NCBI RefSeq assembly: GCF_037414475.1
Contig: NZ_CP147913.1
Span: 6,508,001-6,572,000, forward strand
Source of the DNA: Myxococcus stipitatus
Lineage (GTDB): Bacteria; Myxococcota; Myxococcia; Myxococcales; Myxococcaceae
Direction of reading: 5' to 3'
DNA length: 64,000 bases
In this document: piece after piece, positions 1 through 64,000 of the stretch
Position numbering within the stretch: position 1 is the first letter of the stretch
Layout: each line of letters starts with the position of its first letter
Position numbers and translations under genes: made by a program
The notes under the pieces: model-generated
Told to the model about the DNA's origin: nothing
The model's database searches: none
What the model saw: the letters and a program-made list of their open reading frames with translations, nothing else

Positions 1-1
1 C

Positions 2-691
2 ACCGCGTGTTACGCGAGCGTGGCGCGCCACCGGCCCGGTTGGTTGGACCGGGGCGAGTTCTCCTGGCGCCGGGTGAGGGACCCTCGCAGCGAGCAGGTG
101 CACGGCTACGTCGTGGAGGGCACCTCCGGCATCGAGGGCTATGTCTACCTGGCGCGCCGGCCGCTCAAGGACTTGAAGCAGGAGCTGGGCCTGTCGGACA
201 TCGTCGCCACCACACCGGCGGCGGCGCGGCGGCTCTTGCGCTTCCTGGGGGACCACCACTCCCTGGGGATGGAAGTCGTGTGGTACGGCGGCCCGGACGA
301 CCCATTCCTCCTCCTGCTGCGCGAGCAGTCCTACTCCGTGCGGGTCTACATGCACTGGATGGTGCGGGTGCTGGACGTCGTCTCCGCGCTGGAGGCCCGA
401 GGCTGGACGCCGGGCCTGTCTGGCTCCGTGCACCTGGAGGTGGAGGACGACCTGTTCCCGGAGAACCAGGGGCGGTTCATTCTCGAGGTGGAGAAGGGCG
501 TGGCGCGCGTGACGCGCGGCGGAGAGGGCGGGCTGCGGCTCCACGTCCGTCAGCTCGCCTCGCTCTACACGGGTTTCCAGTCCGCCGCCGCGCTGCGCTC
601 GGTGGGGCTGGTGGAGGCGGATGACGCCTCGGTGGAGTCGGCGACGGCGCTGTTCTCCGGGCCGCAGCCGTCCCTGCGGGACATGTTCTGA
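2..691 (+). CDS. Eis-like GNAT N-acetyltransferase, C-terminal part (5' truncated by window edge)
   Basis: The reading frame is open from the first bases of the window to a TGA at 689-691, so this is the last 229 codons of a longer gene. The visible text begins with a segment like the region joining the two GNAT-like folds of Eis proteins (RHRPGWLDRGEFSWRRVRD). It ends in about 110 residues that resemble the SCP2-like third domain of that family. Eis proteins are acetyl-CoA-dependent N-acetyltransferases acting on small amines or protein lysines. The acetyl-CoA-binding loop lies upstream of the window and cannot be checked. A GTG at position 20 could pass for a start, but the homology-like text continues upstream of it. 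Assignment to the Eis group is by pattern only. Confidence 0.7.
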   Translation, partial: TACYASVARHRPGWLDRGEFSWRRVRDPRSEQVHGYVVEGTSGIEGYVYLARRPLKDLKQELGLSDIVATTPAAARRLLRFLGDHHSLGMEVVWYGGPDDPFLLLLREQSYSVRVYMHWMVRVLDVVSALEARGWTPGLSGSVHLEVEDDLFPENQGRFILEVEKGVARVTRGGEGGLRLHVRQLASLYTGFQSAAALRSVGLVEADDASVESATALFSGPQPSLRDMF

Positions 692-807
692 CCGGACCGG
701 GGCGCCGCCTCGGTGGTCCCGCGTGACGGCGCGGGGCTCGGCCGGGGTGGCTATCCGTTCGAGCCCGGGGGTGGTAGAGCCTGGGCCTTCATTGACAGGA
801 GCAGTCC

Positions 808-1803
808 ATGCGGGCGTTCGTCACCGGCGGTTCCGGTTTCGTGGGCAGGTATCTCCTCGCCGCCCTGAAGTCTCGAGGTGATTCGGCCCGTGCCCTGGCG
901 CGTTCTCCGGCGGCGGTGGCCACGGTGGCGGCGGCGGGCGCGGAGCCCTTCGAGGGCGACCTGTCCGATGTCGAGCGGCTGAAGGCCGGAATGGAGGGCT
1001 GTGACACCGTCTTCCACGCCGCCGCGCTGGTGAAGTCGTGGGCGCCTCGCTCGGAGTACTACGAGGCCAACGTCCGGGGCACGGAGCGGGTGCTGGAGGC
1101 CGCGCGCGCGGCGGGCGTGAAGCGGCTGGTGCACATCGGCACGGAGGCGGTGCTGGCGGACGGCACGCCGATGGTGAAGGTGGATGAGACGTGGCCGCTG
1201 CCGGAGCGCCCCATCGGTGACTATCCCTCCACGAAGGGCGAGGCGGAGCGCCGGGTGTTGAGCGTGAACTCCGCGGACTTCACCACCGTGGTGGTGCGTC
1301 CCCGCCTCATCTGGGGACTTGGCGATACGTCGGTGTTGCCGCAGCTGGTGGACGCCGTGCGCTCCAAGCGCTTCAAGTGGATTGACCAGGGCCGCTACCT
1401 CACGTCCACCTGCCACGTGGCCAACTGCGTGGAGGGCGCGCTGCTGGCGGCGGAGAAGGGCCGGGGAGGCCAGGCCTACTTCCTCACCGACGGCGAGCCG
1501 GTGATGTTCCGCGAGTTCATCACCGCGATGCTCAAGACGCAGGGCGTGGACCCGGGCTCGAGCTCCATCCCCTACGGGCTGGCCGCCGTGGTGTCCATGG
1601 TGTCCGACTTGCTGTGGGGCACGTTGGGGCTGCCGGGCCGTCCCCCCATCAGCCGCACGGAGGTGCTGCTGATTGGACGGGAAGTGACGGTGAGCGACGC
1701 CAAGGCCCGGGAAGAGCTGGGCTACGAGGCGCGGCTGCCGCGGGCCCTGGGGCTGAAGGAGATGGAAGCGGCGTTCCAAGAGCGGGCGTCACGCGCTGCA
1801 TGA
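808..1803 (+). CDS. NAD(P)-dependent epimerase/dehydratase-type extended SDR
   Basis: A 331-residue extended short-chain dehydrogenase. The N-terminal Rossmann motif G7-G-S-G10-F-V-G13 binds NAD(P), and the catalytic pair Tyr139/Lys143 sits in YPSTK. A segment at 105-112 (KRLVHIGT) supplies the usual Ser/Thr of the catalytic triad as Thr112. The overall pattern resembles the 3-beta-hydroxysteroid dehydrogenase/sterol dehydrogenase-like branch of extended SDRs, but the substrate cannot be read from sequence. The ATG at 808 follows an AGGAG at about 797. It lies 116 bp after the upstream acetyltransferase gene and 60 bp before the WGR gene, both on the same strand. Confidence 0.85.
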   Translation: MRAFVTGGSGFVGRYLLAALKSRGDSARALARSPAAVATVAAAGAEPFEGDLSDVERLKAGMEGCDTVFHAAALVKSWAPRSEYYEANVRGTERVLEAARAAGVKRLVHIGTEAVLADGTPMVKVDETWPLPERPIGDYPSTKGEAERRVLSVNSADFTTVVVRPRLIWGLGDTSVLPQLVDAVRSKRFKWIDQGRYLTSTCHVANCVEGALLAAEKGRGGQAYFLTDGEPVMFREFITAMLKTQGVDPGSSSIPYGLAAVVSMVSDLLWGTLGLPGRPPISRTEVLLIGREVTVSDAKAREELGYEARLPRALGLKEMEAAFQERASRAA

Positions 1804-1863
1804 GGCGCGCGTGGGCCGTGTGCGCTAGCCTGCGAGGCGGCCGACGCGCGAGGAGACTGGGCC

Positions 1864-2718
1864 ATGCGTAGATTTGAGTTCGTCGAGGGAACAAGCTCCA
1901 AGTTCTGGCAGCCCGAGGTCCAGGGCAATGTCTTCATCGTCACCTTCGGCCGGATTGGGACCGCGGGGCAGCGCAAGGAGAAGGGGTTCCCGGACGCCGC
2001 GGCGGCCGAGCGCGAGTACGAGAAGAAGATCGCCGAGAAGGTGCGAGAGGGTTACCGCGAGGTGACGGACGGCGCCGCCGCGCCCACGCCCGCCGCCGCG
2101 CCCGTCGCGCCGCAGAAGCCGCCGCTTCCCAGGCGTGTTCCCTCCGCCACCCCCACGCCGGAGTTGCTCAAGGCCGCCGCGGACGCGCTCGCGGGGCTGC
2201 GGGCCCGCCTGGGCTGGCGAAGCTGGGAGGTCACCTCCCGCGCCCGGAGCGCGCGCAGGGCACTCAGGGCCCTGGGCGGCGTGGACCCGGCCGCACACGC
2301 GGAGCTGTCCGGCACCTTCGACGCGCTGATGGCGCGCGTGGTCGCCTCGCCCAAGGAAGGCCGGCTGCCGTTGCGCCATGCGCTGGGCCTGTTGAACGAA
2401 CTGGACGTCGCGGCGTACTCGCGGGCCGTGGACGTGTGGCGGCGGGCGCCCGAGACAGCGGCGCTGACGGTGGTGCGCGGCGCCGAGTCGCTCGGGGTGC
2501 CCGAACTCTCCCTGCGGCTGGGACTGCTCCTGGCGGAGCGGCCGGGGATGAAGGGCAGCGCCTCGGAAGAGGGCTGGGCGAAGCGTTGGAGCGTGCTGCG
2601 GCCGCACGTCGAGGAGAAGCTGTCCGAGTCGGGCGGCTCCCTGGCGGACTGGGCCAAGGGCGTCAACGCGGGGAGCGACACGCAGCTGGCGGGCCGCCTC
2701 GCGCGTCTGGAGGCCTGA
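1864..2718 (+). CDS. WGR domain-containing protein
   Basis: A 284-residue protein whose first 65 or so residues form a WGR domain (FWQPEVQGN, then FGRIGTAGQ, where Trp of the eponymous WGR is Phe). WGR domains occur in eukaryotic PARPs and in many bacterial proteins, where they are thought to contact nucleic acid or mediate protein interactions. A Pro/Ala-rich linker (about 75-95) leads to an alpha-helical C-terminal region of unknown function, about 190 residues long and rich in Arg and Ala. No signal peptide is present, so a cytoplasmic location is expected. GAGGAG precedes the ATG. The next gene begins 34 bp downstream on the same strand and may be cotranscribed. Confidence 0.75.
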   Translation: MRRFEFVEGTSSKFWQPEVQGNVFIVTFGRIGTAGQRKEKGFPDAAAAEREYEKKIAEKVREGYREVTDGAAAPTPAAAPVAPQKPPLPRRVPSATPTPELLKAAADALAGLRARLGWRSWEVTSRARSARRALRALGGVDPAAHAELSGTFDALMARVVASPKEGRLPLRHALGLLNELDVAAYSRAVDVWRRAPETAALTVVRGAESLGVPELSLRLGLLLAERPGMKGSASEEGWAKRWSVLRPHVEEKLSESGGSLADWAKGVNAGSDTQLAGRLARLEA

Positions 2719-2752
2719 GTCAGCCCATGCCGAGAGGGGGCCACGCCGGAAC

Positions 2753-3961
2753 ATGACACCCAGGCTACTCATCGTGGTCGGACTCCTCGCCGCGTTTGGA
2801 GGCGTCCTCTACCTCACCTCGCATCGAGCGCATCGGTCGCCAGGAGCGCCTGAGGCTGGCACCCCCGCGCCCGCGCAGTCGAAGCCCCCGAGGCCCGGGG
2901 AGAAGGTGGACATCTCCTTCCTCTACAGCACGGAGAAGAAGGACTGGGTGGAGGCGGCGGCGAAGGACTTCCAACTCGAGCACCCCCACATCCGGCTGAC
3001 GCTGGTGGGGAAGGGCTCGTTGGAGGCCTCGCAGGCCATCCTGGAGGGCCGTGAGCGCCCCACGGTGTGGAGCCCCGCGGACAGCGCGGTGCTGCGCATG
3101 CTGGCCTCGGACTGGGCCACGGACGCCTCGCACGGGCCGCTGTTCGCCGAGGAGGGCGAGGATGCTCCGCGCCCATTGGTGATTACGCCCCTGGTCTTCG
3201 CGGTGTGGGAGGACCGGGCGGAGGTGCTGCGCAAGGCCAGCGGTGGCGGCGCGGTGTCGTGGAAGGTCTTGCAGAAGGCGGTGACGAGTCCCCAGGGGTG
3301 GCCCTCCATCGGCGGCAAGCCCGAGTGGGGCTTCGTCAAGCTGGGCCACACGGACCCCACGCGCTCGAACTCCGGGCTTCAGGCGCTGCTGCTGGCGACG
3401 CTGGAGTACTACGGCAAGCGCGGCGGGCTCACGGTGGAGGACCTGCTGGACCCTCGCTACCAGGAGTGGATGAAGTCGCTGGAGCGGGGTGTCACCCGCT
3501 TCGAGTCGTCCTCGGGCACCTTCATGACGGACATGGTCCGCTTCGGTCCGTCCCGCTACGACATCGCGGTGGTGTACGAGAACCTGGCCATCTCCCACCT
3601 GTCGCACGCGCAGGGGCGGTGGGGTGACTTGCGGGTGTACTACCCGGCGCTCACCTTGTGGAGCGACCATCCGGCCGCGGTGCTGCAGGGCAACTGGGTG
3701 ACACCCGCGCAGAAGGCCGCCGCGCGCGAGTGGCTTCACTACCTGCGCAGCCGCCCGGTGCAGGAGCGGGCGTTGACCTTCGGATTCCGGCCGGCGGACC
3801 CGTCGGTGCCGCTGAAGAACTCCGACCCGGAGAACCCCTTCAACCGCCTGGCCTCGAAGGGGGTGCGGGTGGACGTGCCGCCCGTGGCGGAGGTCCCCGA
3901 GGGGCCCGTTGTGCGGGACTTGCTGACCCTGTGGTCGCGCGTGCTCGTGCCGGACCGGTAG
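2753..3961 (+). CDS. membrane-anchored extracellular solute-binding-type protein
   Basis: A 402-residue protein with an N-terminal hydrophobic segment (residues 5-21) followed by a Pro/Ala-rich linker, then a periplasmic solute-binding-like fold. It opens with DISFLYSTEKKDWVE, and later segments (PTVWSPADS, HTDPTRSNSG) are typical of the substrate-binding domains found beside or fused to von Willebrand A domains in bacteria. No transporter permease or VWA gene is adjacent, so the ligand is unknown. The HTDPTRSNSG segment resembles ligand-contacting loops of sulfate/molybdate-type binding proteins. The start is the ATG 34 bp after the WGR gene. Its ribosome-binding sequence is weak, which suggests translational coupling to that gene. 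Confidence 0.7.
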   Translation: MTPRLLIVVGLLAAFGGVLYLTSHRAHRSPGAPEAGTPAPAQSKPPRPGEKVDISFLYSTEKKDWVEAAAKDFQLEHPHIRLTLVGKGSLEASQAILEGRERPTVWSPADSAVLRMLASDWATDASHGPLFAEEGEDAPRPLVITPLVFAVWEDRAEVLRKASGGGAVSWKVLQKAVTSPQGWPSIGGKPEWGFVKLGHTDPTRSNSGLQALLLATLEYYGKRGGLTVEDLLDPRYQEWMKSLERGVTRFESSSGTFMTDMVRFGPSRYDIAVVYENLAISHLSHAQGRWGDLRVYYPALTLWSDHPAAVLQGNWVTPAQKAAAREWLHYLRSRPVQERALTFGFRPADPSVPLKNSDPENPFNRLASKGVRVDVPPVAEVPEGPVVRDLLTLWSRVLVPDR

Positions 3962-4066
3962 CAGCGCCAGCTCTTCCGTTCGGTCCTGCCCTCGAGGCTG
4001 GTCCGGGGGCCCCTGGTCACTGCGTGCGTGCGTTGCCACCTTGGCGCCAAGCCAAGGGGTGACGTG

Positions 4067-5731
4067 ATGCTGAAATCAATGGGCGCACTGGTGTTGGCGG
4101 TGCTGCTGGTGGGAGGCACGTCCCACGCGTTCAGTGATGGGGATGTGTCGCGGGTGGTGAGTTTCGCCCGCAGCCAGCTTCGCAAGACGGCGACGGCCAT
4201 GCCGGACGCGACATGGTCTCCCAAGGCGTCACAGTCCAACGGGACGTGGACGACGGTGCGCAACACCGCGCCGACGGCGTGGACCCAGGGTTTCTTCCCC
4301 GGGAGTCTGTGGCAGATGTACCAGGTGGGCCTGGAGCCCTCGTGGTCCAGCAAGGCGGACCGGTGGACGCGGCCCCTCGAGGTCCAGAAGACGAACCGCC
4401 AGACGCACGACCTGGGCTTCAAGATGTTCTTGAGCTTCGGCGCGGCGTATCGCTTCACGGCGGACAACTACTACCGGGACGTGCTGCTCGTGTCGGCCGA
4501 GTCGCTCGCGTCTCGCTACAACACGCGCGTCGGCATCATCGACTGCTGTGACTGGAACCCCGCGTGGGACGTGCCGCTCGTCACGGACACGATGATGAAC
4601 CTGGAGCTCTTGTTGTGGGCGGCGGCGAATGGAGGGCGCGCGGAGCTGCGGGACATGGCGCTCAGTCATGCGCTCGTCACGCTGCGCGATGCGGTGCGGC
4701 CCGACGGCAGCTCGTTCCACTACGTGGACTACAACGGCGCGACGGGGGCCATCCGCTCCAGGGGAACGTACCAGGGGTACTCGACGAACTCGACGTGGGC
4801 ACGGGGCCATGCGTGGCTCATCTACGGCTACACGATGGTGTACCGGTACACGGGGGACACGCGGATGCTGGACGCCGCTCGCAAGGTGACGGACTGGTAC
4901 CTGGCCCATGTGCCCTCGGACATGGTGCCCAAGTGGGACTTCGACGCGCCGGGGACGCAGCGGGACTCCTCGGCGGCGGCTGTTGTCGCCTCGGCGCTGC
5001 TGGAGTTGAGCACGCTGGAGACGGACGGCGCGCGCAAGACGCGCTACCACGACGCGGCGCTGCGCACGCTCGACACGCTGGTCTCTCCAGCCTACTTCGC
5101 CCAGGGCACCAACAGCCCGGGGCTCCTGCTGCACGGCGTGGGGAACCTCCCCGCGAACCAGGAGGTGGACGTCAGCCTCATCTATGGCGACTACTACTTC
5201 CTGGAGGCGGTGCTGCGCTTCAACCCGGAGCCGTCATTCCCCTGGTACTCGAAGCTGGACTTCTTCGAGAGCCTGCACCTGCTGTCCTGCGGCAACACGG
5301 GCGTGCGCACCGTCGAGTTCGACGTGACACCGCTGGCGGCCCGGCAGGATGGGACGGTGGGCTATGCGGACAGCGCCACGCCGGTGGCGGGCTATGCCGA
5401 CTTGAACATGACGGTGCGGATGAACCTGGATGGGTACTTCGACGTGCGCAACGGGGGAGGCTATGCGGCGCTCGTGCGGGTGCCTTACGTGAATGGACAG
5501 ACGTACCACGTGCGGCTCGTCACGGACCTGTCCGCGAAGCGCTACAGCGTGTGGGTCCGTCCCCCGGGAGGAAGTGAAATCCAGATTGCGAACCTGTATG
5601 CGTTTCGGACGGGCGCGCCGTTCATCGACGACCTCGGGAAGGTGTCCATCCGGACGGCCCAGACGGACAGCGACTTCCGGGTTGATGGACATACGGTGAC
5701 CCCGGGGACGATGGGGGCCGTGCGCGACTGA
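4067..5731 (+). CDS. secreted GH88-like unsaturated glucuronyl hydrolase
   Basis: A 554-residue protein with a Sec signal peptide (residues 1-21, ending SHA-F) and a GH88-type (alpha/alpha)6-barrel domain of about 370 residues. In family GH88, unsaturated glucuronyl hydrolases cleave the 4,5-unsaturated uronic acid left by polysaccharide lyases. The two conserved acidic residues appear as Asp115 (THDLGF) and Asp174 (VTDTMMNLE). The C-terminal 150 residues look like a beta-rich, concanavalin/LamG-type carbohydrate-binding module and are additional to a minimal GH88 enzyme. The ATG at 4067 is chosen over upstream GTG codons because AAGGGG lies about 8 bp before it and it starts the signal peptide. 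A strong terminator follows the stop. Confidence 0.8.
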   Translation: MLKSMGALVLAVLLVGGTSHAFSDGDVSRVVSFARSQLRKTATAMPDATWSPKASQSNGTWTTVRNTAPTAWTQGFFPGSLWQMYQVGLEPSWSSKADRWTRPLEVQKTNRQTHDLGFKMFLSFGAAYRFTADNYYRDVLLVSAESLASRYNTRVGIIDCCDWNPAWDVPLVTDTMMNLELLLWAAANGGRAELRDMALSHALVTLRDAVRPDGSSFHYVDYNGATGAIRSRGTYQGYSTNSTWARGHAWLIYGYTMVYRYTGDTRMLDAARKVTDWYLAHVPSDMVPKWDFDAPGTQRDSSAAAVVASALLELSTLETDGARKTRYHDAALRTLDTLVSPAYFAQGTNSPGLLLHGVGNLPANQEVDVSLIYGDYYFLEAVLRFNPEPSFPWYSKLDFFESLHLLSCGNTGVRTVEFDVTPLAARQDGTVGYADSATPVAGYADLNMTVRMNLDGYFDVRNGGGYAALVRVPYVNGQTYHVRLVTDLSAKRYSVWVRPPGGSEIQIANLYAFRTGAPFIDDLGKVSIRTAQTDSDFRVDGHTVTPGTMGAVRD

Positions 5732-5746
5732 AGTCCGGGAAAGACC

Positions 5747-5783
5747 ACGGCCCGCCCCTCCAATCCGCGGAGGGGCGGGCCGT
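5747..5783. terminator. bidirectional intrinsic-type hairpin between convergent genes
   Basis: A perfect 15-bp G/C-rich inverted repeat (arms 5747-5761 and 5769-5783) encloses a 7-nt loop. It sits between the GH88-like gene on the plus strand and the Asp-rich lipoprotein gene on the minus strand, so it can serve both. It lacks a clear U tract, as is common in very high-GC genomes. Confidence 0.8.
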
Positions 5784-5801
5784 CGCCGGGGGGAGGGGAA
5801 C

Positions 5802-6569
5802 TCAGTCGTCGTGGTCGTCGTCGGAGTCGTCGTCCTCGCCGCCATCCATGTCGTCGTCGTCGAAGGCGTCGATGGAGCGGCGCAGGTTGTTCTCGATGGT
5901 GGAGCGTGACGACTCCGCGCGCGGATCCAACCGCTGGCCCTTGTCGTCGACGAACCAACCGCTCGGGTCGATGTTGATGGTGATGTTGGGCTCCTCGCCC
6001 TCCTTCACCTCGAAGCGGGCCTCGCGCTCCTGCTCCACGCGCACGCTGGAGACGAAGCTGAAGGGCTGTCCGTCAATCGTGCCGTCGATGACCACGGACG
6101 CACCCAACTGCGCCAGCTCCTTGAGGGCCGCGTCCTCGCCCGCCTGGGCGACGGTGACCTTGCCGATATCGAACTCGATTTCGTCGAAGATGCCGGGCGC
6201 CACCTCGAGGTTGCCCACGCGGACGACCTTGCCGTTCAAGTCCTCGGCCGACAGGTCGATGAGGAAGGGGCCTACCTTCTGCTCATCGTCATCGTGGCGG
6301 GAGTTGCCCGGCGTGGTGTCGTCATCCGTGCCGCTCGTCTGGCCATCATCATCGTCGTCGCCCTCCAGCTCCAGCTCCAGCTCACGCACCGACAGGCGCA
6401 CGCGCTCGACGGTGATGCCGTTGGACGTCTCCTGCTGTTGCTCGACCTTGCCGGCGACGGCCTTGGCCTTCGCGGAGCCCACGCGCGTGCTCAGCCCGAC
6501 CTTGACGGATTCGTCGCTGCCGCAAGCCGCGAGCAACATGATGGACGCGCACAATCCGATGAGTCGCAT
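5802..6569 (-). CDS. Asp-rich lipoprotein, DUF4382-like
   Basis: A 255-residue predicted lipoprotein. The signal sequence MRLIGLCASIMLLAAC ends in a clear lipobox (L-A-A-C). The mature protein begins with a segment resembling DUF4382 proteins (ITVERVRLSVRELELE). An Asp-rich linker follows at about 70-95, then a beta-rich domain with GPFLIDLS and VDDKGQRL motifs. The last 20 residues are almost all Asp, Glu and Gly. The acidic stretches could bind calcium, but this is inference. The ATG at 6569 is preceded by a GGAG. Longer in-frame starts upstream would place the lipobox internally and are rejected. The gene is divergent from the ECF sigma operon, with 256 bp between them. Confidence 0.75.
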   Translation of the reverse strand: MRLIGLCASIMLLAACGSDESVKVGLSTRVGSAKAKAVAGKVEQQQETSNGITVERVRLSVRELELELEGDDDDDGQTSGTDDDTTPGNSRHDDDEQKVGPFLIDLSAEDLNGKVVRVGNLEVAPGIFDEIEFDIGKVTVAQAGEDAALKELAQLGASVVIDGTIDGQPFSFVSSVRVEQEREARFEVKEGEEPNITINIDPSGWFVDDKGQRLDPRAESSRSTIENNLRRSIDAFDDDDMDGGEDDDSDDDHDD

Positions 6570-6669
6570 ACCTTCTATCTCCTGGTATCGGGGCGGTGCC
6601 GCGCGGCGTCTCCGGCCTGGGGCCGCGCGAAAATCCCCGGTTTGAAAATGAAGGAGCATCGAGGCCCTA

Positions 6670-6724
6670 ATCGGCCACATCGCCCGGTGTGTGCCTCGCG
6701 TTCTCTAGAGCGCGCGTGGCCGAT
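6670..6724. promoter_or_regulatory. 9-bp perfect inverted repeat in divergent intergenic region
   Basis: ATCGGCCAC at 6670-6678 is repeated in inverted orientation at 6716-6724 with a 37-nt spacer. It lies midway between the divergent Asp-rich lipoprotein gene and the ECF sigma operon. It could be a dimeric regulator operator or a transcript hairpin. No -35/-10 pair could be assigned with confidence. Confidence 0.35.
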
Positions 6725-6825
6725 AGAGAGCTCGTGACTCCTTCCAAGGTGACAGGTAGTGACTGGGGAGACATGGCTTGTGCTAGCGCCTCGAGAATGG
6801 AGTCGTGCCGGGTGGGGGGCGTCCC

Positions 6826-7398
6826 GTGACGGAGGACGAAATCGCCACGTGCATCCAGCGGGCGTCCCGAGGTGCGCAGGATGCACACCGCGAGCTGTAC
6901 CAGCGCTTCCAGGGCTCGGTGCGCCGGGTGGCGCTGGGCTACTCCGCGTTGGGGCCCGCGGAAGTGGAGGACGTGGTCCAGGAGACGTTCGTCCGCGCGT
7001 TCCGCGAGCTGCCCCGGCTTCAGCATCCACGCGCGTTCGGCAGCTGGCTGGTGACGATTGCTCGCCACCATGCGCAGGCGCTCAGCCGGGGCGCGCAGGT
7101 GCGGGGACGCGCGGCGGAGGACCTGGCGTTGGAGCTGGAGTCGACCACTCCCGCGATTCCTCCCTCCCTCCAACTGGAGCGGCGCGTGGCGGTGGTGCGC
7201 GAGCTCATCGAGGGACTGCCGGAGGGCCCCGAGAAGGAGACGGTGCGCCTCTTCTATCTGGAGGGCGAATTGAGCGCGCGCGAAATCGCGGAGCGCCTGG
7301 GGTTGGGCAAGAGCGCGGTGACGATGCGCCTGGAGCGCTTTCGCGCGCGGGTGAAGCGTGAGTTGCTGTCGCGGCTGCTGGCCGCGGGAGTGGGATGA
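6826..7398 (+). CDS. ECF-type RNA polymerase sigma factor
   Basis: A 190-residue group IV (ECF) sigma factor. Region 2 is visible as EVEDVVQETFVRAFRELPRL with the following FGSWLVTIARH segment. Region 4 appears as a helix-turn-helix (LSAREIAERLGLGKSAVTMRLERFRARVK). The GTG at 6826 is preferred over the GTG at 6805 because a G-rich ribosome-binding tract (6810-6819) precedes it, and because family members usually begin just before this DEIATCIQRAS segment. The gene starts a compact operon: the anti-sigma gene begins 3 bp after its stop, then the caspase-like and lipoprotein genes. By analogy with other ECF loci it probably directs its own operon, held inactive by the neighbouring membrane protein. 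Confidence 0.9.
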   Translation: MTEDEIATCIQRASRGAQDAHRELYQRFQGSVRRVALGYSALGPAEVEDVVQETFVRAFRELPRLQHPRAFGSWLVTIARHHAQALSRGAQVRGRAAEDLALELESTTPAIPPSLQLERRVAVVRELIEGLPEGPEKETVRLFYLEGELSAREIAERLGLGKSAVTMRLERFRARVKRELLSRLLAAGVG

Positions 7399-7401
7399 GC
7401 C

Positions 7402-8184
7402 ATGAGCGACGCGGGCAGACATCTGGATGCGCGGAGCTGGCGCGCCCTGCAAGAGAAGTCGCCGGACGAGGTGGCGTACTTCGCCGACCACCTGTCCCGG
7501 CCGTGTGACGTGTGTGAGGCGTTCCTCGAGAACCCGGGCACGGAGGATGTGCTGGGCCTGGAGGCGATGACGGACGAGGCGCTGGGGGCCATGGCTCCTC
7601 CGCGCGAGGACGCGATGGGCTGGGCGCGTCTGCGCCGCCGGATGAACACCTCGCCTCGCCGCATGTGGCTGTCCGGCGCGGTGGCGGTGGCCGTGGCCGC
7701 GGTGGTCGCCTTCGCGGTGCATCCCGCGTTGCTGACGGGTGGGAAGGACGACTCGCCGTGGCGCGTGAAGGGCGGCGCGCCGTTGTCGTTGGAGCTGACG
7801 GCCGTCGCGCGCCTTCCGGATGGGAGCCTGCGCGCGGTGACGGATGATGCCACGCTCACCTCGGACGCGGTGGTGCTGGTGCGCTACCACTCCAGCGAGG
7901 TCGCCGACGCGCTGCTCGTGCTGGAGTCGCCCGAAGGGGGTGTGCAGGTGCTGGGCGGTTACACGTTGGAGTCCGGCACACATGACCTGCGCGAAGGGGG
8001 CGAGCTGACGGGCGTCACCCTGGAAGGTGAGCGAGGCCCCCGGGCGTTGGTGCTGGCCGCGTGGCCTCATGGACCTCACTCCGAGGCCGCGCGGGACGCG
8101 GCGCTCGCCCAGCGCAGGGTGCCCGAGGAGGCGACCCTGGCGCGGCTCCGGCTCCGAGTCGAGCCCGGGTATACTGCGCCCTGA
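7402..8184 (+). CDS. probable membrane anti-sigma factor
   Basis: A 260-residue protein with a cytoplasmic N-terminal part, one transmembrane helix (about 88-108) and a periplasmic beta-rich domain, the architecture of membrane anti-sigma factors. Residues His30, Cys35 and Cys38 (DHLSRPCDVC) resemble the H-x3-C-x2-C zinc motif of ZAS anti-sigma domains, but the His-Cys spacing is four, not three, so zinc binding is uncertain. It lies 3 bp after the ECF sigma gene and 4 bp before the caspase-like gene, suggesting translational coupling. The periplasmic part (SLELTAVARLPDG, VLVLESPEGG) may sense an envelope signal or interact with the downstream lipoproteins; this is inferred from position. Confidence 0.75.
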   Translation: MSDAGRHLDARSWRALQEKSPDEVAYFADHLSRPCDVCEAFLENPGTEDVLGLEAMTDEALGAMAPPREDAMGWARLRRRMNTSPRRMWLSGAVAVAVAAVVAFAVHPALLTGGKDDSPWRVKGGAPLSLELTAVARLPDGSLRAVTDDATLTSDAVVLVRYHSSEVADALLVLESPEGGVQVLGGYTLESGTHDLREGGELTGVTLEGERGPRALVLAAWPHGPHSEAARDAALAQRRVPEEATLARLRLRVEPGYTAP

Positions 8185-8188
8185 GCGA

Positions 8189-9859
8189 GTGTTCGTGAAC
8201 CGTCCGGGTCTCCACGTCGTCCTGTGGCTCTGCATCCTGGTCCTCTCGGCCTGTGGCGCGACGAGCGCGGGCGAGAAGGGTCGGACGGTGCGCGTGCGCC
8301 TGGACTCGGCGCAGCTCGCGTCGGCGCACGAGGGTGAGCGGCACGCGCTGCTCATCGGCATCAGCCAGTACGACGACGAGTCCTGGAACGACCTGCGCTT
8401 TCCGGGAAAGGACGCGGAGGACCTGGGGCGCGCGCTGGCGGACCCTCGGCGAGGGGGCTTCCGCTCGGTGACGGTGTTGAGCCGCCCGGAGCAGACGACC
8501 CGCGCGGCGGTGCTGGAGGCGCTGCGCGCGCTGGCGGCGAAGCCCTGGCGTCCCAAGGACGTGGTGGTCATCTACGTGTCCGGGCACGGCACGCTCGCGC
8601 GCGACACGCGGGGAGACCTGCAGCGCTACCTGGTGATGCGTGACACGCGCTTCCGCGATGTGCAGGGCACGGGGCTGGAGATGGCGGCGCTGGAGCGCGA
8701 GCTGGAGAATCTGGGCTCCCGGCGGCGTGTGCTGGTGCTGGCCACCTGCCACAGCGGCACGGGCAAGTCGCTCTTGCCTCCCTCCGTGCTGGATGAGCTG
8801 GAGCGCACCAAGGGCGCATTCCCGCCGCGTCCGCTGGAGGAGGAGAGCCGCGCGTCGCTCGTGTTGTCCGCCAGCGACTGGGGCGAGGCGGCGCGCGAGG
8901 ACGACGCGCTGGGCAACGACATCTACACGCACTTCTTCGTGGAGGCGCTCGACGGACGCGGAGACCGCAACGGGGACGGCGCGGTGAGCGCCACCGAGGC
9001 GCACGACTGGGCACGCCGCCACACGTGGACCTATACGCAGGGCCGTCAGCGCCCGAGCGTGCGAATGACGGAAGTGGGCGCCGACCCGGTGTTGCTGTCC
9101 GGCGCGTTGACGCAGCCGGGGCAACCGGAGGTCTTCTCGTACAGTCCGCGCCTGGAGGGCTTCACGCTCAAGGTGGACGGGGTGGACGCGGGGGAGTTGC
9201 CCGGAGGCGTGGCGCTCCCCGAGGGCAAGCGGAAGCTGGGGCTCCACAAGGGCGGCGAGACCTTGTGGGAGGACACCGTCGCCTTGCGCTCGGGTGAGCG
9301 GCGGGCGCTGGACGCACTCCTGCGGGAGTTCGTGGAGGGCCACAAGCGCACCGTCTCATTGGAGGCGGGCATGCTGGGCTTCCTCGACGCGCGAAGCCGC
9401 CGCGAGGTGTTGCCCTCCACGGTGTTGGTGGGCGCGGGGCTGCGTCTGGACGGTCTGCTCCTGGAGCAGCGGCTGGACGTGGGCGTCGACGTGTCGGTGG
9501 GACAGGGACACCAGTCATTGCGGCTGGACGTGGGTGGGAATGTGCCGGTGCGCCACCGGGCGGTGATGGTGGGCGTGACGGTGGGGCCCTCGTGGGAATG
9601 GGGGCGGCTGAGTGTTTCCACCGGCCCTCGTGTGGCCGCCTTGTGGTTGCAGCGCTCCTTCCAGTTGGACCTGTTGAACCGGGACGAGAGCTACCTCACG
9701 GTTTGGCCCGGTTGGATGGCGGGAGTGTCATGGCAACTGAGCGCCCGGTGGGTATTGGAAGCAAAGGGCCAGCTGCTCTGGGCCTATGTCCCGATGGACG
9801 GCCGCACTCGCGCGGTGGGTTTTGGCGGCCTGATGTTGGGCGGAGGATATCGCTTCTGA
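8189..9859 (+). CDS. caspase-like (peptidase C14) lipoprotein
   Basis: A 556-residue protein with a lipoprotein signal (VLSAC, Cys22 as the lipid-attachment residue) followed by a caspase/metacaspase-fold domain (about 50-310). The family hallmarks are present: HALLIGISQYDD, then the catalytic His133 in YVSGHGTLA and catalytic Cys187 in LATCHSGTG. An acidic D-x-N-x-D-G segment (GDRNGDGAVSATEAHDW) near 270 resembles an EF-hand-like calcium loop. The C-terminal 200 residues contain a PEGA-like piece and then a beta-rich stretch of alternating hydrophobics, suggestive of an outer-membrane barrel-like fold. The GTG at 8189 (or 8195) is chosen because it opens directly into the signal peptide. The stop overlaps the next gene's ATG by one base. 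Confidence 0.8.
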   Translation: MFVNRPGLHVVLWLCILVLSACGATSAGEKGRTVRVRLDSAQLASAHEGERHALLIGISQYDDESWNDLRFPGKDAEDLGRALADPRRGGFRSVTVLSRPEQTTRAAVLEALRALAAKPWRPKDVVVIYVSGHGTLARDTRGDLQRYLVMRDTRFRDVQGTGLEMAALERELENLGSRRRVLVLATCHSGTGKSLLPPSVLDELERTKGAFPPRPLEEESRASLVLSASDWGEAAREDDALGNDIYTHFFVEALDGRGDRNGDGAVSATEAHDWARRHTWTYTQGRQRPSVRMTEVGADPVLLSGALTQPGQPEVFSYSPRLEGFTLKVDGVDAGELPGGVALPEGKRKLGLHKGGETLWEDTVALRSGERRALDALLREFVEGHKRTVSLEAGMLGFLDARSRREVLPSTVLVGAGLRLDGLLLEQRLDVGVDVSVGQGHQSLRLDVGGNVPVRHRAVMVGVTVGPSWEWGRLSVSTGPRVAALWLQRSFQLDLLNRDESYLTVWPGWMAGVSWQLSARWVLEAKGQLLWAYVPMDGRTRAVGFGGLMLGGGYRF

Positions 9860-10455
9860 TGTGCGCTCCGAGACACCTGTGGCTCCTGGCGTTCGGGGGC
9901 CTGGCATTCGCCGGGGCCTGCGGCGGCTTCAACAACGGGCCGCTCGAGGAGGGCACCGTGCGAGGCCGGCTCGTGGGCGCCGAGGCCGGCGTCGCGAAGG
10001 TGAACGTGTTCGGCCTGCCGAGCATGCGCGCGGTGGTGTCCGCCGACGGCCGCTTCGAGCTGCACGATGTGCCCGCGACCTCCCTGGAGTTGTTCATGGT
10101 GGCCTCGCGCACGCGGGCGGCGCGCGCGAAGGTGGTGGCGCAAGGGGCTCGCATCACCGACCTGGGGGACATCGTCGCGCCCGAAGGCGCCTTCATCACC
10201 GTGCGCATGAGGGACAGCGGTGGCGGCGTGCCCAAGGAGGGCGAGGTGGAGGTGGAGGGCGCCGCGTTCGACGACCTGCGCATGGACACGTCGACCGGCG
10301 AGGTGCGCGTGGGCCCTCTGCCCGAGGGCTGCTACACGCTCGAAGTCAAAGCGGACAAACTCGACGAGGTCGAGGAAGAGGTCTGTGTCGGCGTCGGTGA
10401 GGAGCTGGTGCGCGACATCGTCCTGAGCGGCGATGACGACGACGGCGGCGACTGA
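9859..10455 (+). CDS. lipoprotein with carboxypeptidase regulatory-like domain
   Basis: A 198-residue exported protein. A hydrophobic N-terminus ends at Cys21 (AGAC, a weak lipobox). The mature part has a transthyretin/carboxypeptidase-regulatory-like pattern: GRLVGAEAGVAKVNVFG, VVSADGRFELHDVPAT, and a later GPLPEGCYTLEVKAD. The last residues are Asp/Gly rich. Its ATG shares a base with the stop of the caspase-like gene (TGATG), so the two are almost certainly translated together. Such domains usually act in binding or as structural modules on surface proteins; no enzymatic residues are seen. It is the last gene of the ECF sigma operon and converges on the M14 gene with a 14-bp gap. Confidence 0.7.
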   Translation: MCAPRHLWLLAFGGLAFAGACGGFNNGPLEEGTVRGRLVGAEAGVAKVNVFGLPSMRAVVSADGRFELHDVPATSLELFMVASRTRAARAKVVAQGARITDLGDIVAPEGAFITVRMRDSGGGVPKEGEVEVEGAAFDDLRMDTSTGEVRVGPLPEGCYTLEVKADKLDEVEEEVCVGVGEELVRDIVLSGDDDDGGD

Positions 10456-10469
10456 CGCCGGGCCGTGGG

Positions 10470-11270
10470 TCAGCGCTTGCCGCGCGCCGCCAGGTCGATG
10501 AAGCCTCGAACCCAGAGGAGGTTCACCACGTGGCACGTCTCCAGGGGCGTGGGCGTGGTGGTCTCCAGCGCGGCGGTGTAGGGCACGCCCTGGCGCATGT
10601 ACCAGTCGGTGACGCTGCCATCGTGGTACTCGATGAGGCCGTCCGCGTCGGTGATGTTGTGGTCGTCGACCTTCTGGTTGCGCACCACGGTGACGTGCCG
10701 TGACGCGGCGTCCATGAAGGGCCGGTAGGCGGACGTGTCCCCGAAGGTGTACGCGTACGTCGCGGTGCCGCCCAGGTAGTTGTCCTGGTGGATGTCCAGC
10801 GCGGCGTCGGGAGGACGGAAGCGCGCCAGGTCCGTGCGCACGGCCTTCGTCTCCTTGGGCCCGCCGTCGTAGAGGGCCCAGCGCAGGTGGTCCTGCCCCG
10901 CGTTGAGCTCGCCGCGCCACTCACCGGGAGCGACCTCGTAGCGGAGGAAGTCGTTGTTGGGCTTCTCCCCGCTGCGGTTGTAGCGGGTGCCGTCCTCGAA
11001 GCCAGAGGGGTTGATGCAGGGATACACGCGCAGGCCCACGCCGCGCTCCTTCGCGTAGGCCACGACCTCGGGCAGCTGCGTGGCCAGCGTGAGCGGACCC
11101 GCGGGCTCCTCGCCATGGAAGCCCGAGGTGATGACCAGCCAACGTTCTCCCGGCACGGTGATGCGGAAGAGGGGATACGACTGGCCCCCTTCGAGCACCT
11201 GGCCATATTCGGCTACTTCTCCCAGGCTCTCATGGGAGCGGATGAGTCGGGCATAGTCGCTGTATCTCAC
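10470..11270 (-). CDS. M14 family zinc carboxypeptidase-like protein
   Basis: A 266-residue protein with the M14 metallocarboxypeptidase/deacylase pattern. Zinc ligands are His52 and Glu55 (GFHGEEPAG) and His161 (ALDIHQD), and the catalytic acid is probably Glu236 (AALETTT). It also has the NPSGFEDGTRYNRSG segment typical of this fold. It is shorter than digestive carboxypeptidases and lacks a signal peptide, so it resembles the succinylglutamate desuccinylase/intracellular peptide or amide hydrolase branch. The substrate is not determinable. It is the downstream gene of a minus-strand pair with the Spy-like gene, which a hairpin at 11311-11334 separates. Confidence 0.8.
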   Translation of the reverse strand: MRYSDYARLIRSHESLGEVAEYGQVLEGGQSYPLFRITVPGERWLVITSGFHGEEPAGPLTLATQLPEVVAYAKERGVGLRVYPCINPSGFEDGTRYNRSGEKPNNDFLRYEVAPGEWRGELNAGQDHLRWALYDGGPKETKAVRTDLARFRPPDAALDIHQDNYLGGTATYAYTFGDTSAYRPFMDAASRHVTVVRNQKVDDHNITDADGLIEYHDGSVTDWYMRQGVPYTAALETTTPTPLETCHVVNLLWVRGFIDLAARGKR

Positions 11271-11310
11271 CCCCCCAAACTATGCGCGCCGTCCGCTGAT
11301 GCCTACCCAT

Positions 11311-11334
11311 TCCCACCCGGTAGTAGGGGTGGGA
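11311..11334 (-). terminator. hairpin downstream of the Spy/CpxP-like gene
   Basis: An 8-bp perfect inverted repeat (TCCCACCC at 11311-11318, complement at 11327-11334) with an 8-nt loop. It lies 31 bp past the stop of the Spy-like gene in its direction of transcription and before the M14 gene. There is no U tract. Confidence 0.4.
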
Positions 11335-11365
11335 GTTGAGTGGGGGACGCGCTCGTGCGGGGGGC

Positions 11366-11812
11366 TCACTCGATTCCGGTGCGCTCGCGGTACTCGGAGG
11401 CCAGGACCTTGCGCTGCTCGGGCGTCAGCGTGCCGTGGACCTCCAGCACGGCATCCGTCGCCTTGTGGGCAAACGCGCGCAGCGCCTCGATGCGTGCATC
11501 CACCAGCGCGTGGAGGGCCTGGGCATCGGGCTTGTCGGACTCGAGCTGCGCGACGACCTCCGAACGCGTCGCGTGTTGTCCCTCCGCCAACTGGACACCC
11601 TCGTCGAAGAGGCGGTCCTTCACGGCGTGGATGGACTGGCGCTGGGCCTCCGTCGCGCCGACGTCGTCCAGCTTGTCGTTGAGCTTCCACGTCACCACTT
11701 GCTTGAAGCGCTCGGGGTTGTGGCCGTGGTGCGGTCCGCCGCGGAACGCGAAGCCACTGAGCAGGACGACGGCGACGACGGCGGAACCCGCGACGGCGAG
11801 CTTCTTCTTCAT
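11366..11812 (-). CDS. Spy/CpxP-like periplasmic protein
   Basis: A 148-residue protein with an N-terminal signal sequence (MKKKLAVAGSAVVAVVLLSG) and a mature, almost wholly alpha-helical, charged domain. It ends with LTPEQRKVL, the LTxxQ-type motif seen in Spy and CpxP. These periplasmic chaperone or metal-sensor proteins respond to envelope stress. A His-rich stretch (GGPHHGHNPE) at the start of the mature protein could bind metal; this is inference. The ATG at 11812 is chosen because it opens the signal peptide and has a GGAG upstream. The gene is divergent from dnaE. A small palindrome 14 bp before the start is a candidate operator. Confidence 0.75.
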   Translation of the reverse strand: MKKKLAVAGSAVVAVVLLSGFAFRGGPHHGHNPERFKQVVTWKLNDKLDDVGATEAQRQSIHAVKDRLFDEGVQLAEGQHATRSEVVAQLESDKPDAQALHALVDARIEALRAFAHKATDAVLEVHGTLTPEQRKVLASEYRERTGIE

Positions 11813-11825
11813 GGGGCTATCTCCA

Positions 11826-11842
11826 AGAACGGGCCCCGTTCT
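11826..11842. promoter_or_regulatory. palindrome upstream of Spy-like gene
   Basis: AGAACGG at 11826-11832 is inverted at 11836-11842 around a 3-nt centre, 14 bp before the Spy-like start codon. It could be an operator or a 5' UTR hairpin. No regulator is assigned. Confidence 0.25.
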
Positions 11843-12022
11843 GGGGCACCTGGGACTCGCCACGAGGGCGATGGTCCTCCTTGTGCCCGCCGGTGATTTC
11901 GCGGGTTTGTACCCGGGGTGAAGAAGTGTGAAGTCCCGAGGTGAGGACGGCCGCCGGCCCTTCGGCGGAACGGCTCACACTGGACTGGCGAGCAGGGCTT
12001 GAGGGCCACATACTCGGTCACC

Positions 12023-15000
12023 ATGTCCTTTACCCACCTGCACCTTCACACCCTCTATTCACTGCTCGATGGGGCCATCCGGATGAAGGACCTCATCAAG
12101 ACGGTGAAGGAGAAGGGGATGACGAGTGTCGCCGTGACGGACCACGGCAACATGTTCGGCGCCATCGACTTCTACAAGAAGGCGAAGGACGCGGGCATCA
12201 AGCCCATCCTCGGCATGGAGGCGTACGTCGCGGGGCCCAAGGGGCGCGAGGACCGCTCCGAGAAGGTCTCCCACCACCTCATCCTGGTGGCGAAGAACGC
12301 GGAGGGCTACGCCAACCTGCGCTACCTCTCGTCGATGGCGTACATGCAGGGCTTCTACTACCACCCGCGCATCGACAAGAAGGTGCTCGCCGAGCACAGC
12401 AAGGGCCTCTTCGCGCTCACCGCCTGCCTGGGTGGCGAGGTGACGAGCGCCTGCTTCCGCGGCGACATGGACCACGCCCGGCGCGCGGCCCAGGAGTACA
12501 AGGACATCTTCGAGCCCGGGCACTTCTTCCTGGAGGTGCAGTCCAACGGGATGCCGGAGCAGGACAAGGCGAACGAGAACCTGATGCAGCTGTCGCGGGA
12601 CTTGGACATCCCGCTGTGCGCCACGGCGGACGCGCACTACATCAAGCGCGAGGACGCGCGCGCGCATGAGCTGCTCATGTGCATCGCCAGCGGCAAGACG
12701 CTGGCGGACAACAAGCGCCTGAAGCACGCCACGGACAAGCTCTACGTCACCAGCCCCACGGAGATGCTGGAGTTCTTCAAGGACACGCCCGAAGCGGTCC
12801 ACAACACCCAGCGCATCGCGGAGCAGTGCAACCTGGAGCTGAAGCTGGGCAAGCCCATGCTGCCCACCTTCAAGGTCCCCGACAGCCACACGCCGGACAG
12901 CTTCATGGCGGAATTGGCCTACGAGGGCCTGCGCGAGCGCTTCACGGAGCTTGCGGCCACCGTCACCTATCCCATCGACCGCGAGGTGTACCAGGCGCGC
13001 CTGTCGCTGGAGATTGGCGTCATCCAGAAGATGGGGTTCAGCGGCTACTTCCTCATCGTCCAGGACTTCATCAACTGGGCGAAGAAGATGGGAATCCCCG
13101 TGGGCCCGGGCCGTGGCTCCGGCGCAGGCAGCCTGGTGGCGTACGCGCTGCGAATCACGGACGTGGACCCGATTCCGTACAACCTCCTCTTCGAGCGCTT
13201 CCTGAACCCGGAGCGCGTGTCGATGCCCGACTTCGATATCGACTTCTGCCAGGACCGGCGCGACGAGGTCATCCAGTACGTGGGCCGCAAGTACGGCGAG
13301 ATGAACGTGGGGCAGATCATCACGTTCGGTTCGCTCAAGGCCAAGAGCGTGCTGCGCGACGTGTGCCGCGTGTTCGCGCTGCCCTTCAGTGAAGGCGACC
13401 GCATCGCGAAGCTGGTGCCGGAGGTGCTCAACATCACCTTGAAGGAGGCCATCGAGATGGAGCCTCGCCTCAAGGAGATGATGGAGAAGCCGTCCAACAT
13501 CGGCGACGTGGAGGGCAAGCCCGTCACCACCAAGGACGTGCTGGAGATCGCCCTGGCGCTGGAGGGCCTGCACCGTCAGCCGGGCATGCACGCGGCCGGT
13601 GTCGTGATTGCAGACAAGCCGCTGTGGGAGTTCGTGCCTGTCTATCAGCCGCCGGGTGAGAAGACGCTCATCACCCAGTTCGCCAAGGACGAGGTGGAAG
13701 CGGCGGGCCTGGTGAAGTTCGACTTCCTCGGTCTGAAGACGCTCACGGTGATTCAGCACGGGCTGGACCTGGTCAAGCGCAACCACGACAAGGACATCCC
13801 GCGGCATGAGATTCCGCTGAACGACGACAAGGTCTGGGAGTTGATGGCCAAGGGCGACACGGCCGGCGTCTTCCAGATGGAGTCGAGCGGCTTCACGGAA
13901 ATGGTGGTGAAGCTCAAGCCGTCCTGCTTCGAAGACGTCATCGCCGCCGGTGCGCTCTACCGCCCGGGTCCGCTGGACTCCGGCATGGTGGACGTGTTCA
14001 TCAACCGCAAGCACGGGCGCGAGAAGGTGTCGTATCCGCACCCCGCGCTGGAGCCGGTGCTCAAGGACACGTACGGCGTCATCGTGTACCAGGAGCAGGT
14101 GATGCAGATTTCGCAGGTCCTGGGTGGCTACACCCTGGGCCGCGCGGACCTGCTTCGCCGCGCGATGGGCAAGAAGAAGGCCGAGGTCATGCAGGCCGAA
14201 CGGGCCGGCTTCCTCGAGGGCTGCGCGAAGAACAACGTCGACCTGAAGGTCGCCGGTGAAATCTTCGACTTGATGGAGAAGTTCGCGGAGTACGGCTTCA
14301 ACAAGAGCCACTCGGCGGCGTACGGCCTCGTCACGATTCACACGGCCTGGCTGAAGGCGCATTACCCGTGTGAGTTCATGGCGGCCCTTCTCTCCAGCGA
14401 GAAGGACAACACGGACAAGGTGGTGAAGCACATTGGCGAGGCGCGCGAGTCGGGCCTCCAGGTGTTGCCGCCGGACGTGAACCAGTCGGACCTGCAGTTC
14501 GGCGCGGTGGACGGGAAGATTCGCTTCGGGCTGGGCGCCATCAAGGGCGTGGGCGAGGGCGCCATTGAATCCATCCTGGATGCGCGCAAGGACGGACACT
14601 TCAAGAGCCTGTTCGACTTCTGCGAGCGGGTGGACAGCCGCCGGGTGAACCGGAAGGTGTTGGAAGCGCTGGTGAAGGCGGGCTCGTTCGACTTCGAGAA
14701 GCGGCCGCGCCGGCAGATTTTCGACACCATCGAGCGGGCGATGAACCGCGGCTCGTCCAGCCAGAAGGACAAGGCGGCGGGGCAGAGCTCGTTGTTCGGG
14801 ATGCTGGCGGGGCCGGCCGCGGGTGGGGCGGGGCTGAAGGACGACTACGTCGACGTGGAGGAGTGGTCGGAGAAGGAGCGGCTGGCGCTGGAGAAGGAGG
14901 CCATCGGCTTCTACGTGTCGGGCCATCCGCTGCATCAGTACGACAAGGAGCTCAAGCGCTACGCGAAGCCGATTACGGCGGTGCAGCGCGCGCGCAAGGA

Positions 15001-15574
15001 CGACAAGCTCACGGTGGCGGGCGTCGTCACGGTGTTGCGCGAGCGGCCCACGAAGACGGGCAAGCGCATGGCGTGGGTGACGATTGAAGACCTGTCGGGC
15101 TCCATCGAGCTGGTGTGCTTCCCGGGCAAGGAGGGGACGCGCAGCGTGATGGGGGCGAACGGGAAGTGGACGAAGCAGGGGCCCAAGCCGGGGTTCGAGA
15201 ACTGGGAGCACCTGCTGAAGTCGGACGACCCGATTCTGGTGACGGGGACGGTGCAGATCAGCCAGCGCGACGAGGACTCGCCCACGCCAGAGCTCATCGT
15301 GGACGACATCCAGAGCTTGAAGGAGGTGCGCGAGAAGCGCACGAAGCGGCTGGAGCTGCGGGTGCCGGCGGACCTGCTGACGGAGGACCGCGTCGCCAAG
15401 CTGAACGAGCTGGCGAAGAAGTACGCGGGGGCCACGCCCGTGGCGGTCAGCGTGCTGTTCCCGGGCGAGGCCGAGGCGCTCATCGGCAACACGTCCATCA
15501 AGGTGCAGGTGCATGACGACCTGCTGCTCGCGGTGGACCGCCTGTTCGGCATGAAGGTGGTGGAGTTCGGCTGA
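12023..15574 (+). CDS. dnaE: DNA polymerase III subunit alpha
   Basis: An 1183-residue C-family replicative polymerase. It begins with the PHP domain (FTHLHLHTLYSLLDG; AVTDHGNMFGA; ILGMEAYV). The palm contains the catalytic acidic motif PDFDIDF (Asp403 and Asp405) after the glycine-rich GPGRGSGAGSLVAYAL loop. The fingers, the AAYGLVTIHTAWLKAHYP region, helix-hairpin-helix and an OB-fold (about 990-1090) follow in the usual order. Length matches DnaE1 proteins of about 1160-1190 residues. The ATG at 12023 (MSFTHLHLH) matches the conserved DnaE N-terminus; an upstream in-frame start at 11999 is unnecessary. DnaE extends the chromosome within the Pol III holoenzyme. Confidence 0.97.
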   Translation: MSFTHLHLHTLYSLLDGAIRMKDLIKTVKEKGMTSVAVTDHGNMFGAIDFYKKAKDAGIKPILGMEAYVAGPKGREDRSEKVSHHLILVAKNAEGYANLRYLSSMAYMQGFYYHPRIDKKVLAEHSKGLFALTACLGGEVTSACFRGDMDHARRAAQEYKDIFEPGHFFLEVQSNGMPEQDKANENLMQLSRDLDIPLCATADAHYIKREDARAHELLMCIASGKTLADNKRLKHATDKLYVTSPTEMLEFFKDTPEAVHNTQRIAEQCNLELKLGKPMLPTFKVPDSHTPDSFMAELAYEGLRERFTELAATVTYPIDREVYQARLSLEIGVIQKMGFSGYFLIVQDFINWAKKMGIPVGPGRGSGAGSLVAYALRITDVDPIPYNLLFERFLNPERVSMPDFDIDFCQDRRDEVIQYVGRKYGEMNVGQIITFGSLKAKSVLRDVCRVFALPFSEGDRIAKLVPEVLNITLKEAIEMEPRLKEMMEKPSNIGDVEGKPVTTKDVLEIALALEGLHRQPGMHAAGVVIADKPLWEFVPVYQPPGEKTLITQFAKDEVEAAGLVKFDFLGLKTLTVIQHGLDLVKRNHDKDIPRHEIPLNDDKVWELMAKGDTAGVFQMESSGFTEMVVKLKPSCFEDVIAAGALYRPGPLDSGMVDVFINRKHGREKVSYPHPALEPVLKDTYGVIVYQEQVMQISQVLGGYTLGRADLLRRAMGKKKAEVMQAERAGFLEGCAKNNVDLKVAGEIFDLMEKFAEYGFNKSHSAAYGLVTIHTAWLKAHYPCEFMAALLSSEKDNTDKVVKHIGEARESGLQVLPPDVNQSDLQFGAVDGKIRFGLGAIKGVGEGAIESILDARKDGHFKSLFDFCERVDSRRVNRKVLEALVKAGSFDFEKRPRRQIFDTIERAMNRGSSSQKDKAAGQSSLFGMLAGPAAGGAGLKDDYVDVEEWSEKERLALEKEAIGFYVSGHPLHQYDKELKRYAKPITAVQRARKDDKLTVAGVVTVLRERPTKTGKRMAWVTIEDLSGSIELVCFPGKEGTRSVMGANGKWTKQGPKPGFENWEHLLKSDDPILVTGTVQISQRDEDSPTPELIVDDIQSLKEVREKRTKRLELRVPADLLTEDRVAKLNELAKKYAGATPVAVSVLFPGEAEALIGNTSIKVQVHDDLLLAVDRLFGMKVVEFG

Positions 15575-15649
15575 CGGTCGCGGCGTCCGCCGCCGCACGG
15601 CCTCCGCGCGGGTGGGGTAGGGTTCGCCCACTCTCGCGGGAGGACAGTC

Positions 15650-16477
15650 ATGGACGCCGGATACAAGTCGCTGCGCATCGAGAAGGCGGAGGGAGTCGCG
15701 GAGGTGGTCCTCTTGGGGCCAGGTCGCGGCAACGCGATGGGCCCCGACTTCTGGCGCGAGATGCCCGAGGCCATCCGCGCGCTCGATGCGGACGACTCCG
15801 TGCGAGTCGTACTGGTGCGTGGCAACGGTGACCACTTCACCTACGGCCTGGACCTCATGGGGATGATGGAGTCCCTGGGGCCGCTGCTCACGGGTGACAA
15901 CAACCTCGCGCTGGAGCGCACGAAGCTCCTGAAGCTGATTGGTGAGATGCAGCAGTCCACCGAGGGGCTGGCTCGCAGCCGCAAGCCGTACATCGCCGCG
16001 GTGCATGGCTGGTGCATCGGTGGCGGCATGGACCTCATCGCCGCGTGTGACTTCCGCTACTGCTCGCGCGACGCGAAGTTCTCCCTGCGCGAGGTGAAGG
16101 TCGGAATCGTCGCGGACCTGGGGGCGCTCCAGCGTCTGCCTCGCATCATCGGCGAGGGCCATACCCGCGAGCTCGCCTATACCGGTGGCGACGTGGACGC
16201 GGAGCGCGCGCTGCGCATGGGGCTGGTCAACGAGGTGTTCGCCTCCGCCGACGAGCTGCTCACCCAGGCCCGCGCCACCGCGCGGCGCATCGCGGAGAAT
16301 CCGCCGCTGGTCGTCCAGGGTGCCAAGCAGGTCATGGAGTACTGCGCGGACAAGTCCACGGCGGATGGCCTGCGCTATGTCGCCGTGTGGAACTCCGCGT
16401 TCCTCCAGTCGCACGACCTCGCGGAGGCCTTCGCCGCCTTCGCCGAGCGCCGGCCTGGTCGATTCCAGGGCAGGTGA
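15650..16477 (+). CDS. enoyl-CoA hydratase/isomerase family, dienoyl-CoA isomerase-like
   Basis: A 275-residue crotonase-fold protein. The oxyanion-hole region (GNGDHFTYGLDL) and the GGGMDLIAACDFRYC segment are clear. The acidic residues Asp128, Glu148 (LREVKVG) and Asp156 (ADLGALQRLP) have the same mutual spacing (20 and 8) as Asp176, Glu196 and Asp204 of mammalian delta3,5-delta2,4-dienoyl-CoA isomerase (ECH1). This points to isomerisation of dienoyl-CoAs in the oxidation of unsaturated fatty acids rather than plain hydration. GGGAGGAC precedes the ATG. A dienoyl-CoA reductase-like SDR lies 4 kb downstream (20370-21173). Confidence 0.85.
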   Translation: MDAGYKSLRIEKAEGVAEVVLLGPGRGNAMGPDFWREMPEAIRALDADDSVRVVLVRGNGDHFTYGLDLMGMMESLGPLLTGDNNLALERTKLLKLIGEMQQSTEGLARSRKPYIAAVHGWCIGGGMDLIAACDFRYCSRDAKFSLREVKVGIVADLGALQRLPRIIGEGHTRELAYTGGDVDAERALRMGLVNEVFASADELLTQARATARRIAENPPLVVQGAKQVMEYCADKSTADGLRYVAVWNSAFLQSHDLAEAFAAFAERRPGRFQGR

Positions 16478-16567
16478 ACGCGCCCTGCCTACGAGGTGCT
16501 TTCACCCGTCGTGCTCGCGGTGGGAGGATTCGCGCCGCATGACGTCGAGCCCTGGGAGCTTCGAGGA

Positions 16568-17614
16568 ATGACGGAGACCATCGGTGTGCTGGGCTATGGC
16601 CGCTTCGGCCGAGCCCTCTCGGGGCTGCTCTCCGAAGCAAACCTCCCGCACCGGGTCTTCGACCCGAGGCTGGATGAGGTTCCGCCGAAGCTCCAGGCGG
16701 GCTCGCTCGTGGAGCTGGCCTCTCGCTCCTCCATCGTGATTCTGGCCATGCCTGTCTCGGGCATGCGCGCGGCGCTGAAGGAGCTTCGGCCGCACCTCTC
16801 TCCCGAGCAGTTCGTCATCGATGTGGGGAGCGTGAAGGTCCGCCCGGTCCACATGCTCGCCTCCGTGTTGGGACGCGACATCCCGTGGGTGGGGACACAT
16901 CCGCTCTTCGGCCCCGCCAGCCTCGCGCGAGGTGATGCACGGCGCACCGTGGTCTGTCCGAATCCGCTGCATCCCGAGGCGGTCCGCCGCACCCGCGTGC
17001 TGTTCGAGCAGTTGGGGTGCTCGGTGACGGAGATGTCTCCCGAGGCCCATGACGTGCTGATGGCGCGTACGCATGTGCTCACGTTCTTCCTGGCGCATGG
17101 GCTCGTGAAGGCGGGAGTGGGGAAGGACCTGCCCTTCGCGCCTCCCAGCTTCCATCCCGTGGCGCGGCTGGAGGAGTACGCGCGCACGGAGGTTCCTCAC
17201 CTCTTCGCCGTCGTTCAGGCGGAGAACCCGTATGCGCGCGAAGCCCGTGTGGGCCTGCTCGAAGCGCTGACGCAGCTCCACCAAGGGCTCGAGCTCGCAT
17301 CAGAGTCCGCGCGTGACACTGGAGCAGAGAGCGCTCCGCCCGGGCTCAAGGACGTTCGCGAGCGAATCGACACCGTGGACCGGGAGCTGGTGGCCTTGCT
17401 CGCTCGTCGCGCTCAGCTCGTCAAGGACGCGGCGCGGGTGAAGACCGAGCATGGACTTCCGTTTCCCGACCCCGAGCGTGAGTCCTCCATGCTCACGACC
17501 CGTCGCGAATGGGCCTCGCAGGCGGGGCTCAACACCCACGCCCTGGACGACGTCTTCCGGGCTGTGCTGCGCGTCACTCGAGACTCCGCGCTCGAGCCCG
17601 ACGAAGAGCGCTGA
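16568..17614 (+). CDS. tyrA: prephenate dehydrogenase-chorismate mutase fusion
   Basis: A 348-residue bifunctional protein. Residues 1-245 form a TyrA-type prephenate dehydrogenase: the Rossmann motif GVLGYGRFGRAL, then GTHPLFGPAS, the conserved loop around the active-site His, and a helical dimerisation part. Residues 258-335 match an AroQ chorismate mutase (RERIDTVDRELVALLARRAQLVKDAARVK). Chorismate mutase is therefore C-terminal, opposite to enteric TyrA, where it is N-terminal. Together the domains convert chorismate to prephenate and then 4-hydroxyphenylpyruvate for tyrosine. The ATG at 16568 opens the Rossmann fold and has GGGAG/GAGG upstream. The 3' end converges on the U32 gene with a 9-bp gap. 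Confidence 0.85.
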   Translation: MTETIGVLGYGRFGRALSGLLSEANLPHRVFDPRLDEVPPKLQAGSLVELASRSSIVILAMPVSGMRAALKELRPHLSPEQFVIDVGSVKVRPVHMLASVLGRDIPWVGTHPLFGPASLARGDARRTVVCPNPLHPEAVRRTRVLFEQLGCSVTEMSPEAHDVLMARTHVLTFFLAHGLVKAGVGKDLPFAPPSFHPVARLEEYARTEVPHLFAVVQAENPYAREARVGLLEALTQLHQGLELASESARDTGAESAPPGLKDVRERIDTVDRELVALLARRAQLVKDAARVKTEHGLPFPDPERESSMLTTRREWASQAGLNTHALDDVFRAVLRVTRDSALEPDEER

Positions 17615-17623
17615 ACCCGCGCC

Positions 17624-20254
17624 TCAGCGCTGCACGGTGAACGTGGGGTTCAACACCTTCATCGTCCCCTTGGTCACGCCGAACTGCTCGTGCACCGCGG
17701 CCCTCCGCACCGCTTCGGCCGGGGAGATGCGGCCCGCGAGCAGCTCCTGGTACGCACCCAGTACCCGCGTGGCCTCCTCGCGCGATTCGCGCACGAACTC
17801 CACGCGGAAGCGCCGCACCCCGCGCGCCATCAACGAGGGCACCAGCGACGCCGCGCTCTGCGCCTGCGCGTTGAACACCGTGTTGCGGCAGCCCACGTCC
17901 ACCACCACTGGATGCTCCAGGCCCTTGTGGTCTCTCAGGGACAGGCGGTGCTTCTCACACGGCCGTCCACAGCTCCGGTAGTCACGCCCATGCGAGAGCG
18001 TGTGCGAATACACGCAGTGCTCCGTGTGGAACGTCGAGATGTGGTGATGCACCGTCACCGTGAACCGCTCGGCGGGCAGGTGCTCCAACATCGCCCCCAA
18101 CTGCACCGCGTCCAAGTCATGCGCGAACGTCAGCGTGTCCAACCCCAACCCCAACAGGTGCAGCGCCGTCACGGAGTTGGTGACGTTGAGCGAGAAATCC
18201 CCATGCAGCGCGGGCCGCGTCTCGCCCGGAGCGAACGGGCGCTCCAGGAAGTGCATCATCGCGCCCCAGTGCCGCGCCAGCACCGCGTCCGGCTTCAGCT
18301 TCGCGATGCGCGCGTCGTAGCCCTCCTCGCCCGGCTTCTGCACTCGCACCGTCGCAATCGTCACGCGCAGCCCCGCCGCCTTCGCCCGCTCCACCGCGCG
18401 CTGGAGCCCCACCAGCTCCATCCAATCCAGCTCCACCTCCGGCAACCCCGCCGCGATGACCGCCTCGAGCTGCTCATCCGTCCGGCACAGCGGCAACAGC
18501 CGCGCACCCTCGGGCACGGGCGCCGCGACCACGCGCTCCCTCCTCGAACCCCGCACCTCCTCCAGCACGGACGTCTCGCGCACCGTACGCACGGGCCCTC
18601 GAGACACCTTCTCCGTCAGCTCCACCACCAGCGAGCGCCGCAGCGCCTTGAGCTCCGACACCGGCAGATGCAGCCCCGCCGCCAGCGCCGTCGTATCCAT
18701 CCCCGACAGGTGGAACGGCGTGCCACCCAGCGCCGCCAGCTTGTCCTTCAACAACGCCGCATCCAACCCACCACCCCGAGCCGCCGCCAGCATCACCGAG
18801 CTCGTCGCCGTGGCCACATGTCCACCGCGCGCCGTGCCCGTCACCACCAGCGCACCTCCCGCCGAGCCCGACACCGTCAGCGCCAGCGGCACGCGGCCCT
18901 CGGGCTCGCCCTGGGCCAAGAGCTCCTCCGTCTGCTTCACCAGGGAAGGATCACTCGTCACCCAGACGCGCTGCCCCGGTGCGACTCGAGACATGTCCGG
19001 CCCCGGGTTGCCAAAGCCCAACACCCAGCCCCGCGCATGCCGCTCCACACGGAACAGCGGCCCGCCCGCCTCGTGCTTGTCCTCCGGGTGCCCGTTGTCG
19101 AACACCACGCCCATGCCCGGGCGAGGCGCCAGCTCCGCCGCCATCGGCGCGTCACCCTCCAGCGGAGACGACACCTTGCCCTGAGGACCCTCGGCGCGCT
19201 GGTGCGCCTCGTCCTGCCCGAGCCCACCCGTCCACGGCCGTCCTTCCGGGTCCTCCACCACGAGCACATCGCGCCCATCGACGGCGTCCACCACGCCCAG
19301 AATCGCACCCCGGTGCTTGGGGAAGCGCCCCTCCACCAGCGTCTGGTGGTCCGAGCCCGCGAAGAAGCCATGCGAGAAGCCCCGGCTGTACGACAGCGTC
19401 ATGTCGGCCAGGTCCTTGCGCAGCGCGCCCGCGTCCGCCTTGCCCGCCTCCAGGCCATCCACCCAGCGCCGGTAACCGGTCACCGCCGTGGCCACGTACT
19501 GCGGCCCCTTCTGACGGCCTTCAATCTTCAGCGAGTGCACGCCGATATCGATGAGCTTGGGCACCGCCATGACGCCCGCCAGGTCCTTGGGGCTGAGCAG
19601 GTAGCGCACATCGCCCAGGTCCTTCGTCTCCCCATCCACCACCAGGTCATACGGCAGCCGGCAGGACTGCGCGCACTGTCCCCGGTTCGCCGAGCGCCCA
19701 CCCCACGCCTCGCTGGTGAGGCACTGGCCGCTCCACGACATGCAGAGCGCGCCGTGGATGAACACCTCCAGCTCCACGTCCGTCTCGCTCGCCAGCCGCG
19801 CGATCTCCGCCACCGACAGCTCGCGCGGCACCACCACGCGGGTCGCACCCAGCCCGCGAGCGAAGCGCGCGCCCTCCGCGCTGGAGATGGTCATCTGCGT
19901 GGAGGCATGGACCTCCATCTCGGGGCACACCGCGCGAGCCACCAGCGCGATGGCGGGGTCCTGGACGATGAGTGCATCCACGCCCGCCGCGGCCACGCGC
20001 CGCAGGATGTCCTCCACCACCGCGAGCTCCGGCTCGAACACCAGCGTGTTCATCGTCAGGTACGCGCGAGCACCCGCGCGGTGTACCAGCGCGAGCGTCT
20101 CTGGCAGGCGGGCGAGCGAGAAGTTCTCCGCCCGGGCGCGGGCGTTGAAGCCTTCGTCCAGGCCGAAATAGATGGCGTCCGCGCCACTGGCCAGCGCGGC
20201 CTTCATCGAGTCGAGGTCTCCAGCGGGGGCGAGGATTTCGGGACGACGGCGCAT
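17624..20254 (-). CDS. U32 family protein with DUF3656 (RlhA/TrhP-type RNA hydroxylation factor or peptidase)
   Basis: An 876-residue U32-family protein. It begins EILAPAGDLDSMKAALASGADAIYFG, the U32 TIM-barrel signature. The cysteine cluster (GQCLTSEAW, NRGQCAQSCR, with a preceding CMSWSGQ) is the candidate iron-sulfur site shared with the TrhP/RlhA group. A long middle region fits the DUF3656 extension. A second conserved block near the C-terminus (EHCVYSHTLS, SCGRPCEKHR, VGCRNTVFNA) matches the longer RlhA-like proteins, which hydroxylate 23S rRNA; shorter relatives modify tRNA. The historic label for the family is collagenase-like peptidase. Subfamily choice is uncertain. The ATG at 20254 is divergent from the dienoyl-CoA reductase-like gene. 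Confidence 0.85.
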   Translation of the reverse strand: MRRRPEILAPAGDLDSMKAALASGADAIYFGLDEGFNARARAENFSLARLPETLALVHRAGARAYLTMNTLVFEPELAVVEDILRRVAAAGVDALIVQDPAIALVARAVCPEMEVHASTQMTISSAEGARFARGLGATRVVVPRELSVAEIARLASETDVELEVFIHGALCMSWSGQCLTSEAWGGRSANRGQCAQSCRLPYDLVVDGETKDLGDVRYLLSPKDLAGVMAVPKLIDIGVHSLKIEGRQKGPQYVATAVTGYRRWVDGLEAGKADAGALRKDLADMTLSYSRGFSHGFFAGSDHQTLVEGRFPKHRGAILGVVDAVDGRDVLVVEDPEGRPWTGGLGQDEAHQRAEGPQGKVSSPLEGDAPMAAELAPRPGMGVVFDNGHPEDKHEAGGPLFRVERHARGWVLGFGNPGPDMSRVAPGQRVWVTSDPSLVKQTEELLAQGEPEGRVPLALTVSGSAGGALVVTGTARGGHVATATSSVMLAAARGGGLDAALLKDKLAALGGTPFHLSGMDTTALAAGLHLPVSELKALRRSLVVELTEKVSRGPVRTVRETSVLEEVRGSRRERVVAAPVPEGARLLPLCRTDEQLEAVIAAGLPEVELDWMELVGLQRAVERAKAAGLRVTIATVRVQKPGEEGYDARIAKLKPDAVLARHWGAMMHFLERPFAPGETRPALHGDFSLNVTNSVTALHLLGLGLDTLTFAHDLDAVQLGAMLEHLPAERFTVTVHHHISTFHTEHCVYSHTLSHGRDYRSCGRPCEKHRLSLRDHKGLEHPVVVDVGCRNTVFNAQAQSAASLVPSLMARGVRRFRVEFVRESREEATRVLGAYQELLAGRISPAEAVRRAAVHEQFGVTKGTMKVLNPTFTVQR

Positions 20255-20369
20255 GTCCGGTCCTCTAACACAGCGGCCCCGCCGTGGCGCAGGTCCTCAC
20301 TCGCCCGTGGACGCAGTGCGGCGGGTTCTGGTCAAGTCGCCGCCCGGTTGCTTCCACAGGAGACGAATC

Positions 20370-21173
20370 ATGGCTGATGGCGTGTTCAAGGACGGGCTGC
20401 TGGCGGGCAAGGTGGCGTTCATTTCGGGCGGCAGCAGTGGCATCAACCTCGGCATCGCCGAGGCGTTCGTGAAGGCCGGCGCCAAGGTGGCCATCAACGG
20501 GCGCAACGTGGAGAAGCTCGAGGGCGCCGTGAAGGGCCTCCAGGCTCACGGCACCGCCATGGGCGTGGCCGCCGACGTGCGCGACTACGCCTCCGTGGAG
20601 AAGGCGCTCCAGACGGTGCGCGATGCCTACGGCGAGCTGGACGTCATCGTGTGCGGCGCCGCCGGCAACTTCCCCGCGCCCGCGCTGGGCATGTCCTCCA
20701 ATGGCTTCAAGGCCGTGATGGACATCGACGTGCTGGGCACCTTCAACATCTGCCGCGCGGGCTTCGAGCACCTGCGCAAGCCGGGCGCCTCCGTCATCAA
20801 CATCTCCGCGCCCCAGGCGTACCTGCCCATGGCGATGCAGGCCCATGTCTGCGCGGCCAAGGCCGGCGTGGACATGCTGACCCGCGTGCTGGCGCTCGAG
20901 TGGGGCGGCACGGGCGTGCGCGTCAACGCCATCACCCCGGGTCCCATCGAGGACACGGAGGGCATGCGCCGGCTCGCTCCCAGCGAGGAGGGGCACCAGA
21001 AGCTCGTGCAGGCCCTGCCGCTCCAGCGCTTCGGCACCAAGGCGGACATCGCGCGGATGGCGCTCTTCCTGTCCTCGGACGCCGCGTCCTTCGTCACGGG
21101 CTCCATCATGGTGTGTGACGGCGGCCAGTCCCTGCTGGGTGGCGCCGCGCTCATGGCCGCGCTCGGCATGTAG
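20370..21173 (+). CDS. 2,4-dienoyl-CoA reductase-like SDR
   Basis: A 267-residue classical SDR with the cofactor motif GGSSGINLGIA. The usual catalytic YxxxK is replaced: the region reads MQAHVCAAKAGVD, retaining the Lys but with His where Tyr is expected. The same region of peroxisomal 2,4-dienoyl-CoA reductase (DECR2) is similar (QVHAGSAKAAVD), as is its downstream VRVNAITPGPI...TEGMRRL block. This supports an NADPH-dependent 2,4-dienoyl-CoA reductase used to degrade polyunsaturated fatty acids. The ATG at 20370 has an AGGAGA about 10 bp upstream; the longer frame from 20172 runs into the upstream gene and is rejected. A dienoyl-CoA isomerase-like gene lies 4 kb upstream. Confidence 0.85.
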   Translation: MADGVFKDGLLAGKVAFISGGSSGINLGIAEAFVKAGAKVAINGRNVEKLEGAVKGLQAHGTAMGVAADVRDYASVEKALQTVRDAYGELDVIVCGAAGNFPAPALGMSSNGFKAVMDIDVLGTFNICRAGFEHLRKPGASVINISAPQAYLPMAMQAHVCAAKAGVDMLTRVLALEWGGTGVRVNAITPGPIEDTEGMRRLAPSEEGHQKLVQALPLQRFGTKADIARMALFLSSDAASFVTGSIMVCDGGQSLLGGAALMAALGM

Positions 21174-21344
21174 CGAGTGACTCCGGCCTGGGGGCTGGGG
21201 TCCTCGCGACCTCCCGCCGACGCTGTACTGTCATTGCAAGTTCGCGCCGGGTCTTACATGCCGGGTGGGAAGGTCTGCTAAGAGACAAAGCTCCCTGTGG
21301 GCCGGACTTCTTCATGGAAGGCGGCTCACATCCCGGAGCGACTC

Positions 21345-24300
21345 ATGTCCGTAAGCCTTCCTCCGTCAGCCCGGTTCCTCGGGCTGGCCGTCCTGTGCCT
21401 GGGTCTGCTGGTGGGCTGTGGCGAAGAGTCGAAGCCGCGTCCGCTGGGGCCGCGTCCGTTGATGCCGGACGCGACCAGGTCCACGGTGTCCCTGTCCCCC
21501 GGCCGCGAGCTGCAGCCGGACGGCGAGGACCGGGGACACATCACCGTCACGGTGCTGGGGGATGACGGCGCGCCGATGGTGGGTCGCACGGTGACGGTGG
21601 CGGTCTCCGGTGAAGGCAACACGGTGGCGCAGGCCCAGGAGAAGACCGACGCGCGAGGTGTCGCCACGGCCTCCGTCGTCTCCACGCGCTCGGGCGCCAA
21701 GCGGGTGACGGCCTCGGTCTCCGCGGAGGGTGGCGCGGTGGTGCTGGCCTCCCAGCCGTCGTTCACGTTCGCCGCGCAGCGGGCCACCCAGTTGCTGTTC
21801 ACCGGGATGGTGCGTGACGCGACGGCGGGTTCGGTCCTCTCGGGTCTGGAGGTGCGCTTCGCGGACGACTCGAGGCGAACCGTCCCGGGGGCCGGGGAGC
21901 AGGTGGTGCTGTCGCTCGTGGCGGGGCCGGGACAGGCCGTGTTGGAGGGCACGCTCACGGCGATGCCCGTGGATGGCGTGGCGCGCTTCCCGGAAGTGGT
22001 GCTGAAGAAGGCGGGGGCGGGCTTTCAGCTCAGGGCCTCGGCGGCGGGGGTGACGGATGCATTGACGGCGGCCTTCACCGTGGCTCCTGGAGTGGCGGCC
22101 TCGTTGGAGATCACGGGGCTGGAGTCCAATGCCGTGGCGGGTGCGCCGCGCTCGGCGCGGGTCACGGTGCGAGACGCCTTCTCCAACGTGGCCACGAACT
22201 ACACCGGGACGCTGGCCCTCTCGGTCTCGGACGTGATGGCCACGGCGCCCACGTCCCATGCCTTCACCGCGGGGGACGCGGGAGGTTTCACCTTCTCCGG
22301 CATCATCCTCAAGCGGGCGGGGCGCCATGAGGTCACTGTCCAGGACCCGAGCCGCCCGACGCTGAGCGCCCGGCGGTCCGTGGGGGTGTTCGCGGGAGAG
22401 GCCGCCGTGCTGTCGATGGCCCGCGTGCCCGCGAGTGCCTCGGTGGCCACGGTGCTACCCGCGCTGTCCGTGACGCTCGAGGACGCGTTCGGCAACGTGG
22501 CCCCCGTGGGCGCGCCCCGGGTGGCGCTCTCCTTGGTGGAGTCGGGCACGCTCTCCGGGGTGCGGGAGGTGGCGCCGGTGGACGGCGTGGCCTCTTTCAC
22601 GCAGGTGCGCGTGGACTCGGAGGGTGAGTTCCACCTGCGCGCCACCGCGACGGGGCTTGCGGCGGTGAACAGCAGCACGGCCATCACCATCGTGGACGAC
22701 GTGCCACCCTCGAGGCCCGTGTTGTCCCTGGGCACGTTGGGGGCGAACTCGGCGCAGGTGAACTGGGTGGCCGTGGGCGATGACGGAGATCTGGGGACGG
22801 CGACGTCGCAGGAGCTGCGCTATTCGCGTCAGCCCATCCTCACCGTCGCGGACTTCAACGCGGCCACGCCCGTGAGCGTGAATGCGCCCCAACTGGCGGG
22901 CACCGCCGAGTCCGCGGTGGTACCGAACCTGCTGCCGGACCAGACGTACTACGTCGCGCTGCGGGTGGCGGACAACAAGGGCAACTTCGCGCTCTCCGCG
23001 AGCCTCATGGTGCAGACGGTGAACAACGACGTGCGGGAGCTGCGCTTCGACCCGCTGCCCGCGAGCGGCACCGCGGGCGCTGTGTTTGCCACCGTGCGAG
23101 TGTCCCTCCGGAACGCGTCCGGGCAGGTGGTGGATTCGGCCACCACGCCGGTGACGTTGTCGCTCGAGGGCGGCCATGGCTTCGTGCCCATCCAGGTCTC
23201 CGCCGTCGCGGGTGTGGCCGTCTTCGAGAACGTGCGCGTCGACCGCGCGGGCACCCATCGCTTCGAGGCCAGCGGCAACGCGCTGACTCAGCCGAGCGCC
23301 ACGTTCGTCATCAACGCGGCGCAGGTGGCGCGGCTCGCCGTCACCGGTCTGGTGGGGCCCGTGGTCGCGGGACAGTCGCAGATTCTCGACGTGTCGGCGC
23401 AGGACGCCTTCGGCAACCTCGTCCGGGGCTACGTGGGCACGGTGACCTTCACCTCCAACGACCCTCAGGCCACGCTGCCGGCCAACTACACCTTCCTGCC
23501 GACAGACGCGGGGCGCCAGGTGTTCCCCGGCGTGAAGCTGGTCACCTCCGGCACGCGCCGGGTGACCGTGACGGATACCGCCAACGCTCAGCTGACGGGC
23601 TTCGTGGAGGTCGAGGTGACGAGCGGCGCCGCGAACCGTCTGGTGCTGTCGGGACTGCCGGCGGACGTGGCGGCGGGGAGCACCCATGCGTTGACGCTCC
23701 GGGTGCAGGACTCGTTCGGAAACCTCGTCACGGGTTACACGGGCGAGGTCCTCTTCGCATCGGACGACCCACAAGCCACGCTGTCCGCGACGTCGCATGT
23801 CTTCACCCCGGTGGACGCGGGTCAGTACTCCTTCCAGGCGACGCTGAAGAGCTCGGGCACGCGTGCTGTCAACGCGACGGAGGCTCGCAGCGGCGGATTG
23901 ACGGTCGCGCTGAGTACACAGGTGGCGCCAGGCCCCGCGGTGGCGCTGTCGGTGCAGTTGTCCTCGACCTCGCCCACGGCCGGGCAAGGGGTGACGGCCA
24001 CGGTGACGCTGTCGGATGTGTTTGGTAACCGTGCATCCGGTTACCGGGGCACGTTGAACCTTCAGGTGAACAACGACCCGGGTGCCACCGGGCTTGGCGA
24101 CTACACCTTCACGGCGCTGGACGCGGGCCAGCATGTCTTCAACGTGATGTTCGCCCGGGCCCAGTCGACGGTCCTGACCGCCACTGACACGCAGCAGCCC
24201 ACGTTGACGGGAGCGGAGTCGGTGTCCGTGGGAGCAGGTCCCCTCTTCGCGCTGAGCGTGGCCCCCGTGGCGGCCCCCGTGACGGCGGGAGAGCCCCAGT

Positions 24301-26876
24301 CCTTCCTGGTCAGCGCCAGGGACCGGTACGACAACCTCGTGCGGAGCTACGCGGGCACGGTGACGCCCACCACGACGGATTCCCGGGCCGTGGTGCCGAG
24401 CGCGCACACGTACGGCGCGGGAGATCAGGGCGCGTACAGCTTCTCCTTCACCCTGAAGACCGCGGGTGCGCAGACGGCCACCTTCACGGATGGGTCGCTC
24501 AACGTGTCCGCTCCCGTCACGGTGGTCCCGGGACCCGTCAACAAGCTGTCCTTCGTGGACAACGCGTTGACGGGCTTCGCCCGGCAGGTGCTGGCTCCCG
24601 TGCGCGTGGTGGTGGAGGACGCGTTTGGCAACCGGGTGACGGTGAATCCTCCCGCCGTGACGCTCACGCTCTATGGCGGGGGCGTACTGAGCGGGACCAC
24701 CACGCTCACGCCGGTCGCGGGCGTGGCGGAGTTCACCACGCTCTCGGTGGCGGACGAGGGGGCGTACGTCCTCAACGCCACGGTGGCCCTCCCGGATGTG
24801 TCCATCGCGTCGGTCGCGCTGAACATCAGTGACAATCAAGCCCCCTCGGGCGTGGCCTCGCTCGAGGCCACTGTGCTGGGCGGAGGCGTCGTGCGCCTGC
24901 GCTGGCTGGCCACGGGCGACGACGGCATGCAGGGGCAGGCGGCGTCCTACGAGCTGCGCTACAGCGAAACACCCATCACCGAGGCCAACCTGCCGTCGGC
25001 CACGTCCGTGCCCACCGGTACGCCGGGCCTGCCTGGAGCGCAGGAGCAGGTGGAGGTCCCGAATCTGGTGGAAGGACAGACGTACCACTTCGCCATCCGG
25101 GTGATGGACGGCGCGGGGAACACCAGTGTGTTGACGAGCACGTCCGTGCGCCTGCCAAGTGTCTGCGACAATCATGTCTGCGCGCCCCAGGCGGCCACGT
25201 GCTCGGCGAGTGGGGTGGAGCGGGTGACGTACGCGGCCAGCTGTGTGGTGGTCTCGGGGAGTCCGACGTGCGAGTACACGCCCACCTCGACGCCCTGCAT
25301 GGGCGTGAATGGCGTGTGCTTCCAGGGGACGTGCGGCACGGCGGCCGCGCCCGCGGTGGGCCAGCTCGCCATCAGCGAGGTGATGTCCTCGCCCAGCGCT
25401 GGCACGACGAAGTACATCGAGCTGACCAGCACCAGCGACCAGATGCTCAACATCAACGGGCTCTCCCTCATGTACACGGGGGCGAGCACGGGCACGGTCT
25501 CCGTGGACAAGGGCGCGGGCGCGGCAGTGGTGCTGCCGCCGCGGGGCACCTATGTGCTGGCGAGCAACGCGGATACCGCCACCAATGGTGGAGTGGCCGC
25601 GGACCTCGGCTACGGAGCCACGTTGGACCTGGGGGCCTCGGGGCAACTGTCGCTTCGAGTCAATGGCGTGCCGCTCGACGACATCACGTATGACGCCACG
25701 TTCCCGCAGGTGCCGGGACGCTCGATGAACCTGTCGTCGGCCATCGTGGGGACCAGCGCGAGCCGCCATGCCTGGTACTGGTGCGCTTCCAGCGCGGTGC
25801 TGTCGGGTGGGGACCGGGGCTCACCGGGGCTTCCCAACGAGACGTGTGGCGTGGCCATCCCGGCGTCGGTGGACTTCTGCGCCATCCACTCGCCCAAGTT
25901 GTTCCCGACCGCCATCCTGGCGGAGTCCTCCAACCCGGTGTTGGGCCGCGTCCGCGCGACGGAAGTGACGACGCGGAACACCGCGGGCAATGACTCCTTC
26001 CCATACCTCGTCGCGGAGCTGGGGTTCGGTGAGGCCGTCCTCGAGCCGACGGATTGGACGTGGGTGTCCGCCATCCCGAACGCGAGCTATGCCGCGGCGG
26101 GCGGAGCCGAGGACGAGGTGACCGCGATGCTCCAGATTCCCATCCAGGGCAGCTATCGCTACGGCTTCCGCTTCCGCTTCACGCAAGGGCCCGCGAGCGC
26201 GCAGCAGTGGGTGTACTGCGACCAGAATGGCAAGGTCCCGGAAGGGGGCCCCGCGACCTACGGGACGGTGACGGTGAACCCCGCGTTCCCGGTGGCGAAC
26301 CACGTGGTCATCAGCGAAATCAGCACCCATTCCAGCGCGTCGCAGCAGAACGACTTCGTCGAGCTCTACAACCCGACGAATCAAGACGTGAACCTGGGGG
26401 GCTTGATGCTGCAGTACAAGGCGGCGACGAGCGGCAGCTTCGGGAACACCTTCACCATTCCCGCGGGAAAGCTCATCCGCGCCCGGGGATACTTCCTCAT
26501 CGGGGTGAACTCCTATTCGGGTTCGGTGGCCGCGGATGCGACCTGGACCACGGGGGGGGTGGACCTGGTGGGAAGCGCGACGGGTGGCGGCCATGTCCGC
26601 TTCGGCCAGACGCTGACCGGGACGGCCGTCGTGCTGGACACGGTGGGGTGGGGGACCGCGAACGTGCCGGAGGGGACCGCCGCTCCGCGACAGACGGACT
26701 CGAACGGCAGCATCGAGCGCAAGGCGCGGCCGACGTCGACCACGGCCACGATGGCGGCGACCGGCGCCGACGCGCTTCGCGGCAATGGCTCCGATACCGA
26801 TAACAACTCAAGTGATTTCGTGACCCGAGCCACCCGGCAGCCGCAGAACTCCTCGAGCCTGGTCGAGGTGCCGTAA
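21345..26876 (+). CDS. giant lipoprotein with Ig-like repeats, two Fn3 and two lamin-tail domains
   Basis: An 1843-residue surface lipoprotein; the lipobox is L-V-G-C with Cys25. Residues about 50-445 and 560-1160 are tandem Ig-like (invasin/Big-type) modules of 80-100 residues. Seven carry a DAFGN-like motif: DAFSNVATNY, DAFGNVAPVG, DAFGNLVRGY, DSFGNLVTGY, DVFGNRASGY, DRYDNLVRSY and DAFGNRVTVN. Fn3 domains lie at about 450-555 and 1162-1268. A Cys-rich linker (1271-1335) leads to two lamin-tail domains starting QLAISEVMSSP and HVVISEISTHS. No catalytic motif is seen; adhesion or matrix building is inferred. The ATG at 21345 has GGAG upstream. A terminator follows the stop. Confidence 0.8.
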   Translation: MSVSLPPSARFLGLAVLCLGLLVGCGEESKPRPLGPRPLMPDATRSTVSLSPGRELQPDGEDRGHITVTVLGDDGAPMVGRTVTVAVSGEGNTVAQAQEKTDARGVATASVVSTRSGAKRVTASVSAEGGAVVLASQPSFTFAAQRATQLLFTGMVRDATAGSVLSGLEVRFADDSRRTVPGAGEQVVLSLVAGPGQAVLEGTLTAMPVDGVARFPEVVLKKAGAGFQLRASAAGVTDALTAAFTVAPGVAASLEITGLESNAVAGAPRSARVTVRDAFSNVATNYTGTLALSVSDVMATAPTSHAFTAGDAGGFTFSGIILKRAGRHEVTVQDPSRPTLSARRSVGVFAGEAAVLSMARVPASASVATVLPALSVTLEDAFGNVAPVGAPRVALSLVESGTLSGVREVAPVDGVASFTQVRVDSEGEFHLRATATGLAAVNSSTAITIVDDVPPSRPVLSLGTLGANSAQVNWVAVGDDGDLGTATSQELRYSRQPILTVADFNAATPVSVNAPQLAGTAESAVVPNLLPDQTYYVALRVADNKGNFALSASLMVQTVNNDVRELRFDPLPASGTAGAVFATVRVSLRNASGQVVDSATTPVTLSLEGGHGFVPIQVSAVAGVAVFENVRVDRAGTHRFEASGNALTQPSATFVINAAQVARLAVTGLVGPVVAGQSQILDVSAQDAFGNLVRGYVGTVTFTSNDPQATLPANYTFLPTDAGRQVFPGVKLVTSGTRRVTVTDTANAQLTGFVEVEVTSGAANRLVLSGLPADVAAGSTHALTLRVQDSFGNLVTGYTGEVLFASDDPQATLSATSHVFTPVDAGQYSFQATLKSSGTRAVNATEARSGGLTVALSTQVAPGPAVALSVQLSSTSPTAGQGVTATVTLSDVFGNRASGYRGTLNLQVNNDPGATGLGDYTFTALDAGQHVFNVMFARAQSTVLTATDTQQPTLTGAESVSVGAGPLFALSVAPVAAPVTAGEPQSFLVSARDRYDNLVRSYAGTVTPTTTDSRAVVPSAHTYGAGDQGAYSFSFTLKTAGAQTATFTDGSLNVSAPVTVVPGPVNKLSFVDNALTGFARQVLAPVRVVVEDAFGNRVTVNPPAVTLTLYGGGVLSGTTTLTPVAGVAEFTTLSVADEGAYVLNATVALPDVSIASVALNISDNQAPSGVASLEATVLGGGVVRLRWLATGDDGMQGQAASYELRYSETPITEANLPSATSVPTGTPGLPGAQEQVEVPNLVEGQTYHFAIRVMDGAGNTSVLTSTSVRLPSVCDNHVCAPQAATCSASGVERVTYAASCVVVSGSPTCEYTPTSTPCMGVNGVCFQGTCGTAAAPAVGQLAISEVMSSPSAGTTKYIELTSTSDQMLNINGLSLMYTGASTGTVSVDKGAGAAVVLPPRGTYVLASNADTATNGGVAADLGYGATLDLGASGQLSLRVNGVPLDDITYDATFPQVPGRSMNLSSAIVGTSASRHAWYWCASSAVLSGGDRGSPGLPNETCGVAIPASVDFCAIHSPKLFPTAILAESSNPVLGRVRATEVTTRNTAGNDSFPYLVAELGFGEAVLEPTDWTWVSAIPNASYAAAGGAEDEVTAMLQIPIQGSYRYGFRFRFTQGPASAQQWVYCDQNGKVPEGGPATYGTVTVNPAFPVANHVVISEISTHSSASQQNDFVELYNPTNQDVNLGGLMLQYKAATSGSFGNTFTIPAGKLIRARGYFLIGVNSYSGSVAADATWTTGGVDLVGSATGGGHVRFGQTLTGTAVVLDTVGWGTANVPEGTAAPRQTDSNGSIERKARPTSTTATMAATGADALRGNGSDTDNNSSDFVTRATRQPQNSSSLVEVP

Positions 26877-26890
26877 GCCGGACGACATCC

Positions 26891-26932
26891 GGGAGGGCCC
26901 CTCGGGTCCACTGTCGGCCAGAGGGCCCTCCC
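26891..26932 (+). terminator. hairpin terminator after the giant lipoprotein gene
   Basis: A perfect 10-bp inverted repeat (GGGAGGGCCC at 26891-26900, complement at 26923-26932) with a 22-nt loop. It begins 14 bp after the stop codon and 86 bp before the M3 peptidase gene. Confidence 0.6.
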
Positions 26933-27017
26933 ACCCTTCAATGCTGCTGCTCTGGAGCGGCGGGCGGATTACCTTTGCCCGCACTGACTTTCGTCCGCAC
27001 GCCCAGGAGAGCAGCCC

Positions 27018-28970
27018 GTGCCTGAAACGCCTGTCCCCGACTCCGTCCGCCTCATCACCTGTCCTCCCGACGAGTTCCGCCGCTCCGGCGAGACCGCCCT
27101 GGACACCACGCGCGCTGGCATCGCCCGTCTCAAGGCGCTCACCGCTCCGTTCGACGTTGGCCAGGTGTTGGAGCTGTACGACGAGTCCATGGCCTCGCTG
27201 GAGAACGCCGGGGCCCGCGCGAGCGTCGTGCGCCACTCCCACCCCGACGCCGCCATGCGCGACGCCGCCGAGGCCGCCGAGCAGGCGGTGGAGACGCTCT
27301 CCACCGACATCCACATGGACCGGGGTGTCTATGACGTGCTCGCCGCGCTGGACCTCTCCGGCCAGGACGCGCAGACGCGCAAGTGGATGGAGAAGGTGCT
27401 GCGCGACTTCCGCCGCTCGGGTGTCGACCGGGACGACGCGACGCGCGCCCGGGTGAAGGCGCTGAACGAGGAGCTGGTCCGCATTGGCCAGGAGTTCAGC
27501 CGCAACATGCTCCAGGACACGCGCACGGTGTCCCTGCCTCCCTCCGCGCTGGACGGGCTGCCGGAGGACTACGTCCGAGCCCATGCTCCGGGCGAGGACG
27601 GGAAGGTGACCATCACCACGGACTATCCCGACATCATCCCCTTCATGACGTACTCGCGCGACGCGAAGGCACGCGAGCAGATGTGGCGCACGTTCCGGCA
27701 GCGGGGTTACCCCAGCAACACGGATGTGCTCCAGCGCCTGGTGGCGCGCCGTCATGAGCTGGCCACGTTGCTGGGCTACCGCAACTACGCGGCCTACGCG
27801 ACGGAGGACAAGATGATTCGCGACGAGAACGCCGCCGCGGACTTCATCGCTCGCATCGCGGACGCCTCGGGGGCGCGGATGCAGCGTGACTATGGGCTCC
27901 TCCTGGAGCGCAAGCGCCGCGACACGCCGGACGCCGCGCGCGTGGACCCGTGGGACCAGGCGTACCTGGAGGACCGCATCAAGGCGGAGCAGTACGCCTT
28001 CGACTCCCAGGCGGTGCGGCCCTACTTCGAGTACTCGCGCGTGAAGCAGGGGATGCTGGACCTGACGGCCCGCATGTTCGGCGTGTCCTATCGCCGGGTG
28101 GAGAACGCCACGGTGTGGCACCCGGACGTGGAGGCCTACGACGTGCTGGAGGACGGCGCGCTGAAGGGCCGCTTCTATCTGGACATGCACCCGCGCGCGG
28201 ACAAGTACAAGCACGCGGCGCAGTTCACGCTCACCAGCGGCAAGGCCGGTCGTCGGCTGCCGGAGGGCGTGCTGATGTGCAACTTCCCCAAGCCCGGCAC
28301 GGAGCCCGCGCTGCTCCAGCACGACGACGTGGAGACCTTCCTCCACGAGTTCGGCCACCTGCTGCACCACATCTTCGGAGGCCACACGCGCTGGTCCGGC
28401 GTGTCGGGGGTGCGCACCGAGTGGGACTTCGTGGAGGCGCCGTCGCAGATGCTCGAGGAGTGGGCGCGCGACGCGGCCAGCCTGCGGACGTTCGCGAAGC
28501 ACTACCAGACGAACGAGCCGCTCCCCGAGGAGATGGTGACGCGCCTGCGCCGCGCGGACGAGTTCGGCAAGGGGCTGTGGGTGCGCCAGCAGATGTTCTA
28601 CGCGGCGCTCAGCCTGGAGCTCTATCGCAGGAACCCCGAAGGGCTGGATGCCACCGCGCTGGTGCGTGAGCTTCAGGGCAAGTACACGCCGTTCCCCTAC
28701 GTGGAGGGCACGTACTTCCACCTGTCCTTCGGGCACCTCGAGGGGTACTCGTCCAACTACTACACGTACATGTGGTCGATGGTCATCGCGAAGGACCTCT
28801 TCACGGTGTTCCAGACGAAGGGCATGTTGTCCCCCGAGCCCGCGAAGGCGTACCGCCGCGCGGTGCTGGAGCCGGGAGGTTCGGACGACGCGGCCCGGCT
28901 GGTCCATGCCTTCCTGGGGCGTGACTACGACTTCGCCGCCTATGAGGCCTGGCTGAACAAGGCGGCCTGA
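27018..28970 (+). CDS. M3 family oligoendopeptidase
   Basis: A 650-residue thimet-oligopeptidase-family (M3) enzyme. The zinc motif HEFGH starts at His443, in FLHEFGHLLHHIF. The third ligand lies about 30 residues downstream in the conserved EWDFVEAPSQMLEEW block. A helical N-terminal half forms the substrate channel. There is no signal peptide, so it should degrade short peptides in the cytoplasm. The GTG at 27018 is preceded by AGGAGAG about 8 bp away. The gene converges on a small membrane-protein gene with a 19-bp gap. Similarity in length and motif order to M3 peptidases is strong; the exact subgroup (Dcp or PepF type) is not decided. Confidence 0.9.
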   Translation: MPETPVPDSVRLITCPPDEFRRSGETALDTTRAGIARLKALTAPFDVGQVLELYDESMASLENAGARASVVRHSHPDAAMRDAAEAAEQAVETLSTDIHMDRGVYDVLAALDLSGQDAQTRKWMEKVLRDFRRSGVDRDDATRARVKALNEELVRIGQEFSRNMLQDTRTVSLPPSALDGLPEDYVRAHAPGEDGKVTITTDYPDIIPFMTYSRDAKAREQMWRTFRQRGYPSNTDVLQRLVARRHELATLLGYRNYAAYATEDKMIRDENAAADFIARIADASGARMQRDYGLLLERKRRDTPDAARVDPWDQAYLEDRIKAEQYAFDSQAVRPYFEYSRVKQGMLDLTARMFGVSYRRVENATVWHPDVEAYDVLEDGALKGRFYLDMHPRADKYKHAAQFTLTSGKAGRRLPEGVLMCNFPKPGTEPALLQHDDVETFLHEFGHLLHHIFGGHTRWSGVSGVRTEWDFVEAPSQMLEEWARDAASLRTFAKHYQTNEPLPEEMVTRLRRADEFGKGLWVRQQMFYAALSLELYRRNPEGLDATALVRELQGKYTPFPYVEGTYFHLSFGHLEGYSSNYYTYMWSMVIAKDLFTVFQTKGMLSPEPAKAYRRAVLEPGGSDDAARLVHAFLGRDYDFAAYEAWLNKAA

Positions 28971-28989
28971 GTGGTGGAACGCGCGGGCG

Positions 28990-29523
28990 TCAGTGCGACA
29001 CGCCCAACGCCCGCGCCATCCGCTTCCTGTCGCGCAGCCACGGCTTGAGCATGCGCATCAGGAACTGGAGCGAGAGCGCGGCGGGAACCACCTGGAGGTT
29101 CCCGGTGAGCTCGAAGAAGAAGTCGTTGGGCAGCTCGTAGGTTGGAGGCGGGAAGAGCGTGTGGAGCACTGGCGTCGACGCGCCTCCGAAGAAGAAGAGG
29201 TTCTTGAGGACGTGGTTGTAGAGGCCTTCGTACGCCCCAATCATCCCCACGGGGAGCGCGAGGGTGAGCAGCGCGAAGAAGCCGAGCGCGGCCGTGCCAA
29301 GGGCTCCGTCGCGCCTCGCGCGGAAGAGGCTCAGTGAGCCCACGAGGCCCAGCGCGGTGATGGCGGAGATGGCGACCATGTGGAGGCGCCAGGGCGTCTC
29401 GTAGATGACGGCGCCGTAGACGTGGTGGATGCTCGTCAGCAGCAGCACGCCCCCCGAGGCGAGCGCGGAGCGGACGGCGAGACTCCAAGGGCTCGTCGGA
29501 TTCGATTCGGTGGTGGTTTTCAT
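28990..29523 (-). CDS. hypothetical four-helix membrane protein
   Basis: A 177-residue integral membrane protein, not recognised. After a short N-terminal Thr/Ser-rich tail there are four likely transmembrane helices at about 13-33, 45-65, 75-100 and 130-150. A conserved-looking loop reads NHVLKNLFFFGGAS. Positively charged residues cluster at the C-terminus (MLKPWLRDRKRM). The ATG at 29523 is selected because it begins directly before the first helix. The longer frame up to 29745 gives a low-complexity N-terminus and overlaps a plus-strand ORF. It converges on the M3 peptidase gene; no other context helps. Confidence 0.65.
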   Translation of the reverse strand: MKTTTESNPTSPWSLAVRSALASGGVLLLTSIHHVYGAVIYETPWRLHMVAISAITALGLVGSLSLFRARRDGALGTAALGFFALLTLALPVGMIGAYEGLYNHVLKNLFFFGGASTPVLHTLFPPPTYELPNDFFFELTGNLQVVPAALSLQFLMRMLKPWLRDRKRMARALGVSH

Positions 29524-29581
29524 GCGCGAAGAAGTGCCGCGCCGCCGCCTCGGATGCGAGTGAGGTCTCGGCACTTCATCT

Positions 29582-29764
29582 GTGCGCGCCGCGCATGGAC
29601 TTTCCGCGAACAAGCGCACGGACCTGGTGGTCGCTCGGGAAGACCTGCTCGGCGTCGTGAGATTGACACCCACCACCCCCGCCGAGCAGACCCGGTCCGG
29701 CAAGTCCATCCTCGGTGGCCGGCTCATCCGCGAGGCGTACTTCACGGGCCAGGTCCAGGACTGA
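29582..29764 (+). CDS. short hypothetical ORF, possible gene remnant
   Basis: Sixty codons from a GTG to TGA, with the very high G/C third-position usage typical of real genes here. No family was recognised. The C-terminal half (RSGKSILGGRLIREAYFTG) reads like the end of a larger protein. No good ribosome-binding site was found, so this may be the relic of a deleted gene or a chance frame. Confidence 0.3.
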   Translation: MRAAHGLSANKRTDLVVAREDLLGVVRLTPTTPAEQTRSGKSILGGRLIREAYFTGQVQD

Positions 29765-29830
29765 ACCCCTGCGCCGCCAAAGACCTACCTCCACTCCCTG
29801 GGACCGTCGGGACCTGGATTCTTTTTGTGT

Positions 29831-29868
29831 TCTGATATTGATTTGCAGAATCAAATGATGTGTATAGG
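29831..29868 (+). promoter_or_regulatory. candidate promoter overlapping a Fur-like palindrome
   Basis: In a locally AT-rich stretch, TTGATT (29838-29843) and its inverted copy AATCAA (29849-29854) form a 6-bp palindrome with a 5-bp spacer. TTGATT can also act as a -35 box, followed after 17 bp by TGTATA (29861-29866) as a -10 box. A repressor bound at the palindrome would block this promoter. The similarity to Fur boxes is partial. The placement 55 bp before a ferric-siderophore operon makes iron regulation a reasonable inference. Confidence 0.45.
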
Positions 29869-29919
29869 GCGGGGTCCGCGGGTGGGGCCGAGTCGTTCCG
29901 CGGCGGGGTGGTGGAAATC

Positions 29920-30918
29920 GTGAGCACATCTGACAGGCGTTCCTGGACCTCCTCCTCGATGTGGCGAGCCGCCATGGTGCTGGCCGTCGTGGGCCTTGGC
30001 GTGGCGTGCCAGCGTTCTGCGGAGCCAGCGCCGGCCTCGGGGGCCGCGCCCGTGGCCGACGCGCCCACGGCGAAGGGGCGCACTGTCAGGCATGCCCAGG
30101 GGAGCACGGTGGTTCCGCTGCATCCCCAGCGCGTCGTCGTCTTCGACCTGGTGGCGTTGGATATCCTCCAGGCGTTGGGCGTGGAGGTCTTCGCTGTCGC
30201 GGGGGACCAGTTCCCCGGCCACCTCGCTGCGTTCGCGGACCCCAAGTACCCGCGCATGGGGACGTTGTTCGAGCCCAACTACGAGGCCCTGCACGCCGCG
30301 CATCCGGACCTCATCATCACGGGGGGCCGCTCCAGCGCGAAGTACGCGAACCTGTCCCGCATCGCGCCCACCGTCGACCTGCCCATGGGTGGGGTGGACT
30401 ACCTGGACACGGTGGTCGCCAACACGGAGCTGCTGGCGGGCATCTTTGGCAAGGAGGAGAAGGCGCGTGCGCTGGTGACGGACCTGCGTGCCTCCATCGC
30501 GAAGCTGAAGGAGACGGCGGCGAGCCGAGGGACCGGGCTGGTGGTGCTCGTCACCGGAGGACGTATCAGCGCCTATGGCCCGGGGTCGCGCTTCGGCCTC
30601 ATCCACGGAGACTTCGGCGTGCCGGTGGCCGCCGCGGGGCTCAGCGCGTCCCTGCACGGTGAGGTCATCGGCTCGGAGTTCATCCGCGAGAAGAACCCGG
30701 ACTGGCTGTTCGTGATTGATAGGGACGCGGGCATGGGGCAGTCGGGTGGGGCGCGGCAGGTGCTCGACAACGAGCTGGTCCATCAGACGGCCGCGTGGAA
30801 GAAGGGGCAGGTCGTCTACCTGGACCCGATGAACGCGTACCTCATCGGGGGTGGCATCCAGGCGGTGGACCGGCTGCGAGGGCAGGTCGCGGAGTTCTAC
30901 GCCGCGAAGGCTCCCTAG
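29920..30918 (+). CDS. ferric-siderophore ABC transporter substrate-binding protein (CeuE/FatB-like)
   Basis: A 332-residue exported protein of the periplasmic-binding-protein class III family. The N-terminal signal ends near GVACQRS, a possible lipid-attached Cys. Segments match the CeuE/FatB/YclQ subgroup: RVVVFDLVALDILQALG, PDLIITGGRSS...YANLSRIAPT, ISAYGPGSRFGLIH, RQVLDNELV and YLDPMNAYLIGGG. That subgroup binds catecholate ferric siderophores. The GTG at 29920 is preferred because a GGTGGA precedes it and it includes the whole signal; an internal ATG at 29959 is an alternative. It heads a four-gene operon with two FecCD permeases and an ATPase. No TonB receptor gene is adjacent. Confidence 0.88.
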   Translation: MSTSDRRSWTSSSMWRAAMVLAVVGLGVACQRSAEPAPASGAAPVADAPTAKGRTVRHAQGSTVVPLHPQRVVVFDLVALDILQALGVEVFAVAGDQFPGHLAAFADPKYPRMGTLFEPNYEALHAAHPDLIITGGRSSAKYANLSRIAPTVDLPMGGVDYLDTVVANTELLAGIFGKEEKARALVTDLRASIAKLKETAASRGTGLVVLVTGGRISAYGPGSRFGLIHGDFGVPVAAAGLSASLHGEVIGSEFIREKNPDWLFVIDRDAGMGQSGGARQVLDNELVHQTAAWKKGQVVYLDPMNAYLIGGGIQAVDRLRGQVAEFYAAKAP

Positions 30919-30930
30919 GTTGCCCGAGCC

Positions 30931-31893
30931 GTGATTCGACTCGCCGCCGCCGTTGCCGTCATCGCCCTGCTGGCCGTGGTCAGCGTGTTCATTGGTGTGG
31001 GCGACGTGTCGTGGCACGCGTTGGTGTCGCCGGGGCCGGACGAGCAGGCCCTCCAAGTGCTGCTCATCAGCCGCGTTCCCCGGCTGCTGGCCGTCTTGCT
31101 GGTGGGCACGTCGCTGGGAGTGGCGGGGCTCATCCTCCAGATGCTCGCGCGCAACCGCTTCGTGGAGCCCGCGACGGTGGGGGCGGCCGACTCGGCGGGT
31201 CTGGGGTTGTTGGTCGTCACGATGTGGATGCCGCAGCTCCCCGTGCTGGGGAAGATGTTCGTCGCGGCGGCGTTCTCGCTGGCGGGCACGGCGCTGTTCC
31301 TGCTCATCCTGCGGCGCATTCCGCTGCGCTCGGTGCTCATCGTCCCGCTGGTGGGGTTGGTGCTGGGCAGTGTCTTCGACTCGGTGACGACGTTCTTCGC
31401 GTACCGGTTTGATCTGCTCCAGTCGGTCAACGCCTGGAAGACGGGCGACTTCTCCCATGTGCTGCGTGGGCGCTACGAGTTGCTGTGGGTGACGTTCGGG
31501 CTCACGTGCTGCGCGTACTTCGCGGCGGACCGCTTCACGGTGGCGGGGATGGGGGAGTCCTTCACGACGAACCTGGGGATGCGTTACTCGCGCATCATGG
31601 CGTTGGGGCTGCTCATCGTCTCGCTCATCACGGGGTTGGTGGTCGTCACGGTGGGGATGATTCCTTTCCTGGGGCTGCTGGTGCCCAACCTCGTCAGCAT
31701 GTTCCTGGGTGACAACACGCGGCGCTCCTTGCCGTGGGTGGCGGTGGGGGGGGCGGGCTTCGTGTTGCTGTGTGATGTCCTGGGCCGGGTGGTGCGCTTC
31801 CCCTATGAAATCCCGGGAGCAACCATCGCGGGAGTCGCTGGCAGCGTGCTCTTCCTGAGCCTCCTGATGCGGAGGGACGCCCGTGTTGGCTGA
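30931..31893 (+). CDS. iron-siderophore ABC transporter permease (FecCD family, FatD-like)
   Basis: A 320-residue integral membrane permease of the FecCD family with about nine hydrophobic helices. Family markers are SRVPRLLAVLLVGTSLGVAGLI near the N-terminus and PFLGLLVPNLVSMFLG with a preceding GMI in the C-terminal half, the coupling region for the ATPase. It pairs with the next gene to form the transmembrane channel for ferric siderophores across the inner membrane. The GTG start at 30931 is 12 bp after the binding-protein stop. Its 3' end overlaps the start of the second permease by 11 bp, indicating cotranslation. Confidence 0.9.
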   Translation: MIRLAAAVAVIALLAVVSVFIGVGDVSWHALVSPGPDEQALQVLLISRVPRLLAVLLVGTSLGVAGLILQMLARNRFVEPATVGAADSAGLGLLVVTMWMPQLPVLGKMFVAAAFSLAGTALFLLILRRIPLRSVLIVPLVGLVLGSVFDSVTTFFAYRFDLLQSVNAWKTGDFSHVLRGRYELLWVTFGLTCCAYFAADRFTVAGMGESFTTNLGMRYSRIMALGLLIVSLITGLVVVTVGMIPFLGLLVPNLVSMFLGDNTRRSLPWVAVGGAGFVLLCDVLGRVVRFPYEIPGATIAGVAGSVLFLSLLMRRDARVG

Positions 31894-32857
31894 GACGCTG
31901 GTGGTGCCGAGGCGGCCCGAGCGCACGTTGCTCATCTTGGGGGCCGTGGCGGTGGCGTGCGCGGGGCTGTTCATGCTCGTCAACGTGGGAGGGGACTGGG
32001 CGTTTGTCCTCCCGTTCCGGGGGCGCAAGCTGGCGACGGCGCTGTTGGTGGGCTACTCCATCGCGGTCTCCACGGTGCTCTTCCAGACGGTGACGGGCAA
32101 CCGGGTGCTGACGCCCGCCATCCTGGGGTTCGACAACCTCTACGTGCTCATCCAGACGTGCCTGCTCTTCTTCCTGGGCACTGGAGTGGTGGCGGGGTTG
32201 GACCCGCGGCTCCGGTTCGGCGTGGAGGTGCTGGTCATGGTGGCCTTCTCGGGGCTCCTCTACTGGGGCTTGTTCGGGAGCGGGCAGCGCGGCGTGGAGC
32301 GGGTGCTCCTGACGGGCGTGGTGTTGGGTGTGTTGTTCAAGAGCCTGTCGTCGTTCCTTCAGCGGCTCATCGACCCCAACGAGTTCATCTTCCTCCAGGA
32401 CCGGTTCTTCGCGAGCTTCAACCAGCCGGACGAGGACCTGCTGCTCATCGCCTTTGTCCTGACGTTGGGGGTGTCGGTGGTGGGGTGGCGGATGTTGAGG
32501 ACGCTGGATGTGTTGGTGTTGGGGCGTGAGACGGCCATCAACCTGGGGGTGAATCACCAGCGGACGGTGGCGGGGGTGTTGGTGTTGGTGGCCATCCTCG
32601 TGTCCGTGTCGAGCGCGCTGGTGGGGCCGGTGACCTTCTTCGGCTTGTTGGTGTCCAGCCTGGCGCATGCGTTCGTGCGCACTTACCGGCATGTGCTCGT
32701 GTTGCCCGCGGCGGCGCTCATCGCCGGAGTGTCGCTGGTCGCGGGACAGTTCGTGTTGGAGCAGTTCTTCGCGTTCAACACCAACCCGCGCGTCATCATC
32801 GACTTCGTGGGAGGGCTGGTGTTCATCTCGATGTTGTTGAGGAGGACCCAGGGATGA
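31883..32857 (+). CDS. iron-siderophore ABC transporter permease (FecCD family, FatC-like)
   Basis: A 324-residue second FecCD-type permease with eight to nine transmembrane helices. Recognisable pieces are FRGRKLATALLVGYSIAVST (equivalent to the R-x-PR segment of the family), GRETAINLGV, and SALVGPVTFFGLLVSSLAH in the coupling region. It forms a heterodimer with the preceding permease by analogy with FatCD/CeuBC systems. The GTG start overlaps the end of the first permease gene. Its stop overlaps the ATPase start as ATGA, typical of coupled translation. Confidence 0.9.
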   Translation: MLAETLVVPRRPERTLLILGAVAVACAGLFMLVNVGGDWAFVLPFRGRKLATALLVGYSIAVSTVLFQTVTGNRVLTPAILGFDNLYVLIQTCLLFFLGTGVVAGLDPRLRFGVEVLVMVAFSGLLYWGLFGSGQRGVERVLLTGVVLGVLFKSLSSFLQRLIDPNEFIFLQDRFFASFNQPDEDLLLIAFVLTLGVSVVGWRMLRTLDVLVLGRETAINLGVNHQRTVAGVLVLVAILVSVSSALVGPVTFFGLLVSSLAHAFVRTYRHVLVLPAAALIAGVSLVAGQFVLEQFFAFNTNPRVIIDFVGGLVFISMLLRRTQG

Positions 32858-33612
32858 TTGAGGCCGCGAGTGTCACCAAGCGCTATGGCGCCACGGTGGT
32901 CGTGGATGAGGTGTCCCTGAGGTTCCCCGTGGGAGGCATCACCTCCATCATCGGGCCGAACGGCGCGGGCAAGTCGACGCTGCTGTCGATGGTCAGCCGG
33001 GTGTCGCCGATGTCCTCGGGTTCCGTGCAGGTGGATGGGTTGGACATCCTCACCACGCCGGGAGAGGTGCTGGCACGGAAGTTGGCGATTCTTCGCCAGG
33101 ACAATCACATCACCGCGCGGCTGACGGTGCGGGAGTTGGTGACGTTTGGCCGCTATCCGCACTCGAAGGGGCGGCCCACGGTGAAGGACCGGGAGCACGT
33201 GGAGCGAGCCATCCAGCACATGGGGTTGGGGGCGCTCACGGAGCGGCTCCTGGACGAGCTGTCCGGAGGCCAGCGCCAGCGGGCCTTCGTGGCGATGGTG
33301 CTCTGTCAGGACACGGACCATGTCCTGTTGGATGAGCCGCTCAACGGATTGGATTTGAAGCACGCGGTGTCGATGATGAAGCAGTTGCGCACGGCGGCGG
33401 ACACGCTGGGCAAGAGCATCGTGCTGGTGTTGCACGACCTGAATTTCGCGTCGTGCTACTCGGACCATCTCATCGCGATGCGCGATGGAAAGGTCCTGTT
33501 CCAGGGGCGGCCGGAGGAGATCATGCGGCCAGAGGTGCTCCGCGCCGTGTACGATCTGGACATCGACATCCAGCAGATTGACGGCGACTGGATTGCCACG
33601 CACTACCGCTGA
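32854..33612 (+). CDS. iron-siderophore ABC transporter ATP-binding protein
   Basis: A 252-residue ABC ATPase. Walker A is GPNGAGKST (residues 34-42), the signature LSGGQRQR lies near 140, and Walker B is HVLLDEP with the following D-loop. The switch His is in VLHDLNFASCYSD, the usual form in iron-siderophore importers. It energises the two permeases encoded immediately upstream, overlapping the second by four bases (ATGA). It is the last gene of the operon; a hairpin and the convergent foldase gene follow. Confidence 0.93.
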   Translation: MIEAASVTKRYGATVVVDEVSLRFPVGGITSIIGPNGAGKSTLLSMVSRVSPMSSGSVQVDGLDILTTPGEVLARKLAILRQDNHITARLTVRELVTFGRYPHSKGRPTVKDREHVERAIQHMGLGALTERLLDELSGGQRQRAFVAMVLCQDTDHVLLDEPLNGLDLKHAVSMMKQLRTAADTLGKSIVLVLHDLNFASCYSDHLIAMRDGKVLFQGRPEEIMRPEVLRAVYDLDIDIQQIDGDWIATHYR

Positions 33613-33654
33613 CGTGGTCCGGGCGTGCGCCGCATGGGCGACGCCAACCCCGCT

Positions 33655-33682
33655 GCCGCTTCCCGTCACGGGAACAGGCGGC
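33655..33682. terminator. hairpin between iron-uptake operon and convergent foldase gene
   Basis: GCCGC at 33655-33659 pairs with GCGGC at 33678-33682, and inside it TTCCCG pairs with CGGGAA around a TCA loop. It is located 42 bp after the ATPase stop and 24 bp beyond the end of the convergent foldase gene, so it may act in both directions. Confidence 0.45.
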
Positions 33683-33706
33683 GACACACCGCGCTGACCC
33701 ACCCGC

Positions 33707-34777
33707 TCAGTTGCGCCCCCACTGCCGGGGGCGCTCGAAGCGGTAGAACCCGCTGGCCTCTTCCTGGGCGATGGTGCTCGCCTCGGCGCCGAAGTAGCGG
33801 GCACGGACCTCCGCGAGCCGCTCCTCCAGCGCCTCGCCCGACAGCTCCTTCGCGAGCGTCTGCCGCTCCGCCATGTACTTCGCTCCCGAATCCCAACGAG
33901 CATCCCGGCTCTGGTCCAGCGTGTCCCAGCGCTTCAGCGCCTCCTCATCCAGTCCCATCTCCCTGCGCACCGTGCGCAGGCTCCGTGAGCGCTCCTGGGC
34001 CGTCATGGCCCCCAGCTCCGTCTGCACGGACGACAGGTCGAGGAAGTGGTTCATCACCTCCTGCTGATGCCGGGCCATGTACGCATCCGCCTGCGCCCCA
34101 TGGACCTCCTGGATGCGCTGCTTGAGCGTGGACAGCTTCTTCTCCAGGCTCAAGTCCTCCCGAGCCTCCAGCGAGCGCAACGTGTCCGCCAGCGCCTGGT
34201 TCTTCAGCTCCGACGCCCAGATGCGCTCCGCCGTCTCCTTGCCGAACAAGCGGTTTCTCGCATCCCACGTCGCCGCCCGCCGCTCCGGGCCGCTCAGCCC
34301 GCGCAGATAGCTGTCGTTGTCCCGGACCCACTTCTCGTAGTCCACGCGGTTGCGCAGCATCGCCTCCAACGCGTCATACCGCTCCGGGAAGTATGCCTTC
34401 ACGAACGCCAGCAACTCCTCCCTCCATCGGTCCGGAGAGCGCTGCTGGAAGAAGCGCATCAACTCCTCTATCAGCCGAATCTGGACGGAGGGCTCGTCCA
34501 GCTTCGCCCCGTACCGCTCCCGCAGCGCCGCCGCGAGCGACTCCAACTCCGCGTCCGAGGGCGCCACCGGCGCCGGAGGAGGAACCGGAGCCCCGGCTAC
34601 CGTGCTTGGAATCACCGGGGCGACACCGGAAGTCGCCGGAACCACGGCACTCGTGCTCGGCGGCGCGGAACCCGGCTGGGGCGATACCTGCCCCGTATCC
34701 GTGAACCGCAAGAGCCCCACCGCCACCAGCAACGCGGCCACCGCGCCCATCCCCAAGACTTTCGTCCGTTGATTCAT
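33707..34777 (-). CDS. lipase-specific foldase (Lif/LipB-like chaperone)
   Basis: A 356-residue protein with an N-terminal membrane anchor (MNQRTKVLGMGAVAALLVAVG), a Pro/Ala/Ser-rich linker (about 25-75), and a long helical domain. It resembles lipase chaperones: repeated charged helices and an LFGKETAERIWASEL segment like the conserved middle region of Lif proteins. The RxxFDY motif typical of Pseudomonas and Burkholderia Lif is not evident, so it is a divergent member. It lies 37 bp downstream of the lipase gene in the same operon, the standard lipA-lif order; that context is the main support. The ATG at 34777 has a strong GAGGAGGG ribosome-binding site. Confidence 0.75.
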   Translation of the reverse strand: MNQRTKVLGMGAVAALLVAVGLLRFTDTGQVSPQPGSAPPSTSAVVPATSGVAPVIPSTVAGAPVPPPAPVAPSDAELESLAAALRERYGAKLDEPSVQIRLIEELMRFFQQRSPDRWREELLAFVKAYFPERYDALEAMLRNRVDYEKWVRDNDSYLRGLSGPERRAATWDARNRLFGKETAERIWASELKNQALADTLRSLEAREDLSLEKKLSTLKQRIQEVHGAQADAYMARHQQEVMNHFLDLSSVQTELGAMTAQERSRSLRTVRREMGLDEEALKRWDTLDQSRDARWDSGAKYMAERQTLAKELSGEALEERLAEVRARYFGAEASTIAQEEASGFYRFERPRQWGRN

Positions 34778-34814
34778 GAAAGCCCTCCTCGGGGCGCGGT
34801 GACCGGGTGAGACG

Positions 34815-35927
34815 TCAGTCGTTCTTCGCGATGTAGTCGATGATGGCCGCGTAGAACTCCATCTCGTCGAACGTGTCCGGCCCGATGCCAATCACATCCA
34901 CGTGGTCCTGGTTGATGACGCTGGACATGGAGGTCATCTGCAGCGCGCTGGGCGCGTTGAGGTTGCCCACGTAGCCCATCGACGTGTCCTGAGAGATGGT
35001 ATCCAGCAGGCCCAGGCGCTCCGTGTACCGCAGCCGGTAGCCCATCTGCTGCGAGTTGATGCCCACCAGCCCGTCGTCATCCTGGTCATTGCGGACGCCG
35101 TCGCCCTTGCCGGCCGCGCCGTCGTTGTCGCAGTCGTCCGCGCACGCGCCATCCCCGTCGATGTCGAAGATGAACTCCTTCAACAGGAACAGCGCCGGAT
35201 TCACGCTGGCCCCGCTCTGCGCCGTCACCAGCGACGCGTAGTGGGACGCGTAGTTGGCGCTGACCGGATACGCCACATTGAACGCCTTGTTGCCCGTCAC
35301 CTTGCCGTCGTTCGGGTCCGCGTCGTTGTAGATGAGCGCCTTCACCGCCGCGTAGCCGTCATTGCCCGGCGCGTAGACGACGTCGCCGTAGAAGCGGAAC
35401 AGCGCATCCAACACGCTGGTGATTCCCGGGCGCAGGTCCAGGATGTACTTGGCCACCGGAGAGCCCCGGTGCGGCGAGGACACGCTCACCACCGTCTTCA
35501 CCACCGTGTAGCCCTTGCGCTCGCGCAGCACCCGCGCCGCCTTGCGCACGTCGATGCCGCCCTGCGAGTGGCCCACCAGATTCACATACGACGAACCCAC
35601 GGACGCCAGGTACCCCTCGATGTCGTTGGCCAGGTCCAACCCGCGCACGTCGGAGTCCTGCACCGGCTGCACCGCCGCGGCGAACGTGCGCTGCCCACGG
35701 TCCAGGTCCCCGTTGCACGACGTCTCCAGGAACCCGTCACACGGGTCCCCCACGAACGTGCCGTAGTCGTCGCCCCAGTAGTCGTACCCCAGGATGTCGT
35801 CGAACCCCCCGAGCCCGTGCGCGAACACCACGGGATACGTCGTCTTCTCCGCCGCCTGGACCGGCGCGGCGATACCCAGAAACCCCAAGGCCACGACTGC
35901 GAGGAACAGCTTCGGCTGTTGCTTCAT
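34815..35927 (-). CDS. secreted triacylglycerol lipase (family I)
   Basis: A 370-residue lipase with a Sec signal peptide (1-25, PVQAA-E). The alpha/beta-hydrolase oxyanion region is VVFAHGLGG, and the nucleophile elbow GHSQGG puts the catalytic Ser at 121. The acid is probably Asp285 in DDDGLV and the base His342 in NQDHVDVIG, the layout of Pseudomonas/Burkholderia family I lipases. An Asp/Gly-rich insert (about 255-285, DIDGDG and similar repeats) sits just before the catalytic Asp and looks like tandem calcium-binding loops. The downstream foldase probably assists folding before type II secretion. The start codon has GAGGGG upstream. Confidence 0.9.
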   Translation of the reverse strand: MKQQPKLFLAVVALGFLGIAAPVQAAEKTTYPVVFAHGLGGFDDILGYDYWGDDYGTFVGDPCDGFLETSCNGDLDRGQRTFAAAVQPVQDSDVRGLDLANDIEGYLASVGSSYVNLVGHSQGGIDVRKAARVLRERKGYTVVKTVVSVSSPHRGSPVAKYILDLRPGITSVLDALFRFYGDVVYAPGNDGYAAVKALIYNDADPNDGKVTGNKAFNVAYPVSANYASHYASLVTAQSGASVNPALFLLKEFIFDIDGDGACADDCDNDGAAGKGDGVRNDQDDDGLVGINSQQMGYRLRYTERLGLLDTISQDTSMGYVGNLNAPSALQMTSMSSVINQDHVDVIGIGPDTFDEMEFYAAIIDYIAKND

Positions 35928-35976
35928 GAGGAGCCCCTCTTGCTGGGAGAACGAACTGCTGCGACCGATGCGTGAG

Positions 35977-36059
35977 GTATTCGGAAGTCAGCCTCTCGAC
36001 TCGACGAGGCCCCACCGTACGGTCCTGCTCATCCCCGCAGCCCAGAGAGTCCCGAATAC
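35977..36059. promoter_or_regulatory. concentric inverted repeats upstream of the lipase gene
   Basis: GTATTCGG at 35977-35984 is exactly inverted at 36052-36059, and a 10-bp palindrome ACCGTACGGT (36014-36023) lies at the same centre. The centre is about 90 bp upstream of the lipase start. This looks like a multi-site regulator-binding region, with the flanking pair perhaps allowing looping. The regulator is unknown. Confidence 0.35.
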
Positions 36060-36214
36060 TGAGCATATGAGTGCACCAGAGTTGATTCCCCAGTCAATAC
36101 ATCGCGACGCGTCAGCACCCCGTGGGACGAGGCCCGTGTTCAATGGTGCACTGCGTTGTCTGTGATTGCGCGCCGCGCTGGCCCGGTGCGTTGCGACCTC
36201 CGGGCGGGGCGAAA

Positions 36215-36245
36215 CCCAGGACGCGCGAAGCGGGCGCGCCCTGGG
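36215..36245 (-). terminator. terminator of the glycogen phosphorylase gene
   Basis: A 12-bp stem (36215-36226 with 36234-36245, one mismatch) with a 7-nt loop, located 26 bp beyond the glycogen phosphorylase stop in its direction of transcription. Confidence 0.6.
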
Positions 36246-36270
36246 GTGTGCTGCGGGAAGCCCGTACCTG

Positions 36271-38796
36271 CTACGGCTCCACCGGCGTCTGCTGGATGCG
36301 CCAGATCTCCTCGGCGTACTGCTTGATGGTGCGGTCCGAGGAGAAGATACCGGCGCGCGCCACGTTGATGATGCACTTGCGCGTCCACGCCTCGGTGTCC
36401 TGGTAGGCGCGGACGACCTGCTCCTGCTGGGCGGCGTAGGACGGGAAGTCCGCCAGCACCAGGTAGCGGTCCTCCTCCAGCAGGCTGTCCACCAGGGGCT
36501 TGTAGAGGGCGCGGTCCTCCGGGGAGAAGAAGCCGGAGGCGATGAGGTCCAGCGCCTCGCGCAACTCCAGGTGCTGGTTGTACTCGTCCCGCGGCCGGTA
36601 GCCGGCGCGCTTGCGGGCGATGACCTCGTCCGCGGTGAGGCCGAAGAGGAAGAAGTTCTCGTCCCCCACCGCCTCGCGAATCTCCACGTTGGCGCCGTCC
36701 AGCGTGCCCAACGTCAGCGCGCCGTTGAGCATCAGCTTCATGTTGCCCGTGCCGGACGCCTCCATGCCGGCCGTCGAAATCTGCTCGGACACGTCGGCGG
36801 CGGGGATGATTCGCTCCGCGAGGCTCACCCGATAGTTGGGGGCGAACACCACCTGGAGGCCCGTCGTCCCCGCGTCGCTGTTGACCACCTCGGCGATGCC
36901 ATTGATGAGCCGGATGGTCAGCTTCGCCAGGTGGTAGCCCGGCGCCGCCTTGGCGCCGAAGATGAACGCCCTCGGGTGGACGATGGTGTTCGAGTCACGC
37001 CGCGCCCGCATCCACAGCGTGACGATGTGGATGGCGTTGAGCAGCTGCCGCTTGTACTCGTGCAGGCGCTTTATCTGGACGTCGAAGATGGCGTCCGGGT
37101 TGAGCGTCACCGGGCGCAAGTCCCGGATGTGCCGCGACAGGTCCTCCTTGTTCGCGCGCTTCACCTCGCGGAACGCCTTGCGGAACGCGGGGTCCTCCGC
37201 GTGCGGCTCCAAATCGCGCAGCTTGTCCAGGTCCGTGGCCCAGCCCGCGCCGATGCGCGACGTAATCAGCTTGGACAGACGCGGGTTGCACCACGCCAGC
37301 CACCGGCGCGGTGTCACGCCGTTGGTCTTGTTGTTGAACCGCTCCGGGAACATGGACGCGAAGTCCGGCAGCACGTCCCGGCGCAAGAGGTCCGTGTGCA
37401 GCGCGGCCACGCCGTTGATGCTGTGGCTGCCCACCACCGCCAGGTGCGCCATGCGAATCTTCTTCTCCTGGCCCTCCTCCACCAGGCTCATCCGCCGCAG
37501 CTTCTCCTGGTCATAGGGGTAGCGAATCTGCACCTGCCGCAGGAAGCGCTGGTTGATTTCGTAGATGATTTCCAGGTGCCGGGGCAGCAGCCGCTCGAAC
37601 AGCGTCGCCGGCCACTTCTCCATCGCCTCCGCCAGGAGCGTGTGGTTGGTGTATCCGAACACCGCCTGCGTAATCGACCACGCCTCGTCCCAGGCCAGCC
37701 GCTTCTCGTCCACCAGCACCCGCATCAGCTCCGCCACGCCGATGGCCGGATGTGTGTCATTGAGCTGGATGGCGGCCTTCTTGGGGAACTCCCTGAAGTC
37801 CGTGTGGTTCTTCAGGTAGCGCCGGACGATGTCCGCGATGGAGCAGGCGACGAAGAAGTACTGCTGCTTGAGCCGCAGCTCCTTGCCCGCCTGGAACGCG
37901 TCGTTGGGGTAGAGGACCTTGGAGATGACCTCCGAGTCGTTCTTCTCCACCACGGAGCGCTCGTAGTCGCCCGCGTTGAAGAGCAGCAGGTCGAACTCCT
38001 CGGACGCACGCGCCTGCCACAGCCGCAGCGTGTTGACGGTGTCGTTGTGGTAGCCCGCGATGGGCGTGTCATAGGGAACACCCACCACCGTCTTGCCGCC
38101 CACCCACCGGGCAATGGGCTTGCCGTCCGGGCCCTGGTGGTGCTCCACGCGCCCGAAGAAGCGCACCGGCACGGCCTTCTCCGGCCGGACGATTTCCCAG
38201 GGGTTGCCGAACTTGAGCCACTCGTCGGCGCGCTCCACCTGGTAGCCGTCCACGATGTCCTGCGTGAAGATGCCGAACTCATAACGGATGCCGTACCCCA
38301 TGCCGGGGTAGCCGAGCGTGGCCAGCGAATCCAGGAAGCACGCCGCCAGCCGCCCCAGGCCGCCGTTGCCCAGGCCCGCGTCCGGCTCCATCTCCAACAG
38401 ATTGGTGAGGTCTACGCCCACCTCGCGCATGGCCTCGGCGGCGGCCTCGTACATGCCCAGATTCAACAGGTTGTTTCCCAGCGCCCGACCCAACAGGTAC
38501 TCCGCCGACAGGTAGTAGGCGCGCTTGGCGTCCTTCTCGTAATAGGTGCGAGCGGTGCGCACCCAGCGGTCGGCGAGCCTGTCTCGGACGGCCAGGGACA
38601 GGGCCATGAAGCGGTCATGCGCGGTGGACGTCTCGTAGTTCTTCCCGCGCGAGTAGCGCACGTGGTCCAGGAAGGAACGGCGCATGGAGGACGCGTCGCT
38701 TCCGGTGCGACCACCGTCGTCGCTCGAGCTGGGCGTGGCGGACCGCGGCTGCTGGGAAGAAGGAGCGGGAGAGGCCATGTGGCGGAGGGTCTCCAT
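36271..38796 (-). CDS. glgP: glycogen/starch/alpha-glucan phosphorylase
   Basis: An 841-residue GT35 phosphorylase of typical family length. Key blocks are YYLSAEYLLGRAL, the GNGGLGRLAACFLDSLATL segment, LNDTHPAIGVAELMR, and the pyridoxal-phosphate site EASGTGNMKLMLNGA with Lys687. It releases glucose-1-phosphate from glycogen or other alpha-1,4-glucans, likely for energy mobilisation during starvation or development. A Ser/Pro-rich tail of about 35 residues precedes the conserved start; the ATG at 38796 and an in-frame ATG six codons later (38778) are both possible. It is divergent from the DUF2378 gene; a small palindrome lies between. Confidence 0.95.
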   Translation of the reverse strand: METLRHMASPAPSSQQPRSATPSSSDDGGRTGSDASSMRRSFLDHVRYSRGKNYETSTAHDRFMALSLAVRDRLADRWVRTARTYYEKDAKRAYYLSAEYLLGRALGNNLLNLGMYEAAAEAMREVGVDLTNLLEMEPDAGLGNGGLGRLAACFLDSLATLGYPGMGYGIRYEFGIFTQDIVDGYQVERADEWLKFGNPWEIVRPEKAVPVRFFGRVEHHQGPDGKPIARWVGGKTVVGVPYDTPIAGYHNDTVNTLRLWQARASEEFDLLLFNAGDYERSVVEKNDSEVISKVLYPNDAFQAGKELRLKQQYFFVACSIADIVRRYLKNHTDFREFPKKAAIQLNDTHPAIGVAELMRVLVDEKRLAWDEAWSITQAVFGYTNHTLLAEAMEKWPATLFERLLPRHLEIIYEINQRFLRQVQIRYPYDQEKLRRMSLVEEGQEKKIRMAHLAVVGSHSINGVAALHTDLLRRDVLPDFASMFPERFNNKTNGVTPRRWLAWCNPRLSKLITSRIGAGWATDLDKLRDLEPHAEDPAFRKAFREVKRANKEDLSRHIRDLRPVTLNPDAIFDVQIKRLHEYKRQLLNAIHIVTLWMRARRDSNTIVHPRAFIFGAKAAPGYHLAKLTIRLINGIAEVVNSDAGTTGLQVVFAPNYRVSLAERIIPAADVSEQISTAGMEASGTGNMKLMLNGALTLGTLDGANVEIREAVGDENFFLFGLTADEVIARKRAGYRPRDEYNQHLELREALDLIASGFFSPEDRALYKPLVDSLLEEDRYLVLADFPSYAAQQEQVVRAYQDTEAWTRKCIINVARAGIFSSDRTIKQYAEEIWRIQQTPVEP

Positions 38797-38914
38797 CCGG
38801 GGTGGGACGTCGAGTGGGAAAGCTGATGCGGGGTGTCAGGGTAGCTCAGCCCAAGGTCCTCCGAACCGTGAAAGCGCGGTGCCGGAGAGGGGGCTGGATG
38901 CTCCCCGGGAAGGA

Positions 38915-38929
38915 CCTGGAACGTCCAGG
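38915..38929. repeat. short palindrome between divergent genes
   Basis: CCTGGA at 38915-38920 and TCCAGG at 38924-38929 form a perfect 6-bp inverted repeat around ACG, in the 231-bp region between glgP and the DUF2378 gene. It could be an operator; no further evidence. Confidence 0.2.
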
Positions 38930-39027
38930 GACGTTGCACGACGCGGAGCCATCCGCTCGTTTTCCCACAGCGCCCGCACGGAACGGACGCCCCGGAGCGC
39001 CTCGTTTCATGTAGAAATCAACGCCTC

Positions 39028-39618
39028 ATGGCCTTTGCGAAGAATGACCTGGACCAGCGGCTCGCGCTGGTGCGGCCGGATGACACGGTCCGCGGCCTCA
39101 TCTTCAACGCGGTATTGTTGCTGGCGGAGAAGCAGCTCGGGCCGGACATGGCCTCGCGGCTGCGCGAGCCGATATTCAAGCGCTCACCGGTGGACTTCTT
39201 CTCCTACCCCGCGGTGGATGCCATCCGGTTGCTCTACTCCACGTCGGAGGCGCTCGCGAGGGCCGGGCGCTACGGCACGCAGGAGGAGGCCGTCCGGGCG
39301 TGTGGCGCCGCCGCCGTCACCGGCTTCTTCTCCTCCACGGTGGGCCAGACGCTGACGCGGCTGATTGGCAAGGGGGACCCCAAGCGCCTGTTGTCCAACG
39401 CGCCCACCGCGTACTCCACGCTCGTGAGCTACGGCCGCCGGGATTACAACGTCGTGACGGAGCGCCACGTGCGCCTGTCCTTCCACGGGGACATGCAGCC
39501 GGTGCAGTTCCACGAGGGCGTGTTGCAGGAGGCGCTCAAGGCCATCCAGTGCAAGGGCTCCGTCGTGGGCACCCCTCACGGCTACTTCGCCGCGGACTAC
39601 GACATCGTCTGGGAGTAG
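39028..39618 (+). CDS. DUF2378/TIGR02265 family protein
   Basis: A 196-residue protein of the myxobacterial DUF2378 (TIGR02265) family. Characteristic pieces are VRGLIFNAVLLLAEKQLG near the N-terminus, DFFSYPAVDAIRLLYSTSE in the middle and FHGDMQPVQFHEGVLQEAL toward the C-terminus. Members occur in many copies in myxobacterial genomes and have no known function. No signal peptide or transmembrane segment is seen, so it is probably cytoplasmic. It is a single gene between divergent glgP and a convergent LysR gene. Its presence is one of the best taxonomic clues in the window. Confidence 0.85.
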   Translation: MAFAKNDLDQRLALVRPDDTVRGLIFNAVLLLAEKQLGPDMASRLREPIFKRSPVDFFSYPAVDAIRLLYSTSEALARAGRYGTQEEAVRACGAAAVTGFFSSTVGQTLTRLIGKGDPKRLLSNAPTAYSTLVSYGRRDYNVVTERHVRLSFHGDMQPVQFHEGVLQEALKAIQCKGSVVGTPHGYFAADYDIVWE

Positions 39619-39639
39619 TCCGCCGGCGCCAGGGGCGAG

Positions 39640-40554
39640 TCATTCGCGCGCCGGGAAGGACCGGGCCGCCCGGGCCGCGATGAAGTCCAGGAAGGCTCGC
39701 ACGTGCGCGGGCATGGCGGCCCGGCGCAGGTAGACCGCGGAGATGTGGCGAGGCGTCGGCCTGAGGGGTGCCAGCACCCGCGTCAGCGCGCCGGACTCCA
39801 GCTCGGGCGCCACGAGGTACTCGGGCAGCGACGCAATCCCCAGCCCATGCCGCGCGGCGAGGTGGAGCGCGGGCAGGCTGTTGCTGCGAAAGCGGCTCCG
39901 GGCCAGGCGGACCTCCTGCGTGCGCCCGGCGTGGAGCAACTCCAGCGGCCGCGCCGAGGGGCCTCGCATCGGCACCAGCACCTCATGCCCGCTCAAGTCC
40001 CGGGCACGCCGAGGCGTGCCTCGCTCGCGCAAGTAGGCCGGGCTCGCGCACAGGACGTAGGGCTGGAGGCCCAGCCGCCTGTGCATCAGGGAGCTCGACT
40101 CGAGGCGCGGAGCGATTCGCACCGCCACGTCCACGCCTCCCTGCATCAGGTCCACCAGCGCGTCCTCGAGCACCAGCTCCACGCTGACCTCGGCGTGTGC
40201 GCGAAGGAAGGCCTCCACCCAGGGCACCAGGACCCATTGGCCGAAGACGAGGGGCGCGGAGACCCGCAGCACACCGCGAGGCACGCCGTGCTCGGTGAGG
40301 TCTCGCTCCGCCTCGTCCAGTGACTCGAGGATGCCGCGTGCGTGTGTCAGGTAGCGCTCGCCCGCGGCGGTGAGCTGGAGCCGGCGGGTCGTGCGCTGCA
40401 CCAGCTCCGTCCCCAGTCGGGCCTCCAGCGCCCCCAGCTCCCGGCTCACGGCGGAGGGCGCTCGCCGCAGCACCCGCGCCGCGCCCGCCAGGCTGCCCGC
40501 GCGCGCGACTTCCACGAAGGTCTTCAGGGACTCGAAGAGGTCTCTTCCCGCCAT
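39640..40554 (-). CDS. LysR-family transcriptional regulator
   Basis: A 304-residue LysR regulator. The N-terminal winged helix-turn-helix (FVEVARAGSLAGAARVLRRAPSAVSRELGALEARLG) and the LTAAGERYLTHARGILESL helix are typical. The C-terminal effector domain follows (GVLRVSAPLVFGQWVLVPW). It is most like the group that has a DoxX or oxidoreductase gene as a divergent partner. The DoxX-like gene starts 158 bp away on the opposite strand, and the intervening region should hold its operator. LysR proteins bind small molecules and usually activate the divergent gene; the ligand is unknown. Confidence 0.9.
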   Translation of the reverse strand: MAGRDLFESLKTFVEVARAGSLAGAARVLRRAPSAVSRELGALEARLGTELVQRTTRRLQLTAAGERYLTHARGILESLDEAERDLTEHGVPRGVLRVSAPLVFGQWVLVPWVEAFLRAHAEVSVELVLEDALVDLMQGGVDVAVRIAPRLESSSLMHRRLGLQPYVLCASPAYLRERGTPRRARDLSGHEVLVPMRGPSARPLELLHAGRTQEVRLARSRFRSNSLPALHLAARHGLGIASLPEYLVAPELESGALTRVLAPLRPTPRHISAVYLRRAAMPAHVRAFLDFIAARAARSFPARE

Positions 40555-40712
40555 GATTCATGCTCCTGGCGCACGAATGTCGTGCATCCCTGATGCCTGT
40601 TCAAGCCGCCCCTCCCGGCGCATTCAGGGGCATGACGGTGCGCCCACCTGGATGGACCGGGCGTCGCGCCCCGTCGCGTGGACCCATGCCCGCTCGACAG
40701 CAGGAGGATGAC

Positions 40713-41192
40713 GTGAAGCCCCAGATGCAGGACGCAGCCACGGCCCCGAGAGACCTCACCCCGAGCCGATTCCAGTGGGAGGACCGCCACCTCGCGCACG
40801 GCGTGCTGCGCCTGGTGCTCGGTCTGAACATCGCCGTGCATGGTGGGGTCCGGGTGGGGGCTCCCGGCGCCTTCGCGGACACCTTGGCGCAGGGCTTCAC
40901 AGGCACGGTCCTTCCCGACTGGAGCGTGCGGGCCTTCGCCCTCGGCCTGCCCTTCGTCGAGTTGGGAATAGGGCTGGGCATCCTGCTCGGCCTGCGGCTG
41001 CGCGCAAGCCTGGTCGCGGGCGGCCTTGTCATCGCGATGCTGACCTTTGGCGAGTCCCTGCGGCAGCAGTGGAGCACCGTGGGCCTCCAGCTCAGCTACG
41101 CACTCGCCTATTTCGTCCTCCTGCTGCGCGCGGCCGATGCCCGCTTCACCGTCGACGGCTGGCTTTCCTCATCCCGCCCCGGCGCACGCTGA
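40713..41192 (+). CDS. DoxX-like membrane protein
   Basis: A 159-residue membrane protein with four predicted helices. The segment GVLRLVLGLNIAVHGGVRV, and then FVELGIGLGILLGLRLRASLVAGG, resemble DoxX/MauE-type proteins, which often form the membrane part of small redox modules. The GTG at 40713 is chosen because it has an ideal AGGAGG 6 bp upstream. Earlier in-frame codons would give a low-complexity N-terminus. A polysaccharide deacetylase gene starts 26 bp downstream and is probably cotranscribed; regulation by the divergent LysR gene is likely by position. Confidence 0.75.
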   Translation: MKPQMQDAATAPRDLTPSRFQWEDRHLAHGVLRLVLGLNIAVHGGVRVGAPGAFADTLAQGFTGTVLPDWSVRAFALGLPFVELGIGLGILLGLRLRASLVAGGLVIAMLTFGESLRQQWSTVGLQLSYALAYFVLLLRAADARFTVDGWLSSSRPGAR

Positions 41193-41218
41193 CCTTTCCT
41201 TCAACAAGGGAGTCCCCC

Positions 41219-42193
41219 ATGTCCTTGTCCCGTCGCGAGTTCGTCACCCACGCCGTGGCTGGCGCCGCCGTCGCCACGACGGCCACCGCCGCAACCCCTC
41301 CCATGCCCGCTCCGCCCAAGCGCCCGCGTCGCGAGGAGCGCTGGCCCAACGGCGCGCGTCTGGCCATCTCCATCTCCATGCAGTTCGAGGCGGGCGCGCA
41401 GCCGGCGCGAGGCGCCAGCGGCCCATTCCCTCCCATCGACGCGCGCTACCCCGACCTGCCCACCGCCACCTGGTACGAGTACGGCGACAAGGAGGGCATT
41501 CCTCGGCTGCTGGAGGTGTTCGAGCGCCAGGGCGTCAAGGTGACGTCACACATGGTGGGCGCGGCGGTGGACAAGAACCCCGGGCTCGCCCGGGAAATCG
41601 TCCAGCGGGGCCACGAGGCGGCAGCGCATGGCCAGACGTGGACGCCGCAGTTCTCCATGACGCGTGAAGAGGAGCGCGCCTCCTATGAGGCCAACATCCA
41701 GAGCATCCTGCGCGCCACCGGCACGCGGCCCGTGGGCTTCAACGCCTTCTGGATGCGAGGCACACCCCACACGCTGCCCCTGCTCCAGGAGTTGGGCTTC
41801 GTCTACCACATCGATGACGTCAGCCGGGACGAGCCCTTCCTCATCCCCGTGGCGGGAAAGCCCTTCGTCGTGGTCCCCTACACGCTGGGCCTCAATGACA
41901 TCGTCCTCTTCGAGGAGCGCCACTTCAGCTCGGACCAGTTCGCCAGCGAGCTGCGGCTGGAGTTCGACGCGCTCCTCGCCGAGGCCGCCACGCGCCGCCG
42001 GATGATGTCCATCAGCGTCCATGACCGCATCGGAGGACGCCCCGCCCGGGCGCGTGTCCTGGAGGACTTCATCGCCTACGCGAAGCGCCAGCCGGGCGTG
42101 TGGTTCGCGCGCAAGGATGAGCTGGCGCGCATCGCGCTCGACAGCCCGCTCACTCCGCGCGAGGGGGAACTGGCCACCTCCGCCCGGCCCTGA
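41219..42193 (+). CDS. Tat-exported polysaccharide deacetylase-like protein
   Basis: A 324-residue protein with a twin-arginine signal (SRREFV at residues 4-9, followed by a short hydrophobic Ala-rich region), so it is probably exported folded via Tat. The mature domain is a polysaccharide deacetylase/NodB-like fold of the allantoinase-PuuE branch. Landmarks are TWYEYGDKEGIPRLLEVFERQGVKVTSH, GHEAAAHGQTW (a metal-type His pair) and FNAFWMRGT. The usual NodB aspartate dyad at the N-terminal end is not obvious, so substrate and activity are open. It lies 26 bp after the DoxX-like gene. The ATG at 41219 opens the signal peptide. Confidence 0.8.
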   Translation: MSLSRREFVTHAVAGAAVATTATAATPPMPAPPKRPRREERWPNGARLAISISMQFEAGAQPARGASGPFPPIDARYPDLPTATWYEYGDKEGIPRLLEVFERQGVKVTSHMVGAAVDKNPGLAREIVQRGHEAAAHGQTWTPQFSMTREEERASYEANIQSILRATGTRPVGFNAFWMRGTPHTLPLLQELGFVYHIDDVSRDEPFLIPVAGKPFVVVPYTLGLNDIVLFEERHFSSDQFASELRLEFDALLAEAATRRRMMSISVHDRIGGRPARARVLEDFIAYAKRQPGVWFARKDELARIALDSPLTPREGELATSARP

Positions 42194-42245
42194 CTCACTT
42201 CAAGGGGGGCCGCCCAGGCCTTGGGCCCAGGCACCCCCGCCACGC

Positions 42246-43424
42246 TCAGGGCGCCGCGGGAGCCTGGCCCGCGACGGCGGCCACGGAGACGGCCTCCATC
42301 TGGCCCGCGAGCTCCTGGGCCTTGGCCAGGAAGTCCGGCAGCAGCGTCTTGGGCAGCGGGTCCGCGCGGGGGAACTTCTGGTTGAGCGGGTTGGTGTAGC
42401 CGCCGCCGCGCTTCATGCCGAAGTGCAGGTGGGGACCGGTGGAGCGGCCCGTGTTGCCGGAGTAGGCGATGACCTGCTTCTGGCTCACGCGCGAGCCCAC
42501 GCGGATGCCCTCGCCGAACTTGGACAGGTGCATGTACTGCGTCTCGTAGCCGTTGGCGTGGCGCAGGACGACCATGTTGCCCGCCGCGCCGGAGTACGCC
42601 GCCTGCGTCACCGTTCCGTCCGCCACGGCCCACACGGGCGTGCCGATGGGCGTCCCGTAGTCCACGCCGTTGTGGTTCTTCAGGTACTGGAGCACGGGGT
42701 GGAAGCGGGAGCCGAACTTGCTGGTGACGTGGGCGTACTTCAGCGGGCTCTTGAGGAAGGTCTTCTTCGCGCTGGCGCCGTCCTCCTGGAAGTAGTTGGG
42801 CTGGCCGTCCGGCAGCACGTAGCGGAAGACCTTCTTGGGGCCCACCAGCCCCCCCGTGTACTGGGCGGCGAGCACCTCGCCGTAGCGCAGCACGCGGCCC
42901 TTGGAGACGAACTTCTCCACCAGGGCGCGCGCGGTGTCGCCCTTGCGCACGTCCCGGTAGAAGTCGATGTCCCAGGCGAAGACGTCCGCCAGCACCATGC
43001 CGATGGCCGGGTCCTCGCCCGCGTCCACGGCGGCCTCGTAGAGCGACGTCTGGATTTCGAGCGCGACGACGGCCACCTGCTTCTCGACCTCGATGGCGCG
43101 CTTGCTGCCGACGAACTTCTCTCCGTCGCGGCGCACCTGCCACTCGTCGACCATGCTCTGGCGGTAGTCGAAGAAGTCCAGCTCGCCATCGCGCAGGACG
43201 ATACGGAACTGGTCGCCCACGCGGGACTTGCGGAAGTCGAACACGCCCTCCAGCGCCGCGATGACGGCGGTGACCTGGGCGTCCGGGAGCTGGGCCTCAT
43301 GCAGGGCGCCCGCGAGTGTCTGGCGCGGCTCGATGCGGCGGTTCTTGATTTCGTACCGGAGGGCGGCCTCCGAGGAGGACCCGGCCAGCAGGGCGGCCAG
43401 CAAGCAGAGGGGGGCGATTCGCAT
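42246..43424 (-). CDS. secreted M23 (LytM-type) endopeptidase
   Basis: A 392-residue exported protein. A Sec signal peptide (1-20, SSSEA-A) is followed by an N-terminal OapA/LysM-like region and a C-terminal M23 domain. The metalloprotease motifs are HNGVDYGTPIGTPV (zinc His and Asp) and TGPHLHFGMK (HxH). These enzymes cut peptidoglycan cross-links; some relatives have lost ligands, but here all are present. The gene follows the fungalysin-like gene by 84 bp on the same strand and may share its transcript. It converges on the deacetylase gene with a 52-bp gap. The ATG at 43424 starts the signal peptide; a GTG nine codons earlier is an alternative. Confidence 0.85.
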   Translation of the reverse strand: MRIAPLCLLAALLAGSSSEAALRYEIKNRRIEPRQTLAGALHEAQLPDAQVTAVIAALEGVFDFRKSRVGDQFRIVLRDGELDFFDYRQSMVDEWQVRRDGEKFVGSKRAIEVEKQVAVVALEIQTSLYEAAVDAGEDPAIGMVLADVFAWDIDFYRDVRKGDTARALVEKFVSKGRVLRYGEVLAAQYTGGLVGPKKVFRYVLPDGQPNYFQEDGASAKKTFLKSPLKYAHVTSKFGSRFHPVLQYLKNHNGVDYGTPIGTPVWAVADGTVTQAAYSGAAGNMVVLRHANGYETQYMHLSKFGEGIRVGSRVSQKQVIAYSGNTGRSTGPHLHFGMKRGGGYTNPLNQKFPRADPLPKTLLPDFLAKAQELAGQMEAVSVAAVAGQAPAAP

Positions 43425-43508
43425 GGGGCGGGGCGCGAGTGTAGTGGACACCCGCGCCCCTGCCCAACGGATGGCTTGGGATTTCGTCCCCGCCTGCCTG
43501 CTCGGCGG

Positions 43509-46500
43509 TCAGCTTCGGCGTCGGCGGCCTCGAATCAAGGCCACCCCCGCGAGCCCCAGGAGCCAGGCCAGGTTCGTGTCGCCCCTCGTCGCGACGCAGG
43601 AACACCCACCGGGCTCCTCCGGTCCCTGCCCGGGTCCCGCATCTGGAACGGGCCCGGCGTCCGGGAGCGGGCCGGCGTCCGGAGTCCCCGCGTCGTGGCC
43701 GGCATCCGGAGTCCCCGCGTCGTGGCCGGCATCCGGAGTCCCCGCGTCGGGCCGTGGGCCCGCGTCGGGGGGCCCCGCGTCGGGAGTGCCAGCATCGGGA
43801 GTGCCAGCATCGGGCCGCGGGTCCCTGGGCCGGACCGTGACCTTCACCCGGTCCGTGGCGGAGAGGCCCGCGACGTGGACGGCCAATTCGAACTCCAGCT
43901 CGGTGTCCTGTCCCACGTTGGGGGCGGTGAAGTCGGGCGTGCCGGTGTCCGCGCCGCGCAGGCTCACGGTGGTGGCGGGCACCTGACGCCAGGAATAGGT
44001 GAGCGGCGCGGTGCCCGGGTCCGAGCTCCGCGAGCCATCCAACCGCACCGTCTCACCCTCGAGCACACGCTGGTCCTCGCCGGCGTGGGCAATGGGGTGG
44101 CAGGGGCTGGCGTCCTCGATGCGCTCCAGGAACGGAGCGGTGGCTGTTCCCTCCACGGTGATGTTGTCGAGCTCCCACCCGTGGGCGGTGAAGACCACGT
44201 CGGACCCCAGGCGGAAGCGGAACTTCACCGTGCTTCCGCTCAGGCTCGTGCCGAAGTCGAGGACGACGGGCTCGCTGTCGGGCCAGCGCGGATTGCGCCC
44301 CGCGTACGCGAACCGGCCACGCAGGGGATTCGACGTGCGGTTGTCGAGCACCTTCTCCTTGTAGCCAGGGTTGAGCAGGGTCAAGACATCGGTCCAGGTG
44401 AGTCCGTTGTCGCGCGTGAACTCGATGACTCCGCCGCTCCAGTAGAACCGCTCGCCCGTGGAGGGCTCCTGGCGGAAGTCGAACTCGTGGCGGTGTTCGA
44501 AGCGCAGGACGAACGGAGTGCCCGGCGCAATGGGCAAGGGAGGCGTCTCCAGCGCGACGTCCGCGAAGGGGACGGGCTCCGCGGCGAACCAGACGTTCTC
44601 CCCAGGGATGCGCGGTGACGCGACGATTCGCCAGGCGTGTGCTTCCGCGCCCTGGAGCACGCGAGACCGCCACGTGGTCCGCACCGGGTCGGCCCGGTCC
44701 GTCCTGGAAGGAGTCAGGTCATAGTTGAGCAGGACGGACTTCGAGTGCTCCGCGCGCGGCCGGCACGCGTCACCGCTCTCCAGCACGATGTTGTACGCCA
44801 CCGCCGCGGAGACCTCCTGACCGCCCGAGAGGGCCACGGGAATCTCCACGGTGGACGGCTCGAAGGGCCCCACCTCTCCCAGCGCGGCGGAGTTCCCCGT
44901 GGGGAAGGTCACCATCGGGTTGTTGCTGGAGACCGTCACCCGCGCATCGGTCGACGCGAGCGGGCCGTGATTGTAGACGTGAACCCGGATGACACCGGTC
45001 TCCGACGCATCCAACACCCCATCCGAGTCACACGAGCGCCCCTGGTCCTCCACCTGGATGGACTCCAGTTGGACGTCCGAACGGGCCCGGTCGTCCTGGA
45101 CCACCTCGGTGAACGTCCTCGACTCAGGAGGAGGAGACACGGCGCAGGTTCCCGCGCCCCGCCGGGCGAAGCCCTGGGCCAGCGCCCGCATGTCCGCCGG
45201 GTCTCTCTGCATGGCCGCCATCAGCATGAGGTCCCGCTGCTCGGTGAAGGTGACGTTGTCGGGGGCCATCAGCATGGCCTCCACGACGTAGGTCGCCATG
45301 CGGCGCCGGGCCTCCTCGAACGTCGCGATGCGAGGCGTGCTTCCGCGGGTGTCGTCGAGCAGGGATTGATAGGCCTCGAAGAGCATGGAGGCCCAGACCT
45401 CTCCCGCGTTGTGGAGCTCCGAGTTCGCCAACTCATTGTCTCGCAGATAGGTCTGCGTGGGGAGTGGCTCGTCATCGGCGATGTGCTGGAACTGAAAGCC
45501 ATTCCGGGTGAGGTCGCGCGAGTACGGCGACCTGCGGACACCGTAGTAGGCGCTGTCGCCCAGGACTTCGGCGGCGTACGCGCCAATCGCATACATCCCG
45601 TTGGGCGCATCTCCCTCCTGGACCATCATGTGCAACGCCACGAAGTCGCTCCAACCCTCGCTCATGGCGCGGCACTGCGGCGTCGTGCAGCCGACCATCC
45701 GGCGGAAGAGGATGTGCGCCCACTCATGGGCCACGACGGTGTTGTCGAGCGATGAGTCCCGTTCGGGCGGCGCTGTCCTCGACATGGTGCCCGACAACGA
45801 ACCCCGGGCGAGCAGGTCCTTGAGCGCCTGGCCATCCTCGAAGGAGACGGAGAGGACGGGAATCGTGGTGGAGAGGGCCGGGTCCACGTCGGGCATGTTC
45901 GGCGCGGGGGCCCCGGGGCTGTTGTTGACGATGATGAGCGCCGCGGCGTTGGCGCTCTCGGCGTTCACGGCCTTGAGCTCCATGTTGCAGGTGCCGCGGT
46001 CGGCCAGGACGATGGCGTTGGTGACCGGGTTCTGGAGCGGTTCACAGGCATCCGTGGTTGTGCCCGTGCCATCCAGGCCCAGCACCAGCTGCCGCGAGGA
46101 CAGCGTGAACTTCTGGGCGCCGAACTGCGCGAACCCCGTGTCATACGCCCGGCCGGAAACGGAGAGCGTCCGGGTCTCCGCCGAATTCCACAGCGCGAAC
46201 TCCAAGCGGGGGGACACGCCGTCGCGAGGGACGTAGGCGAGCGCGGAGTTGCGCGCCTGGGGGTCGGGCCCCAGGTTCTGCGCCTCGGCGAGCACGGGGT
46301 CTCCACCAAGTCCACCCGGCTCGAAGTCCACCTCCTGTGCATTGCCCGCGGGCTCGTTGAAGCCGGAGTCGTAGTAGTAATCGTGGAGCCAGTTGGTGGT
46401 GTAGAACAGTTGCACCACCGAGGCGGAGATCTGCGCCGGGCTGCTCATCGGCTCCGCGAGGGGGTCATGGACATGCGGGAAGTCCCGGGTGCCCGGCGTC

Positions 46501-47624
46501 ACCTGCGCGCGGACGTCCTGGCCATCGGTGTAACCATCTGGGTCGAAGTGGTCCGCGTAGGCGCGGACATTGTTGCCCCACGTGACGCTCGCGCCTGAGT
46601 TCAGCCACGGGTCGACCCTGCCGTTGCCGGGATGGACCCGGCCCTCCCAGGTGATGGCCGTGGGAGGAAGGAATCCCGAGGGGCTCTGGCCTGGCTCCGT
46701 CCCAGGATACGGAGAGAAGTCGGCGGTGGGGCTGTCCGCGGGGGTTCCATCCGCCGCGCGGGCCCACACCCGATAGACATAGGCGTCGTTCGCGGTCCGG
46801 TCCTCGCGCAAGAGCACCTGCCCGGTGCTCGCATGCAGGACATGGACATGGCCGCGTGGCCGCACCTCACCCGCCTTCGAGGAGAGCAGGTCCACGGTGT
46901 ACGCGGGGACAAGCCCGTGGGCCGTGGGGAAGTAGTTCTTCGTGACGCGGGCTGGCTCCACCAGGGAGATGCCAGCGCGCTGGATGGAGCCACCGGGGAG
47001 CAGCTCGAAGCGCGGCGCGTCCTGATGGGTGACACCCGCCGCGGCCTGGAGCGTTCCCACCAGCGACAGGCCATGGACGTCTCCCAGCGCCTTCAACACC
47101 GCCTCTGACGGAGGATAGGCAAACGCCTCCCGCGCTGCTTGAAGCTCCGGCGCCACGCCTCCCTGAAGGTTTCCGGAGAGCGCCACGAGCTCCAGGTTCC
47201 GGCTCAGGAGCATCTTCAATTCGCTGTGCACGACCTCCAATCCCGCCACGCGCTGCCGGAAGCGCACGATGATGCCACCGCGTCCCAGGTCATGGACGTG
47301 ATGGACATACACCGTCTCCAGGTCCCTGGAGGACAAACCATACATCTCCGCATGCTGCCGGAGATAAGTGTTTGCCGCGGCCTCGGGCGAGGAATGGGCT
47401 TTCACGAACGGCGCCTGGTCCGTGCGGTGCGCCCGGACCAGGGTGGGGACACCGCGGGTTGCGTCCCGGGACAGCACTGTCACGACGGACGACGGCGCCT
47501 GCTCCCCACCGACTTGCGCTTGCAGGTCGGCGGGGCTGCTGGAAGGCGACTCCCCGGTGCAGCTGGCACAGAGGGTCAAGGCCAGTACCGCGATGGACCC
47601 ACGACTCCTTGGACTCTTGGGCAC
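43509..47624 (-). CDS. M36 fungalysin-type metalloprotease with PA, PKD-like and MYXO-CTERM regions
   Basis: A 1371-residue exported protease. A signal region (to about residue 22) precedes an FTP-type propeptide (about 60-250), then a catalytic region with HEWAH (about 632-636) and a downstream MSEGWSDF ligand segment, both typical of M36. A PA domain (about 525-605) is inserted before the zinc motif. A CARDB/beta-sandwich region follows, then a PKD/K319L-like Ig domain (SYSWRQVP type) and a TPDAG-repeat linker. The last 30 residues (GCSCVATRGD, AWLLGLAGVAL, RGRRRR) form a MYXO-CTERM sorting signal, implying surface anchoring or processing. The GTG at 47624 has a GGGGGG upstream; earlier in-frame codons lack one. 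Confidence 0.85.
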   Translation of the reverse strand: MPKSPRSRGSIAVLALTLCASCTGESPSSSPADLQAQVGGEQAPSSVVTVLSRDATRGVPTLVRAHRTDQAPFVKAHSSPEAAANTYLRQHAEMYGLSSRDLETVYVHHVHDLGRGGIIVRFRQRVAGLEVVHSELKMLLSRNLELVALSGNLQGGVAPELQAAREAFAYPPSEAVLKALGDVHGLSLVGTLQAAAGVTHQDAPRFELLPGGSIQRAGISLVEPARVTKNYFPTAHGLVPAYTVDLLSSKAGEVRPRGHVHVLHASTGQVLLREDRTANDAYVYRVWARAADGTPADSPTADFSPYPGTEPGQSPSGFLPPTAITWEGRVHPGNGRVDPWLNSGASVTWGNNVRAYADHFDPDGYTDGQDVRAQVTPGTRDFPHVHDPLAEPMSSPAQISASVVQLFYTTNWLHDYYYDSGFNEPAGNAQEVDFEPGGLGGDPVLAEAQNLGPDPQARNSALAYVPRDGVSPRLEFALWNSAETRTLSVSGRAYDTGFAQFGAQKFTLSSRQLVLGLDGTGTTTDACEPLQNPVTNAIVLADRGTCNMELKAVNAESANAAALIIVNNSPGAPAPNMPDVDPALSTTIPVLSVSFEDGQALKDLLARGSLSGTMSRTAPPERDSSLDNTVVAHEWAHILFRRMVGCTTPQCRAMSEGWSDFVALHMMVQEGDAPNGMYAIGAYAAEVLGDSAYYGVRRSPYSRDLTRNGFQFQHIADDEPLPTQTYLRDNELANSELHNAGEVWASMLFEAYQSLLDDTRGSTPRIATFEEARRRMATYVVEAMLMAPDNVTFTEQRDLMLMAAMQRDPADMRALAQGFARRGAGTCAVSPPPESRTFTEVVQDDRARSDVQLESIQVEDQGRSCDSDGVLDASETGVIRVHVYNHGPLASTDARVTVSSNNPMVTFPTGNSAALGEVGPFEPSTVEIPVALSGGQEVSAAVAYNIVLESGDACRPRAEHSKSVLLNYDLTPSRTDRADPVRTTWRSRVLQGAEAHAWRIVASPRIPGENVWFAAEPVPFADVALETPPLPIAPGTPFVLRFEHRHEFDFRQEPSTGERFYWSGGVIEFTRDNGLTWTDVLTLLNPGYKEKVLDNRTSNPLRGRFAYAGRNPRWPDSEPVVLDFGTSLSGSTVKFRFRLGSDVVFTAHGWELDNITVEGTATAPFLERIEDASPCHPIAHAGEDQRVLEGETVRLDGSRSSDPGTAPLTYSWRQVPATTVSLRGADTGTPDFTAPNVGQDTELEFELAVHVAGLSATDRVKVTVRPRDPRPDAGTPDAGTPDAGPPDAGPRPDAGTPDAGHDAGTPDAGHDAGTPDAGPLPDAGPVPDAGPGQGPEEPGGCSCVATRGDTNLAWLLGLAGVALIRGRRRRS
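43636..43818 (-). repeat. tandem repeats encoding the T-P-D-A-G linker
   Basis: A low-complexity stretch with two perfect 27-bp copies (43684-43710 and 43711-43737), a third partial copy, and 15-bp copies near 43787-43816. It codes for repeated PDAG/TPDAG units between the Ig-like and MYXO-CTERM parts of the protease, and could vary in length by slippage. Confidence 0.85.
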
Positions 47625-47670
47625 TTGACCCCCCACTGTTCGTAGCGGTCCCTCGAGGAGACCGCGACCT

Positions 47671-50600
47671 TCACCGGCAGATATCGGTATCCCGCAGACG
47701 ACTGAGATGGCCCACCGCATTGCCAGTCAGTGAGCGGGCATACATGCCGCCGACCCAGCTTCCACTATTGAAGCTGACGTGTGCGTTGGGCGCAAGGACA
47801 GTGCCGTAGAAGCCATAGTCAAGCGCGGTGAGTGTGGTTGCGTCTGGAAGGTTGAAGAGCACACCGGTCTCATCAATGCCACCTTCGAAGACATGGCCGA
47901 AGTTGGCGAAGCGCGCCGACGCGCCACGCACGTTGATGACCACCATCGAGTTGGCGGGGGCGGAGATGGTCAAAAGCGTGGCGTTGTTGATGGCGGCGGC
48001 CTCCACCTGGAAGACGTTCGCCTTGGGGTCGGTCCCTCGCAGGGTGATGCCGCCCCAGGACTCGACGGTGGTGGTTCCCCGGAGGGGGAGGGCGGCCAGG
48101 TCCGTGGAGAGCCTGCGCAGGGACGCGCCCAGGGTGGCGAAGTTGACGGGGACGCCCTGCCTCACCGAGCCCCTGGGGAAGACGACATTGCCCGTGGGCA
48201 GGTACTGCCCGCCATACCGGGCCTCACCCCAGACGGTGCCGTTGTCGAGCTCCAGGTTCTGGCCCGCCACCAGGACGTTGTCGTTGTCGTTCGCCGGCAA
48301 CTGCCAGCCGACCCGGAAGTCCTTGAGCTGGAGGGTGCCACCCGCGGCGACCCTTCCTCCCACGTCGATGCCGCCCCGGTAGTCCTCCAGGACGAAGAGG
48401 TTGTGGTCATTGAGCCGGACCTGGACGCAGTTGGCCACGGGCTTCTCCAGCACCACGACGGAGATGCTCGTGGTCACCGTCCCGTTGCGAATCACGATGG
48501 TGGCGATTCCCAGCCCCGTGGCCGTCACCACGCCCGCGGGAGTCACCGTGACGATGCCGTCGTTGGAGGACGAGTAGATGGTCCCCAGCTCCCGCGCGGT
48601 GATGTTGCGGATGACGCCGTCGTTGTAGTGGCCGTTGACCGTCAGGTTCATCGTGGAGCCAATCCCGTGGAGGACGGCATCGCCGTTGAGGATGGAGATG
48701 ACGCTGAGCCTCGCGGAGGAGACCACCGGCAGGACGACGGGCGCCGACACCCGCATGCGCTTCTGGGCGTTGATGCCCGTGGCCACCAGTTGCACCGAGC
48801 CGATGGCCTCGAGAGGAATCTGGAAGGACGTGGTGAAGGGGGGCTCATCCATCGTGGCCACGCCTCCCGCGCCGGCGACGTACGCGAGGACGGGAACGAA
48901 GCCGTCGGTGCCCTCCGTCACCACCGTCACGGTGGCGCCAGGACTCACCGCGGTGCCCGGGGCGGGCGAGACGATTCGGATTCCCCCGGCGAGCAGCGGC
49001 TCTTCCCACGCCCGCGCCGCGTCGTCGGGAAGGGCCTCCCCTCGCTCCTCGGAGGCGTGCTCTTCCGGCGCGAACACCCCCGTGCAGTTCGGAGGTGGGG
49101 GCGCACTGGGCGTGGCGAGCATCGGGTCGAAGAGGTTGCTCGCGATGGGGCTGTTGAGCAGCTCCACGGTGCGCTGGAAGTAGGCCGGGTTGGTCGGCGT
49201 CCTGAAGTGATTCAGCGTCGGGGTGGTGATGCTCATCATGAAGGAGGTGGTCGCCTGCGTGGAGGCGCCGCCCTGCTGGTCCTTCGTGGTGGCGAACATG
49301 TCGAAGTCCTGGTCGCAGAACAGCTTGCTCGACTGGACGTTCTGGGTCGGGGGCCGCGCGATGTTGGCCCTCATGATGAGGTTGTGGGTTCCCGGAGCCA
49401 GCAACCCGTCCGACAGCGGGTGATAGGTCTCCATGTTCGTGTAGATCATCTTGATGGCGTCCAGCAGCGCCGGGTGCGCGTTCTTGCGCTCGATGTTCTG
49501 CCCGTTCGCCGAGACGAGGACGTGGGTGGGGACGCGGGTCTCTCCAATGGCCAGCAGCGCGGGGCTGTTGAGCTTCAAGTCATCGATGGCCATGGGACTG
49601 ACGCCGTCGGCCGCGTCGAGCGAGAAGTTGAAGGCCCTGAGCAGCTCGGCGTTGAGGCTCGCCCACTCCGCCGCGAAGTTGTTCTTCATGTTCGCGCGGA
49701 CGTCCGTGAGGGCGTTCGCCACCAGCGTGCCCGCGTGGGGGGTGTTGGAGAGGATGAGGCGGTTGAGGTCTCCCTTTCCATAGTTGTTCGCGTTCAGGTA
49801 GCTGCTCCGGCTGGCGAACTTGCGCGCCAGGAGCCCGCCCGTGCCGTGGCCAATCACATCCACCTGGGTCACCGCGGTGCCCTCGTCGCGCATCTTCACC
49901 AGCGCGGTGCGGATGGCCCGGCCCACCACCGTGCTGTTGGCGGGCGAATCGATGCTCTCCGAATTGGTGCTCTTGTAGTCGGCGCACGTCACGTTGTGCA
50001 GGCTGCTGCTGGAGATGCCCGCGTTGCCCCAGAAGTCGCAGCCGGACCAGACGTCGTGGATGGTCACCACCGGCGGGCGCACCACGGTGATGACGTGGGT
50101 GTCGGTGAAGGGCGCGCCGCCGTTGGGCGTGTACGTGGTGGTGAGGCCGACGGTGCGTTGCCGGGCCATGTCGTCATTCGTGTTGCCGGGGCGCTTGAAG
50201 TCCTCGGGGGGCAGGTAGAGCGCGAACGCGAAGAACTGCCCGGGGGCGACCTCTTCGACGCGGGTGACGATGGTGTTGGTGGGCGCAGCCACGCTGCCAA
50301 TGGGGACCAGGCCGCCGTTGGAGGGGTCGTGGGTGGCGCCCATCGTGAAGGTCATGTTCCCCAGGCTCGACACGCGGGCGCGCAGGAGCACCGCGCTCAC
50401 CCCGTCGGCGGCCACGGAGCGCGCGGGCGTGCCGAGCGTCGACAGCCGCAGCGTGTTGGTCTCCACCGAGTTCAGGAACGTGTCGATGAGCACGGGGTTG
50501 GGGTCAATCATCTCCAGGCTCGCGAAGGCCACGTTGTCGATGACCACCGTGGAGTCCAGGATGCCGTCGCCCAGGTCGCGAATCTCGAACACGAGGGTGA

Positions 50601-51375
50601 TGGGGCCGCCCCCGGTGATGGGGATGTTGATGCTCTTGAAGTCGGTGATGCCGGCATCGGGGAACAGCTGGATGCCCTCGGGGTAGTTCGCGGGGAAGTT
50701 GTCGATGCCGGACGGGTCGTCCGCGAGCAGCGAGTCGAACTTCGTGTTCTTCGCGCGGGTTTCGGAGGCATCGAAGAAGTGCGCGCTGTTGACGGACGTC
50801 TGCTCCGCCAGCCGTGTCCCCTGGATGTCTGTCACATGGGCGGTGAACTGGTCGTTGTACTGGCTGCCGATGAAGTCGGGCGACTCGGCGCTCAGGAAGC
50901 GGTAGTCGAAGGACAGCCGTGTCATGCCCCGAGGCACGTTGAAGGTGATGCGCACGGTGGCGACATCACCGTCCGGGCCCGCGGGGGCGAAGTCGGTGCC
51001 GGGCTCGGGTAGTCGGACCGCGTCGCCGACGTGGCCGGTGCTCAGGACGAGCATGGAGTCGCCCTTGCGCGGCGCAATCTCTCCGAAGCGCTGGAGGACC
51101 ACCGCCGCCTGGGGCACGGGGGAGGTGACCTGCCCCGACACGAACGAGCCCGCGGGGAGGTCCAGCGCGGTGGCTACCTCGGCGGCCGTGGCGAGCGAGG
51201 CCCCCTGGACGGCGGGCTCCAGCCGGTGGTTCTTGAACTTCGCGCGCTCCGCGCTCATGTCGCGGAAGACCTCGGTTTTCGGTGGAGGCGGCTGCGGCTC
51301 GTGGGGGCTGACATCGCCACACGCCAGGGCCAGCGCGATGACGAGCGGGAGCAGGGAGACTTTGCGCGTCTGCAT
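47671..51375 (-). CDS. large exported protein with choice-of-anchor L, lipase-like, Big_2-like and choice-of-anchor A domains
   Basis: A 1234-residue exported protein (signal MQTRKVSLLPLVIALALAC, lipobox-like end). Residues about 45-290 resemble choice-of-anchor L domains (LVLSTGHVGDAV; SFDYRFLSAESPDF). About 420-700 is alpha/beta-hydrolase-like with an elbow reading VIGHGTGG, where Gly replaces the expected Ser; an SDGLLAPGTHN segment near 650 resembles the acid loop. About 890-978 is an Ig-like Big_2-type module. About 982-1230 resembles choice-of-anchor A (VLEDYRGGIDVGGRVAAGG; VVINVRG). The lipase part may be a binding module rather than an enzyme. The ATG at 51375 opens the signal; it lies 46 bp upstream of the fungalysin gene. 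Confidence 0.75.
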   Translation of the reverse strand: MQTRKVSLLPLVIALALACGDVSPHEPQPPPPKTEVFRDMSAERAKFKNHRLEPAVQGASLATAAEVATALDLPAGSFVSGQVTSPVPQAAVVLQRFGEIAPRKGDSMLVLSTGHVGDAVRLPEPGTDFAPAGPDGDVATVRITFNVPRGMTRLSFDYRFLSAESPDFIGSQYNDQFTAHVTDIQGTRLAEQTSVNSAHFFDASETRAKNTKFDSLLADDPSGIDNFPANYPEGIQLFPDAGITDFKSINIPITGGGPITLVFEIRDLGDGILDSTVVIDNVAFASLEMIDPNPVLIDTFLNSVETNTLRLSTLGTPARSVAADGVSAVLLRARVSSLGNMTFTMGATHDPSNGGLVPIGSVAAPTNTIVTRVEEVAPGQFFAFALYLPPEDFKRPGNTNDDMARQRTVGLTTTYTPNGGAPFTDTHVITVVRPPVVTIHDVWSGCDFWGNAGISSSSLHNVTCADYKSTNSESIDSPANSTVVGRAIRTALVKMRDEGTAVTQVDVIGHGTGGLLARKFASRSSYLNANNYGKGDLNRLILSNTPHAGTLVANALTDVRANMKNNFAAEWASLNAELLRAFNFSLDAADGVSPMAIDDLKLNSPALLAIGETRVPTHVLVSANGQNIERKNAHPALLDAIKMIYTNMETYHPLSDGLLAPGTHNLIMRANIARPPTQNVQSSKLFCDQDFDMFATTKDQQGGASTQATTSFMMSITTPTLNHFRTPTNPAYFQRTVELLNSPIASNLFDPMLATPSAPPPPNCTGVFAPEEHASEERGEALPDDAARAWEEPLLAGGIRIVSPAPGTAVSPGATVTVVTEGTDGFVPVLAYVAGAGGVATMDEPPFTTSFQIPLEAIGSVQLVATGINAQKRMRVSAPVVLPVVSSARLSVISILNGDAVLHGIGSTMNLTVNGHYNDGVIRNITARELGTIYSSSNDGIVTVTPAGVVTATGLGIATIVIRNGTVTTSISVVVLEKPVANCVQVRLNDHNLFVLEDYRGGIDVGGRVAAGGTLQLKDFRVGWQLPANDNDNVLVAGQNLELDNGTVWGEARYGGQYLPTGNVVFPRGSVRQGVPVNFATLGASLRRLSTDLAALPLRGTTTVESWGGITLRGTDPKANVFQVEAAAINNATLLTISAPANSMVVINVRGASARFANFGHVFEGGIDETGVLFNLPDATTLTALDYGFYGTVLAPNAHVSFNSGSWVGGMYARSLTGNAVGHLSRLRDTDICR

Positions 51376-51509
51376 CAGGTTCACTCCGTTGCGTTGAGCG
51401 GGAGAGACGGTCGACTGCGGCACGGCGATGCGATGAACAGGCGCGGCCACCCAGCGGTTCTCCACTGGGTGGCCGGCGAGCGATTCGAAAGATGCGCGGT
51501 GCGGAAGGA

Positions 51510-53372
51510 CTACTTGCGCTTCGCGGACATCGCGTAGTCGCGGTGCCACCTGGCCGGCAGCGTCGCCAGCACGTTGGGGTTCTGCTGCGTCATGGCGATG
51601 GACTCGTACTTCGCCTGAATCTGGCCATCACCCACGACGAAGCCGTTGGCGTAGACGACGGTCTGGTCCGCGCCGAGCGCCAGCTTCTCCGCGTCCGAGC
51701 CGACCTTCACGTTGTAGACCTTGCCGGCATACGCCTCGCGGCTGACCTCCACGAGCTTGCTGGGGCCCGTCTTGGTCATCACCACGTCGCCCGTCTTCAG
51801 GTTGCGCGCCTGCACCATGCCGCGCGCCATCACCTGGATGGGGTGCATCTCCGTCATCAGCAGGCTGCGCCCCGCGTCGTTGCGGATGCGCACCATGGGG
51901 ACCGTCTCGGTGCCCACGGCGGTGTCCATGACGGTGAGCGAGGGCTTGTGCGGGTTGCGCACGCGGTCGCCGGCCTTGACCGACTCCACCGGGGCCACCT
52001 GGCCCTCGGCGAGTTCGATTTCGGTGCCCGCCGCCAGACAGCTGTTGGTGACGGTGATTTTCTTGAACGTGTAGTCCGGCCGGGGGAAGCGCGGGTCGGG
52101 GCTCGCGAGGGTGACGGAGGACTGGTACGTCTGTCCGCCCACCGAGGCGACGACGGGCAGGACGATGCGCAGCGACAGCTTCACCTCGTTCTGCACCTGG
52201 CGGCAGCCATCGTCGAAGAAGGCCGAGTTCGCGCCCGTCAGGTCCCACGAGAAGGTCTTCTTGTCGGGGCTCAGGTTGGCGCCCCTCCAGAACTGGCTCA
52301 TCTTCGCCTCGATGAGGTTGCCGTCCGTGACGTCGCAACCCCCACCGGCGTTGGTGAGGATGAGCTTGAGGTGGCCCACGTCATACGTGGGCGTGCCCGC
52401 GTTCAGGTCGGTCTTGAACTGGGTGATTTTCGCCGCGTCGAAGAGGTGCTCGGACGTGAGGGACATCTGCCCCTTCAAGGGCAGCTTCACGGCCTGGGGC
52501 GTGCCGGTCAGGTCGTAGTCGCAGTCCTGGGTCCACGTGCGGTTGAGGCACACGGAGATGAGGCCGTCGTTCAGCACCGTGTCCACGGGCGCGTACACGA
52601 GCAGCTGGGAGAACACCGGCCGCGACGACGTGATGCCGGCGGGGGCGCCGAACTCCGAGAAGATGTACGAGTCCTTGAACCCCTCGACGGAGTCCTCGAC
52701 CTTGTAGGAGGACACGCGGTAGCGGCCCTGGGTCGTCAGCGACAGGTTGCCCGTGGTCGCGATGGGGAGGTCCTTGCCGCCGTCGTACTCCTCGATGAAC
52801 TTGAGGTCGCCCAGCGGGTTGCCGGACGCGTCGGTGAAGTTGGTGTCCGTGTACGTGTAGTAGCTGCCACCCGGGAAGGTGGAGCGCGCGACGCCGATGC
52901 CGTCGTTGGGCTCGGGCGTGGTCTCACCCGCGTTGGCCGCCTCGATGAGGTGCATCTCCTTGCGGTCCGCGGACGTGGCCAGCCCCCGGGGCTCCTCGGA
53001 CGCGAAGCTACCCGCAGCCAGGCCCTGGCTCAGGTGGTCCTTCTGGCGCTGCTCCAACGCCTGGAACAGGTACGGCGAGTTCTCCGGCGTCTTGCCCGCG
53101 AGCCTCAGGCGCGCCACGGCGAAGCGGTACTGCGCCGGGTCCGCGAAGTTCAGCCGGACGCGGACATCCGGCTTGGCGATGCTGTGCAGGTAGCCTTCGT
53201 CCGCCCGGTAGGCGTTCCACTCGGCCTTGCTGAGGCGTCGGGCATCTCCCACGCCCTGCATCGTGCGCCCCGCGTTGGTGAGCTGCTCTCCCTGGGGACT
53301 GGAGGTGCAACCCGACAAGAAGGCCAGGCAGGCGGTGCTACCCATCACCAGATAACGACGCATTCGTGACAT
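51510..53372 (-). CDS. Hint-domain lipoprotein
   Basis: A 620-residue lipoprotein; the signal ends in LAFLSGC, a typical lipobox. Residues about 25-440 are a beta-rich region of unknown family. From Cys445 (NSCLAAGTEIELAEG) to about 575 there is a Hint (Hedgehog/intein) fold: the VESVKAGDRV segment, the block-B motif T507-E-M-H510 followed by PIQV, and ARNLKTGDVV. The usual intein end His-Asn is absent (VVYANGFVVGDG), so splicing is unlikely, but N-terminal cleavage at Cys445, as in Hedgehog or BIL proteins, is possible. GGAGGAGG precedes the ATG at 53372. It lies 29 bp after the subtilisin gene on the same strand. Confidence 0.75.
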   Translation of the reverse strand: MSRMRRYLVMGSTACLAFLSGCTSSPQGEQLTNAGRTMQGVGDARRLSKAEWNAYRADEGYLHSIAKPDVRVRLNFADPAQYRFAVARLRLAGKTPENSPYLFQALEQRQKDHLSQGLAAGSFASEEPRGLATSADRKEMHLIEAANAGETTPEPNDGIGVARSTFPGGSYYTYTDTNFTDASGNPLGDLKFIEEYDGGKDLPIATTGNLSLTTQGRYRVSSYKVEDSVEGFKDSYIFSEFGAPAGITSSRPVFSQLLVYAPVDTVLNDGLISVCLNRTWTQDCDYDLTGTPQAVKLPLKGQMSLTSEHLFDAAKITQFKTDLNAGTPTYDVGHLKLILTNAGGGCDVTDGNLIEAKMSQFWRGANLSPDKKTFSWDLTGANSAFFDDGCRQVQNEVKLSLRIVLPVVASVGGQTYQSSVTLASPDPRFPRPDYTFKKITVTNSCLAAGTEIELAEGQVAPVESVKAGDRVRNPHKPSLTVMDTAVGTETVPMVRIRNDAGRSLLMTEMHPIQVMARGMVQARNLKTGDVVMTKTGPSKLVEVSREAYAGKVYNVKVGSDAEKLALGADQTVVYANGFVVGDGQIQAKYESIAMTQQNPNVLATLPARWHRDYAMSAKRK

Positions 53373-53401
53373 GGTGTTTCCTCCTCCGCTTGAAACAGCT
53401 T

Positions 53402-54790
53402 TCACTGACAGACTTGCTGGAAGTCGGGGCAGCAGTCGTTGAACTCCAGGCACGTCGGGTCGCAGAAGCAGCCCGTCGCCGCTCCGCCGCACAATCCCTT
53501 GCAGCTGTTGGGGTCGGCGACACATTGGTAGTTGCCCTGGCTCAAGTCGCTGAAGAGCAACGAGTTGGGGGAGCCCTGGAGGTCATCCACGCACCCGAGC
53601 GAGGCCGCGCCCAGGAGGTTCACGGAGACCTGCGCGGGGGTGGCCCCTCGGTGGCCTCCCAGGTACTGGGCCACGGCGCCCGCGACATGCGGGGCGGCCA
53701 TGGACGTACCGTCGTCGATGTTCGTCGCCACCGCGTCCCCCGACCAGGCGCCGAGGATGCTCACGCCGGGCGCGAAGAGGTCGACGCAGGGGCCCCAGTT
53801 GGAGAAGAAGGCCCGCTTGTCGTTGTCGTCGACGGCGCCCACGTTGATGACCTTGGGCTCGCTTCCCGGGGACTCGTTGCAGGCGTTGATGTTGCTGTTG
53901 CCCGCCGCCGTCACGACGGTGATGCCCGCGTCGACCAGCGCCGCCGCGGCCTGGTTGACGGGCTGGAAGAACTCACCGGAGAGGCTCAGGTTGGCGACAC
54001 AGGGGCCGTCCTGCCGGGGGCAGTCGGTCCGCACGAAGTCCATGCCCGCGATGATGGTGCCCCACGTCGCGCGGCCGATGCAGTTGAGGATGCGGACCGG
54101 ATGGAGGGTGGCCTGCTTCGCCATGCCGTATTGCGTCCCCACCGCGGTGCTGGCCACGTGGGTGCCATGGCCGTGACAGTCCTCCACGCCGAAGCCGTCG
54201 AAGACGAACGACGCGAAGGAGCCCACCCGTCCGGTGAACTCCGAGTGCTCCGTGTTGAGCCCCGTGTCGAGCACGTACACGTGGACCCCGGCGCCGGTGT
54301 TCTCGTAGTCGTTGTACTGGCCGTCGCGCCCCTGGCGCTGGTCCACGCGGTCGATGCCATCCGAGGGGCTGGGCACGGCGCTCTGCAACCAGACGTGCCG
54401 GTTCTCCTCGATGTACGCCACGCCCGGGTCCCGGCGCAGCCGGTCGAGCTGCGTGTCATCCAGGCGCGCGGTGAAGCCCGGGATGAGGGAGTAGCGGTGC
54501 AACAGCGCGTTGGCTCCGCCCGCGCGGGCGAGGGTGTCCGCCGCGGACGTGAGCGCTCCACCTGAGATTCCCTGGGTGAAGACCACGACATATTCACCGG
54601 GCACACGCACGGACTCGGGCGCGCGGTGGAGCTTCGCGAGCTCCACGCCTTCGACGCCGTCGGACGCCGGCGCGTCCGGTGGGGGCTGCTCCGTGCAGGC
54701 GCTGCCGCCCAGCGCGAGCGCGCCCAGCAGGGACAGGGTTCGCAACGTCACGGCGCGAGCGCGGTGGGCGAGGCTTGGATGTTGCCGCAT
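53402..54790 (-). CDS. S8 subtilisin-like protease with C-terminal somatomedin-B-like domain
   Basis: A 462-residue exported protease. The N-terminus has a hydrophobic signal ending at GSAC (Cys32), then an inhibitor-I9-type propeptide (about 66-137). The proteinase-K-like catalytic domain has Asp175 (VLDTGLN), His211 (GHGTH) and Ser363 (GTSMAAPHVAG). The C-terminal 35 residues contain eight cysteines in the somatomedin-B order (C-x3-C-x6-C-x-C-x3-C-x5-CC-x6-C). SMB modules are best known from animal extracellular proteins such as vitronectin; here it may bind a host or prey protein or stabilise the enzyme. The ATG at 54790 opens the signal and has GGAG upstream. Confidence 0.85.
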   Translation of the reverse strand: MRQHPSLAHRARAVTLRTLSLLGALALGGSACTEQPPPDAPASDGVEGVELAKLHRAPESVRVPGEYVVVFTQGISGGALTSAADTLARAGGANALLHRYSLIPGFTARLDDTQLDRLRRDPGVAYIEENRHVWLQSAVPSPSDGIDRVDQRQGRDGQYNDYENTGAGVHVYVLDTGLNTEHSEFTGRVGSFASFVFDGFGVEDCHGHGTHVASTAVGTQYGMAKQATLHPVRILNCIGRATWGTIIAGMDFVRTDCPRQDGPCVANLSLSGEFFQPVNQAAAALVDAGITVVTAAGNSNINACNESPGSEPKVINVGAVDDNDKRAFFSNWGPCVDLFAPGVSILGAWSGDAVATNIDDGTSMAAPHVAGAVAQYLGGHRGATPAQVSVNLLGAASLGCVDDLQGSPNSLLFSDLSQGNYQCVADPNSCKGLCGGAATGCFCDPTCLEFNDCCPDFQQVCQ

Positions 54791-55043
54791 GGTGTCTCCG
54801 CTGGAAGGCAAACGGGCAGTGCTCGCCCGACACGCACCACCCTCGGGAGGGTCGGGTGGCGAGCGCGGGACGAATGGGAATGAGCGGCGTGTGGGGCCGG
54901 GAGCCGCTCGATGGCGTGAATCCGTGTGGCTCCATGCGCACACGGCGGACGCGAACGGCGGCGGAATGCACTTCGGGGGACCCAGCGCCGTTCGCGAACT
55001 AAGGACGCGCGCGGCCTTCAACCTATGCAGAGATTCTCAATAT

Positions 55044-55943
55044 TCACTTTGGGTGAATAGTTTCATTGAGAATGCGGCTGAGGCTGAGATGGATGTGGCT
55101 TTCGACGGTGCGGAGCAGGCTGGTGAACTCCTGTGACGAGAGGTCCAGCCGCTCCATGAGGAGTCGTCGCGTCTCGTCGTGGACGGCCTGCTGGGCGCTC
55201 TGGAGCCACCGGGAGACCGTGGACTGGTTGACATTGAAAAGGGGGGCCAGCCGAGTGGTGGAGAGCCGGTCCACGAAGTGCAGCCGCAAGAGGTAGCGGT
55301 GCTCGCTGGGGAGGATGGCGAAGGCATCCTCGAGGGCGCGGCGGAACTCGTCCTGGTAGCGCCGCTGGATGGTCTCCACCTCGGGGTCCGCGTCTGGGGA
55401 GGGCACCAGCTCCAGGAGGGCGTCGCTGAGCGAGCCTTCCTCCTGAGGCTTTCTCAGCAGGCTCAGCGCCGTGCGCAGCGAGACGACCCGCACCCAGTTG
55501 GAGAGGGTTCCTCGCCCTGAGTACTCCGCGATGCGTGGCGCGGTGTCGGTGCGGACCAGCAGCCGCTCCCTCACGCGCTGGCGGATCTCATCCACCACCG
55601 CGGAGGGCAGCCGCATGTGCGCCAGCGCCGAGCCCACCCCCGCCATGTGCTGCCGTTCAAAGGCGGCGAGCGCGGCGGGAATGCTCTGCGCGCAAGCACA
55701 CGCCAGATACAGGTCTCCGGGGACGAACTGGGTAAGCAATGACTCCCATTCATCCGGAGTGGAGCGCCGAGGAAAGTGCAGGGCGAGATGACGGATGAAG
55801 GTATCAGGTGCCAGGGCAATGTCTGGCCATCGCTCAGAGCCCGCTCGCCAGAAGCGGACCAGGAGAGGTTCGAGGCCTTCCGGGGCGTTGTCCCTCAAGC
55901 CACGGCAGCCCGCATGCGCGAGAAATAACGGTGCGAACGCCAA
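55044..55943 (-). CDS. myxobacterial sigma-70 factor (TIGR03001 type)
   Basis: A 299-residue sigma-like protein. It lacks an obvious strong region 2 in its first half but has a region 4 helix-turn-helix (LSTTRLAPLFNVNQSTVSRWLQSAQQAV) and a preceding ALEDAFAILPSEHRYLLRLHF segment. This is the pattern of the Myxococcales-specific TIGR03001 sigma family that neighbours Ser/Thr kinases. A TTG at 55943 is chosen as the start because a perfect AGGAGGGAGGGG tract lies just upstream. The GTG eight codons earlier (55967) has none and would translate the Shine-Dalgarno tract itself. The gene is divergent from the kinase gene and precedes the secreted-protein cluster by 253 bp on the same strand. Confidence 0.8.
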   Translation of the reverse strand: MAFAPLFLAHAGCRGLRDNAPEGLEPLLVRFWRAGSERWPDIALAPDTFIRHLALHFPRRSTPDEWESLLTQFVPGDLYLACACAQSIPAALAAFERQHMAGVGSALAHMRLPSAVVDEIRQRVRERLLVRTDTAPRIAEYSGRGTLSNWVRVVSLRTALSLLRKPQEEGSLSDALLELVPSPDADPEVETIQRRYQDEFRRALEDAFAILPSEHRYLLRLHFVDRLSTTRLAPLFNVNQSTVSRWLQSAQQAVHDETRRLLMERLDLSSQEFTSLLRTVESHIHLSLSRILNETIHPK

Positions 55944-56148
55944 TCCCCCCTCCCTCCTGGCCACCACTATAACCGACCAGGCAGGCCTTGCTGGCTATGC
56001 AAGATAAGCTGAGTGAAGGTCGTCTTTGTGCATGAAATAAGCGAGTTGCTCGGCTTTCTGAAATGCGGCTGTTTTTGTGCGAGACTTCCCGGGGATGTCC
56101 TGAGGGGGGTGCCACATTCTTTCGTCCACCTGCCTGTGTGAAGAAGAC

Positions 56149-57219
56149 GTGGTGTCACTTCTGGAAGGGAGGTTGGAGATGGGGGCTCGGGTCCATCTCC
56201 ACCATCACGCGGCCGAGTGCCCCGCGTGCCGTGCGCTCCTGGTCGCCGCCGTGAGGAGCGACGGCGTCCCGTCCGGTACGGCGCTGGAGAACCAGGAGGC
56301 CACGTGGCGGGGGCTCGTCCCCGGTGAGAGCTGGAAGCCGCCCACGCAGCTGGATGAGTTCCGGCTGGTGCGGCTGTTGGGCCGAGGCGGCATGGGCGCC
56401 GTCTACCTGGCGCATGACACGTCGTTGGACCGGCTGGTGGCGTTGAAGCTGAGCGTCGCGCTCCAGCCGGACACGCGCACGGTGGCGAGCTTCGCCGTGG
56501 AGGCGCGAGCGATTGCGCGTATCAAGCACCCCAACGTGGTCACCGTGTTCCGGGCCGGAGAGGTCCAAGGGCGGCCGTATCTGGTCTACGAATATGTCGA
56601 GGGCAAGAGCCTGGCGGAGCTGCGCCTGCCGTTGCCGTGGCGGTACGTGTTGGACATCGCGGTGGGGCTGGCGCGAGGACTGAGGGCGGCGCACCAGCGC
56701 GGGGTGTTGCACCGGGACTTGAAGCCGGGCAACGCCATCCTGGATACGGATGGCACCGTCAAGTTGCTCGACTTCGGGCTCGCCGCGTTCGTCGAGGCGG
56801 ATCTCCTGACGCCCAGGGGGGTGTCCGGGGTGGTGGGGACACCGCGCTACCTGGCGCCCGAACTCTGGTCCGGCGCGGAGGCGACGCCTCAGAGCGACCT
56901 CTATGCGCTGGGGCTGCTCTTGTACGAGCTGTGCACGGGGACGCTGCCCCGCACCCCAGGCCCGCTGTCCCGGCTGTCCGGCGCCACGGAGCCCCTGGGC
57001 TGGAGCGGGGCGCTGCTGGAGCGTGCTCCTGGCATCGACCCGGAGTTCGCCCAGGCCATCGAGCGGTGCCTCGCGGAGGACCCGCTGCAGCGCTTCGTCA
57101 GGGCGGAGGCGCTGTGTGGTGTGTTGGAGCGGCTGGGTGGCGGACCCGTGGACGCGGCGTTCGCCGCCGCCAGGTCCGAGCACGGGGCGCGGACCTGGGG
57201 GGCGCACCACACGCTGTAG
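56149..57219 (+). CDS. Ser/Thr protein kinase with N-terminal zinc-finger-like motif
   Basis: A 356-residue soluble protein kinase. The N-terminal 30 residues include His20-x3-Cys24-x2-Cys27 (HAAECPAC), like the zinc motif of ZAS anti-sigma domains and common in this group of myxobacterial kinases. The kinase domain (about 71-335) has LGRGGMGAVYLAHD, Lys100 (VALKLS), the catalytic loop HRDLKPGN with Asp190, and DFG with Asp208. No transmembrane segment is seen. The GTG at 56149 is the first conventional start. The open frame continues to 56104, and a strong GAGGGGGG ribosome-binding tract (56102-56109) lies upstream of a possible ATT start at 56116, so the N-terminus may be longer. It is divergent from the sigma gene. 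Confidence 0.85.
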   Translation: MVSLLEGRLEMGARVHLHHHAAECPACRALLVAAVRSDGVPSGTALENQEATWRGLVPGESWKPPTQLDEFRLVRLLGRGGMGAVYLAHDTSLDRLVALKLSVALQPDTRTVASFAVEARAIARIKHPNVVTVFRAGEVQGRPYLVYEYVEGKSLAELRLPLPWRYVLDIAVGLARGLRAAHQRGVLHRDLKPGNAILDTDGTVKLLDFGLAAFVEADLLTPRGVSGVVGTPRYLAPELWSGAEATPQSDLYALGLLLYELCTGTLPRTPGPLSRLSGATEPLGWSGALLERAPGIDPEFAQAIERCLAEDPLQRFVRAEALCGVLERLGGGPVDAAFAAARSEHGARTWGAHHTL

Positions 57220-57238
57220 AGGACGGAGGAGGGGAGGG

Positions 57239-58732
57239 CTACAGCTCCACCTTCTTCTCCGTGTGGGTCGCTCCGTCGAAGCGCAGCATCATGCCCTTGT
57301 TGTCGTAGCGGGTGATGATGTTGACGGGCCGGCGCCAGAGGGACTGGAGGTTGCGGAGCGTCTCGCGTGCGTAGTCGCCCTTGAGGTCCTGTCCGTCGTG
57401 CTTGTGCGCGAGCAGGAGCTCACCCCGGTTCTCGTGGTTGCCGTCCACCACCTCGATGATGGGCTGGCCGAAGTTGGTGAGCCCTTGCAAGAGCTTGCTC
57501 TTCACCTTGCGGAACTCACGGTCCAGGATTTCCCACGAGTTGCGCTTGTCATTGAAGCCATACACGAAGAGCTTCTGCTCCATCGCGAACTCAGGCGTCA
57601 GGAACGTGTCGATGAAAGTGATGTCGTTGTAGTGCTTGCGGACCTCGAAAATCTTCTCCCGGCCCGCGCCCAGCTTCTTGTCCCAGGAGCGGCGGGCGCG
57701 CAAGTCATCACACTCGTCCCACTCCTTGCCGAAGCGGCCCTTGTTCCACCGCTCCTCGATATCGCGCCACAGCTCGATGCCCAGCTTGTAGGGATTGATG
57801 GCGCCGGGGCGGGTGCCCATGGTGCCCGAGTGGTGGTCCGCGTAGTCGATGATTTCATCATCGCGCAGGGCGCGGCGGGTCATGATGGTGGAGTGCCAGT
57901 AGCTGGCCCAGCCCTCGTTCATGATTTTCGTCTGGCCCTGGGGCGCGAAGTAGTGCGCCTCCTCGCGCAGAATCGCGAGGATGTCTGACTCCCACGGCTC
58001 CAGCGGGGCCTCTTCCAGGAGGAAGAGCAGCACGTCGCGCTGGGGGCGCTCGGGGAACTTCTTGGCGCGCTGCTTCTCCTCCTCCACCTTCTTGCGTTGG
58101 GAGTCGAGGAACTCGGACGGGTTGATGTAGCCGCGCATGTATTCACGGCCGACCTTGAAGCCCTCCACGCGCTCGTTGGCCTTGAGCTCGTCCTCCGCGC
58201 GCCGGGGGTCCGGGTTGCGGCGGATGTGGGGCGAGTGCTGGTCGATGAGATTCTCCAGGCTCAGCGTGCGGTCGATGAAGTCCTCGACCTTCTCCACGCC
58301 AATCTTGTCCACCCACCGCCGCACGCGGGTGGCGTGGTTGGCCATCTCATCAATCATCCGCCGGTTGGTGTGCCGGAAGGAGAAGTTGTTCTTGAAGAAG
58401 TCGCAGTGTCCGTACACGTGGGCCATGACCAGCTTCTGGTCCACCTCCGGATTGCTCTCCATCAAGTAGGCGTAGCAGGGGTCATTGTTGATGACGAGCT
58501 CGTAGATTTTGCTCAGCCCGTACTCGTAGCCCTTGGCGAGCTGCTCGTACTCCATGCCCCAGCGCCAGTGGGGATAGCGGGTGGGAAAGCCGCCGTAGGC
58601 GGCCACCATGTTCATCTCGTCGTAGGACACCATCTCGAAGACGGTGTCGAAGAAGTCCAGGCCGAACTCCTTCGCATAGCCGTGGATTTCGTCCCTCAAG
58701 GCGGCGAGACGGGGTGTGAGGCTCTTGGGCAT
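57239..58732 (-). CDS. SpoVR family protein
   Basis: A 497-residue SpoVR/YcgB-type protein, the usual family length. Conserved blocks include FEMVSYDEMNMVAAYGGFPTRYPHW near the N-terminus, the MAHVYGHCDFFKNN segment, the REEAHYFAPQGQTKIMNEGWASYWHS block, and GAINPYKLGIELW. SpoVR is needed for spore cortex formation in Bacillus; in enterics the homologue belongs to the RpoS-dependent yeaG-yeaH-ycgB set. Biochemical function is unknown. It is the last gene of the prkA-yeaH-spoVR operon, 35 bp after the YeaH-like gene. A link to starvation or sporulation here is inferred from context. Confidence 0.92.
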   Translation of the reverse strand: MPKSLTPRLAALRDEIHGYAKEFGLDFFDTVFEMVSYDEMNMVAAYGGFPTRYPHWRWGMEYEQLAKGYEYGLSKIYELVINNDPCYAYLMESNPEVDQKLVMAHVYGHCDFFKNNFSFRHTNRRMIDEMANHATRVRRWVDKIGVEKVEDFIDRTLSLENLIDQHSPHIRRNPDPRRAEDELKANERVEGFKVGREYMRGYINPSEFLDSQRKKVEEEKQRAKKFPERPQRDVLLFLLEEAPLEPWESDILAILREEAHYFAPQGQTKIMNEGWASYWHSTIMTRRALRDDEIIDYADHHSGTMGTRPGAINPYKLGIELWRDIEERWNKGRFGKEWDECDDLRARRSWDKKLGAGREKIFEVRKHYNDITFIDTFLTPEFAMEQKLFVYGFNDKRNSWEILDREFRKVKSKLLQGLTNFGQPIIEVVDGNHENRGELLLAHKHDGQDLKGDYARETLRNLQSLWRRPVNIITRYDNKGMMLRFDGATHTEKKVEL

Positions 58733-58767
58733 CGGGAAGTCTCTCCGAGGGGCTTGGGCCGCTTGCG

Positions 58768-59877
58768 TCAGCGTCCCTTGCCGAGGAAGTCCTTGATGGA
58801 GGCGTAGATGGCGTCCTTGTCCGCGATTTCGCTGAGCGCGACGTTGGGCGTGTCCCCCACCGCCTCGCGCAAATCCTTGATGAACTGGCCGCTGCCGTAG
58901 GGGGATTCCACCTGGCCGTAGGCGAACTGGTTGACGTTGGGCAGCACGTCGTTGCGCAGCATTTCAATGCACTGGCGCGTGTCGTCCGCGCTCCAGTTGT
59001 CGCCGTCGCTGAAGTGGAACGGATAGATGTTCCACGCGCTCTTGGGGTAATCCGCCTGGATGATGTCCCGGCAGAGCTTGTAGGCGCTGGAGATCATCGT
59101 CCCGCCGGACTCGCGGGTGTGGAAGAAGGTGTCGCGGTCCACCTCGCGCGCCACCGCGTCATGGATGATGTAGCGCGCCTCCAGGCCCTTGTATTGGTGG
59201 CGCAGCCACGTATCCAACCAGAAGCTCTCGATGCGGACGATCTCCTTCTGCTCGTCACCCATGGAGCCGGACACGTCCATCATGTAGATGATGACCGCGT
59301 TGGTCTCCGGCAGGTCCTGGAGCTTGTAGCTGCGGTAGCGGCGGTCCTCGCGCGTGGGGATGATGACCGGGCGCGCGGGGTCATAGGTGCCGGCGGCAAT
59401 CTGACGCCGCAGGGCCTGTTTGAAGGTGCGCTTGAAGTGGCGCAGCGATTCGGGGCCGGTGGTGTTGATGCCGGTGTAGCGAATCTTCTGGGTGACGATT
59501 TTCTCGTTGTGGCGCCGCTCGATGTGGGGGAGTTGCAGCTCCTCGCCCAGGATTTGCGCCAGCTCTTCCAGCGTGACGTCCACCTCCAGGGCATGGTCTC
59601 CCTCTCCCTGGCCGGCCTGGTGCCCATCCCCGGGCTCCACCGCCCCGGGGCCAAGCTGCTGGCCCACCTCTCCATCCCCTTGTCCAACGCCTCCCTGCTC
59701 CTTGTGGCCGTACTTGAAGCGGGGAATGTCGATGAAGGGAATGGGGATGCTGATGGCATCCTTGCCCTTCTTCCCAATCATCTCCCCCTTCTGCACGTAC
59801 TTGCGCAGATTGGCTTTGATTTTCCCGCGGACAATCTGTTTGAAGCGGGAATGGTCCTGGTGGATCTTCAAGGTCAC
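58768..59877 (-). CDS. yeaH: YeaH/YhbH family protein (DUF444)
   Basis: A 369-residue DUF444 protein. The C-terminal half is a von Willebrand A-like domain with a MIDAS-type motif D201-x-S203-x-S205 (MMDVSGSMG) and conserved [15 protein letters not shown] and [13 protein letters not shown] segments. A Gly/Gln/Glu-rich linker lies at about 60-95. YeaH partners the PrkA kinase in E. coli stress physiology. Its position between prkA (27 bp upstream) and spoVR (35 bp downstream) is the conserved order of this operon. The start (ATG at 59877) opens [18 protein letters not shown], the conserved N-terminus. Confidence 0.92.
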
Positions 59878-59904
59878 GACGGCTCGCCCCTCTCCTAAAG
59901 GTGG

Positions 59905-61968
<2,064 letters not shown>

Positions 61969-62526
61969 GTCTCTCCCTCGGGGGCCCGCCTGGAGTGCGA
62001 AACACTCGCGCCCTGGGGGGCCAGAATGGTGAACCTGGAGGGCTGGTTTGCCATTCCACAACCATCCCGCCGAGGTCCCAGGCACGACAGCCCTGCAGCC
62101 AATTCGGGACCCCGCCGCGGAATGGGACCGCGCGTTACGCTCGTGTCAGGGGCAGGACGCCACATCGGCGCGCCCCCTCCACGGGGTGAAGAGGCACGGC
62201 TGATTATAGGGCGGCGATTCCACGGGGGGAGGCTCCCCCCCTCCACGCGAGGGGTATTGAACGCCTGGAGGGTTTCCCAGGCGCCCGCCGTCAGGGGATT
62301 GTCTGGTGGCTGTGGGGCGGCGTCTCCGTTCGCTCCACATGTCGGGGGCGGCCAGGCGAGCGGGCTCGGCCCAAAGGGTGATACCTTCGCTGGCTTGTGC
62401 ACGCTGCTGTCGTGGGGGGGCGCGCGAACGGCGCGGCGAGCGGGCATCGGACGTGGGCTTCGCTAAGGGTGAAGTCCCGGTCATCGGCTTGGCTTTGGGC
62501 CGTGCCTGCGTATCCTCCCGCGCGAC
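61969..62526. other. 558-bp divergent intergenic region with two tandem hairpins
   Basis: Between the prkA operon and the glycosyltransferase gene no supported protein-coding frame is seen. It contains a 7-bp stem with a 3-nt loop (62224-62240) closely followed by a 7-bp stem with an 8-nt loop (62262-62283). These could belong to an untranslated leader or an unannotated small RNA. Promoters for both divergent genes must lie here but could not be pinpointed. Confidence 0.5.
62224..62283. repeat. two adjacent hairpins in the prkA-glycosyltransferase gap
   Basis: GGGGGGA (62224-62230) pairs with TCCCCCC (62234-62240), and CGCCTGG (62262-62268) with CCAGGCG (62277-62283). They stand about 250 bp from either flanking gene, so they do not terminate an annotated transcript. 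Confidence 0.35.
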
Positions 62527-64000
62527 ATGGCGACCGCCCCTACTTCCGTCTCTCATCCATCGTCCCCCACGCCGAGCCTGGCGGCGGTCCCTTCACCCTC
62601 ACCCGAGCCGAGCACGCGCTGGTTGGTGGGGATGCTGTTGGTGGTGGCCCTGTTGCCGCGGCTGCTGGTGTTCGTGGGCAACGAGAACCTGTACGGCGAC
62701 GCGGTGGTGCGCACGGAGCTGGCGGAGCGCTGGCTGCGCTCGCCGCACCTCATCACCGCGTATGGGGATGGCGCCTACCAGTTCGGCCCGCTGCACATGT
62801 ACCTGGTGGGCGTGGCGTTGTCGGTGCTGGACAGGGAGGTGGCGGGCCGCGCGGTGAGCCTGTTGTTCGGCGTGCTGTCGGTGGTGCCGCTGTTCGCGCT
62901 GACGCGGCGGCTGTTCGGCTGGAGGGCGGGGGTGGTGGCCGGCCTGTCCTTCGCCGCGTGGGGCATGCATCTGCAGTTCTCCACCACGGCGGGCAGCGAG
63001 GCGGTGTCGCTGTTCTTCATGCTGGCGGCGTTCGCGCTGTACGCGGAAGGGGTGGACGAGAACCGCTTCCTGCCCCTGTTCCAGGCGGCGCTGATGCTCA
63101 ACCTCGCGTGTGCGCTGCGCTACGACGCGTGGATGTACATCCCGTTGCTATGCGTGGCGCTGCTCTTCAGCAGCCAGGACAAGGTTGCGTCCGTGACGCG
63201 CGCGGTGGGCTTCGGTCTGGCGTGCCTGCCGTTCCCCTTGTTGTGGATGCAGGGCAACGAGCTGATGCATGGCGACCCGTTCTTCCCGCTGAAGGCGGTG
63301 GAGGACTTCCACCGGGGCTGGGTGCTGTCGTCGGCGGGGTCCGGTCTTGCCATTGGATGGCGGTTGCAACAGTTGTTCTTCTGGCCCGGCGTGGCGCTGC
63401 TGACGTTGTCGCCAGGGGTGGCGTTGTTGGGGATGTGGGGGATGGTGAAGGCGTGGAAGCAGCGGCCGGACACGCGCTGGCTGGTGGCGGCGGCGGTGTT
63501 GCCCACGCTGTACTTCACGTTCCGGGCGGTGGTGCTGGCGAACTTCGTTCCGCTGGGGCGCTTCACGGTGACGCAGCTCTCGGTGCTGCCGGTGTTCGTG
63601 GCGGTGGGGTTCGGGGCGCTGATGAGCGCGCGCAGTGAGGGGGCTCGCAAGGCGCTGGCGGGGGTGACGGCGGTGCTCGCGGTGGTGTTGCCCGTGGCGG
63701 TGGGTTTGTTCACCTTCCGCGCGGACGGGCGTCTGCAGGACACGATGCGGCCGGTGAGCCCCACGTCGACCAACCCGCGGCCGGTGATGCAGGTGGCGGA
63801 CTTCGTGAAGGCGGAGGTGGCTGGGAAGGGGGGCTCACTGGCCCTGGATGACGACCCCAGCTACATGGACCTCCAGGTGGCGTTCTTCTCCGGGCTGTCG
63901 GAGGAGCGCATCGCGCGGGTGCGGTGGGACACGTTCCGCAAGCGGCTGGAGGAGGCTCGGCCGGAGGTGCTGGTGCGCTTCGACCAGGGCAACCTGGTGA
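62527..64000 (+). CDS. GT39-like membrane glycosyltransferase, 3' end beyond window
   Basis: The frame from ATG 62527 is open to the window end (491 complete codons). After a Ser/Pro-rich N-terminal tail there are many transmembrane helices: RWLVGMLLVVALLPRLLVF first, then helices with LYLVG-type and SVVPLFALTRRLFG sequences. The loop GNENLYGDAVVRTELAERW after the first helix corresponds to the acidic loop of the dolichyl/undecaprenyl-phosphate-sugar (GT39, ArnT/PMT-like) transferases, which move sugars from lipid carriers to acceptors outside the inner membrane. The substrate is unknown. Alternating helices and a soluble C-terminal segment (from about residue 415) follow. It is divergent from prkA. 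Confidence 0.75.
   Translation, partial: MATAPTSVSHPSSPTPSLAAVPSPSPEPSTRWLVGMLLVVALLPRLLVFVGNENLYGDAVVRTELAERWLRSPHLITAYGDGAYQFGPLHMYLVGVALSVLDREVAGRAVSLLFGVLSVVPLFALTRRLFGWRAGVVAGLSFAAWGMHLQFSTTAGSEAVSLFFMLAAFALYAEGVDENRFLPLFQAALMLNLACALRYDAWMYIPLLCVALLFSSQDKVASVTRAVGFGLACLPFPLLWMQGNELMHGDPFFPLKAVEDFHRGWVLSSAGSGLAIGWRLQQLFFWPGVALLTLSPGVALLGMWGMVKAWKQRPDTRWLVAAAVLPTLYFTFRAVVLANFVPLGRFTVTQLSVLPVFVAVGFGALMSARSEGARKALAGVTAVLAVVLPVAVGLFTFRADGRLQDTMRPVSPTSTNPRPVMQVADFVKAEVAGKGGSLALDDDPSYMDLQVAFFSGLSEERIARVRWDTFRKRLEEARPEVLVRFDQGNLV

Follow-up and report, generated by a model that had tools for sequence, protein, structure and literature searches.

The locus lies in a 64,000-nucleotide stretch of Myxococcus stipitatus DNA, the whole of which is called the window here. 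Five consecutive open reading frames occupy the minus strand between positions 42246 and 54790, in the order and with the gaps (29, 134, 46 and 84 bp) given by a sequence-only reading of this DNA, which had taken them as one unit. By profile searches, the first in the direction of transcription encodes an S8 subtilase with an I9 propeptide and a C-terminal somatomedin B (SMB) domain (53402..54790; Peptidase_S8, I9 and Somatomedin_B), a putative lipoprotein. It is followed by a 620-residue lipoprotein with a predicted autoprocessing Hint (bacterial intein-like, BIL) domain (51510..53372), and by a putative, adhesive-like lipoprotein, here called AnchLA (47671..51375), in which a pseudo-alpha/beta-hydrolase lies between choice-of-anchor L and choice-of-anchor A domains. 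The last two genes encode an M36 fungalysin metalloprotease (43509..47624), which has PA and PKD domains and ends in a MYXO-CTERM-like tail, and an M23 murein endopeptidase (42246..43424, or 43451). The profiles agreed with the domain names assigned earlier, except that the protein called lipase-like lacks the nucleophilic serine and the MYXO-CTERM tail stays below the threshold of its model.

Two regulatory genes, beyond the coordinates given earlier, lie upstream of the S8 gene. One encodes an RNA polymerase sigma-70 factor of the "Myxococcales family 1" (55044..55967, minus strand), scoring 263.4 bits with TIGR03001 against a cut-off of 154.6. The other, on the plus strand (56149..57219), is divergently oriented and encodes a Ser/Thr protein kinase (Pkinase, 6.5e-43). 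By eye, we recognized in the N-terminal part of this kinase an anti-sigma-like, zinc-finger-like motif, Hx3Cx2C, for which there was no Pfam match.

The Hint domain and its likely self-cleavage

Among the Hint-type profiles, Vint matched the protein above its cut-off (32.7 versus 27 bits), and PT-HINT, Hint_2 and Hint all remained below their own cut-offs. The domain spans residues 445–582 (51627..52040, minus strand) and is followed by a conserved C-terminal tail of 38 residues, GQIQxKYE...WHRDY..S..K (51513..51626, minus strand). We counted residues in 33 homologues, leaving out a VWA protein (L059_1) that has no Hint domain. Cys445 (Cys1), Thr507 and His510 of the TxxH motif and the terminal Asp582 were present in all of them, and Asp483 in 30. 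In the tail, W609 and D612 were likewise found in 30, the remaining three having a gap there.

The AlphaFold models of the Hint protein and AnchLA are moderately reliable, with a mean pLDDT of 66.9 and 63.6, respectively. The Hint model matched the Hedgehog structure 1at0 (Z 18.0) and the BIL structure 2lwy (Z 17.7), the latter being also the best match by sequence in the PDB (9.8e-08). The structural alignment to Hedgehog (1at0 and 6tyy) begins at C445, opposite residue 258 of those proteins. Most structural alignment rows cover the Hint domain, and no fold was identified among them for the N-terminal domain.

The boundary at Cys445 is also marked in related proteins. In two paralogues that lack the Hint domain, the last residues are TNS or TNI; a TGA stands in place of the Cys1 codon, and no remnant of the domain follows. 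A third protein keeps the same boundary and continues into a VWA domain. As Cys1 and TxxH are invariant and the paralogues stop at the Cys1 codon, autocleavage at Ser444/Cys445 (predicted position 52041/52040, minus strand) is the likely activity of the Hint domain, the reaction being deduced from the catalytic residues. The presence of a self-cleaving domain in this cluster, already proposed, is thus supported. An N-to-S acyl shift at Ser444/Cys445 would be followed by cleavage, which would free an N-terminal part of ~420 residues from the Hint domain and the 38-residue tail.

Instead of being released, the N-terminal domain might be conjugated as in Hedgehog proteins: an amine of a partner (AnchLA, for example), a surface sugar or a lipid would attack the Hint thioester, the domain would become covalently anchored, and the tail would recognize the acceptor. 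The conserved tail, the constant linkage of Hint and AnchLA genes described below, and Asp483, 24 residues before the Thr of TxxH, are in keeping with this. We tentatively equate Asp483 with the general base of Hedgehog, which excerpts of PMC9163320 give as D303 (D46); the comparison uses the local motif and the spacing to the Hedgehog Thr and His. Against conjugation stand the free C-terminus in which the Hint-less paralogues end and the closest match by sequence, which is a BIL; BILs mainly yield cleaved products, according to excerpts of PMC7664689. Moreover, a profile search of this genome (with a control that was positive in 2 of 14 genomes) found no PF13243 squalene/oxidosqualene cyclase, so that the organism probably makes no sterol of its own and a Hedgehog-like sterol transfer is unlikely, although sterol might be taken up from outside. 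On balance, we consider conjugation improbable. Its more specific form, transfer of the N-terminal domain to one particular acceptor with AnchLA as the prime candidate, would amount to a bacterial version of Hedgehog processing without sterol and under a sigma factor of its own, and is a little less probable again; if true, a covalently built surface complex would form from the Hint N-domain and a dead-hydrolase adhesin.

Full splicing, by which residues 445–582 would be excised and the N-terminal domain joined to the tail, appears quite doubtful. Asp582 is invariant, alignment ranges to several inteins stop at this residue, and the tail to be joined is strongly conserved; class 1 inteins terminate in Asn, Gln or Asp (PMC7664689, excerpts). 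However, residue 583 (+1) is variable (G, S, N, A, D or L), leaving no conserved +1 nucleophile, and the penultimate residue is Gly in 33/33 sequences rather than the His of most inteins, although the same excerpts describe some inteins in which this His is also replaced.

We are slightly more sceptical still of a contact-dependent toxin or phage-defence system. A PT-HINT-like domain points in the first direction, but at 24.9 bits it is below the cut-off of 27.7, and all that lies behind the Hint domain is the 38-residue tail, which has no Pfam match. As to defence, the kinase matched 34 PADLOC models, with PD-T4-6 kinases making up most of the best 25 (best 1.2e-65), and the S8 protease matched the subtilase model and, weakly, IetS. 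The kinase and subtilase matches are confined to general catalytic domains, and the Hint protein, AnchLA, M36 and the sigma factor had no PADLOC match.

AnchLA carries a dead hydrolase

Both anchor domains of AnchLA were recovered above cut-off: choice-of-anchor L (NF038133) with 31.0 bits against 27 and choice-of-anchor A (TIGR04215) with 182.3 bits against 29. Between them lies a PGAP1-like match (1e-5; 25.8 versus 24.3 bits, Pfam). The nucleophile elbow of this region is degenerate, reading HGTGG at residues 510–514 (49834..49848, minus strand), where Gly511 takes the place of Ser; all 17 aligned AnchLA proteins have HGxGG, in which the catalytic Ser of G-x-S-x-G is replaced by Gly. AnchLA thus lacks this hallmark of an active alpha/beta hydrolase (lipase). 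As no alpha/beta hydrolase was among the best 50 Foldseek matches to the model of residues 1–780, the hydrolase assignment rests on the PGAP1 match, on a DUF676 match in contig L077, and on the arrangement of the model around the elbow, a strand (504–512) followed by a helix (515–521). Probably, AnchLA binds the released domain of the Hint protein or a surface ligand and would not hydrolyse lipids.

The two proteases and the cell surface

The S8 protease retains its catalytic residues: the Asp-His-Ser triad (D[TS]G, GHG[TS]HV and GTSMA) is complete in 16/16 aligned sequences. The M36 motif HEWxH was found in 13/13. The M36 tail has, by eye, a Cys motif, a hydrophobic stretch and an Arg-rich end, and scored 17.8 bits with the MYXO-CTERM model TIGR03901 (cut-off 20). 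The four exported proteins, S8, Hint, AnchLA and M36, are probably for the most part lipidated, as judged from lipobox-like motifs; the scan missed such motifs in many orthologues, partly because the gene finder had mispredicted their starts. Both proteases would work extracellularly, with either other products of the cassette or external protein as substrates. The earlier suggestion that they might process or attach their neighbours, and that the system might have a role in predation, stays conjectural.

Regulatory genes and promoter-like elements

We aligned the upstream regions of 13 of the 17 cassettes described below (those of G062, G024, G041 and G035 were left out). A conserved element upstream of the S8 gene, GAGAATCTCTGCATAGGTTGA (55018..55038, minus strand), contained TGCATAG in all 13 and is a candidate recognition site of the sigma factor; it is the sole site in the 10.3-Mb genome at up to three mismatches. 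A second candidate promoter element, TTGCATAG (55995..56002, minus strand), lies upstream of the sigma gene and is shared with the S8 promoter region; its conservation in the alignment is weaker. Over the window as a whole, the motif (T)TGCATAG was not enriched. Searches returned no sigma-70 promoters (0.5 expected) and four terminators (5.9 expected). The kinase, with its anti-sigma-like zinc motif, and the TIGR03001 sigma factor may together control an operon of the four exported proteins. From the arrangement of the genes and the shared promoter-like element, the cassette is apparently self-regulated.

A probably mobile six-gene cassette beside an ancestral M23 gene

Next, we compared gene order between genomes by tblastn (E 1e-8; matches above 60 bits reported). 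The order S8-Hint-AnchLA was found in 17/17 genomes having the Hint–AnchLA pair, and 15 of these retained all six genes, kinase/sigma/S8-SMB/Hint/AnchLA/M36, with the kinase divergent next to the sigma gene; two of the 15, G062 and G024, were joined across contig ends. In G041 and G035, neither an orthologue of the sigma or kinase gene nor a complete M36 gene was detected beside S8-Hint-AnchLA, and the S8 match of G035 covers residues 18–423 of 462, ending before the SMB terminus. Many of the genomes compared are drafts, in which absences weigh less.

Across the phylum, full-length AnchLA was present in 17 of 195 genomes, every one of which has a Hint orthologue; a Hint homologue without full-length AnchLA occurred in five (the best three candidates per genome were scored, and the best six in a second pass). 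On the more distant contig L077, genes for a Hint protein, a pseudolipase-CBM2 protein and an M4 protease follow one another, the protease bearing two SMB domains. Other Hint paralogues, three of them in this genome, have different neighbours.

The cassette also appears to move as a whole. Pairwise identities of its four large genes correlate at 0.91–0.98, Corallococcus cassettes group with some Myxococcus ones in the cassette trees, and in 6/17 genomes the cassette or its core sits away from spoVR-M23, the site that it occupies in the window. Within the genus, spoVR and M23 are 13.7–13.9 kb apart where the cassette is present; in 16 genomes without it at this site, the gap is 91–255 bp in 15 and 1,203 bp in one. 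A comparison of the cassette ends (351 and 401 bp) revealed no direct or inverted repeats of at least 11 bp linking them, and we therefore propose no transposition mechanism.

The same comparison separates M23 from its neighbours. Its gene was found in 27/27 same-genus genomes, near spoVR wherever the site lacks the cassette, and had no match at the ectopic cassette loci. In six contigs (L039, L040, L042, L043, L046 and L048), M23 is 92–93% identical to that of the window, whereas S8, AnchLA and M36 are 46–68% and Hint 63–78% identical. M23 also has an upstream element of its own, GTTGGGC...GTGTCCACTACACTCG (43436..43468, minus strand), which by eye is kept as TGGGC...G[TC]GTCCACTA[CG]ACTCG in the eight empty sites compared (of nine short-distance sites, that of G060 was left out). 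M23 is a conserved, pre-existing neighbour of the insertion site and no member of the cassette. The unit first proposed, five genes with M23 among them and a role in predation or surface assembly, had the close spacing in the window and the position of M23 after M36 in 11/17 cassette genomes in its favour; against the evidence above it is very improbable. Conserved synteny, which the earlier reading had named as its own check, holds for S8-Hint-AnchLA and for the six genes and breaks down for M23. Equally improbable is a chance run of exported hydrolases with no functional link: genes for such enzymes are abundant in myxobacterial genomes, but the order is conserved at several loci, the genes move jointly and AnchLA occurs exclusively with Hint, all of which contradicts it, in agreement with the earlier claim that this is not a random run.

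Taken together, we read the locus as a horizontally mobile, sigma-controlled cassette of surface proteins built around a BIL-like self-cleaving protein, with M23 outside it (probability roughly 0.6). Going by neighbourhood and domain names alone, one would count M23 in and take the anchor protein for a lipase; this reading corrects both. Titles and abstract openings of the open-access literature surveyed contained no account of the cassette.

Comparison with known systems

Several parts of the cassette resemble known proteins. The M36 tail is, by eye, like those of the myxosortase/MYXO-CTERM surface proteins (PMC11980579), its model score being sub-threshold. AnchLA combines both domains of the choice-of-anchor L and A proteins, here with a dead alpha/beta hydrolase in between. 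With the Hedgehog Hog domain (1at0), the Hint protein has in common the fold, Cys1, a candidate general-base Asp and an N-terminal payload with a C-terminal extension; the two differ in that no PF13243 cyclase was found in this genome. With BIL domains (2lwy), it shares the fold, Cys1, TxxH and the lack of a fixed +1 nucleophile. A-type BILs end in a C-terminal His-Asn, whereas Gly581-Asp582 occupies this position in 33/33 homologues, and we therefore did not file the domain as an A-type BIL.

The nearest described group is likely to be that of the secreted bacterial Hint-tail proteins (MXAN_6253, STIAU_1829, plu1731 and others) in excerpts of Burglin 2008 (PMC2362128), which cites Dassa and Pietrokovski 2005. 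Its members have a C-terminal Hint-like domain, in some cases a signal peptide, and two conserved upstream Cys, and one is from Myxococcus; the excerpts ascribe no function, neighbouring genes or partners to them. We assign the window protein to this group as likely, by comparison of descriptions. For the Hint-tail protein described here, the partner is constant, a sigma factor is linked, paralogues occur that are naturally "pre-cleaved", and the insertion site has been mapped, so that the activity and role of such a Hint protein become testable in laboratory strains of Myxococcus.

Conservation of the cassette across genomes

The five minus-strand ORFs of the sequence-only reading were present with gaps of 29, 134, 46 and 84 bp, in a genome of one 10.31-Mb contig. 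An HMM scan recovered S8 with I9 and SMB domains, a Hint-type C-terminal domain, choice-of-anchor L with PGAP1-like and choice-of-anchor A domains (AnchLA), M36 with PA and PKD domains, and M23; the MYXO-CTERM tail assigned to the M36 protein scored just below the model cut-off.

With the Hint protein as query against 96 family genomes, we obtained matches in 52 at E 1e-3, and most of the protein was covered at 22 places, its own included. Stretches of 16–20 kb were fetched at 20 of the 21 non-self places and ten window proteins were mapped on them; the cassettes of genomes G062 and G024, broken by contig ends, were completed with further stretches. The proposed conserved synteny was observed for the cassette genes: S8-Hint-AnchLA occurred in 17 genomes, and the order kinase (divergent)-sigma-S8-Hint-AnchLA-M36 in 15 of these, own genome included. 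G041 has the trio with only a fragment of M36. In G035 the trio stands with no match to sigma, kinase or M36 beside it, and the match to S8 stops before the SMB domain. M36 is followed by M23 in 11/17 genomes.

M23 is an older neighbour

M23 and spoVR were each found as one copy in 27/27 same-genus genomes (E 1e-100). They lie 13,721–13,854 bp apart in ten genomes with the cassette between them, 91–255 bp apart in 15 same-genus genomes and 1,203 bp apart in G060; in G062 the distance was not measurable, the genes being on different contigs. No Hint orthologue was found at E 1e-80 in 15 of the 16 short-distance genomes, and the remaining one, G068, has its cassette at another locus. An element directly upstream of M23, TGGGC...G[TC]GTCCACTA[CG]ACTCG, was seen by eye to be common to the window and the eight empty sites compared. 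Therefore, M23 is a pre-existing neighbour and not, as the sequence-only reading had it, a member of the unit; the cassette was inserted into the gap upstream of it. For the six cassette genomes where M23 does not follow M36 (G068, G016, G017, G024, G041 and G035), the fetched stretches contained no match to spoVR or M23.

An unrooted tree grouped the cassettes from three genomes of the genus Corallococcus with the ectopic one of Myxococcus G068 and those of Myxococcus G071 and G055 (SH-like support 1.0), the remaining Myxococcus cassettes lying outside this group. The identity matrices of the four large cassette genes correlated at 0.91–0.98; because shared ancestry inflates these values, we read them only as agreeing with a possible joint transfer.

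AnchLA accompanies the Hint protein and lacks the catalytic serine

Full-length AnchLA was found in 17 of 195 phylum genomes, and all 17 have a Hint orthologue; 10 further genomes match by the C-terminal anchor A domain only. In five more genomes (G002, G003, G007, G032 and G080), a Hint homologue was found but no full-length AnchLA. The deltaproteobacterial MAG contig L077 carries a Hint gene truncated by the contig end (52% identity over residues 333–619), and after it come genes for an anchor L/pseudohydrolase protein ending in CBM2 and for an M4 protease of the thermolysin type that contains two SMB domains; thus the trio is retained there, with protease family and adhesive end exchanged.

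The nucleophile elbow of AnchLA reads HGxGG, with Gly at the Ser position, in 17/17 aligned sequences including that of L077; the protein called "lipase-like" in the sequence-only reading is therefore not a lipase. In the structure model the elbow sits between strand 504–512 and helix 515–521. We hold the alpha/beta-hydrolase fold assignment with moderate confidence, since no such hydrolase was among the best 50 Foldseek matches.

The Hint domain and its predicted reaction

Cys445 (Cys1, the first Hint-domain residue), Thr507, His510, Gly581 and Asp582 are invariant in 33/33 Hint homologues, and Asp483 is kept in 30/33. For the domain model, the best-ranked structural matches (Z of 17–19) were to bacterial intein-like (BIL) domains, inteins and Hedgehog, most alignments beginning at residues 441–445 and ending at 582–588; the best sequence match was BIL 2lwy. 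Whereas other Hint domains end in His-Asn, this one ends in Gly-Asp, and the +1 residue varies among homologues; for these reasons, N-terminal cleavage rather than splicing is predicted. Sterol transfer is unlikely, because PF13243 has no match in the window's genome.

Two paralogues of the Hint protein end where the domain would begin: that of G059 in ...IITNS, with TGA exactly at the Cys1 codon, and that of G062 in ...LTNI, with TGA at the same codon position. They share 57% identity, and no Hint remnant was detected in the fetched stretch at either (noise only at E<10). In G080, a VWA domain takes the place of Hint after the same kind of boundary (...LTNS); another fragment, from G058, does not include the TNS/TNI-type end. 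These Hint-less, seemingly pre-cleaved forms count as one to three evolutionary events and point to Ser444|Cys445 as the position where the N-terminal product probably ends.

At the loci L148:4478-5638 and L149:1945-4302, the gene after each Hint-less paralogue, on the same strand, encodes a repeat protein, Kelch in one case and cadherin-like/tandem-95 in the other. At L059:2069-3823, a lipoprotein-like protein fuses part of the N-domain to VWA without Hint, convergent with the adjoining Hint-homologue gene. The window's genome encodes three more Hint-tail proteins (G000:C1:5570651, 3757258 and 6968251; L056–L058) each in a different neighbourhood, with no S8 or AnchLA matches; L056 has a divergent sigma/kinase pair a few kb upstream. 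Two related lipoprotein families flank the Hint-tail genes of L060 and L056/L062: one, of ~480–530 aa, has no Pfam match, and the other, of ~490–570 aa, has an Ig-like domain in L060. This may be a second cluster built around a Hint gene. Far outside Myxococcota, two Acanthopleuribacter pedis scaffolds (L075, L076) each carry one Hint homologue (36%) in >20-kb stretches with nearly identical ORF lists, either a large duplication or an assembly artefact.

A candidate regulatory element

The cassette sigma protein was assigned to TIGR03001 by HMM scan, and the kinase carries an Hx3Cx2C motif, read by eye. TGCATAG lies upstream of S8 in 13/13 aligned cassettes, and the genome contains a single site for the full element at ≤3 mismatches. 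A second copy, TTGCATAG, is directly upstream of the sigma gene. As the pattern is not enriched window-wide (6 matches at ≤1 mismatch against 12.1 expected), this shared element is only suggestive as a regulatory candidate.

Comparison with known Hint proteins

We found no published description of this cassette in the open-access literature searched. Secreted bacterial Hint-like proteins are already known: Burglin 2008 (PMC2362128) reported them, an M. xanthus member included, as another subgroup among the Hint proteins, one to which the window protein may belong.
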